Shown: positions 1-64,000 of the stretch, one piece after another
Layout: every line of letters starts with the position of its first letter
How positions within the stretch are numbered: the stretch's first letter is position 1
From: Terriglobus albidus
GTDB lineage: Bacteria > Acidobacteriota > Terriglobia > Terriglobales > Acidobacteriaceae
Direction: 5' to 3'
NCBI RefSeq assembly: GCF_025685425.1
Contig: NZ_JAGTAS010000058.1
Location: 1-64,000, forward strand
Length of the DNA stretch: 64,000 bases
Notes under the pieces: generated by a model
What the model was told of the DNA's origin: nothing
What the model saw: the letters and a program-made list of their open reading frames with translations, nothing else
Database searches by the model: none
Program-made: the position numbers and the translations under genes

Positions 1-132
1 CAGCGAGCACAACACCTCAGACCATGGATCCATCAGTACAACTGGCACCGACCTCATGCTAGCCTCAATCAAGCTCCACCCATCAGCAGATCCGGCCTCA
101 AAGACAACAACCTGTTGAGACACCACATCTAG
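1..132 (+). mobile_element. 3' end of an IS481-like transposase gene (remnant, cut by window edge)
   Basis: Frame 1 is open from the first base to a TAG at 130-132 and encodes 43 residues including YNWHRPHASLNQAPP and SGLKDNNLL. The YNxxRPHxxL...PP pattern is the usual C-terminal end of IS3/IS481-type DDE transposases, and the GLxxNNLL ending points to IS481. The catalytic core lies outside the window. The stop overlaps the stop codon of the leftward gene that follows, and no terminal inverted repeat can be recognised after it, so this end of the element appears decayed or recombined. Confidence 0.7.
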
Positions 133-377
133 TGCGGGTATTGCGGCCGCTCCCACGGCCGCGGATTCACCGGATCGTTCTTCCAGCTCTGACGCTTGCC
201 CAGGTACCACATCACGGCGCCGAACAGGAACATGATGATTCCCCACTGCAGGTTCAGATTGTCGCCCAGCGACTTCTGATAGATGGCTGAGCCACGGGTG
301 AAGAATCCATAGACGGTCATCAAGCCACCGGTCACAAGAAACATCAGGCCTAGCGGAAAACGGATATCGAGTCCCAT
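129..377 (-). CDS. small two-helix membrane protein
   Basis: An 82-residue protein with two hydrophobic segments, about residues 8-26 and 43-60, and a polar Pro-rich tail ending in WERPQYPH. I recognise no family. It starts 10 bases downstream of the symporter gene on the same strand, with an AGGAGG-like site before its ATG, so it is probably translated from the same mRNA and may be an accessory subunit. Its last codons run into the transposase remnant, so the C-terminus could have been altered by that element. Confidence 0.65.
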   Translation of the reverse strand: MGLDIRFPLGLMFLVTGGLMTVYGFFTRGSAIYQKSLGDNLNLQWGIIMFLFGAVMWYLGKRQSWKNDPVNPRPWERPQYPH

Positions 378-387
378 GCGTTCCTCC

Positions 388-2163
388 TTATGCGAATACC
401 AGGTTGAGAATCACCAGCAAGACCAGCACAGCGATCGCGAGCGATGCCGGCTTCTGCCACCAGGAGAGGTGCTCCTCCACCGGCTTGGGTGTGAGCGAAT
501 AGACCAGACCGACGAGTTCGGGTTCAGGCCGCGGCTTCGTCATCAGGCTGATGGCAACAGTCACCAGCAGATTGACGGAGAAGGCCACAATTGCGGTCCA
601 GAAGTTCTGCGCCATGTCGCTCGGATAAGTGTGGACGAGCTTGATCCAGGCACCATGGAGGCCGGGAGCCGCATCCTGCGGCAGTGTCAGACCATGATGC
701 AGCAGAGCTGCACCGGTACCCAGAATCAGACCGCTGAAGGCGCCGTGTCCGGTAGTCCGCTTCCAGAACATGCCCAGAAGGAAGGTGGCGAAGAGCGGCG
801 CGTTCACAAAGCTGAAGACCAGTTGCAGCGCATCCATGATGTTGTTGAAGCTAGTCGCTGCGTACGCCGCACCGATGGAGAGCAGAATGCCGCCGACAGT
901 CGCTATGCGTCCCATCATCAGATAGTGAGCATCGGTAGCGCGTTTGTTGATGTAGCTCTGATAAATGTCGTAGGTCCACACCGTATTGAAGGCAGTGACG
1001 TTGCCGGCCATACCTGACATGAAGCTTGCCAGCAGAGCGGTGAGTCCCAGGCCGAGGATACCGGACGGGAAATAATGGAGCAGCAGGGCCGGAATGGCAA
1101 GGTCGTAGTTATAGACCGGCTGCCCCTTATCGTCGAGCATCGGAGCTCCGCTGACCGGGTTTACCTTCTGCGGAATAATCCCGAGACTCGTTCCCGCAGT
1201 GCTGGCGCCGACGAGATGGTTTTGCGCGGCATGCTGCACCGCAGGAACGCTGACCGCGATCAGGCCGGGCAGGATAACCAGGAAGGGAAAGAACATCTTC
1301 GGGATGGCTGCGATCAGAGGAACGCGGCGGGCGCTCTCCTCAGAGTTAGCCGCCATGGCGCGCTGGACAACGAGGAAGTCCGTGCACCAGTAGCCGAAGC
1401 TGAGCACAAAGCCGAGTCCCATAACCAGGCCGAACCATTCCACGCCGAGCGGGTTGGTATTGGCATGGGTCATACCCTGCCAGGAATGCGTCATCGGACC
1501 AGGCAGACGCTGCTGAATTCCATGCCATCCGCCGACATTCTTCAAGCCCACCCAGACCAGCGGCGCAAAGCCGGCCACGATCAGGAAGAACTGAAGCACT
1601 TCGTTATAGATGGCCGACGTGAGTCCGCCCAGGAAGATATAGGCCAGCACGATGACGGCGCTGAGAAGGATCGAGACATGGAAGATGTACTGGTCGGGAA
1701 TAATGCCGTGGAACAGACCCAACGTCTGAATCAGCAACGCCATGGCATACATGGAGATGCCTGAGCTGAAGACGGTCATGATGGCGAAGCTAAAGGCATT
1801 GACCGCCCGGGTCTTCTCATCGAAGCGCAGCCGCAGGTACTCCGGCACGGAACGAGCCTTTGAACCGTAGTAGAAGGGCATCATAAAGATGCCGACAAAG
1901 ACCATGGCAGGGACCGCGCCGATCCAGTAGAAGTGGCTGGTGGCGATGCCGTATTTAGCGCCTGAGGCGCCCATGCCGATGACTTCCTGAGCTCCCAGGT
2001 TGGCAGAAATGAAGGCCAGACCGCAGATCCAGGCCGGAATGGAGCGACCGGCAAGGAAGAAATCGTTGCTGGTCCGCATGTAACGCTTCAGCGTAAATCC
2101 AATGCCGAGCACGAAAACGAAATAGACCAGCATAATCAGCCAGTCGATGAAGGTCAGGGTCAC
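388..2163 (-). CDS. sodium/solute symporter (SSS family, SglT-like)
   Basis: A 591-residue polytopic membrane protein with about 13-14 hydrophobic segments. It begins with a short periplasmic end and a first helix near residues 7-23, and carries the SSS-type signature GGLTSAIYNEVLQF at about 179-192. The segment LAGRSIPAW near residue 40 is also typical. The family couples Na+ entry to uptake of sugars, amino acids or vitamins, and related sequences resemble sugar/inositol transporters; the substrate cannot be read from the sequence. It is the first gene of a two-gene leftward unit with the 82-residue membrane protein. Confidence 0.9.
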   Translation of the reverse strand: MTLTFIDWLIMLVYFVFVLGIGFTLKRYMRTSNDFFLAGRSIPAWICGLAFISANLGAQEVIGMGASGAKYGIATSHFYWIGAVPAMVFVGIFMMPFYYGSKARSVPEYLRLRFDEKTRAVNAFSFAIMTVFSSGISMYAMALLIQTLGLFHGIIPDQYIFHVSILLSAVIVLAYIFLGGLTSAIYNEVLQFFLIVAGFAPLVWVGLKNVGGWHGIQQRLPGPMTHSWQGMTHANTNPLGVEWFGLVMGLGFVLSFGYWCTDFLVVQRAMAANSEESARRVPLIAAIPKMFFPFLVILPGLIAVSVPAVQHAAQNHLVGASTAGTSLGIIPQKVNPVSGAPMLDDKGQPVYNYDLAIPALLLHYFPSGILGLGLTALLASFMSGMAGNVTAFNTVWTYDIYQSYINKRATDAHYLMMGRIATVGGILLSIGAAYAATSFNNIMDALQLVFSFVNAPLFATFLLGMFWKRTTGHGAFSGLILGTGAALLHHGLTLPQDAAPGLHGAWIKLVHTYPSDMAQNFWTAIVAFSVNLLVTVAISLMTKPRPEPELVGLVYSLTPKPVEEHLSWWQKPASLAIAVLVLLVILNLVFA

Positions 2164-2411
2164 GTATGCAATCCAGTCCTGACGATTTTGGGCAACATCG
2201 TCATCGCGCTCATTCTAACCGGATTAGTGATATCTCACGGAAGCCCTTTCCTGCGGGTGTCGGCAACCTTACCAAGGGGAGGTGCATCGTACGTCGTTAA
2301 CCAGGAGAGTTCGGCTGCGTCGCGTGCCACTCGGGCGCGGGATGACGGTCAGGCTAATATGAAGCTCGGAGTCTCCCAGCGATCAGGGGCCCACGAAAGA
2401 TTGCAGTACTT

Positions 2412-2834
2412 ATGCTTCATTTCCTGCCGAACAAACGTATGCAACCGACGGTTCTCTTGATTGACGACAACGCGGTCCAGGCAGCCACGCGGCAGACGAT
2501 TCTGAAGCGTGCCGGCTACTTCGTCATCCCCGCCCTGAATCCGCAACGCGCATTGGAGCAGTTTCGAGCCAATGAGTTTCCCGCAGTCATCGACTTGGTG
2601 ATTACGGATCACATCATGCCCGGCATGACCGGGGCGGAGTTTGTGCGCGAGCTTCGCACCTTTGCCCCGACCCTGCCTGTGCTGGTTATTAGCGGCATGG
2701 AAGAGGCGGAGGATGAATATGTGGACCTGAACGTGAACTTTCGTCTGAAACCACTTTTGCCGGATAACCTTCTGGCCAGCGTCCACCAACTCATCCATCC
2801 AGGTAATGGCGGCGAAAAACGCGATATCGCCTAG
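2412..2834 (+). CDS. single-domain response regulator (receiver)
   Basis: A 140-residue stand-alone receiver domain. The acidic pair D18/D19, phospho-acceptor D66 (in ITDHIMPG), S94 and K113 are all present, so it should be phosphorylatable. There is no output domain. A second ATG at 2439 (MQPTVLL) would start the domain more compactly; neither start has a clear ribosome-binding site. It is divergent from the symporter and lies about 120 bases upstream of the cytochrome c maturation genes. No partner kinase is adjacent. Confidence 0.85.
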   Translation: MLHFLPNKRMQPTVLLIDDNAVQAATRQTILKRAGYFVIPALNPQRALEQFRANEFPAVIDLVITDHIMPGMTGAEFVRELRTFAPTLPVLVISGMEEAEDEYVDLNVNFRLKPLLPDNLLASVHQLIHPGNGGEKRDIA

Positions 2835-2951
2835 CTGGAACCGGTCGGGACCTGATCGTGACATGGCGGCCGACGCGCGATCTTCGGCCGATCAGTCCGC
2901 TAACCGCGCAACCTCATTGCCCGGCATGCCTCTGGCCTGAGAAAATGAGCG

Positions 2952-5015
2952 GTGGAGCCCTTCATGCCGCACCCCATGCCTACCTTTGGCAGTTTCTCCC
3001 TGCTGCTGGCCCTCGTGCTTGCTGTCTATTCCCTGGCTATGGGAGGGGCATCGCTCTGGCAGATGGCAACCGGCCGCGCCGGTCGCATCGCCCCTGAGCG
3101 CCTTTCAGAGACTGCCCGCCGCGCCGGCATCATGACCTTCGCCGCAGTCTCCTGCGCGGCCTTCGCCCTGGTATGGGCGGCATTCACCAATGACTATTCG
3201 GTGGCCTATATCCTCCACCACACCAACCGCGACCTGCATCCGGCGTACAAATTTTCTGCATTGTGGTCCGGGCAGGAGGGTTCGCTACTGCTGTGGAGCT
3301 GGCTGCTGGCTGCCTACGGTTTTGTCCTGCGCCTCCGCCATAAGGTCGACGTACGGCTGACTGCGCACGCCTCTACGATCCTGTCCGGTGTTCAGGTCTT
3401 TTTCCTGCTCCTGCTGGTCTTCGCCGCGCCGCCGTTCTCCATCCAGCCGGGCGAGATTCCCCCGGACGGCTTCGGTCTCAATCCCCTGCTGCAGTATCCG
3501 GAGATGGTGATCCATCCCCCGATGCTTTACCTGGGTTATGTGGGCTTCACCGTTCCGTTCGCCTTCGCCCTCGGCGCGCTGATCATGCGCTACCCCGGTG
3601 AGAAGTGGATTCACATCACCCGTCGCTGGACAATGGTGACCTGGCTCTTCCTGACCGTCGGCATCTTCCTGGGCGCGCACTGGGCGTACTCGGTGCTCGG
3701 ATGGGGAGGCTACTGGGGATGGGACCCGGTTGAGAACGCCAGCCTGATGCCATGGCTAACCGGTACGGCGTTCCTGCACTCCGTGATGATGCAGGAGAAG
3801 CGCGGCATGATGAAGAGCTGGAATGTCTGGCTCATCTTCTCCACCTTCATGCTTACAGTGCTGGGAACGCTGCTGACGCGCTCCGGCCTGGTGAGCTCCG
3901 TCCACGCGTTCGCGCAATCCAGCATTGGAAACTGGTTTTACGGCTTCCTCGTTCTCGTCTTCTGCGTCTGCCTCTTCGTCTTTGTACGGCAGCGCGATCA
4001 CCTGAAGACAGAGAACAAGCTCGAATCGATCGTCTCCCGCGAGTCCAGCTTTCTTTTCAATAACCTCATCCTGCTGGTCGCCTGCTTCACAGTGCTATGG
4101 GGCACGCTCTTCCCGGTCCTGAGCGAGTATGTGCAGGGCTCCAAGGCTACAGTCGGAGCGCCGTTTTATAACCGCGTCGCTCTGCCGATCGGTCTCTTCC
4201 TTCTGTTCCTTACGGGTGTAGGACCATTGCTGGCCTGGCGCAGCACCACCCTGCGGACGATCCGCCGGAACTTTGTACTACCGTCGATTGCGACTGTCGC
4301 CACTGCTATCGGCCTGATGTTTGCGCATATCCGCCCTTGGGAAGATCAGTCTGAGCTCTACTCTCTCATGGCTTTCTCTCTCGGCGCCGGCGTCATCACC
4401 GCGATCCTTTCGGAGTTTCTGCGCGGCGCCAACGTCGTTCGGACGCAGACCGGTAAGAACCTCTTCGCCGCTTCGCTACAACTGATCCAGCGCAACACGC
4501 GTCGCTATGGCGGCTACATCGTTCACTTCGGCGTAGTCGTCATCATTGTCGGTATTGCGGGAGGAGCTTTCAATCAGTCGACCGAACAGGAGGTTGGTTT
4601 CGGCGACAAGATCAATATCGGTGGGTATGAACTGCGTTGCCAGTCCTACACGCAAGACTCGAACGCCAACTACGACACCGAGTACGCCCTGCTGGATGTT
4701 TATCGTCATGGCAACTACGTGACGCAGCTTGCGCCTGAACACCGTTTCTACAGCGCCAGTCAGACGAACTCTACCATCGTGGCGAATCGTTCAACCCTGC
4801 AGCACGACTTGTACGTCATCTATGAGGGCAAGAATCCGGAGACAGGCAAGCCAATTATCAAGGCGTTCCTGAATCCGTTGATCGCCTGGATCTGGATCGG
4901 GGTATTGATCATCATCCTGGGAACCTTCGTTGCACTCGCACCGGCCATCAAACCGGCGCTGGCAGCTTCTCGTGTAATGCATACAGAAGCCGTTGCGGTT
5001 GGGAGTGGTGACTAA
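2952..5015 (+). CDS. ccmF: cytochrome c heme lyase subunit CcmF
   Basis: A 687-residue membrane protein with about 15 hydrophobic segments. The tryptophan-rich heme-handling motif WGGYWGWDPVEN lies near residue 251, followed by LMPWLTGTAFLHS, as in CcmF/CcsA-type proteins. CcmF works with CcmH/I to attach heme to apocytochrome c on the periplasmic side. The GTG at 2952 opens the frame; ATGs at 2964 and 2976 are possible alternatives and lie closer to the first helix. The stop codon TAA overlaps the ATG of the next gene by one base, so ccmF and ccmH are translationally coupled. ccmA-E are not in this window. Confidence 0.93.
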   Translation: MEPFMPHPMPTFGSFSLLLALVLAVYSLAMGGASLWQMATGRAGRIAPERLSETARRAGIMTFAAVSCAAFALVWAAFTNDYSVAYILHHTNRDLHPAYKFSALWSGQEGSLLLWSWLLAAYGFVLRLRHKVDVRLTAHASTILSGVQVFFLLLLVFAAPPFSIQPGEIPPDGFGLNPLLQYPEMVIHPPMLYLGYVGFTVPFAFALGALIMRYPGEKWIHITRRWTMVTWLFLTVGIFLGAHWAYSVLGWGGYWGWDPVENASLMPWLTGTAFLHSVMMQEKRGMMKSWNVWLIFSTFMLTVLGTLLTRSGLVSSVHAFAQSSIGNWFYGFLVLVFCVCLFVFVRQRDHLKTENKLESIVSRESSFLFNNLILLVACFTVLWGTLFPVLSEYVQGSKATVGAPFYNRVALPIGLFLLFLTGVGPLLAWRSTTLRTIRRNFVLPSIATVATAIGLMFAHIRPWEDQSELYSLMAFSLGAGVITAILSEFLRGANVVRTQTGKNLFAASLQLIQRNTRRYGGYIVHFGVVVIIVGIAGGAFNQSTEQEVGFGDKINIGGYELRCQSYTQDSNANYDTEYALLDVYRHGNYVTQLAPEHRFYSASQTNSTIVANRSTLQHDLYVIYEGKNPETGKPIIKAFLNPLIAWIWIGVLIIILGTFVALAPAIKPALAASRVMHTEAVAVGSGD

Positions 5016-5533
5016 TGCAGATTTCTTCTTTCATGCATCGCCTTTTCGCACGCACGCTTCGGCATCGCATGGTGCAACTCGGCGCGGTTTTATTTGGAGC
5101 CGTTCTTCTGATGGCTGCTGCGGATGACAGCGGTACGCGCTTCAACAAGATTGGCCACGCCATGATGTGCGCTTGCGGTTGCGGCCAGATTCTGCTGGAG
5201 TGCAACCATGTGGGCTGCCCGGACTCTGACCGGATGATCGGCGAGCTACGGACACAAGTTGCGAGCGGCGGCGACGATACTTCGATCTTCAACTGGTTTG
5301 CCGCGAAATACGGTCCAACGATTCTTGCCGCGCCGATCCGCGGCGGCTTCGATACCGTGGCCTGGATTACTCCCGTAGCCGTCTTTCTGCTGGCAACGAT
5401 CGGCACTGCTTTTCTGGTACGCACCTGGGTACGCCGCCGTAGAAATACTGTGACTACACCCGAGGGTATTCCGGTTCAGTTGCCGGAGAACGACGCGATG
5501 CGTGAGCGCATTCGCCGGGAGACGGAATACTGA
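5015..5533 (+). CDS. ccmH: cytochrome c maturation protein CcmH (CcmH/NrfF family)
   Basis: A 172-residue protein with an N-terminal hydrophobic signal/anchor (about 18-34), the periplasmic CcmH/NrfF domain, a second membrane segment (about 112-131) and a basic tail. The family presents reduced apocytochrome to the heme lyase through a CxxC. Here the site reads MMCACGCGQ (C52, C54, C56), followed by ECNHVGCP, so it is richer in cysteine than the usual LRCxxC. It overlaps ccmF by one base at its start and the next gene by one base at its end. Confidence 0.88.
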   Translation: MQISSFMHRLFARTLRHRMVQLGAVLFGAVLLMAAADDSGTRFNKIGHAMMCACGCGQILLECNHVGCPDSDRMIGELRTQVASGGDDTSIFNWFAAKYGPTILAAPIRGGFDTVAWITPVAVFLLATIGTAFLVRTWVRRRRNTVTTPEGIPVQLPENDAMRERIRRETEY

Positions 5534-5799
5534 TGGGACTGGTTGCCGCTGCTGTTTTGACTCTTGCCTCGCTGACCTACATCTTCTGGCCGGCCGAGAA
5601 CCCTTTTTCGCAGCGCGCTAAGTCGCGCCTCGACTATCTCCGCGAGCGCAAGGACGCCGTGTACGAGAACCTGCGCGACCTGAACTTCGAGTACAAGGCC
5701 GGAAAATATCCGGAAGAGGATTACGTCACCCAGCGGTCTCTGCTGGAGAATGAAGCGGCAGAGATCATGGGCGAAATGGAGCGCCTGGAACGCGCATAA
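5533..5799 (+). CDS. CcmI-like small membrane protein of the ccm operon
   Basis: An 88-residue protein with one N-terminal membrane segment (about 3-19) and a helical cytoplasmic or periplasmic tail, including LRDLNFEYKAGKYPEEDY and an LE-rich end. This resembles the short N-terminal module of CcmI, which recruits apocytochrome; the TPR part of full-length CcmI is absent. The ATG overlaps the ccmH stop (TGATG), making it the third coupled gene of the operon. A related tail motif recurs at the C-terminus of the 422-residue protein at 9183-10451. Confidence 0.7.
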   Translation: MGLVAAAVLTLASLTYIFWPAENPFSQRAKSRLDYLRERKDAVYENLRDLNFEYKAGKYPEEDYVTQRSLLENEAAEIMGEMERLERA

Positions 5800-5859
5800 G
5801 GCATTTTTTCCGCATCAGCAGTATTAGGGTGGTGTATCAGAATTTTTTGACAAAACGTT

Positions 5860-6085
5860 GTCATCCTGAACGAAGTGAAGGACCTGCTTTTCAACCCTTC
5901 GGAGGCAAAAGCTAAGGACCTGGGGACGTTGCCCCAGGTGATATAGAACGCGCCTTCAGCGCTTAGAGCCAGGGAACCTTTTGTTTCATTATTCTCATGT
6001 CTGCCGGGTGCCCACCCTTCGCGGTTCCCAACGAACTTGTTGTTGGAGTGAACGCTCGCAATGCTAGGGTGGGGTAGGGAATACC
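5860..6085. repeat. mixed palindromic intergenic repeat (type 3) between ccm operon and VOC gene
   Basis: The 402-base gap 5800-6201 contains no supportable gene. It holds a TGTCATCCTGAACGAAGTG block (from 5861), the palindrome CCTGGGGACGTTGCCCCAGG (5919-5938), then TATAGAACGCGCCTTCAGCG, and a GCAATGCTAGGGTGGGG block near 6058-6075. The middle unit recurs at 12727-12772 and the last at 9081-9108 (inverted) and 12790-12811. Short reading frames through it in any direction are repeat translations. Confidence 0.75.
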
Positions 6086-6201
6086 CCAATCTTCTGAAGA
6101 AACCGCACAAACAAATTGTCCGCCCCCGGGCGAAGGACTCCGGTTTTGACTATCCACTTCCCACCTCTCCCGCGCTACGATAGTGGCACCGCGGAGGGGA
6201 T

Positions 6202-6567
6202 ATGACCCAGTCGATCTTCCCGATGATCCATGTGCCGGACGTTCGAGCGACAGTGGAGTGGTACGTCTCCGTCCTCGGCTTCACCAAAACAGGCGAAAAC
6301 ATTGAATGCGGCGAGATGAACTGGGCGCGCGTGCGTTACGGCGCCAGCGAGATCATGCTGAACATTGGAGGCCACCCCAGTGAGGCCTTCCGGCGCGAAT
6401 TCGATCTCTACCTCTACGCCTCAGACGTGGACGCACTATACGAGCGTCTTCATAAACGGGTCGACATCGTTGAGCCACCGCATGACACCGAGTACGGCAT
6501 GCGTGAGTTCATCCTGCGGGATTGCAACCGCTTTTGGATCACCTTCGGACAGCCGATTGGGAATTGA
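6202..6567 (+). CDS. VOC-family (glyoxalase/bleomycin-resistance fold) protein
   Basis: A 121-residue single-module VOC protein: FPMIHVPDVRATVEWYVSVLGF at the start is the typical first beta-alpha unit, and the end REFILRDCNRFWITFGQ is the usual last strand. The family includes metal-dependent dioxygenases, lyases and drug-binding proteins; the reaction cannot be inferred. It has a strong GGAGGGG site 4 bases before the ATG. It sits alone between two repeat-rich gaps, upstream of the acylase gene. Confidence 0.85.
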   Translation: MTQSIFPMIHVPDVRATVEWYVSVLGFTKTGENIECGEMNWARVRYGASEIMLNIGGHPSEAFRREFDLYLYASDVDALYERLHKRVDIVEPPHDTEYGMREFILRDCNRFWITFGQPIGN

Positions 6568-6761
6568 AGAATTGAATGATTGAAAAATTGAATAAGGGCT
6601 AAGCCTTCGCTTGGGTACTTATACCGTACGTCTTCAACTTTCAACTTTTAACTTTCAACGTCCAGCAACGGGCTCTGCCAGAGCCATATTCACCTGATCG
6701 GCCACTGCCCCTCGATGTTACATTCCTTTTAAAGCCGCACAATCCATCCAGGAGTCCTGCT

Positions 6762-9026
6762 GTGAGTCTGCGCCGCACTGCTTTACTGGTTGTGTCTTCG
6801 CTTCTCTCCTCTCCGCTGCTGGCGGCCGGCCATGAGCCGCCAAAGTACACCCCACAGAAGGGCACTGAGATTCTGTGGGATACGTGGGGTGTTCCGCACA
6901 TCTACGCGAAGTCCGTTGAAGATATGTTCTACGCCTATGGATGGGCACAGACAGCAGCTCATGGAAACCTGTTGCTCACCGTCTACGGCAATGCGCGCGG
7001 CAGAGCCGCAGAGTACTGGGGACTGAAAGGAAATCCCATCAGCCCAGCGGCGAATAATCTCAACAACGACACCTGGGTGTGGACCAACGGAATTCCGCAG
7101 CGCGGCGAGGAGTGGCTGGCGGCGCAGACGCCGGAGTTCCGTAAATATCTCGATGCCTTTGCTGCCGGCATTAATGCCTATGCCGCGGCCCACGGCGACA
7201 CGTTGAGCGCGGAGGCAAAGCGTGTCCTGCCCGTAACGACGCTGGACATCATCACGCATGAAGAGAAGTTCGTGAACTTCACCTTCGTGGCAGGACCGCG
7301 CCTCATGTTTCCGGCGCGCAATGCGGGTACCTCCGAAGCCGCGTTAGAGCCTCGCATGGCTCCCTTTGTAGACGACGATCCCGCTGCTCCAAATATGGAC
7401 ATGGAAGACGGCTCCAACGGTTGGGCTATCGGTCCCTCGCACTCGGCCAGCGGTAAAGCCATGCTACTGATGAATCCGCACCTGGCCTGGGCCGGCGAAC
7501 AGAGCTACTTTCAGGTGCAGCTCACGGCGCCGGGCATCGACCTCTCCGGCGCCACGCAGATTGGCCTTCCAGTCCTACGCTTCAGCTTCTCGCCTTATAA
7601 TGCCATTACCAACACGGTGAATACCAACGATGGAGCCGACCTCTACAAGATCGTTCTCAAAGACGATGGGTATCTCTTCGATGGCAAGGTGCTTCCCTTC
7701 AAAGTAGAGACGCACACCCTCAAGATCCTGCAGCCGGATGGCAGCACCGAAGAGCAGGCACTCACGATCAAGTCTACGGTTCACGGCCCCATTATTCGAA
7801 CCGACAACGGCTCACCCATCTCCCTCCGTGTCGCCGGACTCGATAAGCCGCAGATGTTGGATCAGTACTGGCACATGGACACGGCCCATACCTTTGCCGA
7901 GTACGAGGCACAACTCAAACGCCTGCAACTGCCCATGTACAACGTGATGTACGCCGACCGTGATGGACACATCATGTACTTCTTCGCCTCCACCCTACCC
8001 AAGCGTAGCGAGGGTGACTATGCCTTCTGGGGCGGCGTGGTTCCAGGTGACGATTCGAAGTATCTGTGGAACGAATATCTCCCTTACGAGCGGCTGCCGA
8101 AGCTGATCGATCCACCGTCAGGCTATGTACAGAACTCCAACGAACCGCCGTGGGATGCGGGCTGGCCGACGATGTTAGATCCGGCGGAGTATCCCCCCTA
8201 CGTCGCTCCGAAGTTTCCGCACTTTCGCTCCGATCGCGGCCTGCGCATGCTTTCAGAGGACAAGAAGATCAGCTTCGATGCACTGACGGCCAGAAAGCTC
8301 TCGACTCATATGGAGCTTGCCGACCGCATGTTGCCTGAGCTTCTTGAAGCTGTGAACCAGTACGGCAGCGACAGGACGAAGAAGGCTGCCGATCTACTAA
8401 AGAGCTGGGACCGCAACGCCGAAGCCAGTTCCCGGGGAGCCCTGCTCTTCTATGTCTGGTCGCAGAAGTTCACCAATGCGCAGTTGACCATCTCCACCGC
8501 CTCCGGCTCACGAAACTTTGCTGTTCCTTACAAGGTGGAGGAACCGTTGACCACTCCACGTGGCTTGAAGGACCCGAAGTACGCTGTGCAGTTGCTCGAT
8601 GAAGCGATCGACGAGACCATCAAAACCTATGGCGCGCTCGATCGCCCCTGGGGTGACGTGATGCGCTTCCAGATCAATGGCCAGTCGGACGGCAACACTA
8701 CCGCGGAACGTGGCGCCCCCATTGACGGGGTGGACCTGCCAGGCAACGGAGGCTACGGCAATCTGGGCATCTTTCGCGTCGTCACCTTCGGGCCGATTGC
8801 GAACGGAATCAAAACACCGGTACACGGCGACACCATCACCATGGCGGTGGAGTTCAGCAAAGTACCGCATGCCAAGGTGCTGGTCAGCTATGGCAACTGC
8901 TCGCAGCCGGGCTGCAAACACCACACCGACCAGCTCCCGCTGATGCGCGACAAACAGTGGCGCGACCTGTGGCTGAGCCGCAAGGACGTGGAAGGGAACC
9001 TCGAAAAGCGCGACCCGCTGAAGTAA
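6762..9026 (+). CDS. secreted penicillin acylase-family amidohydrolase (AHL acylase-like)
   Basis: A 754-residue Ntn-hydrolase precursor with a signal peptide (about 1-22, ending LLAAG). The small and large subunits would be separated by autocleavage before Ser218 in EDGSNGWAIGPS, which matches the family's conserved nucleophile; NPHLAW follows about 20 residues later. Members remove acyl side chains from acyl-homoserine lactones, beta-lactams or lipopeptides, so quorum-signal turnover or cell-wall related deacylation are possibilities. The GTG start is chosen because AGGAG lies 8 bases upstream and the signal peptide begins directly after it. A terminator-like hairpin follows the gene. Confidence 0.9.
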   Translation: MSLRRTALLVVSSLLSSPLLAAGHEPPKYTPQKGTEILWDTWGVPHIYAKSVEDMFYAYGWAQTAAHGNLLLTVYGNARGRAAEYWGLKGNPISPAANNLNNDTWVWTNGIPQRGEEWLAAQTPEFRKYLDAFAAGINAYAAAHGDTLSAEAKRVLPVTTLDIITHEEKFVNFTFVAGPRLMFPARNAGTSEAALEPRMAPFVDDDPAAPNMDMEDGSNGWAIGPSHSASGKAMLLMNPHLAWAGEQSYFQVQLTAPGIDLSGATQIGLPVLRFSFSPYNAITNTVNTNDGADLYKIVLKDDGYLFDGKVLPFKVETHTLKILQPDGSTEEQALTIKSTVHGPIIRTDNGSPISLRVAGLDKPQMLDQYWHMDTAHTFAEYEAQLKRLQLPMYNVMYADRDGHIMYFFASTLPKRSEGDYAFWGGVVPGDDSKYLWNEYLPYERLPKLIDPPSGYVQNSNEPPWDAGWPTMLDPAEYPPYVAPKFPHFRSDRGLRMLSEDKKISFDALTARKLSTHMELADRMLPELLEAVNQYGSDRTKKAADLLKSWDRNAEASSRGALLFYVWSQKFTNAQLTISTASGSRNFAVPYKVEEPLTTPRGLKDPKYAVQLLDEAIDETIKTYGALDRPWGDVMRFQINGQSDGNTTAERGAPIDGVDLPGNGGYGNLGIFRVVTFGPIANGIKTPVHGDTITMAVEFSKVPHAKVLVSYGNCSQPGCKHHTDQLPLMRDKQWRDLWLSRKDVEGNLEKRDPLK

Positions 9027-9063
9027 GGTATATCGGCAAATTCGTTTTGTAGTTTGTTAGTGA

Positions 9064-9112
9064 TCCGGGGTATTCTTTGCCCCTAGCGTTGCGAGGGTGG
9101 GGCACCCGGCCA
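9064..9112. repeat. short copy of intergenic repeat type 3 (inverted)
   Basis: The segment 9081-9108 (CCCTAGCGTTGCGAGGGTGG and flank) is the reverse complement of the block at 12780-12807, with a near-complete match over about 26 bases. It lies just after the acylase stop codon and before the terminator hairpin. Confidence 0.7.
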
Positions 9113-9124
9113 AGGAAAGTAACC

Positions 9125-9172
9125 GACGGCCCCGACTGTACGAATACCGTGCAGCCGGGGCCGTCCGTTTTA
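9125..9172 (+). terminator. rho-independent terminator after the acylase gene
   Basis: A 13-base stem ACGGCCCCGACTG / CAGCCGGGGCCGT, with one mismatch, is followed by CCGTTTTAT. It lies about 100 bases after the acylase stop and directly before the GTG of the next gene. Confidence 0.7.
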
Positions 9173-9182
9173 TCCTGAAGAG

Positions 9183-10451
9183 GTGACTTCCTCTAAGTTT
9201 CAGCGCCTGTGCGCTTCCCTTCTCTTCGCGATTCCTGCCATTGCCGCCGCGCAGGGCACCATCACCGGCACCGTCATGAACTCGACGCGCAACAAGCCTT
9301 CCGCCGGCGACGAGGTAACGCTGATCCGCCTGCAGCAGGGCATGCAGGAGTCCACCAAGACTACTACCGACGCCAAAGGCAAATTCACGCTTCAGGTACC
9401 GGATGCCGGCATTCACCTGGTGCGCGTCACGCATGACAAAACGCCGTACTTCCGTCCCGCTCCTCCGGGAACAGAGTCCGTTGAGGTTGAGGTCTTCGAC
9501 AGCGCTCCCAAGGTAAACGGCATCGAGTGGGAGGCAGACGTGATGCGTCTGCAGACCGACGAGAGCGGAAAGCGGATGCGCGTGGTTGAGAACTTCTTCG
9601 TAAAGAACGACTCCAACCCGAAGAAGACGCAGTACTCTGACCGGCCCTTTGACTTCTGGCTGCCGGCCGACGCGACTATATCCGGTTCTGCAGCACTTGG
9701 ACCGGGCGGTATGCCGGTGCAGTCTTCGCCGATACCTCTGGAAGAAAAGGGCCACTACGCGTTTGTCTTTCCCATCCGTCCCGGCGAGACACGCTTCCAG
9801 GTCTCTTATGAGCTGCCCTATAACGGAACGCTGACGCTCGGACCCCGCCCGACGATGAAGACCGGCACTATCGCTCTGATGATGCCGAAGACCTTCAAAT
9901 TCCAGGCAGCCGCAGGAGCGCAGTACAACCTTGTCGAAGAACTGAATGCACAGACGTATGTCGCGCGTGACATCGCTCCCGGCGCCAAGCTTGGATTTAC
10001 CGTCTCCGGTACCGGCCAACTGCCGCGCGATGCAGCACAGACCAGCGCTGATGGCCAGCCCGCGGCGGCTGGCGGCGATAGCCAGGCAGCAGCGACAGGC
10101 GGATCGGCAGCGACTGATACCAAGCCGGGCGGTGGACTGGGAACGCCGATCGATACACCCGATCCATTAACCAAGTACAAGTGGTGGATTCTCAGCGGCT
10201 TGGCGTTGCTGCTCGCAGTTGCAGCAGGGTTCTTCCTCAGTGGCAAGCCCGTACAGCCCGCTGCCGCAACGGCTGGAGCTGCGCCAACCGCTCCCGCTGC
10301 ACCGTCCGCTCCTCCCCTGTTGCAGACGCTTAAGGACGAGCTCTTCGCTCTCGAAACAGATCGTGCAACCGGAAAGTTGAGCGAGGCGGAATACACGGAA
10401 CAGAAGGCCGCATTAGAGGTTGTACTCAAACGCGCGATCAACCGGTCGTAA
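9183..10451 (+). CDS. secreted membrane-anchored protein with Cna-B/carboxypeptidase-regulatory-like domain and CcmI-like tail
   Basis: A 422-residue protein: signal peptide (about 1-20), a beta-sandwich region starting GTITGTVMNSTRNKPSAGDEV typical of carboxypeptidase-regulatory-like domains, a second extracellular beta region to about 280, an Ala/Gly-rich linker, one membrane helix (about 332-350), a Pro/Ala linker and a helical tail LFALETDRATGKLSEAEY. The tail resembles LRDLNFEYKAGKYPEEDY of the CcmI-like protein upstream, so a link to cytochrome c maturation is possible. A GTG start is used; TATCCT lies 6 bases before it, so the mRNA may be leaderless or use the GAAGAG. Confidence 0.75.
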   Translation: MTSSKFQRLCASLLFAIPAIAAAQGTITGTVMNSTRNKPSAGDEVTLIRLQQGMQESTKTTTDAKGKFTLQVPDAGIHLVRVTHDKTPYFRPAPPGTESVEVEVFDSAPKVNGIEWEADVMRLQTDESGKRMRVVENFFVKNDSNPKKTQYSDRPFDFWLPADATISGSAALGPGGMPVQSSPIPLEEKGHYAFVFPIRPGETRFQVSYELPYNGTLTLGPRPTMKTGTIALMMPKTFKFQAAAGAQYNLVEELNAQTYVARDIAPGAKLGFTVSGTGQLPRDAAQTSADGQPAAAGGDSQAAATGGSAATDTKPGGGLGTPIDTPDPLTKYKWWILSGLALLLAVAAGFFLSGKPVQPAAATAGAAPTAPAAPSAPPLLQTLKDELFALETDRATGKLSEAEYTEQKAALEVVLKRAINRS

Positions 10452-10459
10452 ATAACTTG

Positions 10460-10479
10460 AGGCTGCCCGCGGGCAGCCT
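10460..10479 (+). terminator. hairpin after the 422-residue protein gene
   Basis: A perfect GC-rich palindrome AGGCTGCCCGCGGGCAGCCT begins 8 bases after the stop codon. No T-run follows directly, so it could be an mRNA-stabilising or weak terminator hairpin rather than a classical terminator. Confidence 0.5.
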
Positions 10480-10504
10480 TAAGTGTTTGGCAGTTTTACC
10501 GCGA

Positions 10505-10660
10505 AGGGTGGGGCCCCGGCGAACTTGTTCGCCGGGGCTTAGCGTTGGGGCATCGCGCTTCGCGCGACCTTTTTTGTCATCCCGAAGGGATCCTTTTTCT
10601 CTTACCCTGGTAGGAAACCTCGGTAGAAAAGCAGATTTCTCCGCTAACGCTCCGAAATGA
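10505..10660. repeat. palindromic repeat region between convergent genes
   Basis: A 12-base stem GCCCCGGCGAAC / GTTCGCCGGGGC (10513-10538) with a 2-base loop is followed by CATCGCGCTTCGCGCG and by TGTCATCCCGAAGGGATCC. These blocks match the style of the type 3 repeats elsewhere in the window. No gene is supported here. The position between convergent genes suits bidirectional termination. Confidence 0.6.
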
Positions 10661-10686
10661 CAAATCAAAAGCGGGGACAATACGCC

Positions 10687-11706
10687 CTAGCTCAGAACCG
10701 TGAGCTTGCCTTCCGGCGTCTTCTCGATGGCGTGTAGCAAACGACCGTCTCCATCCAGATGCTGCAGCATCAGCTTCTTCGGTGTCACCGAGAGGTGACT
10801 GAAACCGTAGACCTTGTGTGCATACGGCCCGCGTACCGTGGGATCGACCTTGAGGTCATACAGGTCCGCACCGCCACCTCCTGACAGAAAGTAGGTCGTC
10901 GGATGCCCTTCGAACTCCAGATGCTGCAGATCGTGATCATGTCCCGCCAGATAGGCATGCACACCGTACTTGCGGAAGAGCGGGTCCCAGTCGCGGATCA
11001 GGATCTGATGGTCACCGTGCGGCCCGTCGGAGAAGACGGGATGGTGCGCGATCACGACCGTAAACGGAGTCTTGCGTGGCTTCTGGAGCTCAGCTTCAAG
11101 CCATGCGAGCTGTGCGACGCGCTCCTCTTCTGTCAGAGTGAAATCGATCGTCGGCTTGCCGTCCTTCCGCGGAGCGATCGGATGCGGCATGTTGCTGTCG
11201 AGCGCGATGAAGGTGATCAGCGGATTCTTCTTCGGGAACTCGAAGGTGTACCACTTCGCCGGCATGGTCCAGCGGCTGTGGCCGCGGCGAGCGTACTCCA
11301 GCTCTGCTTCGACCTTGCTCTTCGGAAAATACTGGTAGTCATGGTTGCCCAGCACAGCATATGCGGTGCAGTCGAAGACACTCTTCGGGTACATCTCTTC
11401 GAAACCGGTCTTCCAGCGCTCGGAGTCCACACCGCCCTCCAGTGCTTCGTACCAGTTATCACCCAGCATCAGCAGCGCCTGCGGTTTCAGTTTCTCGCGA
11501 AGCGTATAGTCGGCCATTCCTTTGGCGACAACCTGCTGTGCGGCGGGATTCAGATATCCCCAGTCACCCAGCATCAGCAACTCGGCTGCTGCCGGATCCT
11601 TCGGCATCACCTTGGCCAGGCCATGGCGCGAAGCCCACAGCGCCGTCGCGCTGAAAGCAAAACTCTGCCGCAGAAAGCGGCGACGATCGAGGTGGAGGTT
11701 TTCCAT
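10687..11706 (-). CDS. exported calcineurin-like metallophosphoesterase (tartrate-resistant acid phosphatase-like)
   Basis: A 339-residue protein with a twin-arginine-type leader (RRRFLRQSF, about residues 8-16, then a hydrophobic stretch to about 27). The five metallophosphoesterase blocks are all visible: LGDWGY, LGDNWY, LGNHDY, AHHPVFS and GHDHDLQH. The GDNWY and [11 protein letters not shown] forms match the purple/tartrate-resistant acid phosphatase subgroup, which uses a dinuclear metal centre. It probably releases phosphate in the periplasm. It is convergent with the 422-residue gene and divergent from htpX. Confidence 0.9.
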
Positions 11707-11802
11707 ACGCCTGGTATATCACTGACGTATGAACGGCGGGTGACTGCCCAGCATCGTCGGCCGACCCCGCCACGTCTAATAGGCAGAAGGACGAAAACGC
11801 CT

Positions 11803-12657
11803 ATGAATACGTTGAAAACCGCCATGTTGCTGACATCCCTGACCCTGCTGATGATGTTCGTGGGAGAGTACTTCGGCGGGCAAAACGGCATGGTACTGGC
11901 GTTTCTGCTGGCTGCCGTCATGAACTTCGTCAGCTATTTCTTCTCGGACAAGATCGCCCTGGCGATGTATCGCGCGCAGCCGGCGACCCGCGAACAGCTC
12001 CCGCGGGTGTATTCCATCGTGGAGCAGCTTGCCTACAAGCAAGGCCTGCCTATGCCGAAGATCTATCTCTTGCCTACAGAGTCTCCCAATGCCTTTGCGA
12101 CCGGGCGCAATCCGAAGCATGCCTCCGTCGCCGTGACCGCGGGCATTCTGGATCTGTTGGATGACGAGGAACTGGAGGGTGTGCTCGCTCATGAGCTTGG
12201 ACACGTACGCAATCGCGACATCCTGACCAGCTCCATTGCAGCGACGATCGCGGGAGCCATTACCTTGCTGGCGCAGATGGGCCGCTTTGCCATGATCTTT
12301 GGCGGCTATGGAGACCGGGACGGTCGTGAGCGCGGCGGCGGCAGCATCGGCGCGCTTCTGATGCTGATTCTTGCGCCCGTCGCAGCTATGCTGATCCAGC
12401 TTGCTGTCTCGCGCTCGCGGGAGTATGCCGCTGATGCCTCCGGAGCAGAGCTGACCGGAAACCCGTATGCCCTGGCGCGCGCACTACAGAAGATTGATGC
12501 ATACTCACGCCGTCTGCCAATGGATGCAACGCCATCGACGGCACACCTGTTCATCTCTGCGCCACGCCTGCGCGCCAGCGATCTGGCGGGACTTTTCAGC
12601 ACACATCCTCCGATGGAAAAACGCGTGCAGCGCCTCATCGGTCGTGATCGGATTTAG
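11803..12657 (+). CDS. htpX: membrane zinc protease HtpX
   Basis: A 284-residue M48 peptidase with two N-terminal membrane helices (about 8-20 and 28-46), the zinc motif HELGH at 130-134 and a third hydrophobic region (about 143-190). HtpX degrades misfolded membrane proteins at the inner membrane. The frame stays open far upstream, but the ATG at 11803 ([10 protein letters not shown]) begins the conserved sequence and has an AGAAGGACG site about 10 bases before it; the upstream part is antisense to the phosphoesterase gene and is not coding. Confidence 0.93.
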
Positions 12658-12689
12658 CAAATTCACCCTCACTGCAGAGTTATAGAGCG

Positions 12690-12815
12690 GGCCTTTCAGC
12701 CCTTTAACATCTTGTGGGCATCGAAACCTGGGGCGTTGCCCCAGGCTGGTATAGAGCGCGCCTTCAGCGCTTACCTACCCGGGTGCCCCACCCTCGCAAC
12801 GCTAGGGTGGGCTCG
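12690..12815. repeat. intergenic repeat type 3
   Basis: Contains the CCTGGGGCGTTGCCCCAGG palindrome with TATAGAGCGCGCCTTCAGCG (12727-12772), as at 5919-5965, followed by GGGTGCCCCACCCTCGCAAC with GCTAGGGTGGG (12781-12811). The 12658-12909 gap shows no other feature. Confidence 0.75.
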
Positions 12816-12909
12816 AACGCCCCTAAATTCCTGACAAAGAATCAAATCGAATCTATCGACCATCGTGGCTAACTTGCCCCAAGCCCCTTGCTGCGACGAC
12901 ACTTGAAGC

Positions 12910-13428
12910 ATGGTTGCCTTTCTTCGTTCCCTCCGGCTGCTCTCGCTTATCGCCTGGATGGGCGGCATCGTCTTCTTCGGCGCCATCGCCGCACCCGCGA
13001 TCTTCTCTCCTCAGGTGCTGGAGATGACACAAGGCAACACACGGATCCCCGGCATTATCGTCGGACTATGCCTTACCCGGCTGCACTGGGTAGGTCTTGG
13101 CTGCGGCATTGTTCTTGCGTTGACCACGGTCCTGCTTTATCAGCGCAGCCATCGTAACCGGCTGCAGATGCTGGCCATCGTCAGCCTCACCGCGCTGATG
13201 CTGTGCCTGACGATGTATATCGGCTTCCACATCATGCCGCTGATGGAACATGATCGCCAGCTGGTGGGTGGTGATTTCACGAACCTCCCGCTCACTAATC
13301 CGGAAAGAGCCGACTTTGACCGCCTGCACCAGGTTTCCACGCGTCTGGAGCAGATTGTCCTCCTCTGCGCACTGGGAGTCACACTTGCCATGGCGAGCGA
13401 AGATTTGCCGCAAGACCGGACCGTGTAG
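12910..13428 (+). CDS. DUF4149-like four-helix membrane protein
   Basis: A 172-residue protein with four hydrophobic segments (about 11-29, 52-75, 83-105 and 146-162). The start FLRSLRLLSLIAWMGGIVFF and the HxxxGxGCG helix resemble DUF4149 proteins, whose role is unknown. No Shine-Dalgarno sequence is evident before the ATG. The next gene on the same strand starts 75 bases downstream. Confidence 0.75.
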   Translation: MVAFLRSLRLLSLIAWMGGIVFFGAIAAPAIFSPQVLEMTQGNTRIPGIIVGLCLTRLHWVGLGCGIVLALTTVLLYQRSHRNRLQMLAIVSLTALMLCLTMYIGFHIMPLMEHDRQLVGGDFTNLPLTNPERADFDRLHQVSTRLEQIVLLCALGVTLAMASEDLPQDRTV

Positions 13429-13503
13429 CTGCTGCAACGTTTCCGCCCCGGCCCCATCCAATGAGAGACTATTGATTGGAAAGAATTTAACTGAACTCTC
13501 CTG

Positions 13504-14229
13504 ATGTCTGCCTTTGCCCTAAGCCTTGCTCTCGGTACTGTCGCCGGTCTCGCCGACTTCTTCGGCGGCCTGCTGCTCGTACGCCGCTCGCCAACGACGC
13601 GCTCGCTGCGTTATTTCGTCGCCCTGGGTTCGGGCTTTATGCTGGCTGCCGCCGTTCTGGAGATGCTTCCCGAAAGCCTGAAACTGGCGCCGACCTGGGC
13701 TCCGCTGCTGGTACTGGTGGGCTACTGCGGCGTCCATCTGATCGAGCACACCATCACACCCCACTTTCACTTCGGTGAAGAGACCCATCATGACGAGTTC
13801 ATCGCCCGCTACAAATCGTACTCAGTACTCCTGGGTCTGGGGGTCCATACGCTCTTCGACGGCGTGGCGATCGCCTCAGGCTTCCTGATCTCGAACTGGC
13901 TGGGCTACATCGTCTTTCTGGCGGTCTTCCTGCACAAGCTCCCCGAGGGATTCACGGTAGCTTCAGTCATGCTGGCCAGTGGACAGTCCCGAAAGACGGC
14001 CCTGAATGCTGCCCTTTCGCTGGGTCTGGCTACCCTCGCCGGGGTCTTTCTTATCAATATCTTCCCTTCATGGGTGCATATCGGCCTGCCGGTCTCTGCG
14101 GGTGTCACCATCTATGTAGCCGCCACAGACCTTGTCCCAGAGGTGAACCGTGAGCCCGGCATTCGCATGGCGCTTGTCTTCTTTGCCGGCGTCGCGATCT
14201 TCTTTTTACTTCGTCTCATCGCTGGTTAA
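13504..14229 (+). CDS. ZIP-family divalent metal transporter
   Basis: A 241-residue protein with about eight membrane helices. The two ZIP metal-site helices are clear: HTLFDGVAIASGF (about 119-131) and HKLPEGFTVASVM (about 145-157). A His-rich loop TPHFHFGEETHHDE (about 84-97) could bind metal on the cytoplasmic side. ZIP proteins import zinc, iron or manganese into the cytoplasm. It is followed 48 bases later by the transglycosylase gene on the same strand. Confidence 0.92.
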   Translation: MSAFALSLALGTVAGLADFFGGLLLVRRSPTTRSLRYFVALGSGFMLAAAVLEMLPESLKLAPTWAPLLVLVGYCGVHLIEHTITPHFHFGEETHHDEFIARYKSYSVLLGLGVHTLFDGVAIASGFLISNWLGYIVFLAVFLHKLPEGFTVASVMLASGQSRKTALNAALSLGLATLAGVFLINIFPSWVHIGLPVSAGVTIYVAATDLVPEVNREPGIRMALVFFAGVAIFFLLRLIAG

Positions 14230-14277
14230 GGGCTTTCTTAAGCGACGTTTCCCGCAAAATTCGGTAGGCTTAACCAA

Positions 14278-15054
14278 GTGTTTGTCCGTGTCCTAAGTCT
14301 CTGTCTGCTCAGCGCTACCGCCTTCGCTGCCGAGCACATCACACTGCGTACAGGCTTTACGCTGGACTGTGTCCGCCGTGAAGCAGCGGCTGAGCCTGGC
14401 CGGGTCCGGCTTTACACCAGCGAGCAGAGCTATCTGGAGGTTCCACAGGAAGCCATCGCTCAGGCTGAGTTCTTCGAGCTCCCGTCGCCGTCTATTCGAA
14501 CGGAGCTGAAAGAGACGGTGACGAAAGACGAGACATCTTTAGAGCGTGCAGCGGCGTTTTCATTGCGGAAAACGCCCATAGATGCGGAAGCCCTACACGA
14601 CACCCGCAGGGAAAATGCTCTAACCGCCTCTGAGCTGCACCAGTTGCTTGCCTCGGCTGGGGCAGCACATCGCGTTGACGCTGACCTTCTGGCCGCGGTA
14701 GTTCGTGCCGAAAGCAACAACCAGCCCGCTGCCGTATCCCGCGCTGGAGCGCAGGGACTGATGCAGCTTATGCCCGGTACAGCCCGCGAGCTCGGCGTAC
14801 ACAACAGCTTCCATCCCGGGGAAAACGTCAATGGCGGCTCAGCCTACCTGGACGCGCTGCTGACCCGTTATCACGACAATATGGCCATGGCGCTGGCGGC
14901 CTACAACGCCGGACCTGGAGCGGTGGATCGCTATCATGGCATTCCTCCCTATCGGGAGACCCGTGCCTACGTAGCCCGCGTCATCCGCGAATTCAACCGG
15001 CGTAAACTCGAGGCGGAGACCCGCAACGCAACGGCACAGGCCCAAGCTCAATGA
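14278..15054 (+). CDS. secreted lytic transglycosylase (SLT domain) with a repeat-derived insertion
   Basis: A 258-residue protein: signal peptide (about 1-17), a short N-terminal domain (19-80), a linker, and a C-terminal SLT domain (about 118-240) with the catalytic Glu145 in VVRAESN, then GAQGLMQLMPGTA and ALAAYNAGPGAV. It should cleave peptidoglycan to anhydromuropeptides. Residues about 88-116 (including FSLRKTPIDA) are encoded by a copy of the dispersed cloverleaf repeat at 14539-14623, inserted in frame between the two domains. The GTG start has TAGGCT 7 bases upstream and no Shine-Dalgarno sequence. The stop overlaps the next ATG (ATGA). Confidence 0.88.
   Translation: MFVRVLSLCLLSATAFAAEHITLRTGFTLDCVRREAAAEPGRVRLYTSEQSYLEVPQEAIAQAEFFELPSPSIRTELKETVTKDETSLERAAAFSLRKTPIDAEALHDTRRENALTASELHQLLASAGAAHRVDADLLAAVVRAESNNQPAAVSRAGAQGLMQLMPGTARELGVHNSFHPGENVNGGSAYLDALLTRYHDNMAMALAAYNAGPGAVDRYHGIPPYRETRAYVARVIREFNRRKLEAETRNATAQAQAQ
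14539..14623 (+). repeat. cloverleaf repeat copy A (shortened, inside a coding region)
   Basis: 85 bases bounded by TTAGAGC and GCTCTAA. It keeps the core hairpin GGCGTTTTC-ATTGC-GGAAAACGCC (14553-14576) and the right arm CCCGCAGGGAAAATGCTCTA, but lacks about 35 bases of the left arm and first hairpin seen in copies B-E. It lies entirely within the lytic transglycosylase gene and is read through in frame. Confidence 0.85.
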
Positions 15055-16088
15055 AGGACAAGAAAACTCCGGCCTCCCTGGCAGCACTCGCAGTTCTTGC
15101 CATCCTGATCTATCTTTTTCGCTCGAAGATCCACTTCGATTTCGGCCTCTTCGTGCGCCAGCTTCGCTTAATCGACTACAGACATGTCGCTGCCGGCGTT
15201 GGCCTGATCTGGGGCACCTATCTTTTCCGTTCCTGGCGGTGGACCATTCTGCTGGGGAAACTCCGCAAGGTTTCGCCGCTCTCGCTGACGGGCTCGCACT
15301 TTATCGGCTTTACCGCGGTGGCCATCTTCGGGCGCCTGGCTGACCTGTCGCGGCCCTACATCATTGCGAGGCGCACCAAGACCTCGATCGCGCCTCAGAT
15401 CGCGATCTATACCCTGGAGCGCATGTTTGACCTGGGATCGGCAGCCCTGGTCTTTTCGACCGCACTGCTCTTTCTGCCAAAGAACATGCCACACCACGAG
15501 ACTTTTGTCCGGGTAGGTGCTTTCTCGCTTGCGGCGACCATGGCAATCGCCATCTTTGCGATTGCCATCCGGATCGCCGGTTCTGCACTGGCAGCCATGG
15601 CCAAAGCAATTCTTGGCAGGCTCTCTGAGGGGCTCGGTGAAACCGTGGCGGAAAAGATTCTTGGCTTTCGTGAAGGATTAGGTGCAATTCCCAGCGTTGG
15701 TTCACTCGTGGTCACCATCATTCTTTCCATCGTCATGTGGGCGATGATCGCCGGAGCGTACCTGGAGACGGGACATGCCTTTGTCCATACGCCGCAGCTG
15801 GGAACACTCACCTTTGCCAGTGTCATGCTGCTGATGGCTGCATCGCTCGGCGGATCGCTGCTGCAGCTTCCTGTCATTGGCTGGTTTACTCAGATTGCCG
15901 CCACAGCCGCCTCCATGCAGGCGTTTTATGGCGTGCCGATCGAGGCTGCCACAGCCTGTGGAGCGCTGCTTCTGATTGTGACCTCGCTCAGCATTATTCC
16001 CGTCGGCCTGGTCTTCTCCCGGATCGAAAGCGTCTCTATCGGTAAAGTTGCCGAGGCCAGTGAGCACGCAGCCGAGACATCCGCTTGA
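15051..16088 (+). CDS. lysylphosphatidylglycerol synthase/flippase-type membrane protein
   Basis: A 345-residue membrane protein with about eight helices and the pattern YLFRSWRWTILL, IARRTKTS, YTLERMFDL found in the MprF-type flippase (UPF0104/PF03706) family. Members move or modify lipids; the aminoacyl-transfer domain of full MprF is absent. The ATG overlaps the end of the transglycosylase gene by 4 bases, so the two are translationally coupled, pointing to a shared envelope role. nrdR follows 18 bases later. Confidence 0.8.
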   Translation: MKDKKTPASLAALAVLAILIYLFRSKIHFDFGLFVRQLRLIDYRHVAAGVGLIWGTYLFRSWRWTILLGKLRKVSPLSLTGSHFIGFTAVAIFGRLADLSRPYIIARRTKTSIAPQIAIYTLERMFDLGSAALVFSTALLFLPKNMPHHETFVRVGAFSLAATMAIAIFAIAIRIAGSALAAMAKAILGRLSEGLGETVAEKILGFREGLGAIPSVGSLVVTIILSIVMWAMIAGAYLETGHAFVHTPQLGTLTFASVMLLMAASLGGSLLQLPVIGWFTQIAATAASMQAFYGVPIEAATACGALLLIVTSLSIIPVGLVFSRIESVSIGKVAEASEHAAETSA

Positions 16089-16106
16089 TAAAATCAAATT
16101 ATCCCG

Positions 16107-16574
16107 ATGAAGTGTCCCTACTGCGGATTTACGCAAGACAAGGTCGTTGACTCCCGCGAAAGCAAAGAAGCCGACTCCATACGTCGACGGCGCGAATGTG
16201 AGCGCTGCAACAAGCGCTTTACCACCTACGAGCGCATCGACGAAATTCCCTACATGGTCGTAAAGAAAGACGGCCGCCGCGAGAAGTTCGACCGGCAGAA
16301 GGTCCTTTCCGGCATTCTGCGCGCCTGTGAAAAGCGCCCGGTCTCGGCTGCAAAACTGGAACGCGTCGTCGATGAGACCGAAGCCTATGTTGTGGACTCA
16401 CCGGAGCGCGAGCGCACCACCTCCGAGGTTGGCGAACTCATCATGTCTCGCCTCAAAGAACTGGATACTGTAGCCTATATCCGTTTTGCCAGCGTCTACC
16501 GCGACTTCAAAGACGTGGGAGAGTTCAAAGAAGAGCTGGAACAGCTTCTTCATCGCGAGAAGCGCTCCTTTTGA
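16107..16574 (+). CDS. nrdR: transcriptional repressor NrdR
   Basis: A 155-residue protein of standard length. The N-terminal zinc ribbon has MKCPYC (C3, C6) and CERC (C31, C34), followed by the ATP-cone (PYMVVKKDGRREKFDRQK onward, about 49-139). NrdR senses ATP/dATP and represses ribonucleotide reductase genes. GATAAAAT ends 12 bases before the ATG and may be its own -10 element. A bidirectional terminator follows. Confidence 0.97.
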   Translation: MKCPYCGFTQDKVVDSRESKEADSIRRRRECERCNKRFTTYERIDEIPYMVVKKDGRREKFDRQKVLSGILRACEKRPVSAAKLERVVDETEAYVVDSPERERTTSEVGELIMSRLKELDTVAYIRFASVYRDFKDVGEFKEELEQLLHREKRSF

Positions 16575-16592
16575 TTTATTTCCGGATACGTG

Positions 16593-16619
16593 AAGGGGCA
16601 CGGTGTGGCCGTGCCCCTT
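16593..16619. terminator. bidirectional rho-independent terminator
   Basis: Perfect stem AAGGGGCAC / GTGCCCCTT around GGTGTGGCC, followed by CTTCGTTT on the plus strand. It lies between nrdR and the convergent 814-residue gene, so it can stop transcription from both sides. Confidence 0.85.
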
Positions 16620-16625
16620 CTTCGT

Positions 16626-19070
16626 TTAGAACTCCGGCGTTACCGGCAATGCGACTGCATTGACACCTTCGGGGTCGTCCAGCAGCTTGACGAAGAGCAC
16701 GGTTCCGTACGGGCGTGGCACTTCAAGCTGGCTGTCACCGAAACCCGGTGGAACCTCTTTGGCATTGTCGAACTTGCTGGTCGCCGCCACAGATTTCAGC
16801 AAGTACAAACTGCTGCCAACCAGGCGGCAAGCCTTCGTGTCGTCCACCGGGCAACGAATCTCTTTCAGCGTCGGCGTTCTCACCAGCGTCGCCAGCGGCT
16901 GCCAATCTCCCTGAGAACCATCTGCCCCTACAGCGCGGAACTGCAACTTGCCGAAGGCCGAGGCTCCCAGCGCCTTCGATGGATCAAGGTTCGCAATCGC
17001 CGTAGATGCATCCTGCAGCACCAGCGTTCCATCGTCAAAGCTCAGCATCGTCTTCAAGGAGCCATCTTTGGTCGCAACCTCGATCTTCTGGCTGCGAGGA
17101 AAGGCGCCATTCGCCTTCAAAAAGAACGTGAGCTTATCCGAAAGAGGAAGATCGTCCTTATTCGATAACCGAATGGAAGGCGCGCCGCCATTGGGCGCTG
17201 TAATGTGCCGGTTCACCAGTGTGACGGTTGGACGCGCCTCCAGAATTGAGGCTTGAACATCAACCGTCCTTCCATCTCTCAGATGAGCATGCGCTGTCGT
17301 TGTCTCACCCGGCTTGACCTTCAGCGCAGGGGCATCCTTAGGCAGGCTTAGATTCAATATGCTGCCGGGCTCACCGGACGGCGTGAAGGTAGCGCCGTTT
17401 AGCTCTACGGACTGCACTTGATCCAGCGAGCTACCTTCCAATACTCCGGATGTGTCACCGGCGTGCAACTTGAACGAGGTAAGTTTCGCCGCTTCGTTGT
17501 ACGCCTTGGTCTCCACCTCCTGTGGCTGCTGCTCACCGTACTGCTCTACTTCGATACGTAGATCGCCCGGATTCACGTCTTTAAGCATTGCCTTGGCCAC
17601 AAGTTGCTTCGGCTGATCTCCGGGATGAAAGTCCGCATTGATCTTCTTCGGACCGCTGACGATTTGTACTTTCTCAACGCAACCGATACCCGTGGAAGCA
17701 AGCGCGAAGGAGTGTTCGCGCCCGACAATAACGCCATCTTCCGAGACCAGCTTCCAGCCCTTGCCGGGTTCGTCCTGCAGCGGGAGAGTTGGTCCGTCAA
17801 AGGAATCGAAGCCCCACTGCCCATGAACCGTGCCGGTCAGCCCCGCCCCTGGCGATGCGGGTTTGGATACCATTGACGTATCATCCGCCATCATGGAACG
17901 CCTGCCATCCTCTGCCGTGGAGGTCAGCACCAGCCCGCCCTTGGAGGCATCGGCTACCAGTGGAATATCTCTTCCTTCCGGAGTATTTACATGCAGCACC
18001 AGGTCATGCGCGATGCCGGTTGAGAAGACCAGCGGCGCATTCTGCAGGTGCAACACGACCTCCGGCTTGAGCAGGCAGGTCACTTCCTTTGGATTGCCCG
18101 GCTGTAGCGGAGGCAACTTCGTTGGCTGGATGCCTGGCAGGGCAATCACAATCACTGACTTCGGATTGTGAAACGAGGGAGCGGCATTGAGACGGAGATT
18201 GAAGTGATCCGTATCAGGAAACGCTACCGCAGGAATGTACTGGTATTGAGCGGTATGCATGTTCGTCAGCAGCTTGGTCAGATCGACTACCGCGCCGACA
18301 TACGCACTATAAGCGCCACCGCCGAATGGAGCGGTCGAAGCCGCGGCGCCGGCCAGGTCGGCGCCACCATTGTTGGCTAGCTCGGTTACGATGCTGGCGC
18401 CGTGGCCATCATCGAGCAGGGTCTGGTTCCCGCTCTGCGTCAGACAGACGACCTGCTGATCCGCGGGCTGGTTGAAGCAATCGGAGTTGGGCTTGAGAGC
18501 GAGTGTCCGCGCCAACGCCTCTGAGCGGTCCGAGAGCAGCTTGGCATCGTTCGTCGCCGGAATCTGGCGCATCCCAGCCAGGTAACGCTCAATACGGGCC
18601 TGCTCGAAGCCAAGCTCCGTCAGGTCCTGCGAGGCGCGTACAAAGATGCCGGGGCGGCCGCGCACAGCCGACTTCAACGTTCCGAAGTCCCCACCCGTCT
18701 CAGGAGCGAGAAAGAGCAGCGCCTGCTGCGCCTCTTTCGGCACAGTGACGAAGACGCCCTCTTCTTTAACCTTCTTGTTCCAGCTTTCGATCTTGGTGAA
18801 CCAGTCATCTGGCGGCGGGTTGGTGGTTCCCCGCAGAAAGGCCGCAATCAGCAGCAGATGCACCGACTGAGATTCCGGCAGCTCGGGACGTAACCAGAGC
18901 CGGTCCCCAGGCTGCAGGTTCGCAACCTGCGCAATCGGGAGCGTGCGGCTGCCGCGTGTAACACGGATATCGACTTTGGGTCCCGTGAGATCGAAGCGGG
19001 CAGGGTCCGCCTGAACCGCGGTAGCAGCACAGAGTGCGGCAAGAGAGAGGAGTCGAACAAACAGGCTCAT
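16626..19070 (-). CDS. large secreted protein of unknown function
   Basis: An 814-residue protein with a signal peptide (about 1-21, ending AVQA). I recognise no domain. The N-terminal third has an alpha-rich section with YLAGMRQIPATNDAKLL and two cysteines in CFNQPADQQVVC; the middle and C-terminal parts look like repeated beta-sandwich modules, with phrases such as VQSVELNGATFTPSG and the ending LFVKLLDDPEG. No membrane helix follows the leader, so it is probably periplasmic or surface-exposed. It is a single leftward gene isolated by the terminator on its 3' side. Confidence 0.8.
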   Translation of the reverse strand: MSLFVRLLSLAALCAATAVQADPARFDLTGPKVDIRVTRGSRTLPIAQVANLQPGDRLWLRPELPESQSVHLLLIAAFLRGTTNPPPDDWFTKIESWNKKVKEEGVFVTVPKEAQQALLFLAPETGGDFGTLKSAVRGRPGIFVRASQDLTELGFEQARIERYLAGMRQIPATNDAKLLSDRSEALARTLALKPNSDCFNQPADQQVVCLTQSGNQTLLDDGHGASIVTELANNGGADLAGAAASTAPFGGGAYSAYVGAVVDLTKLLTNMHTAQYQYIPAVAFPDTDHFNLRLNAAPSFHNPKSVIVIALPGIQPTKLPPLQPGNPKEVTCLLKPEVVLHLQNAPLVFSTGIAHDLVLHVNTPEGRDIPLVADASKGGLVLTSTAEDGRRSMMADDTSMVSKPASPGAGLTGTVHGQWGFDSFDGPTLPLQDEPGKGWKLVSEDGVIVGREHSFALASTGIGCVEKVQIVSGPKKINADFHPGDQPKQLVAKAMLKDVNPGDLRIEVEQYGEQQPQEVETKAYNEAAKLTSFKLHAGDTSGVLEGSSLDQVQSVELNGATFTPSGEPGSILNLSLPKDAPALKVKPGETTTAHAHLRDGRTVDVQASILEARPTVTLVNRHITAPNGGAPSIRLSNKDDLPLSDKLTFFLKANGAFPRSQKIEVATKDGSLKTMLSFDDGTLVLQDASTAIANLDPSKALGASAFGKLQFRAVGADGSQGDWQPLATLVRTPTLKEIRCPVDDTKACRLVGSSLYLLKSVAATSKFDNAKEVPPGFGDSQLEVPRPYGTVLFVKLLDDPEGVNAVALPVTPEF

Positions 19071-19137
19071 CGTTCTAGGTTAGATCGACCAGACCCTCGG
19101 ATGGTTATCCACATGGAACTTGCACAAAGCAAGTCAG

Positions 19138-19803
19138 TTAGCTTGCTACCGAACCTTTGTGCCGAACGTCGGCGCCCCGTACCCAGAAAATCACGTCTTC
19201 GGCAACATTGGTTGCGTGGTCCCCAACCCGCTCCAGGTTGCGCGAGATGATCAATGCATTCAGGGCCTGCGGTGTCAGTTCTGGCTGACGCTTGATGAGC
19301 GCGCTCAACGCGGTGAAGGCCGCGTCGTTCATCGCATCCACCTCGTCGTCCATCGCGAGCACCGAACGCGCCAGTTCAGCATCGCCTTCGATAAAGGCCT
19401 GCAGAGCCTTGCGGACCATGGCCGAAGCGAGGGATGCGGCACGCGGAATGTCCACCGGCAGGTCGACATTCGAATAAGCCCCCATCTCTCGGACGCGGAC
19501 AGCGATGTTCACGGCCTGGTCACCGACACGCTCCAGATCCGCGTTGATACGAATGACAGAAAGAATGAACCGAAGATCAATGGCCATGGGCTGTTCCATC
19601 GCCAGCAGATCGAGTGCTGCCTGGTCGATCTCGCGCTCAAGCCGATTGATGGCCGGCTCCGACTTGAAAACCAATTCGCAGATCTCCAAATCACGCGTGC
19701 GATATGCCTCGATGGCACGCTGAATCGCCTGCTCAGCCATGCCCGCCATGACCAGCAGCTTTTCTTTTAACTCATCGAGACTCTGATGAAACCGAATACG
19801 CAT
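19138..19803 (-). CDS. phoU: phosphate signalling protein PhoU
   Basis: A 221-residue all-helical protein with the two PhoU repeats and the metal-binding E/D-rich signatures (for example NRLEREIDQAALDLL and DDEVDAMND). PhoU couples the PstSCAB transporter to PhoR so that PhoB is not activated when phosphate is plentiful. It is the last gene of the locus. A 112-base cloverleaf repeat separates it from pstB and ends 2 bases before its ATG. Confidence 0.95.
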   Translation of the reverse strand: MRIRFHQSLDELKEKLLVMAGMAEQAIQRAIEAYRTRDLEICELVFKSEPAINRLEREIDQAALDLLAMEQPMAIDLRFILSVIRINADLERVGDQAVNIAVRVREMGAYSNVDLPVDIPRAASLASAMVRKALQAFIEGDAELARSVLAMDDEVDAMNDAAFTALSALIKRQPELTPQALNALIISRNLERVGDHATNVAEDVIFWVRGADVRHKGSVAS

Positions 19804-19805
19804 TG

Positions 19806-19917
19806 GAGCACTTCTCCTAATACTGTAACTTTGGATAAACCTGCGAATGCCGTTTTCTTCGCGGGAAAACGGCGCAGACAGTCATGCCTCCGTTCTGCAT
19901 CTTTAGGAGAAATGCTC
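19806..19917. repeat. cloverleaf repeat copy F (between pstB and phoU)
   Basis: 112 bases bounded by GAGCACTTCTCCTAA and TTAGGAGAAATGCTC (one mismatch). The core hairpin is GCCGTTTTC-TTCGC-GGGAAAACGGC, in which both arms differ from other copies by matching changes. The first hairpin seen in copies B-E is not recognisable. The right end contains the first base of the pstB stop codon (CTA at 19917-19919 on the plus strand). Confidence 0.75.
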
Positions 19918-20675
19918 TAGCCGAACCTGCCCGTGATGTAATCTTCGGTCCGTTTGTCGCTCGGGTTTGTGAAGATTTTGTGAGTCGAATCGAACTCGAC
20001 AAGATGTCCGCTTAAGAAGAACCCTGTTTTCTCTGCCACACGCGCCGCCTGTTGCATATTGTGGGTCACGATGACGATGGTGTACTCGTCTTTCAGTTGA
20101 AAGATCAAGTCCTCAATCTTCGCGGTCGAGACCGGATCAAGCGCAGACGCGGGTTCATCCATCAGCAACACTTCAGGATCAACGGCAATCGCCCGAGCAA
20201 TACAGAGACGCTGCTGCTGACCGCCGGAGAGCGAGGCTCCGCTTTTGGACTTCAGATGATCCTTCACTTCGTCCCACAGCGCCGCCTGTCGCAGCGAACG
20301 CTCCACGACCTCATCAAGCACGCGTTTATTGCGGAAGCCATTCAGTTTCAGACCGCTGGCAACGTTGTCGTAAATTGACATCGTCGGGAAAGGATTCGGC
20401 CGCTGGAACACCATGCCAATGCGGCGGCGAATCTCAACCGGAGAAGCATCCTTGTAGACATCAACATCGCCGACGCGAACAGTACCTTCTGCTCGAGCGA
20501 CAGGATTGGTCTCATGCATGCGATTCAGGCAGCGCACAAAGGTGGACTTACCGCAGCCGGACGGCCCGATGAGCGCCGTCGCCGAGTTGGCGGGAATCTT
20601 CAGATTGATGCCCTTCAGCGTGTGCGTCTGGCCGTACCACGCATTCAGGTCTTCGACTTCAATACCGACGCCCAC
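19917..20675 (-). CDS. pstB: phosphate ABC transporter ATP-binding protein PstB
   Basis: A 252-residue ATPase of standard length: Walker [10 protein letters not shown] (37-45), signature [14 protein letters not shown], Walker [14 protein letters not shown], and the PstB-type end [14 protein letters not shown]. It powers high-affinity phosphate import through PstC/PstA. A GTG start follows directly after the pstA stop codon. Its TAG stop lies at the edge of cloverleaf repeat F. Confidence 0.97.
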
Positions 20676-21545
20676 TCAGTGCCCTCCCTTGAGCATGCCA
20701 CGCCCGGCCACCACCCGGACCAGCGTGACGGAGACCATAATCATCACAATCAGCACCAGAGCCCCGGCCCAGGCCAGACGGTGCCACTCGTCATACGGCG
20801 AGACGGCATAGACAAAGATCTGGAGCGGCAGTGCTGCAATCGGCTCATTCAGGCTGGTGGGCCAGAACTGGTTGCCGAAGGCAGTAAAGAGCAGAGGCGC
20901 CGTCTCGCCGGCAACACGCGCAAACGCAAGCATGCAACCGGTGATGATGCCGGGAGAGGCCGTCTTCAAACTGACCGTGATCACCGTGCGCCACTTGGGG
21001 ATACCTAGACCCAACGCTGCTTCGCGAACCGCATTGGGCACCGTTGCCAGCATCTCTTCGGTAGTACGCGTTACCGTCGGCACCATCATGATGGCCAGCG
21101 CCACGCCCGCGGCAAATGCCGAAAAGTGCTTTTGCGGAACAACAATCAGCGAATACGCCGCGATGCCCATCACGATGGATGGCACGCCATTCAAGACATC
21201 GGCGGTAAAGCGGATCGCATTTGCCAGAGTCTTGCCGCCGCCATACTCATGCAGGTAGATACCTGCACCGATACCAACCGGGATCCCAAGAAGACTGGCC
21301 AAGCCCAGAATGATGCCCGACCCGACGATCGAGTTGGCCATACCGCCTCCGGGCTCTCCTACAGGCCGCGGCAGATGCGTAAAGAACGCGAGGTTAAGTG
21401 AACGTACCCCTTGAAAGAGCAGATACACCAGGATGGCGAACAATGGAGCGATCACCAGCACCGTGCTCAATATCGCCAGAACGGTAAACAGGTGGTTGGC
21501 CGCCTGCCGGCGGCCAACATTCGCACGCGATGGACGAAGAGGCAC
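20676..21545 (-). CDS. pstA: phosphate ABC transporter permease PstA
   Basis: A 289-residue permease with about six helices and the binding-protein-dependent transport signature EAALGLGIPKWRTVITVSLKTASPG. It forms the inner-membrane channel with PstC. A GTG start (MPLRPSRANV) lies one base after the pstC stop codon, so translation is coupled. Confidence 0.95.
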   Translation of the reverse strand: MPLRPSRANVGRRQAANHLFTVLAILSTVLVIAPLFAILVYLLFQGVRSLNLAFFTHLPRPVGEPGGGMANSIVGSGIILGLASLLGIPVGIGAGIYLHEYGGGKTLANAIRFTADVLNGVPSIVMGIAAYSLIVVPQKHFSAFAAGVALAIMMVPTVTRTTEEMLATVPNAVREAALGLGIPKWRTVITVSLKTASPGIITGCMLAFARVAGETAPLLFTAFGNQFWPTSLNEPIAALPLQIFVYAVSPYDEWHRLAWAGALVLIVMIMVSVTLVRVVAGRGMLKGGH

Positions 21546-21546
21546 C

Positions 21547-22542
21547 TTACACCGCCCTCGCAGTGTTGCCGCGCGTCACCATGAAGACGAGCAGGCGGGC
21601 AATGGCATTTACGACAATGGTGACGAGAAAGAGCGCCAGGCCGATCTCAATCAGCGCGCTCAGATAAAGGTCGCCTGTCGCCTCAGTAAACTCATTCGCG
21701 ATAACAGAGGCCAGCGTATAGGCGGGCGCGAAGAGACTTTTTGGAATTGCCGCATGGTTCCCGATCACCATCGTGACCGCCATCGTCTCGCCGAGAGCGC
21801 GGCCAAGTCCAAGGATCACGGCCCCGACAATCCCGATGCGCGCATTGCGCAACACACCGATACGCACCATCTCCCAGCGGGTGGCTCCCAGCGCCAGCAC
21901 ACCTTCACGCTGTGTGTTGGGCACCGCCTTCATGACGTCGCGCGCGATGGAGGAGATGACCGGCAACACCATGATCGCCAGAATGATGCTGGCCGTCAGC
22001 AGACCGATGCCGAAGTTCGGGCCATGAAAAAGACCTGTCCAGCCGAAAAACTTCTTCAGAAACGGGCCGATACTGCGGCGCATGATTGGCACCAGCACGA
22101 AGATGGCCCACAGACCATAGACCACTGAAGGAATCGCAGCCAGGAGCTCCGTAAGAAACGCAATCGGCGTGCGCAGAGCACGGGGGCACATCTCGTTGAT
22201 AAAGATCGCCACCCCGAGCGCCAGCGGCACTGCGATCAAAAGAGCCAGGAAGGCTGAGGCCAGCGTTCCCCATATAAACGGAACCGCACCGAAGCTGCCA
22301 CGCACCGGATCCCAGTCTGAACGCAGAAAGAAACTGAAACCGAACTCATGCAGGCTGAGCCTGGAGCGCAGGATCAGAATTCCCAGGATGAGGGCAACGA
22401 TAGCAAAGATGCTCAACGCACAACCCAACATCAGAGCCGCAAAGGTGCGGTCAGCCACAGCACCACTACCCCGCTGCATCAAAAAGCGGCGTATCTCAGA
22501 GGCAGCCCGTGCCTCCTCCATCTCTGAGTGTTGTGTCGTCAC
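21547..22542 (-). CDS. pstC: phosphate ABC transporter permease PstC
   Basis: A 331-residue permease with about six helices, the PstC-type stretch IPSVVYGLWAIFVLVP and the EGVLALGATRWEMVRIGVLR coupling loop. An 86-base gap separates it from pstS; nothing else is visible in that gap. Confidence 0.95.
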   Translation of the reverse strand: MTTQHSEMEEARAASEIRRFLMQRGSGAVADRTFAALMLGCALSIFAIVALILGILILRSRLSLHEFGFSFFLRSDWDPVRGSFGAVPFIWGTLASAFLALLIAVPLALGVAIFINEMCPRALRTPIAFLTELLAAIPSVVYGLWAIFVLVPIMRRSIGPFLKKFFGWTGLFHGPNFGIGLLTASIILAIMVLPVISSIARDVMKAVPNTQREGVLALGATRWEMVRIGVLRNARIGIVGAVILGLGRALGETMAVTMVIGNHAAIPKSLFAPAYTLASVIANEFTEATGDLYLSALIEIGLALFLVTIVVNAIARLLVFMVTRGNTARAV

Positions 22543-22628
22543 CCGGCTCTTCCCGATCCCCTTCCTAGAGTATCTGGAATATGTGTGAACGCGGAATGAA
22601 CAGCTTGATTAATAAGGCTTTGCGTCTA

Positions 22629-23684
22629 TTACCGGATACTGGCCACAACATTTTTTAAACGCTCTGCTACAGGGCGAGGCAAAGGAGCGTAACCCATAGC
22701 AGCGGCCTCCTGCTCTCCCTCCGCGAGCATCCAGAGCAGGAAGTCATGCAGCTGTCTGCCTTTGGCAGGGTCAGCCGACTGCTGTGGAACGAGCAACCAG
22801 GTAAATGAGCAGATGGGGTAGCTGGCCGTTCCGCCGGCATTCGCCAGGGAAACCCGGAAATCAGCAGGAATCGTATCCGCCTGGGCCTCAGCGGCGGCTG
22901 TAACCGCCGCTGGACTGGCTTTGATCCATTGCCCTGCAGCATTCCGTATCAGGCCGAAGGTCATGTGGTTCTGCAAGGCATAGACAAGTTCCACATAACC
23001 GAAGGCGTAAGGCGCCTCACGCACCATGCCGGCAACGCCCTCATTGCCCTTCTGTCCAATGCCGGCCGGCCACTTCACCGAAGTAGAGTTACCCACCTGC
23101 TGCGCCCAGGCCGGGCTCACCTTGGCAAGATAATCAGTGAAGATGAAGGTCGTGCCGGAGCCATCGGAACGATACACCGGGAGAATCTCTTCATGCGGAA
23201 ACTTCACACCGGGATTATCGGCAATGAGCTTCGGGTCGTCCCAGTAGGTAATCGAACCGAGATATATCCCCGCCAGTACCTCCGGAGAAAACCGCACCTC
23301 CGCGGAGATGCCAGGCAGGTTGTAGACCGGGACTACTGCTCCGAGCACAGTCGGGATATGCAGCAGTGGATGGGACGATTGCTGCAACTGGGCATCGCTC
23401 ATAGGACTATCGGACGCGCCGAAATCGATGATGCCCTGAGAGACCTGCCGGATACCACCTCCGGAGCCGATCGGCTGGTAGTTGATACGTACGCCCGGAT
23501 GCAGCCGGCCGTACTCGGCAAACCACTTTGAGTAGATGGGGTTGGGAAAGCTGGCTCCAGCGCCATTGATCGTCAGCATGCCTGGGTCTGCAGCAGGAGC
23601 ACCCGTCTGCTGCGGCGATTTGCAGCCAGTCAGCAGGGCAAATGTGAGCAGAATGGGTACAGCGGAGCGCACACCCCTCACCAT
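22629..23684 (-). CDS. pstS: periplasmic phosphate-binding lipoprotein PstS
   Basis: A 351-residue protein with a lipobox LLTGC (Cys21) and the phosphate-binding start INGAGASFPNPIYSKWF, followed by SGGGIRQV and DGSGTTFIFTDYL, which line the phosphate site. The ATG at 23684 is chosen because it begins the lipoprotein signal and lies one base after the phoR stop; the longer open frame runs into phoR. It delivers phosphate to PstC/PstA. Confidence 0.95.
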   Translation of the reverse strand: MVRGVRSAVPILLTFALLTGCKSPQQTGAPAADPGMLTINGAGASFPNPIYSKWFAEYGRLHPGVRINYQPIGSGGGIRQVSQGIIDFGASDSPMSDAQLQQSSHPLLHIPTVLGAVVPVYNLPGISAEVRFSPEVLAGIYLGSITYWDDPKLIADNPGVKFPHEEILPVYRSDGSGTTFIFTDYLAKVSPAWAQQVGNSTSVKWPAGIGQKGNEGVAGMVREAPYAFGYVELVYALQNHMTFGLIRNAAGQWIKASPAAVTAAAEAQADTIPADFRVSLANAGGTASYPICSFTWLLVPQQSADPAKGRQLHDFLLWMLAEGEQEAAAMGYAPLPRPVAERLKNVVASIR

Positions 23685-23685
23685 A

Positions 23686-25032
23686 TCAGCCCTGCACCGC
23701 AGGCAGGGTGAACGCAAAGGTGCTTCCCTGGGTGAGGCGGCTCTCCACCCAGATATTTCCGCCATGCTGCATCACGATATGGCGCGCGATGGCGAGCCCG
23801 AGACCGGTACCACCCGTCTCGCGGGAACGGGCTTTGTCTACACGGTAGAAGCGCTCGAAGATGCGCTCATGATGCTCTGAAGCGATGCCCGCGCCCCAGT
23901 CCCGGATGCGGAACTCCGCATAGCCCCCTTTTTGTTCCACAGAGACCTCAATCCGTGCCGGCTCTCCGGTTGTAGCGCGGCCATACTTCGTTGCGTTCTC
24001 GATCAGGTTGGAAAGCACCTGGGTCGTGGCGTCGGCATCCGCCATGACATTGACATCGTCCATGACGCCGAGATCGAGCTTGGCACCGGCATCGCGCACA
24101 ATCCCGCGGACAGAGGCGACAGCGTCACGAACCATTTTTTCGGCGGAGACCACCGCCGGATGGATGGGATTCTCACCGCTCTCGACCCGGGCCAGGACCA
24201 GAAGGTCCTCGGTCAGCCGGGTCATACGAGTGGCGTTTTTCAGAATCGTTTCAAGAAACTCCCTGGACTGAAGAGACAGTGACCGCTCAAAGTCCAGAAG
24301 GGTCTCGACGTAACCAGAGATGGAGGTCAGCGGAGTGCGCAGTTCATGAGAGACATTGGCAATGAACTCACGCTGCGTACGCTCCACCTGTTCGATGCGG
24401 GTAAGGTCGTGTAATACCGCAACAGCGCCGCCACCGGGGATGGGACCCGCGTTGACTTCAAAGATGCGACCTGGCTTGAGTGAGGTAGATCGGCGCTGTG
24501 TCACCAGGCCATCGTCGAGCGCCACCTGAAGGCAGAGCAGCACCTCAGGATCGCGGATAGTATGGACAATCGCCTGTCCGTGGCGGACCGCACCTTCGAG
24601 CTCACGGCGCATGGGTTCATTCGCCCACTGGATGCGCCCTGCCGAATCTACAGCGACGACAAGGTCCTGCATAGAGTCCAGGACGGCTGCGAGTTTGGCC
24701 CGTTCTTCTTCAACCGCTGCAATCTGGGAACGAATCTTCTGCCGAGCAGCGTCAAACGCAGGCCAGAGATCCTGAAAATCCCCCAGATCAGGCCGATTGG
24801 ACTGCTGTTCCGGCGTGGACGCCACAATAGCCAGACGAAGGCTGGAGGCATCTCTTCGCAGCGCACCGCTGATAATTGCGATGGCAACCAAAGAGATGCC
24901 CAGCATAATGGCAGCGAGCGTGACAAAGCGCAGCCACACAGGCGAGCCGGACAAAGCCCAACCAGCGCCAAATGCGGCCAAAGCCGTAACCACGCACAGC
25001 AGCACCGCAATTCCAGTGATGGTCCGCTTCAA
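23686..25032 (-). CDS. phoR: phosphate-regulon sensor histidine kinase PhoR
   Basis: A 448-residue kinase: two membrane helices (about 5-27 and 34-56), a linker, a PAS-like domain (about 112-215), the DHp domain with His229 in NVSHELRTPLTS, and the ATPase domain with GTGLGLAIARHIV near the end. The short periplasmic loop matches PhoR, which reads Pst/PhoU status rather than a ligand. It lies 9 bases downstream of phoB and one base upstream of pstS. Confidence 0.92.
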   Translation of the reverse strand: MKRTITGIAVLLCVVTALAAFGAGWALSGSPVWLRFVTLAAIMLGISLVAIAIISGALRRDASSLRLAIVASTPEQQSNRPDLGDFQDLWPAFDAARQKIRSQIAAVEEERAKLAAVLDSMQDLVVAVDSAGRIQWANEPMRRELEGAVRHGQAIVHTIRDPEVLLCLQVALDDGLVTQRRSTSLKPGRIFEVNAGPIPGGGAVAVLHDLTRIEQVERTQREFIANVSHELRTPLTSISGYVETLLDFERSLSLQSREFLETILKNATRMTRLTEDLLVLARVESGENPIHPAVVSAEKMVRDAVASVRGIVRDAGAKLDLGVMDDVNVMADADATTQVLSNLIENATKYGRATTGEPARIEVSVEQKGGYAEFRIRDWGAGIASEHHERIFERFYRVDKARSRETGGTGLGLAIARHIVMQHGGNIWVESRLTQGSTFAFTLPAVQG

Positions 25033-25041
25033 GGCGTTCCC

Positions 25042-25740
25042 TCAGACGGTCTTCGGCATTTCGAAACGATAACCGGCGCCGCGCATGGTTTTAAGGTAAC
25101 GCGGGTTTTCCGGATCAGCCTCAATCTTCTCGCGAATTCGCCGTACATAGACGTCGACGGAACGCGGGGTGACGAAGCGGGCGTCGCCCCAGACAGCATC
25201 AAGCAACTGGTCGCGGGTGAAGACACGACCTGGGTGGCGGGCCAGATAATCCAGCAGACGAAACTCGGTAGCCGTCGTCGTCTGCAGGTGACCGCCTACC
25301 TTCAACTGCATGGCAGCCTGGTCAATCTCAATATTGTCGAAGCTGACGATGCTTGGCGCGGTAGGACGTTCAAAGCGACGCAATACGGCCTTCACACGAG
25401 CCAGCAGTTCCCGGGTGCCGAAAGGCTTCGTGATGTAGTCATCGGCTCCCAGCTCCAGACCGAGCACACGATCGTTCTCGCTGGCGCGCGCGGTGAGGAA
25501 GATGATGGGAATCGTCGACAGCGCGGGGTTGGAACGCAGACGACGGCAGAGGTCCAGACCGTCACCGCCGGGCACCATGATGTCCAGCAGGAAGAGGGCC
25601 GGAGGTTGCCGCTCAGCGTCAGAGGCTACGTTGGTAGCCGCGTTGAAAGCCCGGACGATGAAGCCCGCAGCCTCCAGATGGTACTGCACCAGCCGCTGGA
25701 TATCGAGATCGTCTTCCAGCAGAAAGATGGTCTGGCTCAC
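25042..25740 (-). CDS. phoB: phosphate-regulon response regulator PhoB
   Basis: A 232-residue OmpR/PhoB-type regulator: receiver with D10/D11, phospho-acceptor D53, T83 and K105, and a C-terminal winged helix ending VRRIREKIEADPENPRYLKTMRGAGYRFE. The GTG at 25740 is chosen because AGGAGA lies 8 bases upstream and the receiver begins there; the longer frame upstream is not conserved-looking. It is the first gene of the phosphate locus. I could not find a clear PhoB box upstream. Confidence 0.93.
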   Translation of the reverse strand: MSQTIFLLEDDLDIQRLVQYHLEAAGFIVRAFNAATNVASDAERQPPALFLLDIMVPGGDGLDLCRRLRSNPALSTIPIIFLTARASENDRVLGLELGADDYITKPFGTRELLARVKAVLRRFERPTAPSIVSFDNIEIDQAAMQLKVGGHLQTTTATEFRLLDYLARHPGRVFTRDQLLDAVWGDARFVTPRSVDVYVRRIREKIEADPENPRYLKTMRGAGYRFEMPKTV

Positions 25741-25897
25741 AGAGCGTTTTTCTCCTGTGTTCGGCCTTAGGCTATCGCAACCGAGGGCCTGGAATGCAAA
25801 AATAGTGTGAATCTGCTCAGCTGATCTGTTGATTCGCAACGGATTTACAAGCCATCTACGAAGGCGATGGTGTAGTGTGGGCACACAGGTCCACTTG

Positions 25898-26269
25898 ATG
25901 CAGAGCTCGCCTTTAATTCTATGCGTCGATGATGAAGCCGTTGGGCTTCGCATTCGAAGCATGCTGCTGGAACGCGCCGGTTACCGTGTGCTGTGCGCTC
26001 CTGACGGCCCCTCCGGTCTATCTCTCCTGGAGGCTTATCCCGTGGATGCTGTGATTCTGGATTACTCGATGCCGGGCATGGATGGAGATGAGGTAGCACG
26101 GCAGATGCGGGCTATACGTCCCGACCTTCCTATTTTGCTACTCTCTGCCTATGTTGGTCTGCCGGCAAACGCAACCGCGAATGTCTCGCTTTATATGACC
26201 AAAGGAGAAGGCGCGCCAGCATTGCTGGCGAATCTGAAGCGCCTGTTCTCGGAACGCAGTCCGCAATAG
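25898..26269 (+). CDS. single-domain response regulator paired with a histidine kinase
   Basis: A 123-residue receiver domain with the acidic pair in LCVDDEA, phospho-acceptor Asp in VILDYSMPGMDG, the conserved Ser in LLLSAY and a Lys near MTKGEG. No output domain. The ATG at 25898 begins the domain. The kinase gene starts 10 bases after its stop, so the two form one unit, divergent from phoB. Confidence 0.85.
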   Translation: MQSSPLILCVDDEAVGLRIRSMLLERAGYRVLCAPDGPSGLSLLEAYPVDAVILDYSMPGMDGDEVARQMRAIRPDLPILLLSAYVGLPANATANVSLYMTKGEGAPALLANLKRLFSERSPQ

Positions 26270-26279
26270 GTGCCGCTCA

Positions 26280-28052
26280 TTGGACATTCGTGAATTTCGA
26301 CGGATCCTTCTCCTGACATTTCTGCTGCCGATTGCTGCATTGTTGATCGTCAGCGGAGTGCTGTCGTGGCAGATCCGTTCGGCCAACCTGGCGGTGAACC
26401 AGCTACAACTGATCGACCGAAACCTGCAGCGGTTGGGGCAGGCGCAAAAGCTCATCCTCGACCAGGAGACTGGACTCCGCGGCTACCAGATCACGCATGA
26501 CGAACGATTTCTCGATCTCTATCGCGGCCACGAGGACGAGATTATCCAGCGCTTGAATGACTTTGAGAAGACCCCCGGTCTCAGTTCGCCTCAGACCACT
26601 CGTATCCGCAATCTTCGAAACTCGTATCTGCAATGGAAGCACGGCTTCGCCGATCTCCAGATCGAAGCTATAAGAACCGGTAAGGCTGAAAACCCGATTG
26701 AGGTAAATCTGCAAGGTAAAGCGCAGATGGACACCATCCGCAGTCAGTTTTCCGAGACGATGCGGACGACCAGCGTTCTGCGGGAGCAGAGCGTAGAGGT
26801 TTGGCAGGAGCGCGCACGCGTCACCAGAATCTACCTGCTTGTTCTTTCGCTTCTGACCGGAACATTGATCGCAATCTACATGAACCATCAGCTCAACCGT
26901 GTCTCTCTCAGCTTCCAGACATCGGTGACGTCACTGCAGGAGCGAGCCGATCAGCTCTTTGCATCAGAGCAGCGGCTGCGAACGACATTGGTTTCCATCG
27001 GCGACGGCGTAATCGTTACTGACGGACATGGGCTGGTGACCATGCTGAATCCGATTGCATCGGAGCTAACCGGATGGACGATCGATGAAGCTTTCGGCCA
27101 ACCTATCGAAGAGGTCTTCGACATTGTCAACGAAGAGACCCGGCTACCCCTCGAGAGCCCGATCTCCAGGGTCAAACGCATGGACCGTGTGGTTGGGCTT
27201 GCGAACCACACCATCCTGCGACGGCGTGACGGGACCGAGGTTCACATCGACGACTCAGGAGCGCCCATCCGCGATGCAGAGGGATTGATGGTAGGCGTGG
27301 TGATTGTCTTCCGCGATATCACCCATGAGAAGCAGACACAGCGGATTCTTATCTCCAATGAACGGCTTGCCGTCACCGGAAGGCTGGCGGCCACCATCGC
27401 GCATGAGATTCATAACCCTCTGGACTCAGTGGCAAACATTCTCTATCTGCTGCGCACCGACTCCTATGAGGAAGAGGAACGCCGTCACCTGCTGGAAATG
27501 GCTGACCAGGAGCTATCGCGGGTTACACAGATCAGCCGCGCCATGCTCTCTCTCTATCGCGAATCCCGCACGCCAGTGCCCGTAGAGCTACGGGAACTGC
27601 TCCAGGATCTCATCACGCTCATCGCATATAAGATTCAGCGAGCCCAGGTGACACTGGAGCAGATATTGCCAGAGACGGCAATGGTAGAGGGATATCCCGC
27701 GGAACTGCGCCAGGTCTTCACCAATCTCATCACCAATGCCTACGAAGCCGCAGACCCCGGAGGAACCGTCCGCGTGGAGCTGGTCCCGCTGAGCGATGGG
27801 GCGCGGGTCACGCTAATCAACAGCGGACCGGCGATCGACGAACAAACCCAGCGAAATCTCTTTCAACCCTTCTTTTCGACAAAGGGGGAAAGAGGCACAG
27901 GTCTTGGTCTATGGGTCAGCCGCGGCATTCTAAGCAAGCATGGAGGACGGATCGAGCTCGAAAGCCCCGCCTTCCCCGACGAGACCGGAGTCAAAGTGAC
28001 CGTAACCCTGCCGCGGAAGTTCGTCGTCCAGGCACCGGCAGAGACTGCCTAA
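26280..28052 (+). CDS. CHASE3/PAS sensor histidine kinase
   Basis: A 590-residue membrane kinase: helix about 9-30, CHASE3 sensor (about 40-180, with DQETGLRGYQITHDERFLDLY), helix about 183-200, coiled coil, PAS domain (about 230-348), DHp with His375 in TIAHEIHNPL, and an ATPase domain with GTGLGLWVSRGIL. The only in-frame initiation codon at the domain start is TTG at 26280. The signal sensed is unknown. The single-domain receiver just upstream is its likely partner. Confidence 0.9.
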   Translation: MDIREFRRILLLTFLLPIAALLIVSGVLSWQIRSANLAVNQLQLIDRNLQRLGQAQKLILDQETGLRGYQITHDERFLDLYRGHEDEIIQRLNDFEKTPGLSSPQTTRIRNLRNSYLQWKHGFADLQIEAIRTGKAENPIEVNLQGKAQMDTIRSQFSETMRTTSVLREQSVEVWQERARVTRIYLLVLSLLTGTLIAIYMNHQLNRVSLSFQTSVTSLQERADQLFASEQRLRTTLVSIGDGVIVTDGHGLVTMLNPIASELTGWTIDEAFGQPIEEVFDIVNEETRLPLESPISRVKRMDRVVGLANHTILRRRDGTEVHIDDSGAPIRDAEGLMVGVVIVFRDITHEKQTQRILISNERLAVTGRLAATIAHEIHNPLDSVANILYLLRTDSYEEEERRHLLEMADQELSRVTQISRAMLSLYRESRTPVPVELRELLQDLITLIAYKIQRAQVTLEQILPETAMVEGYPAELRQVFTNLITNAYEAADPGGTVRVELVPLSDGARVTLINSGPAIDEQTQRNLFQPFFSTKGERGTGLGLWVSRGILSKHGGRIELESPAFPDETGVKVTVTLPRKFVVQAPAETA

Positions 28053-28081
28053 GCAACGTGGCCTTTATTCTGATTCGAAAG

Positions 28082-28276
28082 AAAGGCCCAGGGCCAGCGG
28101 GCTGAAGCCTGCTGCTCCCACCCAGAAAACAATTCGCGCGCTGCGCGAATCTCCCACTCATCGCGTTGCGATGAATGGGGTGCCCAGTGCAGCAAAGCTC
28201 GAATTAGTGGGAGACGTGGGTTTCAGCCCACCGTTATTCGCTCTAGAAGAAATGGGCTTTTAGCCCTGGGTTTTCT
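28082..28276. repeat. intergenic repeat type 2 (rearranged copy) between convergent genes
   Basis: Contains AGCGGGCTGAAGCCTGCTG with CTCCCACCC, AATTCGCGCGCTGCGCGAAT (a perfect palindrome), GTGGGAGACGTGGGTTTCAGCCCACC and ATGGGCTTTTAGCCC. The blocks match those in the copies at 48212-48364 and 53603-53756 but in a different arrangement. No gene is visible in this gap. Confidence 0.75.
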
Positions 28277-28280
28277 AATT

Positions 28281-29318
28281 TCAAAGCTCTTCCACAATCA
28301 ACCTTGCCGCAGTCTCACACTGCGCGTGCGAGACATCGTTATGCGTGACCAGCCGCAATGCGTGTGGACCGATGGCGCTGCAACGAACACCCTTCGCTTC
28401 CAGGCGGCGAACAAGGGCTGCGGCGTCCCCGTTGCCGGCCAAACGGAAGATCACAATATTGGTCTGCACGCCTGAAAGATCCATCTCCGCGGCTGGAGAG
28501 GTTGCAATCGCCTCCGCCAGCAGACGAGCGTTCGCGTGGTCTTCCGCGAGCCGTTTGGACATCTCCTCCAGGGCAATCAAGCCCGCAGCGGCGAGCACGC
28601 CGGCCTGACGCATGCCACCACCCAGCATCTTACGGATAACGCGTGCACGGTCGATGGAGGCGCGGCTGCCGACGATCATCGATCCGACAGGCGCACCCAG
28701 GCCTTTGGAGAGGCAGAACATGACGGTATCAAAGCCACTGGTCAACCGTGAGACGGAAACGCCAAGCGCGGTAGCAGCATTGAAAACACGGGCTCCATCC
28801 AGATGCGTCGGAATGCCGCACTCCTTGGCGCCGGCCCAGATCTCCTCAAAAACATCGAGCGGCGTGACTGTTCCCCCTGCCATGTTATGCGAGTTTTCCA
28901 GCTCGATCAGCCCAGTGCGCGCGCGATAGTATGCCGCCGTGTTGAGAACGATCTTCTCGCGGATCTGAGACCAGGTCAGTACGCCGCGGTCTCCAAAGAT
29001 AGTGCGCGGCACAGTTCCGGCAACGGAAGCCATCGATCCCATCTCCCAGTCGAGAATATGGGCGCGCGATTCGCAGATAACCTCCTGCCCCGGCCGTGTG
29101 TGGACCATGATGGAGGTGAGATTGCCCATCGAGCCGGTGGGAACAAAGATGGCAGCTTCTTTACCGAAGACCTGTGCGGCTCGAGCTTCCAGCCGGTTGA
29201 CCGTTGGGTCTTCCCCATAGACATCGTCGCCGACCTCGGCGGTAGCCATAGCATGGCGCATAGCGGCGGTGGGTTTGGTGAACGTGTCGCTGCGAAGCTC
29301 GATCATCTCCATGCCCAT
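28281..29318 (-). CDS. low-specificity L-threonine aldolase
   Basis: A 345-residue fold-type I PLP enzyme. The start IELRSDTFTKPT and the PLP lysine K205 in FCLSKGLGAPVGS match the beta-eliminating lyase/threonine aldolase family. It should cleave threonine or allo-threonine to glycine and acetaldehyde. It follows the hemW-like gene by 6 bases on the same strand and probably shares its mRNA. Confidence 0.92.
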   Translation of the reverse strand: MGMEMIELRSDTFTKPTAAMRHAMATAEVGDDVYGEDPTVNRLEARAAQVFGKEAAIFVPTGSMGNLTSIMVHTRPGQEVICESRAHILDWEMGSMASVAGTVPRTIFGDRGVLTWSQIREKIVLNTAAYYRARTGLIELENSHNMAGGTVTPLDVFEEIWAGAKECGIPTHLDGARVFNAATALGVSVSRLTSGFDTVMFCLSKGLGAPVGSMIVGSRASIDRARVIRKMLGGGMRQAGVLAAAGLIALEEMSKRLAEDHANARLLAEAIATSPAAEMDLSGVQTNIVIFRLAGNGDAAALVRRLEAKGVRCSAIGPHALRLVTHNDVSHAQCETAARLIVEEL

Positions 29319-29324
29319 ATTGTC

Positions 29325-30461
29325 TCAGGCAGTGGCTCCAAGAAGCTCAGTGAAGACGTCGTTCGAAAGGAGGCGCCCCTTTGGCGTCAGAGCGACCCGG
29401 TCTCCCTGAACCTGCATCAGGCCATCCCGAACCAATTGCCGCAGCACATGAGCGATCGGCCCCTCTTCCGGAAGAGCAATCCCCTCATTCAGCCGCAGCC
29501 CGAGAAAGAGCTCTTCCTCTGAGGCCTCATGCGGCGAAACGGAGACCGGGTCCGGCGATGCTTTGCCTTCGAGATAAGCGTTCAGATCATCCGTGTTCTG
29601 GAAGCGCCAATCGCCCAGCATGGAATGTGCATCCAGCCCCAGACCAAGATATGGAAGACGTTTCCAATACTTAAGGTTGTGGCGGGAGGCGTGGCCAGGG
29701 CGGGCGAAGTTCGAGATCTCGTATTGAGGGATGCCATCGTTCCCCAGGAACTCACAGGCTTCCAGATACATCTCCGCCACCAGGCCATCATCGGGCACAT
29801 GGTGGGCGTGATAACGCACACCGCCGGCGATGAGTTCCCTTCCCAGCCGGGATTCCTCGTCAACCTCCAACATGTAGACGCTGACGTGAGGCACATTTGC
29901 CGCGACGGTCTGCTCCAGAGAGATACGCCAGCTCTCGTGGGTCTGGTGCGGCAGGCCCGCGATGAGATCGACATTGATCTCCTGCACCCCGGCGGAGCGT
30001 AGACGGGCGATCTCGGCAAGGCAGACATCCCTTGTATGAAACCGGCCGACGGCACGTGACTCCTGGTCAACGAAGGACTGCACCCCGAGGCTGACACGGT
30101 TAAGGCCGTGACGAAGCAGCTCCGCGAGGGTCTCGTCCGCAAGCTGCCCCGGAGCGCATTCGAGCGTGAACTCCATCTCACTCTGCAGCGAGAAAACGGT
30201 CCGCAAAGCTTCGAAGATGCGCTGAAAGCGCGCCGCAGAGAGCAGGCTCGGCGTCCCTCCGCCGAAATAGACCGAATCTACCTCCCGGGGCAGCGTCGCG
30301 CCGATAGCGGAAGCCTTTGCCGGTGCCTGAGCGATCTCCTCGGTAAGGCGGTCCACATAGGCATCCATCCGGGCGGGGCCGAAGGCGTCGGAGGCGAAGT
30401 TGCAGTAACTGCACTTAGCACGGCAGAACGGGACCGAAAGGTAGAGACCGACAGGGGGCAT
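29325..30461 (-). CDS. hemW: HemW-like radical SAM protein (heme chaperone)
   Basis: A 378-residue protein with the radical-SAM cluster CRAKCSYCNF (Cys13, 17, 20), YFGGGTPSLL, and a C-terminal HemN-like domain. Its length and start fit HemW, a heme-binding relative of oxygen-independent coproporphyrinogen oxidase, rather than HemN itself, but the two are hard to separate by eye. It diverges from the ABC exporter gene. Confidence 0.85.
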   Translation of the reverse strand: MPPVGLYLSVPFCRAKCSYCNFASDAFGPARMDAYVDRLTEEIAQAPAKASAIGATLPREVDSVYFGGGTPSLLSAARFQRIFEALRTVFSLQSEMEFTLECAPGQLADETLAELLRHGLNRVSLGVQSFVDQESRAVGRFHTRDVCLAEIARLRSAGVQEINVDLIAGLPHQTHESWRISLEQTVAANVPHVSVYMLEVDEESRLGRELIAGGVRYHAHHVPDDGLVAEMYLEACEFLGNDGIPQYEISNFARPGHASRHNLKYWKRLPYLGLGLDAHSMLGDWRFQNTDDLNAYLEGKASPDPVSVSPHEASEEELFLGLRLNEGIALPEEGPIAHVLRQLVRDGLMQVQGDRVALTPKGRLLSNDVFTELLGATA

Positions 30462-30514
30462 CTTCCCTATTCTTTCACCGGAAAGGGTGAACCGGAGACG
30501 GGTGGCTCCGCATC

Positions 30515-30520
30515 TACAAT
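30515..30520 (+). promoter_or_regulatory. predicted -10 element of the ABC exporter gene (leaderless)
   Basis: TACAAT lies 8 bases before the ATG at 30529 and no Shine-Dalgarno sequence is present, so transcription would begin at or next to the start codon. No good -35 match is visible. Confidence 0.45.
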
Positions 30521-30528
30521 CTATCCAG

Positions 30529-32458
30529 ATGGCGGCTAAGGCAGAAGATAAGAAGAAAAAGTCGGCACATGACGACGACCCGGCAGGTAAAGCATTCGAT
30601 TCACGCCTGATGCGGCGTTTGCTGACCTATCTGCGGCCATACACGGGCCATGCCCTGATCTCCGCTTTGGCGATCTTGTTGAAGGCTGGAGCAGATGTCG
30701 CAGGGCCGTTCCTGGTCAAGGTCGGCGTCGATGCCTACATGTCTCCCGAGCCGGGCCACAAGCCTGCCTGGATCGTCCGTTATCTGAGCCATGACCCCAT
30801 CACCGGGATCTCGCAGCTCGCGGCGCTGTATCTCATCGCGCTGCTGGTGAGCTACGGTCTGGAGTTCATGCAGACCTACCTGATGCAGTGGACCGGGCAG
30901 CGCGTCATGTTCGATATGCGCAGCCAGATCTTCCGGCATCTGCAGCGCATGGACGTCAGTTTTTACGACCACAACCCTGTGGGCCGGCTGGTCACGCGCG
31001 TCACCGGCGATGTCGATGCCCTGAACGAGATGTTCACCTCGGGCGTGCTGGCTATCTTCGAGGACGTCTTCGTCCTGCTGTTCATTGTGATCGTGATGGT
31101 GCAGATGAATCCCCTGCTGGCGCTGATGACGCTCTCGGTGATCCCGGCCATCATCTACTGTACAAAGCTGTTCCGCGATCACGTCCGGAACAGCTACCGG
31201 CGCCAGCGCGGCGCCACCGCGCGCATCAACTCCTTCACGCAGGAGTACGTCTCCGGCATGGCGGTGGTGCAGATGTTCAATCGCGAGAAGCGTGCCTTCC
31301 GCGACTTCTCCGCCGTCAACGATGAAAACAAACAGGCATGGACCGACGCGATCTTTGCCTATGCGCTGTATTATCCGGCCGTCGAACTGCTCTCAGCGAC
31401 AGCCATCGCACTGGTGATCTGGCGCGGCGGAGCCGGCGTACTCTCCGGTTTTGTCACCATCGGCGTACTGATCGCCTTCATGCAGTACGCGCAGCGCTTC
31501 TTCCGCCCCATCCAGGACCTCAGCGAAAAGTACAACATCCTGCAAGCCGCCATGGCTGCCGCGGAACGTATCTTCAAGCTGCTGGATACTGCTCCCGCGA
31601 TCCAGTCGCCTGCACAGCCGATTGCGGGCGACAACTCAGGCGCAGTCGAGTTCCGCAACGTCTGGTTCACCTACCAGCGCCTGACCGAGGCGCAGCAGAT
31701 CTTCGTCTCCTCCGCGACGGACGAAGAGCTGGCCGCCGACACCCAGATTGAATGGATTCTGAAGGGGGTCTCCTTCATCATCGCTCCTGATGAGACCGCC
31801 GCCATCGTGGGCCACACCGGTGCGGGCAAAACGACCATCACCAGTCTGATGATGCGCTTCTATGACGTGCAGCGCGGCGAGGTGCTGGTTGATAGTGTAG
31901 ACGTGCGGCTACAGGATCTGAATCGCCTGCGCAGACGCTTTGGCGTCGTACTGCAGGACCCATTCCTGTTCACCGGCACGATTGCCCAGAACATCCGCCT
32001 GGGCAGCGAGTGGATCACCGACGAACAGCTCCAGCAGGCTGTCGAAGACGTCAATCTCGGAGCCTTCATCCGCAGCCTCTCCAACGGACTCCAGGAACCC
32101 GTCGTGGAGCGTGGAGCCACCTTCTCCACCGGCCAGAAGCAACTGATCTCATTTGCCCGGGCGCTGGCTCACCGGCCCGGCATCCTGATCCTGGATGAAG
32201 CGACCAGTTCCGTCGATACCGAAACAGAGCTGCTGGTGCGCTCCGCAGTCGACCGTATGATCACGGGACGCACTTCGGTGATGATCGCTCACCGGCTCTC
32301 CACCATTCAGAAGGCTGACACCATCCTGGTGATGCACAAAGGCCATCTGCACGAACAGGGCACGCACCAGCAATTGCTGGCGCATCGAGGCCTGTATTGG
32401 AAGCTCTACCAGTTGCAGTACAAGGATCAGGAACTGGGGGACACTGCCCCCAGCAGTG

Positions 32459-32484
<26 letters not shown>
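30529..32484 (+). CDS. ABC exporter, fused permease/ATPase (MsbA/MDR type)
   Basis: A 651-residue half-transporter: a charged N-terminus (AEDKKKKSAHDDD), six helices (about 40-330), then an ATPase domain with Walker A GHTGAGKTT, a modified signature FSTGQKQLISFARAL in place of LSGGQ, and Walker B ILILDEATSSVD. A stretch of about 25 residues is inserted before Walker A. It should work as a homodimer or heterodimer exporting lipids or drugs. The ATG at 30529 is preferred over an upstream one because of the TACAAT 8 bases before it. Its 3' end overlaps the convergent threonine synthase gene by 26 bases. Confidence 0.9.
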
Positions 32485-33625
<1,141 letters not shown>

Positions 33626-33631
33626 ACTTCC

Positions 33632-34192
33632 TTATTTTGGGCGCGGGTTATGTTCACGCCAGACTTTGTAGGCGCCCCACGCGGCGAGAGTGCAGTTGTC
33701 CTGAATCTCGTTACGTAGGATCATCTGTTCGAATTCGGCGACGGAGACACGAAAGATCTCGAGGTCATGCTCTTCCGGATCCCGCTCCGTTGCACCCTGC
33801 TTCAGTTCCTCCGCGAGATAGAGATAGTGCCGCTGACGCATCACGCCATAGGCAATCCACATCTCGTTGAGAAGAGTCATGCGGCCCGCAATCAGGCCGG
33901 TTTCTTCGCTCAGTTCCCCATGTGCCAGCTCCTCGGGAACGATATCTTCGGTCTCCCAGCCACCCTGGGGAAACTCCTTGAACCGCTCGCCGATGGTGTA
34001 ACGATACTGCTCCACCAGGTAAACGAACTCTCCTTCAGGCGTGCGCTCCAAAGGAATGATGATGCAGGCCGGGTCTTTCTCGATGACGCCATAGACACCC
34101 CGCACGCCCCCCGGGCGCTCGATGATGTCTTCCCGTACGCGGGTCCAGGGATTGCGATAGACCTCGCGGGAGGAGATGGTCTTGATCGACAT
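33632..34192 (-). CDS. NUDIX hydrolase (ADP-ribose pyrophosphatase-like)
   Basis: A 186-residue protein. The NUDIX box lies around GGWETEDIVPEELAHGELSE and ends ETGL: the metal-binding E residues of the REUxEExGU core are present, but the Arg is Gly and the earlier conserved Glu position is Ile. The start at 34192 (MSIKTISSREVY) resembles ADP-ribose/sugar-nucleotide pyrophosphatases (NudF-like). The stop is 6 bases before the thrC start and its ATG 7 bases after the stop of the hydrolase gene, so all are probably co-transcribed. Confidence 0.85.
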   Translation of the reverse strand: MSIKTISSREVYRNPWTRVREDIIERPGGVRGVYGVIEKDPACIIIPLERTPEGEFVYLVEQYRYTIGERFKEFPQGGWETEDIVPEELAHGELSEETGLIAGRMTLLNEMWIAYGVMRQRHYLYLAEELKQGATERDPEEHDLEIFRVSVAEFEQMILRNEIQDNCTLAAWGAYKVWREHNPRPK

Positions 34193-34199
34193 GAAGCTC

Positions 34200-36344
34200 C
34201 TACTCGGCGGGGACCAGCACTTCGAGGTGCGAAGGATGGGCTGCCGAGAAATAGATGCTCTGCGTCTGCGGCTTATACGCATCCGCGGGAGCGGTCATGA
34301 TGTTTTCCACGAAGGTCTGCGGATTGCGGTCGTAGAGCGGGAACCACGAAGACTGCACCTGCACCATAATGCGGTGGCCTTTCTTGAAGGTGTGGTCCGC
34401 TCCATGAAGACTCCACTTGAACTCGGTGACCTGATTTGGGGTGATTGCCTGAGGCTTCTCGAAGCTCTTGTTGTAACGGCCGCGGAAGATCTCATCAACG
34501 ATCATGAGCTGATAACCGGCCATCGGCGCCGGAGCATCGTCCGGATAGACATCGATCAGCTTCACAACCCAGTCCGCATCGCTGCCGGTCGTGGAAGCGA
34601 AAAGGTCAGCGACGATATCACCGGCGATGGTCGTATCTTTATCGAGCACAGGCGACTCGAAGACCGCTGTATCGTTACGGCTGGTTACGAAACGCTGATC
34701 TTCCACCAGCCACTGCCGCCACTTCGATCCATTGCCATAGGTGGACTGGATAGGCCGGGCGCGATACGGAACAGGATTCGCGGGATCGGCGACATAGGTG
34801 ACGACCGAGGACTTGTCATCTCCCTTCGGAGCTGCGAAGCTGACGCTCTTCTGCGGAGCCAGATAGAGCTTCGCCGTCTTGAAGCCGGTCTTCGGCGGCC
34901 AGACATCATAACGATGCCACTGATTTTCGCCGGTGCGGAAGCTCGCAGTATCCTTTAGATCGAAGCCGGGTTTGTCCTTCAGATAGAGCTCGAAGAACGG
35001 AGCTTCGATGGTCTTACGGTATTGATCGCCAGCGGGTGCTCCAAAATCGACGGCGCCCAGATGGCGTGAAGTGAGACCCCAGCCGCCATGGTTCCACGGC
35101 CCGAGAACCATGAAGACAGCATGCTGCTTATCCTTCTTGCTGTCGTGCGGACGAAGCGCAGCATACTCCGCCTGCGTGCCCCACATATCTTCCTGATCCC
35201 ACCAGCCGCCGACTTCAAGAGTCGGGACTTCGATCTGAGTCAGACGTGCCTGCACGGCCATGTCCCGCCAGAACTTCGTATAGCTCGGCTGAGTCAGAAA
35301 CGCCTTGGCCGTCGGCAGGTGGTCCATGCCGGCTGCCTTTGCGGCGCCCTCAAAGTTCCGGTTCTTCAGGAACCACTCAAAGAGATCGTCGTTCATGGAG
35401 ACACGCTGATCGTCTTTGGCGCGTTCCAGCTGCTGTACATAATCGAAGCCGTAGGTCTCGCGGAAGGCTCCGTTGTGGAAGAAGTCGTCTCCCATCCAGA
35501 CATCCGTCATCGGGGCCTGGGGAGAGATCGCCTTCACCGCCGGATGATGATCGACGCCGGCCATCATGGCGAGGAAGCCCGGATACGAGACACCCAGAAC
35601 ACCGACGCGGCCGTTGTTGTTCGGCAAGTTCTTTACCAGCCATTCCACCGTGTCGTAGGTATCGGAACTCTCATCCACGAGCTTGGGATCGGTGCGATCT
35701 CCGTACTTATGGACAACTGGGCGATTCATCACGAACTGGCCCTCGGAGCCATAACGGCCACGGATGTCGGCGTATACGAAGATGTAGCCGCTGGCAGCCA
35801 GCTCCGGCTTCGATCCGTTCACCATGTCCGAGCTTCCGCCCGCGCCATAGGGCGTACGCGACATCAGGACAGGCAGCGGCTCCCCGGATTTCTCAGAGCC
35901 TTCAGGCCGCAGAATTACCACGTGCAGCTTGACTCCATCGCGTGCGGGAATCATCGCCTCGGTGCGAGTGTATGGACGATAGTGGCTAACCGTGACAGGA
36001 GCGTCACCGATCTTGTCGTACGCCACATGCATGTTGCCGCGCGCGACGGTAAGGCCTGTGACCTTTCCATTGGAGTCACGCGTGAATTCGACGGCCTGAT
36101 TACTGCCCTCAGTGGTGAAACTGCCACCCTCGGGCTTGAGGGCGACACGGCGGGCACGCTCGCCCTCCATGGTGAGGGTGTTGCCGGAGAGGCGAACCGC
36201 TACCTGAACATCAGGCTCAGACCGTTCCGCATACTGCCCCACCGCCGCCTTCAACAGCGCCTCGTCGGCGTTCTGAGCGAGTACAGGGGCAGATACGGCA
36301 AGCAGAACAAGGCTACGAAGAGCGTACGAACGCAGCACCATCAT
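34200..36344 (-). CDS. secreted CocE/NonD-family (X-Pro dipeptidyl-peptidase type) hydrolase
   Basis: A 714-residue protein with a signal peptide (about 1-24, ending VLAQ), a beta-rich N-terminal region, and an alpha/beta hydrolase domain with MSRTPYGAGG, the nucleophile elbow GVSYPGF, and a C-terminal jelly-roll (PFEL to the end). Members are cocaine esterases, glutaryl-7-ACA acylases or X-Pro peptidases; the substrate is unknown. The ATG at 36344 is chosen for its GGAG 7 bases upstream and because it starts the signal peptide. It begins 21 bases after the CDGSH gene. Confidence 0.9.
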   Translation of the reverse strand: MMVLRSYALRSLVLLAVSAPVLAQNADEALLKAAVGQYAERSEPDVQVAVRLSGNTLTMEGERARRVALKPEGGSFTTEGSNQAVEFTRDSNGKVTGLTVARGNMHVAYDKIGDAPVTVSHYRPYTRTEAMIPARDGVKLHVVILRPEGSEKSGEPLPVLMSRTPYGAGGSSDMVNGSKPELAASGYIFVYADIRGRYGSEGQFVMNRPVVHKYGDRTDPKLVDESSDTYDTVEWLVKNLPNNNGRVGVLGVSYPGFLAMMAGVDHHPAVKAISPQAPMTDVWMGDDFFHNGAFRETYGFDYVQQLERAKDDQRVSMNDDLFEWFLKNRNFEGAAKAAGMDHLPTAKAFLTQPSYTKFWRDMAVQARLTQIEVPTLEVGGWWDQEDMWGTQAEYAALRPHDSKKDKQHAVFMVLGPWNHGGWGLTSRHLGAVDFGAPAGDQYRKTIEAPFFELYLKDKPGFDLKDTASFRTGENQWHRYDVWPPKTGFKTAKLYLAPQKSVSFAAPKGDDKSSVVTYVADPANPVPYRARPIQSTYGNGSKWRQWLVEDQRFVTSRNDTAVFESPVLDKDTTIAGDIVADLFASTTGSDADWVVKLIDVYPDDAPAPMAGYQLMIVDEIFRGRYNKSFEKPQAITPNQVTEFKWSLHGADHTFKKGHRIMVQVQSSWFPLYDRNPQTFVENIMTAPADAYKPQTQSIYFSAAHPSHLEVLVPAE

Positions 36345-36364
36345 CGGCAGACTCCGAAAGGAAA

Positions 36365-36592
36365 TTAGGTCAGATTCCCGGCTGGGCTGGCCGCACACTG
36401 GAAGCCCACTCGGTTATGCGAACCATCACAGAATGGGCGCTTTTCACTGGCGCCGCAGCGGCACAGCGAGACGGCTGGCTTCCCGGTCAGATCCCACTCT
36501 TTGCCATCGGCATCCGTGAGAACGATAGGGCCTTCCACACGCAGGGGGCCGTTGGGGCGAACGGTGATCTTGACGGGCGATACTTCTGACAT
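36365..36592 (-). CDS. CDGSH-type iron-sulfur protein
   Basis: A 75-residue protein carrying CRCGASEKRPFCDGSH, the 3Cys-1His motif that binds a redox-active [2Fe-2S] cluster, followed by RVGF. Upstream it has the GPLRVEGPIVLTDADG segment common in bacterial CDGSH proteins. It is the first gene of a leftward run with the hydrolase, NUDIX and thrC genes. Confidence 0.92.
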   Translation of the reverse strand: MSEVSPVKITVRPNGPLRVEGPIVLTDADGKEWDLTGKPAVSLCRCGASEKRPFCDGSHNRVGFQCAASPAGNLT

Positions 36593-36637
36593 TCCAGATA
36601 GCTCTCCTTGAGGTAGTTGGAAAGCTCAGGATATCAG

Positions 36638-37141
36638 TTAGCTGGAAGGCTCCGGACGTAGGCGGTCGCGCAACGAGATGGCGAGCTCTGTCAGGTGGCG
36701 CAAACGGCGCTCCAGAACCGGTGAAAGCCCGGGTTCGCGGAGGGCGAGTTCGGACTCCAGCAGAATACCGGTCACTGACGACTTCAGCTCAGCCTCAAGC
36801 GATGCCGTAACGGCGCGACGTGCGAGCTGTTGCTCCCGTTCGCGGCGTGCCAGACCGGCACGAACCTCACGAAGCAGCACAGAGCAGTCTTCCGCCGGCA
36901 TACGGAACAAGATCGGCAGGGCAAGGCCGGAGTGCTGCCAGAAGAGATCGGCTCCGTCGGGATACTGCATCGCCAGATCGGCGTCGACCATTACAACCTG
37001 GAACTCATTACGCCGCAGCGTCGCCAAAGCCGACCGGCGGTTGGCGACAATCTCAATCGACGCATTGAGGCGTTTTGACAGGAACGACGCGCAGCCTTCC
37101 GCCTTTGCCGAAGCACTGACCAGCAGAATCGTTGCTTCCAT
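36638..37141 (-). CDS. degenerate receiver-like/DHp-like protein lacking the phospho-His
   Basis: A 167-residue protein. Residues 4-82 look like a receiver fold: ILLVSASAK replaces the acidic pair, while D53 in VVMVDADLA could be the phospho-acceptor position. Residues about 98-160 resemble a histidine-kinase dimerisation helix pair: AELKSSVTGILLESELAL aligns with HELRNPLTGILLNAELAL, with Ala117 in place of the phospho-His. No ATPase domain follows. The gene begins 11 bases after the NtrC-type regulator gene on the same strand, so it may modulate that regulator by dimerising or docking. The assignment rests on motif reading only. Confidence 0.65.
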   Translation of the reverse strand: MEATILLVSASAKAEGCASFLSKRLNASIEIVANRRSALATLRRNEFQVVMVDADLAMQYPDGADLFWQHSGLALPILFRMPAEDCSVLLREVRAGLARREREQQLARRAVTASLEAELKSSVTGILLESELALREPGLSPVLERRLRHLTELAISLRDRLRPEPSS

Positions 37142-37152
37142 CGGTCTCTCCC

Positions 37153-38646
37153 TTAGATGTGCTCGATGCCGTACTCTTTCAACTTGCGATAAAGGGTCGT
37201 CTTGCCGATACCGAGCAAGCGCGCTGCCATCAATTTATCGCCGTTGAGTTGTTGAATCGTGTTGAGAATGGCCTGCTTTTCAAGCTCAGCGATGGAGACG
37301 ATACCCGGCGACTGATGGTTCGCAACAGTTACATGCTCGGCCGGCGGAGCCGCCGCGATCACTGAGCCACCGCGCGCTGTCTGGGCCCGGAACTCCTGTA
37401 ACTGCGTTGGCAGCTCCGCCATGGTGAGGACAGGTCCGGAAGAGATGGCGCAGGCCCGCTCAATCGCGTGTTCCAGCTCCCGTACATTACCCGGCCAATC
37501 GTACTCGTGCATCACACGAAGCGCTTCGTCGGAGACGACATAGTCGACCCCATCTTCGCGGCGCATGCGCTCCAGAAAGTGGGCTGCGAGCAGTGGAATA
37601 TCGTCGCGGCGCTGACGCAGCGGCGGAACCCGCAGATTGACGACGTTCAGCCGGAAATAGAGATCCTTGCGAAAGGACCCTTGTTCGACCATCGACGCCA
37701 GGTCGCGGTTGGTGGCTGCCAGGATACGGGCATGGACGGCCACCGGCTCGGATGCGCCGATCGGACGGACTTCCTTTTCCTGAAGAGCGCGCAGAAGCCG
37801 CGTCTGCATATCAAGAGGAAGATCACCGATCTCATCCAGAAAGACCGTGCCATCGCCCGCAGCCACCAGCAGGCCGTCCTTGGCTTTGTCGGCGCCGGTA
37901 AAGGCGCCTTTCACATAGCCAAAGAGCTCACTCTCAATAAGGCTCTGCACCAGGGCGCCGCAGTCCACGGCGAGAAAGGGACGGTCAGCGAGAGCGCCCC
38001 CCTCATGGACGGCGCGCGCAACCAGTTCCTTGCCGGTTCCGGTTTCTCCCAGTATGAGTACCGGGTGCGACGACTGCGCCACCTTGGTGATCATGCGCGA
38101 AAGCTGTTGCATCGCGGGGGTATTGCCGATCAGCAGACTCGACAGTGAACGCGACTCACCGGTCCCCTCGCGCAGACGGCGGGCTTCCAGCTCAAAGGTC
38201 CGGCGTCGCCGGGCCCGGTCAAGAACCTGCATCAGTTCTTCCAGAGCAAAAGGCTTGGTCAGATAGTCCGATGCGCCGTTACGCATCGCTTCTACCGCAG
38301 AAGCGACGGTGGCAAATGCAGTCATCAGGATGACGACCAGTTCCGGATGCGCCGAACGGGCACGTTCCAGAAGATCGAGACTGCTGCCGCCAGGCACGCG
38401 AAGGTCGAGCAGGACAATATCGATCGTCTGTTCATTGAGAATCGCTTCGCTCTCGGCGATGGTTCCTGCGGCAAAGATCTGGAATCCGGCGCTCTTACCG
38501 ATTTCGCAACAGGCATGACGAACCGCGGAGTCGTCGTCGACGACGAGCAGATTCATGCCATTTGGCGGGGCAACGACAGAGCGGGCGGCGGGCTGGGCAG
38601 TTTTCCAGCGGGGGGCGGGAGTTGGCATAGGCGCTTGACTTCTCAT
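37153..38646 (-). CDS. sigma-54-dependent response regulator (NtrC family)
   Basis: A 497-residue protein: a Pro/Ala-rich lead (1-30), receiver with D37-39 and phospho-acceptor D81, AAA+ domain with Walker A GETGTGKE and the sigma-54 contact loop GAFTGA, and a C-terminal Fis-type HTH (MAARLLGIGKTTLYRKL). It should activate sigma-54 promoters by ATP hydrolysis. The ATG at 38646 is chosen because GGAGGG lies 5 bases upstream; MNLLVVDDD at 38556 would start directly at the receiver. No sensor kinase is adjacent. Confidence 0.93.
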   Translation of the reverse strand: MRSQAPMPTPAPRWKTAQPAARSVVAPPNGMNLLVVDDDSAVRHACCEIGKSAGFQIFAAGTIAESEAILNEQTIDIVLLDLRVPGGSSLDLLERARSAHPELVVILMTAFATVASAVEAMRNGASDYLTKPFALEELMQVLDRARRRRTFELEARRLREGTGESRSLSSLLIGNTPAMQQLSRMITKVAQSSHPVLILGETGTGKELVARAVHEGGALADRPFLAVDCGALVQSLIESELFGYVKGAFTGADKAKDGLLVAAGDGTVFLDEIGDLPLDMQTRLLRALQEKEVRPIGASEPVAVHARILAATNRDLASMVEQGSFRKDLYFRLNVVNLRVPPLRQRRDDIPLLAAHFLERMRREDGVDYVVSDEALRVMHEYDWPGNVRELEHAIERACAISSGPVLTMAELPTQLQEFRAQTARGGSVIAAAPPAEHVTVANHQSPGIVSIAELEKQAILNTIQQLNGDKLMAARLLGIGKTTLYRKLKEYGIEHI

Positions 38647-38733
38647 CTCAGCCCTCCATGAGAGGAGAAAAGACGGAGGATTTGTATATGGTTGGCGGAA
38701 CAGCTCAACAAGATCGCCCGCATTGGCAGACAC

Positions 38734-38959
38734 CTCCAGAGAGCTTGCTTATACCACGACAATATGGATATTTTCACATTCCTTGTACCATTTTGGTAAG
38801 TGATTCAAAACAAAATAAAAAAGTTTTGCAAATGGGTTCAAATGCCGAGTAAGAGCAGGATCGCCCCCAGGTTTTCCCGGAACATGGTCCAGGCACTCCC
38901 AAAATGGTCCAGAATTCGGCTTCTGAACTGAATGAGCCAACGCCTCTTACAATCGCTCC
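38734..38959. other. AT-rich divergent intergenic region with a repeated dyad
   Basis: The 313-base space between the NtrC-type gene (start 38646) and rph (38960) is AT-rich around 38755-38840. It contains TACCATTTTGGTA (38786-38798), a dyad, and CCAAAATGGT (38899-38908), the same 10-base core inverted, plus ATGGTCC at 38884. These could be operator sites. No gene or RNA is recognised here. Confidence 0.35.
38948..38953 (+). promoter_or_regulatory. predicted -10 element of rph (leaderless)
   Basis: TACAAT lies 6 bases before the rph ATG, and the CGCTCC between them is not a ribosome-binding site. Transcription would start at about the start codon. Confidence 0.5.
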
Positions 38960-39688
38960 ATGGCAACTCCGTTTCTTCGTCCTGGCGATCGTAAGACCGA
39001 TCAGCTTCGCGTCACCTCCCTTACCCCCGGTTTCGTCGGCATGGCGGAAGGGTCGGTTCTGATTGAGGCCGGCTATACCCGTGTGCTGTGCAACGCCACC
39101 ATTGAGAACGGCGTTCCTGGGTGGCTGCGCAACTCCGGGCGCGGATGGGTAACGGCTGAATATGGCATGCTGCCGCGGGCGACCCTCACGCGCACCCCGC
39201 GCGAGGCAGAGAGAGGCAAGATCGGCGGACGCACGCATGAGATCCAGCGACTGATCGGCCGTTCCCTGCGCTCGGTGGTGGACATGACAGCGCTCGGCGA
39301 ACGGACTGTGATTCTGGACTGTGACGTTCTGCAGGCTGATGGCGGAACCAGAACGGCAGCAATTACAGGCGCGTGCGCTGCGCTCGCAATTGCCCTGAAC
39401 AAACTGGTGGAGGCAGGCACGCTGCCGCAGAACCCCATGCGCGAACTGGTCGCCGCCACCAGCGTCGGCATCGTGGAAGGCAATGTACTGCTCGATCTTT
39501 GCTACGAAGAGGACTCACAAGCCGAAGTGGATATGAATGTCGTCATGACTGAAAGCGGCGGCCTGGTGGAGACCCAGGCGACGGCGGAACGCCATCCTTA
39601 TACACGGGAACAGTTGGGCACGATGCTGGACTTTGCCGAGATCGGCATTCGGCATCTTTTTGAGCTGCAGCGACACGCTGTCCGATAA
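38960..39688 (+). CDS. rph: ribonuclease PH
   Basis: A 242-residue exoribonuclease of standard length. The start [15 protein letters not shown], the [15 protein letters not shown] block and [11 protein letters not shown] are characteristic. RNase PH trims the 3' ends of tRNA precursors with phosphate. It has no Shine-Dalgarno sequence. Its TAA stop lies in a 10-base inverted repeat. Confidence 0.96.
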
Positions 39689-39710
39689 TCGCATGTTTCC
39701 GCGATTATCG
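39683..39710 (+). terminator. inverted repeat at the end of rph
   Basis: CGATAATCGC / GCGATTATCG is a perfect 10-base stem with an 8-base loop. It overlaps the rph stop codon and is followed by AACGTTTGTTG, a weak T-tract. Confidence 0.45.
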
Positions 39711-39840
39711 AACGTTTGTTGTACAGTGGTAAGCACGAATTCGACAGGAGTCTTCGGGCTCGTTTAATGTCAACACCGCAGTACGAAGATTCCATTCGAA
39801 CACCAACCGATCACAAAGGAACAGACAAGCAGGAGAGCTT

Positions 39841-40851
39841 ATGACCAAGCCCACACCCGGCAAATTGGCAGGTTTGAAGGCGGTATCGGATAAGCGCGGC
39901 GTCATCGCAGCCGCGGCCATGGATCAGCGTGGATCGCTGCAGAAGTCCATCGCCAAAGAGCGCGGATCGGCCGCCACTGCCCACGACCTGGAGGAGTTCA
40001 AGGTTCACGTCACTTCGGTGCTGACGAAACATGCCTCGGCCATCCTTCTGGATCCGGAGTTCGGGCTTCCGGCGGCGAAGCAGCGCAATAACGCCGGTCT
40101 TCTGCTGGCCTATGAGAAGACTGGTTACGATGCCAATACTCCGGGCAGATTGCCGGACCTGCTGGACGTTTGGAGCGTCCGCCGCCTGAAGGAGGCCGGA
40201 GCCGATTGCATCAAGATCCTGCTCTACTACACCCCTTTCGAGGACAGCACTGTCAACGACCTGAAGCATGCCTGGGTGGAGCGTATCGGCGATGAGTGCC
40301 GCTACCACGACATCCCTTTCTTTCTGGAGACGGTGGGGTACGACGAGAACGGCGGCGGAGAAAAGACGCTGGCGTACGCGAAGAAGAAGCCAGAGGTCGT
40401 TTCCGGATCCATGGCGGAGTTCGGCAAAGAACGCTATGGCGTTGATGTGCTGAAGGTCGAGGTCCCCGTCGAGATGGCCTTCGTAGAAGGCACACGGGCG
40501 TTCAAGGGTGAGAAGGCATACTCCCGCGCGGAAGCGTTGCAGCACTTCCGCGATGCGGAATCGATGACCCACAAGCCTTTCATCTACCTGTCGGCCGGTG
40601 TCACCAACCCGGTGTTTATCGAGACGCTGGAACTTTCAGCGGAGTCAGGCACGAAATTCAACGGTGTACTCTGCGGGCGCGCGACCTGGTATGACGGCAT
40701 CTCCATCTTTGCCAAGCAGGGCTCCAAGGCCTTTGAGGACTGGTTGAACACGACGGGCGTGGAGAACATCAACAACGTCAACAAGGCGCTGCAGGCAGCC
40801 ACACCCTGGTACGTAAAGTTCGGCGCCAACAGTCTGGAAGAGCTCGGCTAA
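39841..40851 (+). CDS. LacD-type (tagatose-1,6-bisphosphate) aldolase
   Basis: A 336-residue class I aldolase-like protein: AAAMDQRGSL, the Schiff-base strand CIKILLYYTPF, DIPFFLETVGYD, and DVLKVEVPVEM, which are found in the LacD family. It should cleave tagatose-1,6-bisphosphate or a related sugar phosphate to DHAP and glyceraldehyde 3-phosphate. AGGAGAG lies 4 bases before the ATG. It is a single gene ending in a strong terminator. Confidence 0.9.
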   Translation: MTKPTPGKLAGLKAVSDKRGVIAAAAMDQRGSLQKSIAKERGSAATAHDLEEFKVHVTSVLTKHASAILLDPEFGLPAAKQRNNAGLLLAYEKTGYDANTPGRLPDLLDVWSVRRLKEAGADCIKILLYYTPFEDSTVNDLKHAWVERIGDECRYHDIPFFLETVGYDENGGGEKTLAYAKKKPEVVSGSMAEFGKERYGVDVLKVEVPVEMAFVEGTRAFKGEKAYSRAEALQHFRDAESMTHKPFIYLSAGVTNPVFIETLELSAESGTKFNGVLCGRATWYDGISIFAKQGSKAFEDWLNTTGVENINNVNKALQAATPWYVKFGANSLEELG

Positions 40852-40874
40852 GAGCCTCAACAAGGAAAAGAAAA

Positions 40875-40899
40875 AGGGCCCGCCAAGTTGGCGGGCCCT
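40875..40899. terminator. rho-independent terminator between convergent genes
   Basis: Perfect stem AGGGCCCGCCAA-G-TTGGCGGGCCCT, followed on the plus strand by GCTCTTTGCTTT and preceded by AAAAGAAAAA (a T-tract on the other strand), so it should serve both the aldolase and the SulP genes. Confidence 0.9.
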
Positions 40900-40960
40900 G
40901 CTCTTTGCTTTGAATGGCGCCAGTCCTCTGGCAGAACCGGCACACAGCAAAAGAGCAAAC

Positions 40961-42487
40961 TTATGCGACGCTGCGGCTCACCGGCGTGTGGTAGCGGCGA
41001 TGCAGCATCTCAACCTCTAAATGGACGATACTCCCACGCTCCTGGTGGCGCTCGACCCAGCTTTCGATCACCTCGATGCACGCGTGATCGACATACCGCA
41101 GAGAGTGTGTATGGACAACCACAGGTTTGTCTACTGAGACTTGATCGAGTGCTGCTGTAATCTTCGGAATCGCCAGGAAGGTACCCACGCCGGAGAAATG
41201 AATCTCTGTCAGCTCGTCTTTCTCCTCGACATGGGTCTCAAGGTGCGTCACCTTCCAGAGTACGCGCAACAGCGAGAGACCGATGCCAACCAGGACGCCG
41301 GTCAGCAGATTGGTCGCCACAATGGTCCCCATGGAGAGCAGGTAGATGCCAACCGGAGCCCAGCCGAAGCGGCGAAGATGCAACACGTCCTTCGGCTTCA
41401 CCAGCTTGATGCCCGTAAGCACCAGCACAGCGGCAAGGCTGGCGGTAGGAATCATGCGTAGAGCGAACGGCATCGCCAGCACAAAGAGCAGCAGCCAGAG
41501 GCCGTGCATGATGGTGGACCTGCGGGTCTCAGCACCGGCCTGTACATTGGCGGAGCTGCGCACGATGACACCAGTCATCGGCAGAGCGCCAAGGAAGCCG
41601 CAGAGCATGTTACCGACACCCTGGGCGGCAAGTTCCTTGTCATAGTTCGCCCGCACTCGCGTCTGCATCTTGTCCACTGCCGCAGCAGAAAGCAGCGTCT
41701 CTGCGGAAGCGATAAAGGCGAGCGCGGCAGCCGTGCCGATCATGCTGAACCAGTTGCCGGATGCCATGGCTGAAGGGCCGGTAAGGCTAACCATATCGCT
41801 CAGGTTTGAAGGGACGTTGACGCGATTCACACCGAGATGGAAGACCTGTGCGACGGCGGTTCCGACCGTGATTCCCAAAAGAGCGCCGGGAATCAACTTC
41901 AGCTTCGCAGGACGGAAACGTTCCCACAGAAGCATCACGACGAGGGTGATGATGCCAATCAGCGCAGCAGCCTCCTCCTTGCTTCCGTTCAGCGGGAAGA
42001 GACCACCGAAGATTGCCTCTCCCATGGCTAGAATGTTTGCAGGACCATTGGATTTCGGAGCACGGTCCAGGACGACATGGAACTGCTGAATCACGATCAG
42101 GACGCCAATGCCGGCCAGCATGCCGTGAATCACTTCGGGCGAGATGGCGCGGAACCAGCGGCCCATCTTGAGCAGACCTGCAATGAGCTGCATGGCTCCG
42201 GCCAGGATGAGGATCGGTCCAAGAGCGGAGATACCGTGCTCATGGATGAGTTCAAAGACAATAACGGCCAGTCCCGCAGCCGGGCCGCTGACCTGCAGCG
42301 GTGAACCGGAGAACAGACCGACGACGATACCGCCGACGATGCCGGTAACAAGACCGCGGGCCGGCGGAACGCCGGATGCCAATGCGATGCCCATGCACAA
42401 CGGCAGGGCGACGAGAAATACAACCAACGACGCTGAAAGGTCTTTCACCAGAGCGCCGTTTGCCGGCTGCGAGACTGTGTTCTTCAT
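40961..42487 (-). CDS. SulP-family anion transporter (probable bicarbonate/sulfate)
   Basis: A 508-residue protein with about 11-12 helices and a short C-terminal STAS-like region (from about residue 425, with SVDKPVVVHTHSLRYVDHACIE). The motif FSGSPLQVSGPAAGL near residue 60-75 is the SulP substrate-site helix. It starts 11 bases after the carbonic anhydrase gene, so the pair probably moves and interconverts bicarbonate and CO2. Sulfate transport cannot be excluded. Confidence 0.9.
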   Translation of the reverse strand: MKNTVSQPANGALVKDLSASLVVFLVALPLCMGIALASGVPPARGLVTGIVGGIVVGLFSGSPLQVSGPAAGLAVIVFELIHEHGISALGPILILAGAMQLIAGLLKMGRWFRAISPEVIHGMLAGIGVLIVIQQFHVVLDRAPKSNGPANILAMGEAIFGGLFPLNGSKEEAAALIGIITLVVMLLWERFRPAKLKLIPGALLGITVGTAVAQVFHLGVNRVNVPSNLSDMVSLTGPSAMASGNWFSMIGTAAALAFIASAETLLSAAAVDKMQTRVRANYDKELAAQGVGNMLCGFLGALPMTGVIVRSSANVQAGAETRRSTIMHGLWLLLFVLAMPFALRMIPTASLAAVLVLTGIKLVKPKDVLHLRRFGWAPVGIYLLSMGTIVATNLLTGVLVGIGLSLLRVLWKVTHLETHVEEKDELTEIHFSGVGTFLAIPKITAALDQVSVDKPVVVHTHSLRYVDHACIEVIESWVERHQERGSIVHLEVEMLHRRYHTPVSRSVA

Positions 42488-42498
42488 GATGATTTCCT

Positions 42499-43155
42499 TT
42501 ATGCGATACGACGGTTTTCGTCAGTGGCGCCCACCGTCAGTGGAAGGAAAGCGCCAGATTCATTGTCGAGAGCGATAATCTCGCCGGTTGCGATGTCATA
42601 GACCCATCCATGCAGACGGACTGTGCCGTTCGCCAGGCCTTCGGCTACCGCAGGCTGCTGAGCCAGATGGTTGAGCTGGGTCATGACGTTGGCCTGAATG
42701 AGGAGCTCGGTCTGCTTCTCAAGAGAAATCGCGCCTGCCTCTTCAAACAGGCTGCGCAGCCACTTGGCGGAAGGGCCGGCATGACGAAGCCATGCGTGGA
42801 CGAGAGGCAGATCCTCGACGTGCTTGCGCTCCAGAAACTCCTTCATCGCGCCGCAGCCGGTGTGACCGCAGACCACGATATCGGTCACCTTCAGCGCCTT
42901 GACGGCATACTCCACGGTTGCAGTGACACCGCTGTGCGATTCTCCCGGAGGCGGCACCAGGTTGCCCGCATTGCGGATGGGGAAGATCTGGCCGGGCTCG
43001 CACTGCAGAATCATCTCCGGCATCACGCGGGAATCGGAGCAGGTGATGAAGCAGACTTCCGGTTTCTGTCCGCGAGCAAGCTGGGCAAAGAGCGAGGAAT
43101 GATGGGGAAAAACTTCGTTTCGAAAACGGGCATACCCGTCGAGAAGGCGTTGCAT
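42499..43155 (-). CDS. beta-class carbonic anhydrase
   Basis: A 218-residue enzyme with the zinc ligands C39 and D41 (CSDSR), H98 and C101 (GHTGCGA), and RNAGNLVPP. It interconverts CO2 and bicarbonate. The ATG at 43155 is preferred over the TTG three codons earlier because AGGAG lies 10 bases upstream of the ATG. It is co-oriented with the SulP gene 11 bases downstream. Confidence 0.95.
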   Translation of the reverse strand: MQRLLDGYARFRNEVFPHHSSLFAQLARGQKPEVCFITCSDSRVMPEMILQCEPGQIFPIRNAGNLVPPPGESHSGVTATVEYAVKALKVTDIVVCGHTGCGAMKEFLERKHVEDLPLVHAWLRHAGPSAKWLRSLFEEAGAISLEKQTELLIQANVMTQLNHLAQQPAVAEGLANGTVRLHGWVYDIATGEIIALDNESGAFLPLTVGATDENRRIA

Positions 43156-43267
43156 CGTTTGCAATCTCCTAAATGGTGCACATCGATAAGCGAGTGCGTC
43201 TGCGAAAACGCCCAGCGTGCAGATACACGAAGGCGCTCACAAACACAGGGCTTTGCAAGCGGAGAAA

Positions 43268-43699
43268 TTAAGCGATGGGAGGTGCACGGGAGCCGCCCGG
43301 CGCTCGTGGAGCGGAACCGGCGGCAATCTCATTGACCTGAGCCAGAGGCTCGGAGATCATCTCGGGCTGAAGAAGCAGGCCCTGATACGGCAGAGCGACA
43401 GCCGGCGTTACGACCACCGGATCGATCGGCTTCAGCTTGGCAACGACGGTAGCCTCGGCCACCTCGGGTGCGTGATTATCGGCGGCTGCGACACGCAGCG
43501 TGCGTCCACTGCGACCGGTAGGCCGGTGCGATCCATGTGGCGGAACGTGCGAATAGCTGATGCGCGAACTATGAGGCGCCCGGCGGCCATGCGCGACATC
43601 CACGTACGAAAGCAGGTTCATGCCGAGGGCGAGAGCCATCAGCAAGGCCGTTCGTACGAGGTGACGAGTTTTACGCATGGCTTTGGTAAATTGTGCCAC
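43268..43699 (-). CDS. small secreted or anchored protein of unknown function
   Basis: A 143-residue open frame with a signal-peptide-like start (MRKTRHLVRTALLMALALGMN, beginning at 43678 if that ATG is used) and a basic, then Pro/Ala-rich mature part without cysteines. The GTG at 43699 is the longest start; no clear ribosome-binding site is visible at either. It lies 112 bases upstream of the carbonic anhydrase gene on the same strand. I recognise no family, and part of the case is its good leader peptide. Confidence 0.5.
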   Translation of the reverse strand: MAQFTKAMRKTRHLVRTALLMALALGMNLLSYVDVAHGRRAPHSSRISYSHVPPHGSHRPTGRSGRTLRVAAADNHAPEVAEATVVAKLKPIDPVVVTPAVALPYQGLLLQPEMISEPLAQVNEIAAGSAPRAPGGSRAPPIA

Positions 43700-43738
43700 A
43701 GAATGTACGTACGTCAGCCGGGAAGGTGAGCAACTTTT

Positions 43739-43850
43739 AAAGCATTTCCCTGTTGCTGGGTTTCCCGGAAGAGGAGTGCAGCGGCGTTTTCGTTGCGGAA
43801 AACGCCCATAGATGCTCCAGCCCTACTCTACACCCACAGGGAAATGCTTT
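43739..43850 (+). repeat. cloverleaf repeat copy B
   Basis: 112 bases bounded by a perfect 15-base inverted repeat AAAGCATTTCCCTGT / ACAGGGAAATGCTTT. Inside are CTGGGTTTCCCGG and the core hairpin GGCGTTTTC-GTTGC-GGAAAACGCC. It lies between the divergent small secreted protein and POTRA genes. Confidence 0.9.
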
Positions 43851-43890
43851 ATTGCGTCCCATTTCGGGGCGGGATAGCATCGCCGTATCC

Positions 43891-45165
43891 ATGCGCTCAC
43901 TTATCCGCATAATTGCTTTGCTTTTCGCTGTTTCTGCCGCCGCCAACGCACAGTACACCATCAAGAAAATCGTCTTCGATGGTCAGAATCTTTATTCTCA
44001 GACGGAACTCGAAACCGCTTGCGGTCTGAAACCGGGACAGACTCTGAACAACGAGGGCCTGCAGGCTGCGGCGCAGCGACTGGTCGACACGGGAGCCTTC
44101 GAGGACATGCAGGCAACCCTGGATGGCCCGATGAAGGCTATTTCGGTGATCTTCAAGGTGAAGCCGGTAGATCCCTCGAAACTCCTGCACATCTCTTATG
44201 CCAACTTTGCCTGGTGGTCCCCGGAAGAGCTGAAGACAGAGATCAGCCACCGTGTTCCTCTGGCGGGAGAAACAGTGCCCGAGGCTGGCGGATTGCAGAC
44301 TTCAGTGCAGATAGCACTGGAGGCGATGCTGCACGAAAAAGGCCTCGCCGGAGCCAAGGTAAGCGAAGAAGTACTGGAGCCCCGGCCTGGAGTTCCCTTC
44401 CGTGTCGCTGCCTACCGCATCGTGTCGCTGGAGGTGATGATGGGGAGCGTGCGTGTGGATGGTGTCTCGCCCGCGATGCAGGCCAGTGTGCAAAAGATGA
44501 CTGCTGCCCTGGCAGGACGACCATACAACGAAGGTCTTGGTGGGCAAGATATCACCGCTGCCCTGCAGGCCATCTTTCGCGATGCTGGCTATCTGACGGC
44601 GAAGCTCACACCGCTGCAACGCACCATCAACGGAGCGGGACCGGTGCAGGTCTCGCTATCGACAACGGTGCAGGAGGGAGAGGCGTACAAGCTCGGAACA
44701 GTTTCATGGGCTGGGGCACCCTGGATGACGGAACAGCAGTTCCTGACCGGGGTGAAGTTGCAGCAAGGTTCAGTGGCCTCACAGCGCCTACTGCAAAGCG
44801 CACTGGCAGTCGTTCAGAACAGCTATCGCCAGCATGGGTATCTTGATGTCACCGTCGATGCACCTCCGGCCCTGGACGATGCAACCCACATAGCGAACTT
44901 CACGGTGCAGGTGACTCCGGGTGAGATCTACCACCTGCAGGAGGTCCGCGTTACCGGACTCACACCGGCGCAGAGAAATGTATGGGATCAGGACTGGAAG
45001 CTGAAGCCGGGCGATATATATGATGCCGGAGCTCTCGGTGAATTCTTGAAGTGGCATATCGCCAATGGGCCGTTTCAAGGATCGAGCAGCGCGTTCAAGC
45101 AGACGGTCGACCCAACGTCGAAGACCGTTGTCCTTGAGGTGAGCTTCAAAAAGATGGGAGCATAA
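43891..45165 (+). CDS. secreted POTRA-domain protein without a beta-barrel
   Basis: A 424-residue protein with a signal peptide (about 1-19, ending ANAQ). The first domain YTIKKIVFDGQNLYSQTELE is a POTRA module, and at least two more follow (for example YKLGTVSWAGAPWMTEQQF and YHLQEVRVTGLTPAQRNVW). The C-terminal Omp85 barrel of BamA-type proteins is missing. The ATG at 43891 begins the signal peptide; the longer frame upstream is translated repeat B. It may help barrel assembly in the periplasm. Confidence 0.8.
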   Translation: MRSLIRIIALLFAVSAAANAQYTIKKIVFDGQNLYSQTELETACGLKPGQTLNNEGLQAAAQRLVDTGAFEDMQATLDGPMKAISVIFKVKPVDPSKLLHISYANFAWWSPEELKTEISHRVPLAGETVPEAGGLQTSVQIALEAMLHEKGLAGAKVSEEVLEPRPGVPFRVAAYRIVSLEVMMGSVRVDGVSPAMQASVQKMTAALAGRPYNEGLGGQDITAALQAIFRDAGYLTAKLTPLQRTINGAGPVQVSLSTTVQEGEAYKLGTVSWAGAPWMTEQQFLTGVKLQQGSVASQRLLQSALAVVQNSYRQHGYLDVTVDAPPALDDATHIANFTVQVTPGEIYHLQEVRVTGLTPAQRNVWDQDWKLKPGDIYDAGALGEFLKWHIANGPFQGSSSAFKQTVDPTSKTVVLEVSFKKMGA

Positions 45166-45184
45166 CTCCTAACGAACAAGCTCC

Positions 45185-45240
45185 AGGTCAAGCACGCGAA
45201 GAAGCAGATTTCTTCGCTGCGCTACGAAATGACAAACAAA
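45185..45240. repeat. intergenic repeat fragment between convergent genes
   Basis: GAAGCAGATTTCTTCGCTGC followed by GCTACGAAATGACAAAC has the style of the type 3 blocks near 10620-10660 (GCAGATTTCTCCGCTAACGC and GAAATGACAAA). No gene is seen in 45166-45366. Confidence 0.5.
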
Positions 45241-45246
45241 GAAAAA

Positions 45247-45270
45247 CGGATCGAGCTTACACTCGATCCG
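45247..45270 (-). terminator. rho-independent terminator of guaA
   Basis: Stem CGGATCGAG / CTCGATCCG with a 6-base loop. On the minus strand it is followed by TTTTTCTTTG. It lies about 97 bases after the guaA stop codon. Confidence 0.8.
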
Positions 45271-45366
45271 CCTATATACGCTTCGCGTATCTTCACCCAA
45301 CGAGCGAAGCCCGTTGAGGGCCTTGATGTCAATTATCAGACTATTCAGTACACCTCTAGCTCGTTG

Positions 45367-46980
45367 CTACTCCCACTCAATCGTGCCAGGCGGCTTTGAG
45401 GTGATGTCGTAGACAACACGGTTGATGCCGCGCACCTCGTTCACGATTCGACTGGAGATAGTCTTCAGCACCTCATACGGCAGCGGAGCCCAGTCCGCGG
45501 TCATGCCATCTTCGCTGGTGACTGCGCGAATCGCGCAGGTGTAAGCATAGGTGCGCTGGTCGCCCATTACTCCTACTGTCTTCACCGGGAGCAGTACAGC
45601 GAAGCTCTGCCAGAGCTGGCGGTAAAGGCCTGCGGCCTTGATCTCTTCGACGACGACGGCATCTGCTTCCTGCAGGATAGCGACGCGCTCCGGTGTGATC
45701 TCGCCCAGGATGCGGACAGCAAGGCCGGGGCCTGGGAAGGGCTGGCGTTCCAGGATCTCTTCCGGCATGCCGAGATCACGGCCGATACGGCGGACTTCGT
45801 CTTTGAAGAGATCGCGCAGAGGCTCAATCAGCTTGAGCTTCATGTTCTCCGGCAAGCCGCCAACGTTGTGATGGCTCTTGATGGTCTGCGATGGGCCTTT
45901 TACTGAAGACGACTCGATGACGTCGGGATACAGCGTTCCCTGCACCAGCCAGGCGACTTCATTGCCTTCAGCGTCATGTTCGGCGACGCCTTTAGTTTCG
46001 AGGTCCTTCAGGATCTTCTCTGCCTCATCGTCGAAGACCGCGATGAACTCGTTGCCGATGATCTTGCGTTTGGCTTCGGGGTCCGTGATCCCGGAGAGGC
46101 GCGAGAGGAAGCGCTTGCCTGCATCAACAGCAATGACTTTCAGGCCGAGCTTCTCGCGCATCGTGGCCTGCACCTTGGCAAACTCATCCTTACGCAGGAC
46201 GCCGTTGTTCACGAAGATACAGGTGAGGCGATCGCCGATGGCCTTGTGGACCAGAACGGCCGCGACCGATGAGTCCACACCACCGGAGAGACCGCAGATG
46301 GCGTGCCCTTTGGGACCGACCTGGGCTCGTACACGCTCGACGGTGGACTGGATGAAGTGTTCCGGAGTCCAGTCAGGCTTGGCGCCGCAGATGTCGATGA
46401 CGAAGTTTCTCAGCAGCTCGCTTCCCTTTTCCGAGTGGTTGACCTCGGGGTGGAACTGCACCGCCCAGATGCGCTTCTCTTCGTTAGCAATGCTCGCCAG
46501 CGCGCTGGAGGTCTGCGCGGTCTGGGTGAAGCCCTCGGGAAGGTTAACCGCGGAGTCGCCATGCGACATCCACACATTGATCTCCTGCGGCAGGCCGGCG
46601 AAGAGCCGGTTGTGGCTGGCGATCTGTACGCGGGCGTGGCCGTACTCGCGCTTATCCGCCGGATGAACCTTTCCGCCGAGATGATGGGTAATGAACTGCA
46701 GGCCGTAGCAGATGCCAAGGATCGGCAGGCCGGTGGCCAGCACCTTCGGATCGGCAGCGGGCGCATCGGCGTCATAGACCGAGCATGGGCCACCCGAAAG
46801 AACGATGCCCTTCGGATTCAGGGCAAGCACGTCGCTCAACGGAGCGGTGCAGGGCAACACCACGGAGAAGACATTGAACTCGCGGATGCGGCGAGCAATG
46901 AGCTGGGTGTACTGCGATCCGAAGTCGAGAATGACGATGGTGGAAGTCGATGCGGCGTCAGCGGCGATTTGGGAGTCCAC
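45367..46980 (-). CDS. guaA: GMP synthase (glutamine-hydrolysing)
   Basis: A 537-residue enzyme: glutamine amidotransferase domain (about 15-205, with the nucleophile in LGICYGLQ), ATP pyrophosphatase domain with the PP-loop [12 protein letters not shown], and the C-terminal dimerisation domain ending [17 protein letters not shown]. It converts XMP to GMP. The GTG start has TAAAAT 6 bases before it and TTGGGC 17 bases further up, with no Shine-Dalgarno sequence, so the mRNA is probably leaderless. Confidence 0.97.
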
Positions 46981-46986
46981 GAACCT

Positions 46987-47015
46987 ATTTTACGATGTGG
47001 CCCATCGGCGCCCAA
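46987..47015 (-). promoter_or_regulatory. predicted promoter of guaA (leaderless)
   Basis: On the minus strand TTGGGC (47015-47010) and TAAAAT (46992-46987) are separated by exactly 17 bases. The -10 element ends 6 bases before the GTG start. Confidence 0.55.
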
Positions 47016-47025
47016 GGACGTCGGT

Positions 47026-47196
47026 CTAGGCTGGATCTTTGTGTCGCGTATTCTTGACGCCCGTCAGCACGCCGGCGCCGGCCAAAACCAGAATCAGCGC
47101 AAAGATCCAATGCTGCGGAACGTGCGCCAGATGGGCCGCATAGGCAACACCAGCAATGAAGAGAAGATAGCCAATCAGATACAGGGCAAAGGACAT
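47026..47196 (-). CDS. small two-helix membrane protein
   Basis: A 56-residue protein with two hydrophobic segments (about 3-19 and 27-45) and a basic tail (KNTRHKD). GGAGGAAGAGC before the ATG at 47196 is a strong ribosome-binding site and decides this start over the longer frame. The family is unknown to me. It lies between the 305-residue membrane protein and guaA genes, all leftward. Confidence 0.65.
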   Translation of the reverse strand: MSFALYLIGYLLFIAGVAYAAHLAHVPQHWIFALILVLAGAGVLTGVKNTRHKDPA

Positions 47197-47256
47197 GCTC
47201 TTCCTCCGTGCTGCAGCAGTAGGATGCAGCGACAAAGAGCGGCGTTGTGCCCTGCA

Positions 47257-48174
47257 TCACCCGGTAGAGCGCCGATAGAGCTGGAGGTAAGCCACCGTAC
47301 GCGCTACGTGGAAGAAATCTGAGGCGATCAGATAAGCGACCGTGACACCGGCCCACCACGTGTGCAGGAAGCTCTCTGTCGTTACTTCCTGGAAGGGTAG
47401 CGGTGTCGCCGAGAAGACCATCGCGAGCACGATGAGCGCAATTTTGACGATGCCCATCACCAGGTTGATCTCGACCAGCTTCTGCCGGAGTGCGCCCAGA
47501 CGGAGAGAATCACGGATGGCCTGTGCAGCCGTGAGCTGCCGCACCACAGCAAGCAATGGAGCTATGGAGAAGACCCAGCTCACCACCCCCCACAGAACGA
47601 AGACACCCATGGAGAAGATGATGAGCAGCGCACAGTAGCCGACGAGGTTTGGTTCCCTGCCCTGCGCGATGGGATTAGCAATGGTAATGGTGGACGACCA
47701 GAGCAGCGAACGCCACCACACAAAGAACGCAAACGCCAAAGCGGTAAGGCGCAGTAACGTGAGCAGCAGAAAGGTAGCCGGGCGCGGCATCAGCTCCGCG
47801 TCGATACGATGCAGCACAATGGTGCGGCCGATGGTATGCGCTGCTACCCAGGTGAGCATCAACAGCGGAAGCAGCCACGTGAGTGCTTCCGTGACCGGCG
47901 CTGCGAGTACAGCGATGATTGCCCCGGCAACATCGGCTGCATGCATGGGATCGAGCAGCGAGACATGCTGGAGTGCGTTCCAGTCGACGGGATACTGATC
48001 GAGGATTCGCTTTGCGGTGCGCGCCGTGAGCCACAGCGCGGGAATGCCCCAGAGCCAGCGCCAAAGGATCTCCAGACCCACCAGGAGAGGATGTTTCCAA
48101 ACCCACGACATCGTGCCGACAAAGCTTTGGGTACCGCGAATGGTCTTACTGGACTGGCTCTGGTAGGTGGACAA
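47257..48174 (-). CDS. membrane protein of unknown function
   Basis: A 305-residue protein with about six hydrophobic segments (roughly residues 30-50, 80-110, 135-155, 180-205, 238-258 and 270-290). The short motif WRSLLWSS and the region LTAAQAIRDSLRLGALRQK resemble membrane proteins of the DUF975/glycerophosphoryl-diesterase-membrane type only loosely. I do not assign a family. The gene lies downstream of leuS and a type 2 repeat. Confidence 0.75.
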   Translation of the reverse strand: MSTYQSQSSKTIRGTQSFVGTMSWVWKHPLLVGLEILWRWLWGIPALWLTARTAKRILDQYPVDWNALQHVSLLDPMHAADVAGAIIAVLAAPVTEALTWLLPLLMLTWVAAHTIGRTIVLHRIDAELMPRPATFLLLTLLRLTALAFAFFVWWRSLLWSSTITIANPIAQGREPNLVGYCALLIIFSMGVFVLWGVVSWVFSIAPLLAVVRQLTAAQAIRDSLRLGALRQKLVEINLVMGIVKIALIVLAMVFSATPLPFQEVTTESFLHTWWAGVTVAYLIASDFFHVARTVAYLQLYRRSTG

Positions 48175-48211
48175 GAGTCTGCTTCGCCTTCCTTGGTTCC
48201 AGTTTAAGGCC

Positions 48212-48364
48212 TGGGTGGGAGCAGCGGCTTCAGCCCGCTGAATGGCAGATCAAAATAATAAAGGCTTTAGCCTTGGGCCTTTCACGTATCCGAGTAGAAA
48301 GCCCAGGGCTAAACGCCCAAATTCTTTCTGGCGATAACCGCGGGCTGAAGCCCGCTCCCACCCA
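48212..48364. repeat. intergenic repeat type 2
   Basis: 153 bases bounded by a perfect 11-base inverted repeat TGGGTGGGAGC / GCTCCCACCCA. Inside are CGGCTTCAGCCCGCTG, GGCTTTAGCCTTGGGC, GCCCAGGGCTAAACGCCC and GCGGGCTGAAGCCCGC. It starts 2 bases after the leuS stop codon on the leuS strand and could fold into one long hairpin. Confidence 0.85.
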
Positions 48365-48365
48365 A

Positions 48366-50876
48366 CTACTTCACGACGATGTTCAGCAGCTTGTTGGGCA
48401 CGTAGATGATCTTCGCAACGGTCTTGCCGGCGATACGTGCTGCCACCTTTTCATCGGCGAGTGCCGATTCCTTGATGACATCTTCGCTGGAGCCGGCAGG
48501 CACCTTGATCACGTTCGCGAGCTTACCGTTGATCTGGACCGGAATCTCCAGCTCATCTTCTCTGGCGAGCTCTTCATCCGCCTCGGGCCATGCATGACGG
48601 AAGACAATTCCGGAGTGCCCCAATACCTCCCACAGCTCCGCTGACAAGAACGGAGCAAACGGAGCGAGCAGCAGCACGAGGGCAGTAAAGACCTCCTTCT
48701 GCGTTGCGGTCGAGACTTCGCCGGAATCCATCGCCGGCTCGGCATCGACAATCGCGTTCACCAGCTCCATGACTGCGGCGATGCAGGTGTTGAAGGTCCA
48801 GCGGCCGGAGAAGTTCTGCGAGATTTTGGCGATGGTCTGGTGCAGCTTGCGCAACAGCTTCAGGCCCGCAGGCGTGAGTGCCTGGTTCGCACCTGTGTCT
48901 TCGATCGTCGCAATTCCAGGAGCGTACTTGGTGGTGAGGCGATAGACACGCGAAAGAAAGCGGCTGATGCCGGCGACGCCTTCCTCCTGCCACTCCAGGT
49001 CACGATCCGGAGGCGCAGCGAAGAGAGCATACATACGGGTTGCATCCGCGCCGTACTGCGCGATCATGTCGTCGGGCGAAACAACATTGCCCTTCGACTT
49101 GGACATCTTGGCGCCGTTTTTGATGACCATGCCCTGGGTAAACAGGCGAGTCGCCGGCTCATCGTTGTCGATAAGGCCGAGATCGCGCATCACCTTGGTC
49201 CAGAAGCGCGAGTAGATCAGGTGCAGGATGGCGTGCTCAACGCCGCCGATGTACTGGTCAATCGGGAACCAGTAGTTTGTAGTGGCAGAGTCAAAGGGAG
49301 CACCGTCGTTCTTCGCGTCGGCGTAGCGGTAGAAGTACCAGGACGAGTCCACGAAGGTGTCCATGGTATCGGTCTCGCGCCGTGCCGGGCCGCCACACTT
49401 CGGACAGGTAGTATTGACGAACTCCGCGACTTTGCCGAGGGGAGAACCGCCCTGCTGTGTGATCTCGATGTTGTCAGGGAGCAGGACCGGGAGCTGATCA
49501 TCGGGAACAGCGACGATACCGTCTTTCTGGCAGTAGACAACCGGAATCGGGGTACCCCAGTACCGCTGACGACTGACACCCCAATCTTTCAATCGCCAGG
49601 TGACCGTAGCCTTACCGAAGCCGTGTGCCTCCGCGTGCTTTGCCATCTTCTGCTGCGCTTCGAGCGCGGCTTCGCCGGTGAACTCACCAGAGTCGATGAG
49701 TACAGCATCATCTTCCACCGTATACGGAAGCTCGGGCTGCTCGGCCATATCGACATTCGGGGCGAGCACTCTGCGGATGGGCAGGCCATACTTGGTCGCG
49801 AACTCGAAATCGCGCTCATCGTGCGCCGGAACGCTCATGATGGCGCCGGTGCCGTAGTCGGCCAGGATATAGTTCGCAATCCAGATCGGCACACGCTCAC
49901 CGTTGTAAGGATTTACGGCGAAGCGGCCGGTTGGATAACCATGCTTCTCGATGTTGCCGATGTCACCGGTCTCGCGCGCCGCCTGCTGCTGAGCGAGCAG
50001 CTCCTCGATCTTCTTCGCCAGCTCCGCATCTTCCGCAGCAAATGCCTTGGCAGCCGCGTGTTCCGGTGCGACCTGAACGCTGGTGGCTCCGAAGATGGTG
50101 TCCACACGCGTGGTGAAGACGGTGATCGGGCAGTCGTGGCCTTCCACAGCGAAATCGATGAGAGTGCCGTCGCTGCGGCCGATCCAGTTGCGCTGCATGG
50201 TGCGCACCTTCTCGGGCCAGCCGGGCATGCTGTCCAGCCCTTCAAGCAACTGGTCAGCATAGCGGGTAATGCGGAAGAACCACTGATCCATCTCGCGCAG
50301 TTCCACGATCTGGTCTTCGTGCCGCCAGCAGCGACCGTCAATGACCTGTTCGTTGGCCAGCACGGTGGCGCACTGCGGGCACCAGTTGAGCTTGCTGCTC
50401 TTCTTGTAGGCGAGGTCCTTCTCGAACATGCGGAGGAAGAACCACTGGTTCCACTTGTAGTAGTCGGGCAGGCAGGTGGTGACCTCGCGCCGCCAATCGT
50501 AGCTGAGCCCCATGCGCTTCATCTGCTTGCGCATCTCGGCGATGTTCGAAAGCGTCCACTCGCGCGGCGGCGTATTGTTCTTCAGCGCGGCGTTCTCGGC
50601 AGGAAGCCCGAAAGAGTCCCAGCCCATGGGGTGCAGCACGTTGTACCCGCGCATCCACATGAAGCGCGCCAGGGCGTCGCCAATGGAGTAGTTGCGGACG
50701 TGGCCCATGTGCAGTTTGCCGCTGGGGTATGGCAGCATCTCCAGCACGTAATACTTGGGCTTGCCGCTGCCTGCAGGCTCGGCGGCGTAAAGGTTGGGAT
50801 CCGCGTCCCAGCGCTGCTGCCAGCGCGGTTCAATCTCAGCGGGGTTATAACGCTGCTGCTTTTCTTCCATGGACAT
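48366..50876 (-). CDS. leuS: leucyl-tRNA synthetase
   Basis: An 836-residue class I synthetase with the HIGH-type site PYPSGKLHMGHVRNYSIGD near residue 52, the editing domain (about 225-420), and the KMSKS site GAKMSKSKGN. It charges tRNA-Leu. The ATG at 50876 has TACAAT 9 bases before it and no Shine-Dalgarno sequence. A long rightward open frame across the same bases is an antisense shadow. Confidence 0.97.
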   Translation of the reverse strand: MSMEEKQQRYNPAEIEPRWQQRWDADPNLYAAEPAGSGKPKYYVLEMLPYPSGKLHMGHVRNYSIGDALARFMWMRGYNVLHPMGWDSFGLPAENAALKNNTPPREWTLSNIAEMRKQMKRMGLSYDWRREVTTCLPDYYKWNQWFFLRMFEKDLAYKKSSKLNWCPQCATVLANEQVIDGRCWRHEDQIVELREMDQWFFRITRYADQLLEGLDSMPGWPEKVRTMQRNWIGRSDGTLIDFAVEGHDCPITVFTTRVDTIFGATSVQVAPEHAAAKAFAAEDAELAKKIEELLAQQQAARETGDIGNIEKHGYPTGRFAVNPYNGERVPIWIANYILADYGTGAIMSVPAHDERDFEFATKYGLPIRRVLAPNVDMAEQPELPYTVEDDAVLIDSGEFTGEAALEAQQKMAKHAEAHGFGKATVTWRLKDWGVSRQRYWGTPIPVVYCQKDGIVAVPDDQLPVLLPDNIEITQQGGSPLGKVAEFVNTTCPKCGGPARRETDTMDTFVDSSWYFYRYADAKNDGAPFDSATTNYWFPIDQYIGGVEHAILHLIYSRFWTKVMRDLGLIDNDEPATRLFTQGMVIKNGAKMSKSKGNVVSPDDMIAQYGADATRMYALFAAPPDRDLEWQEEGVAGISRFLSRVYRLTTKYAPGIATIEDTGANQALTPAGLKLLRKLHQTIAKISQNFSGRWTFNTCIAAVMELVNAIVDAEPAMDSGEVSTATQKEVFTALVLLLAPFAPFLSAELWEVLGHSGIVFRHAWPEADEELAREDELEIPVQINGKLANVIKVPAGSSEDVIKESALADEKVAARIAGKTVAKIIYVPNKLLNIVVK

Positions 50877-50885
50877 ACATCATCG

Positions 50886-50891
50886 ATTGTA
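50886..50891 (-). promoter_or_regulatory. predicted -10 element of leuS (leaderless)
   Basis: On the minus strand TACAAT ends 9 bases before the leuS ATG, and no ribosome-binding site is present. The -35 region is not obvious. Confidence 0.45.
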
Positions 50892-50928
50892 AAGAAAAGG
50901 ACAAACCCGGCAGTTTTTGGCGCAATAG

Positions 50929-50956
50929 AAAGCCCGCCGATGAACTGGCGGGCTTG
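50929..50956 (-). terminator. terminator hairpin of the Gly/Pro-rich protein gene
   Basis: AAGCCCGCC / GGCGGGCTT stem with loop GATGAACT (plus-strand reading). On the minus strand it follows the stop codon at 50979 by about 22 bases and is followed by TCTATTG. Confidence 0.65.
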
Positions 50957-50978
50957 AGGAGAAACGAGTCGAACCGGC

Positions 50979-51911
50979 TTATTCACCGGCCGGGGGCTGC
51001 TGCCCACCCTGCGGAGGAGCCATCGGTCCCTGCTGACCGCCAGGTCCGCGGCGAGGTCCGAAGTCATGGCCGGCGCCCCTTCCGAAGCGGGGTTGATCCT
51101 GCTGGACGGTGTAGCCCTCAGGCGCCTTGAAGAGCGTTGCCGCAGGCTCATTCCGGGACAGGTTCGAGGTCACAAGGGTGTGGTTTCCGGAGAAGGGATT
51201 AGTGTCCGTCTCCGAGATCATTACCTTCAGGTCGGGCGAGAACCAGCTCTCGTGGGAAATGACGATCTCTTTGTCGTTGCCCATAACGCCGGGGGCGATC
51301 GTCCGGGTGACCTTACGGCCGCTCAGCGACAGGCCGTCCACCGTCTTGTAGCCGAGGTCGGTGGAGGCGAAGCTTACGCCCTCGCGCTCGCGGCCGGGAC
51401 GGTCAAAGCCCGCCGGACGGGGACCAGCCTCGGGTCCGCCCCGCGGGCCTGCCCCAGCAGGGCCGAAACCAGGACCACGGTGACCACCCTGTGGAAGAGT
51501 CATGACATGGGCGATCTTGTTCTCGTTGTTCCAGCGGGTGACCGTCTGGGCGACCGGGTCAAAGACAACGACCTCGGTCTTTTTGGTTGCGGCAGCGCCC
51601 TTCGCTCCACGGCGGGGCTCGAAGGTAATCTCTTCGCGCAGGCGGCCCTGGGTGTCACGGGCGACGGTGCGGACGGTGGTGTGGGTCAGAACAGAGCCGT
51701 CCTGAAGCTTCTCGGTACGGGTGTCAGTGAAGGTAGCGCTGTACGGAGCGTTGCTGACCACCTCATGGTGCATTCCCATGCCGCGGCCCATCGGTCCATG
51801 TCCGGCATGCATTTCCGGTCCCTGCGGACCTGCCTCAGGACCCGGCTGCTGTGCGATCGCGACGCTCGCCAGAGCAAGCGCGCCACTCAATGTGATGTAA
51901 CGAAGCTTCAT
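50979..51911 (-). CDS. secreted Gly/Pro/His-rich protein of unknown function
   Basis: A 310-residue protein with a signal peptide (about 1-20, ending SVAIAQ), a Gly/Pro/Met/His-rich segment, a folded middle (with VRTVARDTQGRLREEITFEP), a second Gly/Pro/Arg-rich linker, another folded part (STDLGYKTVDGLSLSGRKV, KEIVISHESWFSPDLKV), and a Pro/Gln-rich tail. The last folded part resembles outer-membrane-lipoprotein-like beta sheets. No family recognised. The ATG at 51911 is chosen for the leader and the GGGGGA 10 bases upstream. Confidence 0.75.
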   Translation of the reverse strand: MKLRYITLSGALALASVAIAQQPGPEAGPQGPEMHAGHGPMGRGMGMHHEVVSNAPYSATFTDTRTEKLQDGSVLTHTTVRTVARDTQGRLREEITFEPRRGAKGAAATKKTEVVVFDPVAQTVTRWNNENKIAHVMTLPQGGHRGPGFGPAGAGPRGGPEAGPRPAGFDRPGREREGVSFASTDLGYKTVDGLSLSGRKVTRTIAPGVMGNDKEIVISHESWFSPDLKVMISETDTNPFSGNHTLVTSNLSRNEPAATLFKAPEGYTVQQDQPRFGRGAGHDFGPRRGPGGQQGPMAPPQGGQQPPAGE

Positions 51912-51991
51912 GTGATCGTCCCCCGTTTCTTCTACCCCATCTAGACGGGCGAAGTCGCGCAAAGACGACGAACCTGGCAAGTTTTTTAGAC

Positions 51992-52105
51992 TAGAGCATT
52001 TTCACTGCAGGTGTACCCAGAGGATCAGCATCTATGGGCGTTTTCCGCAATGAAAACGCGCTGCACGCCTTTTCCGGGATACCCAGCAACAGTGAAAATG
52101 CTCTA
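51992..52105 (-). repeat. cloverleaf repeat copy C (inverted)
   Basis: 114 bases bounded by a perfect 16-base inverted repeat TAGAGCATTTTCACTG / CAGTGAAAATGCTCTA. Read on the minus strand it has the usual order: CTGGGTATCCCGG, then GCGTTTTC-ATTGC-GGAAAACGCC, then CATAGATGC. Its right end supplies the TAG stop codon (52103-52105) of the endonuclease IV gene. Confidence 0.9.
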
Positions 52106-52969
52106 ACCGGCTGCCAGAGTCCAGAGCGCCGAGACATTACGCAGGGTGTCTCCTGGCTCATCCACCGGGGTTTCCGCCAGGAAGGCGCAGTGGGCAAAGC
52201 GGGCATCGCGCAACAACCGGCGGAAGGCCGGAGCTCCGATCATTCCTTCGCCAATATGTTCATGGCGGTCGAGTTTCGATCCTCGCGCGGCCTTGGCGTC
52301 GTTGCAATGCCAAACCCTTACGGTCTCAAAGCCGACGGTAGTCTCAATCTGCTTCATGGTTTCGGCGTAGCCCTCTTCACTGACGATGTCATATCCGGCG
52401 ACGTGAACGTGACAGGTATCCAGGCACACGGCAACCGGAGCGCAGGGACGAAGCGTCTCGACAAGTTCCGCGACCTGCTCCAGAGAACCGCCGAGGGAAA
52501 ACTCGGCTCCGGCGGTATTCTCAATCAGAATCCGGAAGTCGGCGCCCTGCCAGGGCAGACCATCGATGGCCTTCTCAATCGATTGTGCGGCCAGCCGCAG
52601 GCCCTCATCGCGGGTCAGGCCCTTCCAGCTTCCCGGGTGCAGGACCAGAAACTCCGCTCCCAGAGCCAGGGCGCGCTCTACCTCGCCACGAAAAGCGGCA
52701 ATGGAGTTGGCCCGCACACTCTCTGTTTGCGAGCACATGTTGATCAGGTAGCTGGCATGAATCGCCATGGGGCCGATGTCGTGCTGCTTGCGCAGTTCCT
52801 TGAGCCTGGCCGCATCGGCCGGCTTCACCGGACCGGCCTTCCACATACGCGGACTGGCGGAGAAGATCTGGAAGGCGTTGGCGCCGCATTCGACGGCGCG
52901 GGTAACGGCTGTGTACACACCGCCGGTCGTGGAGAGGTGAATGCCGATACGCTTCTTTGCAATTGCCAT
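52103..52969 (-). CDS. nfo: deoxyribonuclease IV (AP endonuclease IV family)
   Basis: A 288-residue TIM-barrel metal nuclease of standard length. The start KRIGIHLSTTGGVYTAVTRA, the block FLVLHPGSWKG, CLDTCHVHVAGYD, and DRHEHIGEGMIG match endonuclease IV and include its zinc ligands. It incises DNA at abasic sites. The ATG at 52969 begins the conserved region. The stop codon is provided by the end of cloverleaf repeat C. Confidence 0.94.
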   Translation of the reverse strand: MAIAKKRIGIHLSTTGGVYTAVTRAVECGANAFQIFSASPRMWKAGPVKPADAARLKELRKQHDIGPMAIHASYLINMCSQTESVRANSIAAFRGEVERALALGAEFLVLHPGSWKGLTRDEGLRLAAQSIEKAIDGLPWQGADFRILIENTAGAEFSLGGSLEQVAELVETLRPCAPVAVCLDTCHVHVAGYDIVSEEGYAETMKQIETTVGFETVRVWHCNDAKAARGSKLDRHEHIGEGMIGAPAFRRLLRDARFAHCAFLAETPVDEPGDTLRNVSALWTLAAG

Positions 52970-53040
52970 CTCTTCAGCATAACGGCGATGGTGTAGTGTG
53001 AAAGTCGTCTTCCCTTCCACTATTCCGCTAAGGAGCCTGA

Positions 53041-53478
<438 letters not shown>

Positions 53479-53495
53479 AAGGCGATCTAAAGCAA

Positions 53496-53533
53496 CAAGG
53501 CCCGGAGAGAGATCACCTCTCCGGGCCTTGTTT
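53496..53533 (+). terminator. rho-independent terminator
   Basis: A 14-base stem CAAGGCCCGGAGAG / CTCTCCGGGCCTTG with a 7-base loop is followed by TTTCG. It lies 18 bases after the DUF6526-like gene. Confidence 0.85.
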
Positions 53534-53602
53534 CGATTAGGACAACTCTAAGCTTATCGGCAAGTTCGAATGATCTGAGACGGTCAGAGTGTGTCTGAAA
53601 CT

Positions 53603-53756
53603 GGTGGGAGCAGCGGGCTTCAGCCCGCTGATAAAGGCGTAAGTGAATGGGCTTTAGCCTTGGGCTTTCTCTTTGCATCACGAAAAGGCCCAGAGCTAAA
53701 AGCCCATTTCTATATTGACCAATAGAGCGTGGGCTTAAAAGCCCACGGCTCCCACC
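53603..53756. repeat. intergenic repeat type 2
   Basis: 154 bases bounded by GGTGGGAGC / GCTCCCACC. Inside are AGCGGGCTTCAGCCCGCTG, ATGGGCTTTAGCCTTGGGC, GGCCCAGAGCTAAAAGCCCA and GTGGGCTTAAAAGCCCAC. The 318-base gap 53479-53796 between convergent genes holds only this and the terminator; GGTTCGAGCTTCGCTCGAA near 53757-53775 is a further small hairpin. Confidence 0.85.
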
Positions 53757-53796
53757 GGTTCGAGCTTCGCTCGAATAGTCACCCCAGCGCAGCGTC

Positions 53797-54945
53797 TTAG
53801 TAGACGTCGCGCTGATAGCGCTTCTGCTTCTTCATCTCTGCCAGATAGGCATTGGCATCATCGAGGGTGCCGTGCTTGCCCAGGGCGATAGCATCCAGCA
53901 AGGCATTCTCGACATCCTTGGCCATACGACTGGCATCGCCGCAGACGTAGAAGTACGCGCCTTCTTCCAGCCACTTGTACAGCTCGGCGGCATGCTCCCT
54001 CATGCGGTCCTGCACGTAGACCTTCTGCTTCTGATCGCGGGAGAAGGCCGTGTGGAAGTTATTCAGCAGGCCGTCCTTGTGCCATGCTTCCAGCTCGCTC
54101 CGGTACAGGAAGTCCGAAGACTGACGTTGCTCGCCGAAGAAGAGCCAGTTCTTGCCCTTTTGGCCCAGCGCCTGGCGGTGCTGCAGGAAGGCGCGGAAGG
54201 GCGCGATTCCGGTGCCGGGGCCGATCATGATGACCGGGGCATTGGAGTCTTCGGGAAGGCGGAAGTTCTTATTCTCGTGCAGAAAGACCGGCATCTTGTG
54301 CCCCTCAGGAGCACGCTCGGCAAGGTGTCCACTGCAGAGTCCCTGGCGCTCGCGGCCATGAGTGTCATAGCGAATGACGCGAACGATGGTGTGTACTGCG
54401 TTCGGATTCATCTCCTGGCTGGAGGCGATGGAGTACATGCGCGGCGTCAGGCGCTGCAGTACGGTAAAGAGATCCTGCGGATTCTTGATGATGCCGGGAA
54501 ATTCGGTAATCAGGTCGATAAACTCGCGGCCCCAGACATACTCTTCGGCGAGGGAACGGTTCTCGGGAAGGGTGTACTTGCGGAGCTCGTCCGCCTTGGG
54601 ATGGCCGTCAGCCATCTTGGCCAGAGCGGTTACACTGCCGCGGGACAGCTTGCCGATGCCGAGGCGGGTGCGTATGGCCTCGTGCAGGGAGATCTCAACC
54701 TTGTAGTGGTCCAGAACGCGCTCTTCGCCGGTAAATCCAAGGGCTTCCAGCACGTGGTGCACGGCTTGGGGACGGTTCTCAGGAAGAATGCCGATGGCAT
54801 CGCCGGGGGTGTAGTGCATGCCGGGCTCAAGCTCCAGCTCGTAGTGCCGTGTCTCCTTCTCGGAGTCGGCAAGCGTCATGCGCTGATTGACGAGGACGCG
54901 CGAATGGTAAGGATTATTGCGGGTGTATTTACTGTCTGTGCTCAT
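53797..54945 (-). CDS. FAD/NADPH oxidoreductase of the CysJ type, without flavodoxin domain
   Basis: A 382-residue flavoprotein. It has the FAD-binding and connecting region (about 15-170), RMYSIASS for the FAD ring/phosphate, GPGTGIAPFR for NADPH binding, the CGD element, and the C-terminal YQRDVY typical of sulfite reductase alpha and cytochrome P450 reductases. The N-terminal FMN (flavodoxin) domain of CysJ is missing. No sulfite reductase beta subunit lies in this window. Two tandem cloverleaf repeats occupy its upstream region. It probably passes electrons from NADPH to an unknown partner. Confidence 0.88.
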   Translation of the reverse strand: MSTDSKYTRNNPYHSRVLVNQRMTLADSEKETRHYELELEPGMHYTPGDAIGILPENRPQAVHHVLEALGFTGEERVLDHYKVEISLHEAIRTRLGIGKLSRGSVTALAKMADGHPKADELRKYTLPENRSLAEEYVWGREFIDLITEFPGIIKNPQDLFTVLQRLTPRMYSIASSQEMNPNAVHTIVRVIRYDTHGRERQGLCSGHLAERAPEGHKMPVFLHENKNFRLPEDSNAPVIMIGPGTGIAPFRAFLQHRQALGQKGKNWLFFGEQRQSSDFLYRSELEAWHKDGLLNNFHTAFSRDQKQKVYVQDRMREHAAELYKWLEEGAYFYVCGDASRMAKDVENALLDAIALGKHGTLDDANAYLAEMKKQKRYQRDVY

Positions 54946-54962
54946 GGGTCCGTCTTCTATTT

Positions 54963-55078
54963 TAGAGCGTTCCCCTGTCGCTGGGTATCCCGGAAGGGAC
55001 CTGCAGCGGCGTTTTCATTACGGAAAACGCCCATAGAATGGGGACGCCCCCACGGCACCCGCAGGGGAAAACACCCTA
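54963..55078 (+). repeat. cloverleaf repeat copy D
   Basis: 116 bases starting TAGAGCGTTCCCCTGTCGC and ending GCAGGGGAAAACACCCTA. The outer stem is imperfect (TTCCCCTG / CAGGGGAA paired). CTGGGTATCCCGG and GGCGTTTTC-ATTAC-GGAAAACGCC are present. It lies 18 bases upstream of the flavoprotein start codon and 18 bases from copy E. Confidence 0.8.
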
Positions 55079-55096
55079 CCGGAGACGGACCCGATG

Positions 55097-55204
55097 GAGC
55101 ATTTTCCCGGTTACCGGGTATCCCGGAAAGGGCCTGCAGCGGCGTTTCATCGCGGAAAACCCCATCGATGCGGGAGCCTACATTAGACCTACGGGAAAAT
55201 GCTC
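55097..55204 (+). repeat. cloverleaf repeat copy E
   Basis: 108 bases bounded by a perfect 13-base inverted repeat GAGCATTTTCCCG / CGGGAAAATGCTC. It has a perfect first hairpin CCGGGTATCCCGG and a degenerate core hairpin (GGCGTTTCATCGCGGAAAAC). It ends 5 bases before the stop codon of the outer-membrane protein gene. Confidence 0.85.
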
Positions 55205-55209
55205 TCGCC

Positions 55210-55728
55210 CTAAAAACGCAGCGCCAGGCCTGTGCTGAGGTTGACCGGATGGTAGGTGGTCGAACCGGTGGAAAGGTTCTGATACCCGAACTCGATGACG
55301 CGCCAGTCGATGTGCGGCAGCAATGTCGTTTCCAGACCGGCGTCGAGCTGGTAGCCAAAGTCGGTGTGATCAACATGGGTGGAAGAGCTGACCGAATAGT
55401 TAGTAAACCCAATTTCAGCCTGGCCGTAGATCTTGAACGGAACCACATGCGGAACGAACGAGAGACGTGGACCGATCATGAAGTTCTTGACGCTGGTCGA
55501 ACCTTTGGAAAGGAACTGACCGCGCGCATCCAGACCGATGTGGGCCGGTAATACGCCACCATGATCGAAGTAGACGCCAACTGTCGGGCCAAAGACCCAG
55601 TTGTCACTCGCAGAGTTGCTGATGCGGGATGCTGTTCCTTCGACGTACACCGCCTGCGCGTGCGATGACCTTCCAGAAACGGAAAAAGTTAAAAAAAGAG
55701 CTGCAAAAACAAGCAGACGGGGCTTCAT
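55210..55728 (-). CDS. outer-membrane beta-barrel protein
   Basis: A 172-residue protein with a signal peptide (about 1-24, ending SHAQ), alternating amphipathic strands (for example PFKIYGQAEIGFTNYSV and GYQLDAGLETTLLPHIDW), and a C-terminal Phe (STGLALRF), the typical barrel-assembly signal. It resembles small OmpA/OmpW-like eight-stranded barrels. The ATG at 55728 starts the leader; the ATG at 55740 directly abuts GGAGG and is less likely. Function unknown. Confidence 0.85.
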   Translation of the reverse strand: MKPRLLVFAALFLTFSVSGRSSHAQAVYVEGTASRISNSASDNWVFGPTVGVYFDHGGVLPAHIGLDARGQFLSKGSTSVKNFMIGPRLSFVPHVVPFKIYGQAEIGFTNYSVSSSTHVDHTDFGYQLDAGLETTLLPHIDWRVIEFGYQNLSTGSTTYHPVNLSTGLALRF

Positions 55729-55825
55729 CTCGTATCCCATCCTCCGGGGAGGTATTCATACAACTTACGTCCGGTTAGATGCCGAAATAGCGATCCACAG
55801 GAGTTGTGTACCGGAACGGTTACCC

Positions 55826-56257
55826 CTATTGCACCTCGTCAAGCGCGCGCTGGCCCCGCCGATGCTGCCGCATCCGCTCGATCTGCTGCTCTTCCAGTTG
55901 GGCGTACTGCTTCTTCTGGTCATCGCTGAGGATGGCGTTGATCTTCTTGTCTTCATCCTCGCGAATCTGTTTTACCTGGTGGAGGCGCTGACCTCTCCGC
56001 ACTGAGCTGTCGTTGCGCAGGGCGGTCAATCTTTGCTGCCGCTCTTCCAGCAGAGGCTTCATCTGTGCCTGCTGATCCGGGGTGAGATTCAGCTTTTTCG
56101 TATAGAGCGCCAGCATACGGTCGGTCGACGGTTCGGGGCCGGGGACCTGTTTATTCATGACCTGCTCTTCCTGCTGTTGAGCAGCCACAGCCATCACGAC
56201 AGGTGTTACGACCATGATGGCGAAGAGGATGGCGAGATAAACCCGGGTGGTCTTCAT
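55826..56257 (-). CDS. periplasmic Spy/CpxP-like LTXXQ protein
   Basis: A 143-residue protein with a signal peptide (about 1-26) and a charged all-helical mature part with NLTPDQQAQMKPLLEE and the closing DDQKKQYAQLEEQ, typical of the LTXXQ family. Such proteins act as ATP-independent periplasmic chaperones or metal-stress sensors. A GGAGG-type site precedes the ATG. It is upstream of, and on the same strand as, the barrel gene, with an 85-base gap. Confidence 0.8.
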   Translation of the reverse strand: MKTTRVYLAILFAIMVVTPVVMAVAAQQQEEQVMNKQVPGPEPSTDRMLALYTKKLNLTPDQQAQMKPLLEERQQRLTALRNDSSVRRGQRLHQVKQIREDEDKKINAILSDDQKKQYAQLEEQQIERMRQHRRGQRALDEVQ

Positions 56258-56353
56258 GGAAGATGACCTCCTTCAAGAATTCGCGGTCAGGACGCGACGT
56301 TCATCTAATCAGAGCCAGCCTGCCCCGGATAGTTGCGGGATCCAGACCATAAA

Positions 56354-57454
56354 TCAACCAATAGCGACCAGTTCCGGCTCCTCCAGCGTCCGCTTGAGCT
56401 GCCCGCAGGCAGCGTAGATATCGCGGCCACGGGGACGGCGGGTAAAGGTCGGCATACCGTTATCGACGAGAATGCGATGGAAACGGGTGACATCGGCCGG
56501 CTCCGGCTGGCGGTAGGCGATCCCCGGGCCAGGGTTCCAGACGATGAGGTTGACCTTTGCCTGGACGTCTCGCAGCAGCTCCAGCACCTGCAAGGCGTGC
56601 TCGGGCTGATCGTTAACTCCTCCAAGAAGGACATACTCCACATTGATCCAGCCGCGCTTGCCGAGCGGGATGGTCTTCACCGCTTCGAGCAGCTCGGCGA
56701 TCTTCCACTTGCGATTGATGGGCATCACCTGCTCGCGGACGGCGTCGTTCGGAGCATTCAGGCTGAGGGCGAGATTCGGCCGGATGGTTTCGGTTGCAAA
56801 ACGGCGAATTGCCGGCTCAATGCCGCTGGTGGAGACGGTAATACGCGATGCCGGGATGCCGATTCCCCGCACGATCAGGCCGATCGCCTTCATTACAGCG
56901 TCATAGTTCAGGAAGGGCTCGCCCATGCCCATCAGAACAAGGTTGATGCGGTCAACGCCGACACGAATCTGGTGCCGGTTGAGCACGGCCGTCACCTGCC
57001 CAGCGATCTCTCCGGCAGTGAGATTGCGTTTCACTCCCAGCTTTGCCGTAAGACAGAACTGGCAATTGACCGCACATCCCACTTGGCTCGAAATGCAGAT
57101 GGTGGCGCGCTGATATCCCCGGTCAGCAAGACGGCCGCGATTGCGAAAATCGCGTCCATCAAAGTCATCGGCGTCTCCTTCGGGCATCCAGACGGTTTCA
57201 ATGGTTTCACCGTCCGAAAGGCGCATCAGGTAACGTTCCGTACCGTCGACGGAAATCGCCGTCTGCGCAATGGTGGGTAAGCCCACTTCAGCGCCGCCGG
57301 GCAGCAGCGCCCGCAAACGTGTGGCAAGTGGGTCGAGGGTGGCGATGCGGTCGCGGTAGAGCGCCCGCCACAGTTGCCGCGCACGACGGGTGTCACCCCC
57401 AACCGTGGAGGTCAACTCATCCAAATTCTGCCCGAAAAGCGGTTCCGCCCGCAT
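56354..57454 (-). CDS. rlmN: 23S rRNA/tRNA adenine-C2 methyltransferase RlmN
   Basis: A 366-residue radical-SAM methyltransferase of standard length: the N-terminal RNA-binding part, then the cluster Cys in CAVNCQFCLT, MGMGEPFLNYD, the methyl-carrying Cys region and the C-terminal TFTRRPRGRDIYAACGQL with the second catalytic Cys. It methylates A2503 of 23S rRNA and A37 of some tRNAs. It lies 21 bases after the PLD gene on the same strand. Confidence 0.96.
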   Translation of the reverse strand: MRAEPLFGQNLDELTSTVGGDTRRARQLWRALYRDRIATLDPLATRLRALLPGGAEVGLPTIAQTAISVDGTERYLMRLSDGETIETVWMPEGDADDFDGRDFRNRGRLADRGYQRATICISSQVGCAVNCQFCLTAKLGVKRNLTAGEIAGQVTAVLNRHQIRVGVDRINLVLMGMGEPFLNYDAVMKAIGLIVRGIGIPASRITVSTSGIEPAIRRFATETIRPNLALSLNAPNDAVREQVMPINRKWKIAELLEAVKTIPLGKRGWINVEYVLLGGVNDQPEHALQVLELLRDVQAKVNLIVWNPGPGIAYRQPEPADVTRFHRILVDNGMPTFTRRPRGRDIYAACGQLKRTLEEPELVAIG

Positions 57455-57475
57455 ACTGCCTTTAAGGATAGCGGG

Positions 57476-58708
57476 TTAAGCGCCCGAAGAGGACTTCGGA
57501 TGGCTGTTCCTTTTGGGGTTTGAGGCCGTCTCCTTTTCGGGGCCGGGATCGTCTGGAGCGGTTCCGATGCAGTCCAGGGCGAGATTCCGTAACGCCTCAG
57601 CGACAGCCTCCTGGACCTCCTGCCGGACGGCGTCACGGACGGTCTGTACGACCTCGTCCGGCTCGAACGGAGCGTCTTCACGGATATCCATCACCCGGTC
57701 CAGTACCTTCTCGACCACCGGTTTGACGGAGATCTTCTTTGCAAGCTCCTTAGCGACCTTCTTCGCCGGAACATCAAAAGCGGCTTCCACCGCATTCTCG
57801 GGAATGATCGGCTCGGACTTCTTCCAGTCATGATCGAAGACTTCTTCGATCTGATGAACGACCTTGGCATCCTTGAAGATGACACCGACCTCGCGCCGGG
57901 CTTCCAACTCGAGCTTGCGCAGGCTCTGGCTGCCAATAAAGGCCGAGGCCGAATCCCGCAGAATGACTCGTGCATGCAGACGCATCGCAATCTTTCGGAC
58001 CGGGAGAATATCGCTCTTGGCAGAGGCGCGGGAGAGTACGCGAACCTCCACCCCTTCCGCGATCTTCTTCTGCAACAGGCGAATAAACTCAGCATCACTG
58101 ATCTTCATCTCATAGATGTAGAGCCGCTTCTTCGCCTTGCGAATAAAGTCAGTCAAGCGCTCACGAGCATTGACGGGACTGATAACCAGTCCTGAGTTCT
58201 TTGACTTCGACTTGAATGCCACACGATGAGCATCCGCATCAAAGAGCTCGATCGCCTCTTTCACCGTGGACACCGTCTTAATCGCAACACCGAACGACCG
58301 GCTGAGGTCGATATCCATGTGGGTGTAGTTGTAGGCGAAGATATAAAGGTCCTTGTCGTCGACGATCATCATCTTGCCGTGATACCGCACCAGATCGTTA
58401 GCGGTACGACTGACCGTGATGCCCCGCTCGAGAAGCTGCATCTCCAGCTTGCGCAGGTTCTTCTCTTCCCCACGATTCGTGTAGGCGATCAGCGCCTGAA
58501 CGGTGACGCCTCGCTCGACGGCCGCGACCAGAGCCTTCTCGATCTCGAACCGGTCAAAACGAAAGATGAGGATTCGTATGTTTTTCTTTGCCTTGTTGAT
58601 GGCGGCGAGAAGAGGCTTGATGCCGTCGTCGGGCTGGACAAGGAGCTTCACTGGAGTGCTCACAAAAGACAGATGCTTTTCCTGACTGCTTGGATGTTTT
58701 CTATGCAT
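57476..58708 (-). CDS. phospholipase D-like protein (two HKD-type motifs)
   Basis: A 410-residue protein with two PLD modules. The first has YHGKMMIVDD, the canonical HxK(x)4D. The second reads HARVILRDSASAFIGSQ, where the Lys of HxK is replaced by Arg. A Ser/Lys-rich tail follows from about residue 300. No signal peptide is clear. The open frame extends upstream, but ATG 58708 (MHRKHPSSQ) is chosen because the longer form would overlap the divergent gene at 58782. It could be a phosphatidyltransferase, nuclease or lipase. Confidence 0.8.
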   Translation of the reverse strand: MHRKHPSSQEKHLSFVSTPVKLLVQPDDGIKPLLAAINKAKKNIRILIFRFDRFEIEKALVAAVERGVTVQALIAYTNRGEEKNLRKLEMQLLERGITVSRTANDLVRYHGKMMIVDDKDLYIFAYNYTHMDIDLSRSFGVAIKTVSTVKEAIELFDADAHRVAFKSKSKNSGLVISPVNARERLTDFIRKAKKRLYIYEMKISDAEFIRLLQKKIAEGVEVRVLSRASAKSDILPVRKIAMRLHARVILRDSASAFIGSQSLRKLELEARREVGVIFKDAKVVHQIEEVFDHDWKKSEPIIPENAVEAAFDVPAKKVAKELAKKISVKPVVEKVLDRVMDIREDAPFEPDEVVQTVRDAVRQEVQEAVAEALRNLALDCIGTAPDDPGPEKETASNPKRNSHPKSSSGA

Positions 58709-58781
58709 ACCATACCAACGGAGGCACCGAATTCTGCTTCCAATAGTTAAAAGGGCAAAACAATCAGTACGGAGATCGTCC

Positions 58782-59849
58782 ATGCCTCGCCTTGCAAGCC
58801 TTGTACTCAGCCTTAGCCTGCCGCTTCTCTCTTTTACGGCTCTCTCACAATCAGCGCCATTACCCGGGCCGACCGCGTCTAAATCGTCTCTGTCCAAGCC
58901 GGCAGCAGCGAAATCCTCCAGGAACGCTCCGCTGCCTGATTCGGCGATTCACAATCCGACCTTATGGCACAATCCCGGAAAGATTGAGGCACTGGATCTC
59001 TTTGGAGGTCAGGGTGGAAGAAGAAAGGCTCCCGTCGAACCATTCACGTTCCTGAATGAGGATACCGACGGCACCAACCCCAAGTTCGACGTGCGCGACG
59101 CCCGGGGTAAGAAATGGCGCGTGAAACTAGGCGAGGAAGCTCGGCCGGAGGTGGTTGCATCGCGCCTGCTGTGGGCGGTGGGCTACTACGTCAACGACGA
59201 TTATGTTCTGGAGGCCGCTGATATCCCCGGCATCAGGCTTTCACGGGGGGGTGATGACACCAAGAAGGGACACATCCGCGAGGCCCGGTTCTCGCGCAAA
59301 CCGGGCGGACAGGACAAAATCGGTACCTGGAAGTGGGGGGAGAATCCGTTCACGGGCACACGCGAGTTCAACGGCCTGCGGGTCATGATGGCGGTGATGA
59401 ATAACTGGGACCTTAAAGACGAGAACAACTCGGTTTATTCGGACAAGAAATCCGGCAAACAGATCTTCCTGGTCAACGACGTCGGAGCAACCTTCGGCAC
59501 CAACGGTCTGAGTTGGACCAAAGCCCGGTCGAAGGGCAACATCGGCAGCTTCCGGGAATCGAAGTTCATCACCCGCGTCAGCGATACCGACGTCGACTTC
59601 GCAACGCCGAAACAGCCGAATTTCCTGATCGGCGCCGTCAACCCTAAGCAGTATGCGATGCGCATCGATCTCGACTGGATCGGTAACAAGATTCCCCGGA
59701 ATGATGCTCGCTGGATGGGAGAGATGCTGGGTAGGCTGAGCCACAAGCAATTGAGGGATGCTTTCCGTGCGGGACACTTCCCCACCGATCAGATCGACGC
59801 ATACGTGGAGATTGTCGAAAACCGCATCCACGAATTAAAGGAGTTATAA
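58782..59849 (+). CDS. secreted protein with PIK/FAM20-like kinase motifs (putative)
   Basis: A 355-residue protein with a signal peptide (about 1-24) and a Ser/Lys/Pro-rich linker. The rest carries spaced residues like those of atypical kinases: K115 in WRVKLGEEA, E123 in PEVVASRLLWAVGYY, NNWDLKDEN at 207-215 as a catalytic-loop-like D-x-K-x-x-N, and D233 in LVNDVGATFG as a metal-binding DxG. That pattern is seen in HipA, FAM20C and PI3/4-kinase-like folds. This is inferred from motif order, not from overall similarity. GGAG lies 7 bases before the ATG. Its end overlaps the next convergent gene by 6 bases. Confidence 0.7.
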   Translation: MPRLASLVLSLSLPLLSFTALSQSAPLPGPTASKSSLSKPAAAKSSRNAPLPDSAIHNPTLWHNPGKIEALDLFGGQGGRRKAPVEPFTFLNEDTDGTNPKFDVRDARGKKWRVKLGEEARPEVVASRLLWAVGYYVNDDYVLEAADIPGIRLSRGGDDTKKGHIREARFSRKPGGQDKIGTWKWGENPFTGTREFNGLRVMMAVMNNWDLKDENNSVYSDKKSGKQIFLVNDVGATFGTNGLSWTKARSKGNIGSFRESKFITRVSDTDVDFATPKQPNFLIGAVNPKQYAMRIDLDWIGNKIPRNDARWMGEMLGRLSHKQLRDAFRAGHFPTDQIDAYVEIVENRIHELKEL

Positions 59850-61694
59850 AAATTTAGAGTTTAGGGCCGGCGTTTCTTGGGAAAGACTGGCGCCCTCTGC
59901 TTCTTCGGAGAACTGAATGTCGTGCAGCTTGCGGAAGACGCCGTCTTCGCGTGCCATAAGCTCTTCCTGCGTGCCTGATTCAACAATGCGGCCGTCGTCG
60001 ACCACATAGATGCAGCGCGCCCTGCGGATGGTGGAAAGCCGATGAGCGATCACGATGGCGGTCTTGCCCTCCATCAAACGGTCGAGGGCATCAAAGACCA
60101 GATGCTCCGACGCCGCATCAAGACCCGAGGTCGGCTCGTCGAGAATAAGGATGGGCGCATTGCGAATGATTGCACGGGCGATGGCGATGCGCTGACGCTG
60201 TCCTCCACTCAGAGTCATGCCGCGTTCGCCGACGAATGTATTGAATTTATTCGGCATCTTCTCAATAAATTCCATGGCGTTGGCGGCTTCGGCGGCACTG
60301 ACAATCTCGGCCTCGGTTGCATCCGGCCGGCCATAGGCAATGTTGTCCCAGATCGTTCCGCTGAATAAGACCGTATCCTGCAGCACAAAGCTAATCTGGC
60401 AACGCAGCGATTTCTGCTTGAACGTACGGATATCGACGCCGTCGATTTTCACGACACCGTGCTCCGGCTCATAGAAACGCGCAATCAGGTTGACGATCGT
60501 CGTCTTGCCCGAACCCGTAGGACCAACGAGCGCCACCATCGTCCCGGCCTCCACGTGCATATTCACGCCGCACAGGATCTTCTTCTGGTCGTTATAGGAG
60601 AAGTCGACGTTCTCCAGATCGATCTGACCGTGGAACGATGGAGCAACTCGGGCGCCGGGAACATCCAGAATCTCCTCGTGGCTGGTAAGGATCTCCTGGA
60701 CACGTTCGTATCCGACCTCCGCCTTAGAATAAGCGTCCATGGTCTTGGAGATCTCCTGCATGGGCTTGTACATCTTGCCCAGGTAGAAGATGAAGACGAC
60801 CATGGAGCCGGCGCTAAGGTCTCCGGTCAGAACCATGCGGGCGCCGAACCACAGGACCGCACACGTCCCAACCGCGGTGATGATGTCCACCATCGGCACA
60901 AGTCTCGCCTTCAGGGTTCGAGCGATGAGCGCCGCCTGCACGGTTTCCAGGCTTTCCCCTTCGAAACGCCTGACTTCGTAGTCCTCCCGTGAGAACGCCT
61001 TCACCACACGCACCGAGTTCACCACCTCGGAAACGATAGAGATGAGACGGCCTTCCTTTTTGCGGACCTCGCGGGAGGCCTTCTTCACCTTGCGGGTATA
61101 GGTATAGACGATGCTGAAAAGCACAGGCACGACCGCCAACGCGATGAGCGTAAACTCCCAGTTGATGTAAAACATCACGCCGATCATGCCCACCAGCGTG
61201 GCGACGTTCACGAGGATGCCGAGCAGACCGGAAACGATGAAGGTCTGGATAGCATCGATATCACTGGTGACGCGGCTGATAAGGTCGCCGGTCGGCTGCT
61301 GATCGTGATACGAAAGCGAGAGCCGCTGTACCTGGGTGTAGATCATACGGCGCAGGTCGTGCGTTACCCACTGGCCGACGCTGGTGGTGAGGTATTTTTC
61401 TGCATAGCTGCAGCCCGCATCCATGACTGCAATGACCAGAACGGCAACGCAGGCAAAGGTGAGCATCCCCTGCATGGACTGACCGGAAGTGAAATGAACA
61501 AACCGGTTGAGCCAGCCGCTCATATCCTTGCCTTTGAAGATATTGTCGAGAACGATCTTCAGAGGCCAGGGTTCAAGCAACCCCGCAATACTTTCGCCCG
61601 CGATTGCGAGCAGCCCAAGCCAGAGCTGCTTTTTGTAGGGTGAAAGCAACCCAAGGATGGTAAGCTCGCGCGTCTCGGATGCAACGTTCGGCAT
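59844..61694 (-). CDS. ABC exporter, fused permease/ATPase
   Basis: A 616-residue half-transporter: six helices (about 28-330) with the intracellular loop SYHDQQPTGDLISRVTSDID, and an ATPase domain with Walker A GPTGSGKTT, signature LSGGQRQRIAIARAI and Walker B ILILDEPTSGLD. It resembles lipid A/multidrug exporters and acts as a dimer. The last bases overlap the convergent kinase-like gene by 6. It shares no closeness of signature motif with the exporter at 30529-32484, whose motif is FSTGQ. Confidence 0.92.
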   Translation of the reverse strand: MPNVASETRELTILGLLSPYKKQLWLGLLAIAGESIAGLLEPWPLKIVLDNIFKGKDMSGWLNRFVHFTSGQSMQGMLTFACVAVLVIAVMDAGCSYAEKYLTTSVGQWVTHDLRRMIYTQVQRLSLSYHDQQPTGDLISRVTSDIDAIQTFIVSGLLGILVNVATLVGMIGVMFYINWEFTLIALAVVPVLFSIVYTYTRKVKKASREVRKKEGRLISIVSEVVNSVRVVKAFSREDYEVRRFEGESLETVQAALIARTLKARLVPMVDIITAVGTCAVLWFGARMVLTGDLSAGSMVVFIFYLGKMYKPMQEISKTMDAYSKAEVGYERVQEILTSHEEILDVPGARVAPSFHGQIDLENVDFSYNDQKKILCGVNMHVEAGTMVALVGPTGSGKTTIVNLIARFYEPEHGVVKIDGVDIRTFKQKSLRCQISFVLQDTVLFSGTIWDNIAYGRPDATEAEIVSAAEAANAMEFIEKMPNKFNTFVGERGMTLSGGQRQRIAIARAIIRNAPILILDEPTSGLDAASEHLVFDALDRLMEGKTAIVIAHRLSTIRRARCIYVVDDGRIVESGTQEELMAREDGVFRKLHDIQFSEEAEGASLSQETPALNSKFL

Positions 61695-61735
61695 ATGAGT
61701 TCGATGCGAGGGTACTCCAGCCCGGTCCCTATTTT

Positions 61736-62542
61736 CTACTTCTTACGACGAATCATGGCAATAGCATCGGCCATAAATTCACGCAGCTCATTCGTCGCCG
61801 CACCAGTGACGAATGAGTCGCCGTAACTACGCAAAGTCGGATTTAAGCCGGTATCGCGCTCAGGATAGTAGAGATTCGTTATGGCGGCCGATCCGGCCAT
61901 ACCGCAGATCCGTGCCCAGTTGATGCTCGGCTGTCCTGCGTCGGTCCGAGTAATAACGATGCGCGACGCGGCATAGACCGCCCGTTTCATGAATGGGTAG
62001 CTCTTGCCCTGTCTGTAGTAGCGCGGATCTTCGTGAAACAAACTGGCAAAGACACCGAATACCAGGATTGACTGCGTGCCCTGCTTTAGCGCCGCGGCCC
62101 CCAAACGCTCACCAAAAGCTCCACTGTCAGTTCCATAATGCGGACGTCCATCCCTGAGATGACTTAAGCCAGCAGAAAGAACCCAATTTACGGGAGACAT
62201 CGGCCGGGTCTGGTTTCGGATGGAAAAAATCAGCTTGTCACCGGCCGTAAGAGGCTGCGCTTGCTGGCCTGGCTGAATGATACGGGCATGCTTAGGTGCC
62301 AAATTGGTTTTGATAATCGGAGCATCATCTCCCATTTCGAGGGTGTTTGTATGCTCTGGCGGGGTCTTCAAAGCAGCAGAACGGACAAAACCAGGGCTGT
62401 CGGGTAGCAGCGACACGGCACTTTCAGCCAGCAAGAACTCAGCAGAAGCGGGCTGGATGGCTGGTTGCGCGACAGACGCAAGCGGCAGCAGGCAAAAAAG
62501 AGTGCCTGTCAGAAAAAATCGGCTAATTCCGTTTATTCGCAT
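61736..62542 (-). CDS. secreted protein of unknown function (HEDPRYYR type)
   Basis: A 268-residue protein with a signal peptide (about 1-25, ending SVAQ). The C-terminal half has FHEDPRYYRQGKSYPFMKRAVYAASR and NLYYPERDTG, a pattern I associate with secreted acidobacterial proteins of unknown function. Hydrophobic stretches such as VNWVLSAGLSH and ITNLYYP suggest membrane association. It lies 41 bases upstream of the ABC exporter on the same strand. Confidence 0.75.
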   Translation of the reverse strand: MRINGISRFFLTGTLFCLLPLASVAQPAIQPASAEFLLAESAVSLLPDSPGFVRSAALKTPPEHTNTLEMGDDAPIIKTNLAPKHARIIQPGQQAQPLTAGDKLIFSIRNQTRPMSPVNWVLSAGLSHLRDGRPHYGTDSGAFGERLGAAALKQGTQSILVFGVFASLFHEDPRYYRQGKSYPFMKRAVYAASRIVITRTDAGQPSINWARICGMAGSAAITNLYYPERDTGLNPTLRSYGDSFVTGAATNELREFMADAIAMIRRKK

Positions 62543-62653
62543 GAGTGTATGAAGATCGGATGAGGTTGACCAGCAACCAGTTGCTTTTCCTGAGTTTAGA
62601 TCAAACAGGAGATGACGTGTCCCACCCTTTGGGGTCGGCGCCTGCGGGATTTG

Positions 62654-64000
62654 CTACGTGGCTAGAGGAATGGTGAAGGTAAAGACGGATCCCTCACCTG
62701 GACGGCTGACGACATCGATAGAACCTCCATGCGCCTCTACGATGGACCGGCTGATCGAAAGCCCCATACCCGTACCGGAGATCCGCTGGTTATGAATCGG
62801 AGCACGATAGAAGCGGTCGAAGATCAGACTCTGTTCATGCGGATCAATGCCGATCCCTTTATCAGCCACGCTGACTGCCAGCTTGTTTCCTTGCACCTCG
62901 GCCGTCAGAACGATAGGGCTGCCTTCTGCGGAGTATTTCGCTGCGTTTTCGAGGAGATTGCCCAGAACCTTCTTTAGAAATTCGAAGTCAGCGCGTACAG
63001 GTTCTTTTTGCTGGATCCGTACGTCGATGGGATTTCTTTCCTCCACCCAGCTAACGTCCTTGATAGCGCCGGAGATGACCTCGTCGATATCCACCGGCTC
63101 AAAGGTCATATGGACCTGGCGCGCGTCCAGCTGTGCCATCTCCACCGCCTGAGAGACGAGGCGATTGATGCGGTCGCTCTCCTGATCGATGATGGTTAAC
63201 AGTTCACGTCTGTCTTCGTCTCTCTGGATCTCATCGGAGAGCAGGGCGCTTGCCGCTCCTTTGATCGAGGTAAGTGGTGTACGCAACTCATGGGTGATGG
63301 AATCAATCATCAGACTGCGAAGGCGCTCGCTCTCTTTGGTAGCTTCACTGTGAGCCACGTTCTCAAGCGCCTTGGCACGATCGAGCGAAACGGAGATGAT
63401 GGTGCCGATCGCTTCAAGAGCGCCATCGGAGAGAACGGCTCCCCGCAGCATGAGTATGCCTCGAGGCTTCACGCCAACCTTCAACACAACCCTGAGTTCA
63501 TCTCCGGTTCGGTTTATTCCATTGCCATCCCGAGCCTCCTGGCGAAGATAGAGCCGCTCGTGTTCAGAGAGCAGTTCCGTACCTGCCTGAAATATAAGGT
63601 CCTCATCCAGCAGGTACAGGACAGCGGAACGTGCCTTTGTCGTCGCCACCACGGCACGCGGGATGCCATCGATGAGGGCAGCAACATTATCGGTCGCCAG
63701 CATCTCGCGGCTGAGGGCAAAGAGAGTTTCGAGCTCTCTCTGGCGGCAGCGCGCGTCTTCCGCCTCATCCCGGGCTTTCTGAGAGAGCCGGCTGCCGATC
63801 AATGCCGTGCTCAGAAAGGAAAAAAGCGCAAGCCAGTTCTGCGGATCCGCAATGGTTAGCGTATTGACCGGTGGAAGGAAATAGAAGTTATAACCCAGCG
63901 TGGCCAACACCGAAATAACGATCGCCAGCCGCAGGCTCCAGAGGGAGGCAAGCACAAGGATGTATAACAACAGCGTGAGCGCGACCGTAGTCGGATTGAC
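62654..64000 (-). CDS. KdpD-like sensor histidine kinase, N-terminus outside the window
   Basis: At least 448 residues remain in frame up to the last base. The first visible residues VNPTTVALTLLLYILVLAS with SLWSLRLA and FYFLPP are a DUF4118 membrane domain, as in KdpD; a GAF-like region (about 110-215), DHp with HELRTPLTS, and an ATPase domain with GTGMGLSISRSIV follow. KdpD-type kinases regulate potassium transport, but the USP and KdpD N-terminal domains are not visible here, so the partner system is not certain. Confidence 0.85.
   Translation of the reverse strand, partial: VNPTTVALTLLLYILVLASLWSLRLAIVISVLATLGYNFYFLPPVNTLTIADPQNWLALFSFLSTALIGSRLSQKARDEAEDARCRQRELETLFALSREMLATDNVAALIDGIPRAVVATTKARSAVLYLLDEDLIFQAGTELLSEHERLYLRQEARDGNGINRTGDELRVVLKVGVKPRGILMLRGAVLSDGALEAIGTIISVSLDRAKALENVAHSEATKESERLRSLMIDSITHELRTPLTSIKGAASALLSDEIQRDEDRRELLTIIDQESDRINRLVSQAVEMAQLDARQVHMTFEPVDIDEVISGAIKDVSWVEERNPIDVRIQQKEPVRADFEFLKKVLGNLLENAAKYSAEGSPIVLTAEVQGNKLAVSVADKGIGIDPHEQSLIFDRFYRAPIHNQRISGTGMGLSISRSIVEAHGGSIDVVSRPGEGSVFTFTIPLAT

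Follow-up and report, generated by a model that had tools for sequence, protein, structure and literature searches.

A MITE copy read in frame within a predicted lytic transglycosylase gene of Terriglobus albidus

In Terriglobus albidus, a lytic transglycosylase gene carries a copy of a mobile repeat which, as the sequence supports, is now part of the open reading frame (ORF) between the N-terminal and SLT domains and is predicted to add a peptide to the protein. Taking together all the steps laid out below, we consider it very probable that the insert is a copy of a MITE that entered the linker of this gene after the species had split from its sisters. The window referred to throughout is the whole stretch of T. 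albidus DNA that was analyzed, 64,000 nucleotides in length, and its features are collected in Table 1. The T. albidus genome (G000) was compared with the genomes of three sisters (G002, G015, and G012) and with a more distant one (G017).

The lytic transglycosylase gene and its insert

The predicted protein starts with a hydrophobic, signal-like N-terminus (judged by eye), followed by a beta N-domain, a linker, and the SLT domain. Its assignment to the SLT family is based on the match to PF01464, which scores well above the cut-off (E 1.4e-26, 92.8 bits vs. 21.3), and on the presence of the conserved Glu; the solved structural relatives of this domain include Slt70, MltF, and MltC. In an alignment of 23 sequences, E145 is present in every one, and the catalytic residue is intact, as the original prediction had it; the insert was also confirmed to lie between the N-terminal and SLT (residues 125–225) domains. 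The presence of a repeat copy inside this ORF with the frame kept is borne out by the limits of the copy, its match to the repeat consensus, and the open ORF itself.

Other details had to be revised. When codon 1 is set at position 14278, the TTA codon at 14539–14541 encodes L88, and the inserted codons are E89–L115, i.e., 27 residues and 81 bp net instead of the approximately 28 residues from L88 to T116 proposed before. The copy is indeed shortened, by about 35 bases of the left arm in the original prediction and by a 33-bp internal gap in the comparison with the consensus. With this gap allowed, the copy differs from the 112-bp consensus at 3 of 79 positions, which suits a recent insertion. 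The same region has 53 further matches in the own genome at E <= 7.6e-9. One predicted tryptic peptide, TPIDAEALHDTR (residues 99–110), falls within the insert.

Table 1. Features of the transglycosylase gene, its insert, and other copies of the element in the 64,000-nucleotide window.
Feature	Position	Strand	Evidence
Lytic transglycosylase gene, 258 aa, GTG start	14278..15054	+	ORF; PF01464; AF2 model
Left TA of presumed 2-bp target duplication	14540..14541	.	Sequence; the empty site is TG in the sisters
MITE copy shortened to 79 of 112 bp; codes for E89–L115 together with the right TA	14542..14620	+	Sequence, consensus and sister comparison
Junction of the 33-bp internal deletion, right after GAGC	14545..14546	.	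Comparison with consensus
Conserved internal hairpin core of the element	14554..14575	+	Genome matches; fold
Right TA of presumed 2-bp target duplication	14621..14622	.	Sequence
SLT catalytic domain, residues 125–225	14650..14952	+	Pfam PF01464
Glu145 codon	14710–14712	+	Within SLT domain
Subfamily copy, same ends, different interior; empty site in G002 is TA	19804..19919	+	Filled/empty pair
Full copy of the element	43738..43850	+	nhmmer
Full copy at a TA target; G002 lacks it there	51992..52105	-	nhmmer; filled/empty pair
Diverged copy of the element	54962..55070	+	Profile/consensus comparison
Second diverged copy, beside the 54962..55070 copy	55096..55205	+	Profile/consensus comparison

The ORF runs through all 258 codons without a stop or frameshift, and over the 231 codons outside the insert the dN/dS ratio is 0.086 against G002 and 0.057 against G015; judged from these substitution rates, the gene outside the insert is shown to be under purifying selection. 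Outside the insert, the T. albidus gene has accumulated nine private amino-acid changes, the highest number among the three genes compared (five in G002 and three in G015), and thus some relaxation of constraint is possible. These changes also speak for an alternative in which the gene is a decaying pseudogene whose frame is open by luck; however, given the intact 258-codon frame, the low dN/dS (0.06–0.09), and the intact Glu145, we regard such decay as very improbable.

In the AF2 model, pLDDT is mostly high over both the N-terminal beta domain and the SLT domain, residues 72–84 are below 50, and the ten-residue blocks across 81–110 are at 48, 54, and 62, with a low-confidence helix drawn at 103–111 in the insert. 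As no aligned relative carries the segment, its low pLDDT points only weakly to disorder.

Comparison with related genomes

The corresponding genes of G002, G015, G012, and G017, whose proteins are 94, 94, 89, and 81% identical to the T. albidus transglycosylase, respectively, lack the insert, leaving a gap of 81 bp or 27 residues. The insert segment was found in none of the 50 homologous loci compared, which are best matches and not proven orthologues. This set combines 29 loci from a search with matches in 59 of 61 genomes and 21 used of 80 from a second search; since loci L012/L119 and L035/L132 are apparently the same contigs from two collections, it corresponds to approximately 48 genomes. 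The alignment check that came with the original prediction thus gave the expected answer, absence of the segment, and conservation of the segment in distant orthologues lacking the repeat, named there as the contrary observation, was not seen among these loci. The reverse scenario, with the segment ancestral to the protein and the gene as the source of the dispersed repeats, found no support and appears extremely improbable, since the segment is missing from 50 out of 50 homologous loci and the gene copy is truncated, whereas 162 of 192 distinct repeat copies are full length.

The stretch F66–R132 that surrounds the insert has 67 residues in T. albidus and 30–63 residues in the 50 homologous loci, so that the insert landed in a linker already variable in length. 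The empty site in the sister genes reads CTGAC and not CTAAC, hence the TA target at the transglycosylase site is an assumption.

As for the role of the added residues, we weighed the possibility that the insert was recruited, with 27 residues that alter the enzyme's spacing, its regulation, or its binding of partners and are kept by selection. The frame was kept despite the 33-bp loss and the rest of the gene is constrained, as recruitment would have it. Against this, there is a single carrier genome, so that conservation of the segment is not measurable, and the linker differs in length from relative to relative and is modelled at low confidence. We therefore hold recruitment to be unlikely, and a neutral peptide, rather than a new function, is the most likely outcome of the insertion.

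The repeat family and its mobility

According to a profile built from the copies, the repeat is 112 bp long, lies between TA dinucleotides, and has the inverted ends GAGCATTTTCCC...GGGAAAATGCTC. The consensus folds as RNA into a single long hairpin of -54.8 kcal/mol (z-score of -5.8 relative to shuffled sequences), in which the ends, together with the TA, pair over 17 positions and constitute terminal inverted repeats. A search with the 22-bp core allowing up to three mismatches returned 359 matches in the 6.1-Mb genome, and the reversed-pattern control returned none. Matches to the repeat occur in 5 of 61 genomes including the own one, namely G000, G002, G012, G015, and G010, the last with two weak partial matches only; within the genus, the repeat is matched in the same 5 of 19 genomes. 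First-look repeat candidates, of which only about 40 per genome were scored, numbered 434 in G000, 335 in G002, 279 in G012, and 310 in G015, as compared with 1–12 in other members of the genus. After removal of duplicates and of copies near locus ends, 192 distinct copies were kept of 218, among which 162 are full length; they were drawn by similarity and pattern, and 143 of the 192 come from G000. The repeat is short and dispersed, has no internal transposase gene, and combines inverted ends with a target duplication, and is thus a MITE.

No match to the consensus was found in a plasmid collection, and Rfam searched over the window at the gathering threshold gave no match to the repeat. Among the papers found on repeats or MITEs in Acidobacteria, PMC3733652 included, none appears by title or opening of the abstract to describe this repeat.

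We also observed tandem arrays of the element in the T. albidus genome, at C55 219910–220284, C42 15897–16202, C39 265295–265722, and C38 5308–5623, with a start-to-start spacing of 111–126 bp (114 bp in C55). The only Rfam match in the window is the Acido-Lenti-1 RNA (RF01687) at 12727–12771, above the gathering score, in a block that is absent from G002 at that place; a repeat similar to it lies at 5918–5965. Intergenic blocks of approximately 200–250 bp with other palindromes, at 10488–10688, 28056–28285, and 53544–53798, are missing from G002 at the corresponding place as well. It is likely that the window contains further small repeats beyond the MITE.

Alignment of 184 kb of the T. albidus genome to 180 kb of G002, which are syntenic and approximately 85–91% identical, provided sites filled in one genome and empty in the other. 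Eight filled/empty pairs were read by eye; in five of them, an identical dinucleotide flanks the copy on either side and also makes up the empty site (TA in four, CA in one), two of these five having a few extra bases beside the copy. The remaining three comprise the transglycosylase site, with TA on both sides vs. TG in the sisters, and two pairs with differing sides. Left out were junctions, messy or internally deleted, that touch the copies at G000:C28 55092, 57483, and 113817, as well as gaps of more than 420 bases, including the copy at 43738. For a copy of the second subfamily, which has the same ends but a different interior (Table 1), at approximately G000:C28 73306–73416, the two flanks and the empty site all read CA. 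Among the 162 full copies, TA stands on the left of 144, on the right of 112, and on both sides of 103, and the left TA is preceded by a pyrimidine in 86%. The repeat spreads by transposon-like insertion with a 2-bp, mostly TA, duplication.

The search for a mobilizing transposase covered the families PF13358, PF13340, and PF01609 and yielded none bearing the ends of the element. In G000 and G002, the ends of the IS630-type (PF13358) elements begin with TTATTGATTCCTG, unlike those of the MITE, and a RUP-like derivation from these elements was rejected on this ground. When five PF13358 loci were scanned for the MITE ends, the element of G015 being scanned for the MITE end only, no matching pair was found around the transposase. 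PF01609 and PF13340 (IS5-like) transposases had no match in G000 or G015; at 7 of 20 PF13340/PF01609 loci, ends near the transposase were ordinary MITE copies or isolated, and no matching pair was detected.

The open frame and the 33-bp loss

A full 112-bp element with its 2-bp duplication amounts to 114 bp, or 38 codons, and the consensus is open in the frame used by the transglycosylase; a full-length insertion would thus also be read through. The original prediction had offered the shortening as a possible cause of the kept frame, which we reject, since the full element keeps the frame and the missing 33 bp are 11 codons. Element plus duplication measures 114 bp in 85 of the 162 full copies and is a multiple of three in 92. 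Three of the six frames of the consensus are open, a number equalled or exceeded by 153 of 5000 shuffles.

The exact junction of the 33-bp deletion occurs once in four genomes. A second GAGC directly before GTGCAGCGG is present in 10 of 107 copies with the motif, the insert copy uncounted. Because the pattern used to collect nine of these ten loci favours such copies, the true share is lower; full copies of this kind are possible donors for the slip proposed here.

We propose that a non-autonomous 112-bp MITE would have inserted at a TA-like site in the transglycosylase linker in the lineage of this species, in a phase that would read LEHF...ENAL without a stop and add 38 codons. Slippage from one GAGC repeat to another, either earlier or later than this insertion, would have removed 33 bp (11 codons) and left 27 extra residues, which the enzyme may tolerate because the linker is loose.

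Location of the copies relative to genes

Copies within other genes were sought with a codon model, in which the correct frame ranked top in 97.6% of 501 windows taken from its own training genes. Enough flank (240 bases on both sides) was available for 188 of the 192 copies, and the transglycosylase copy alone lies in an unbroken ORF of at least 40 codons on each side with both flanks coding-like. Its flanks score 9.0 and 13.0, and those of the next case 0.1 and 16.3. As this copy was known beforehand, the fair count is none of the 187 others: ORFs cross many of these copies, and none has two coding-like flanks. A 559-codon ORF at window positions 53872–55551 runs open through the copies at 54962–55205. 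It was rejected as a fusion, being antisense to another gene, presumably a flavoprotein reductase by its appearance, and neither copy has both flanks coding.

Copies also coincided unexpectedly with stop codons. For 37 of the 162 full copies, a coding-like ORF next to the element has a stop that starts exactly at the flanking TA, so that the element supplies the third stop base (TAG in 36, TAA in one), and other offsets occur at most four times each; examples are L102:5152–5266 and L110:8426–8540. Alignable counterparts were available for 6 of the 37, comprising four clean ones, one poor alignment, and one tandem copy; in all four clean counterparts, the stop of the relative is at the same place. 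The target of the element looks like Y-TA-G/A(-C), a pattern that a pyrimidine followed by a TAA or TAG stop would provide, and both inverted ends start with G beside the duplicated TA, whereby a TAG stop would be kept on either strand.

The observed share of 37 in 162 compares with 4.6% expected among noncoding TA sites, and weighting by the target context of the element gives 36 of 144 against 9.3% expected. A local control of stops vs. TA sites 3–60 bases downstream, without context weighting, shows a 3.2-fold excess (p 1.5e-5). Within YTAR sites only, the effect is smaller (21 of 76 against 17.3% expected, p 0.017), indicating that part of the excess is target context; the true excess is probably smaller still, as the gene model over-calls noncoding sequence, leaving too much of it (112 of 364 kb). 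The remaining excess may stem from a preference of the transposase or from selection against other sites, which are indistinguishable here. A tentative idea, which we put at well short of an even chance, is that landing on stop codons is what the element is made for, coding insertions like that in the transglycosylase being a rare miss. If true, the family would amount to a natural means of inserting DNA at gene ends while leaving the gene unbroken and of placing a strong hairpin directly after the stop.

Comparison with known elements

In-frame fusions of intragenic MITEs are described as not unusual, with the Rickettsia palindromic elements (RPE) as the extreme case (PMC10969869), and RPE, ERIC, and Correia repeats have all been reported in in-frame fusions to genes (PMC2229807). 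For a guanylate kinase containing an RPE, the one such product assayed, activity was kept and substrate affinity changed (PMC2229807). Enterobacterial repeats have TA ends and TA duplications, and in one ERIC-type fusion the normal stop was removed (PMC2759123). QMITE insertions supply stops or peptides (PMC5896051), and BOX repeats encode the stop in 36 of 58 overlapping CDSs (PMC3049150). As in-frame fusions and repeat-supplied stops are both in print, the transglycosylase insertion is a known kind of event.

RPE resembles the Acidobacterium MITE as a palindromic repeat (approximately 150 bp) that occurs in frame inside genes for known proteins (PMC10969869, PMC2229807). The two differ, by description, in that nearly half of RPE copies are in ORFs (PMC10969869), whereas this holds for 1 of the 188 sampled MITE copies, and we rejected the classification of the MITE as a frequent in-gene inserter of the RPE type. 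ERIC/RU and Correia (NEMIS) share with the MITE a small size, open frames, and fusion in frame (PMC2229807), and ERIC/RU additionally a stem-loop, TA ends, and TA target duplication (PMC2759123); they belong, however, to other phyla, and the likeness is one of description. The pneumococcal RUP is also similar in its length of 107 bp, many intergenic copies, and TA targets (PMC2229807). Its ends resemble those of a resident IS630-type element (PMC2229807), whereas the MITE ends differ from the IS630-type ones in G000 and G002; moreover, RUP has stops in all six frames (PMC2229807), whereas three of six are open in the MITE consensus. In BOX of pneumococcus (PMC3049150) and QMITE1 of Coxiella (ubiB, CBU_2020; PMC5896051), the repeat supplies the stop of a neighbouring gene, as the MITE does, but in the MITE this stop consists of the flanking TA and the first base of the element and is available from either strand. 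The REP/BIME class was rejected, its palindromes measuring 20–40 bp vs. the 112-bp MITE unit with a 2-bp duplication.

Thus, the finding comprises a MITE family for which no description was found, together with one well-bracketed in-frame case, and the event itself is not unprecedented. In this case, three sister empty sites bracket the passage of a transposon fragment into coding sequence in an Acidobacterium. Such an insertion is survivable because the element and its duplication together often come to a whole number of codons, because several frames are open, and because the linker it enters varies in length. More broadly, the MITE family suggests how a high-copy element can live in a gene-dense genome: its copies seldom lie within genes and frequently coincide with a stop codon, which the element restores.
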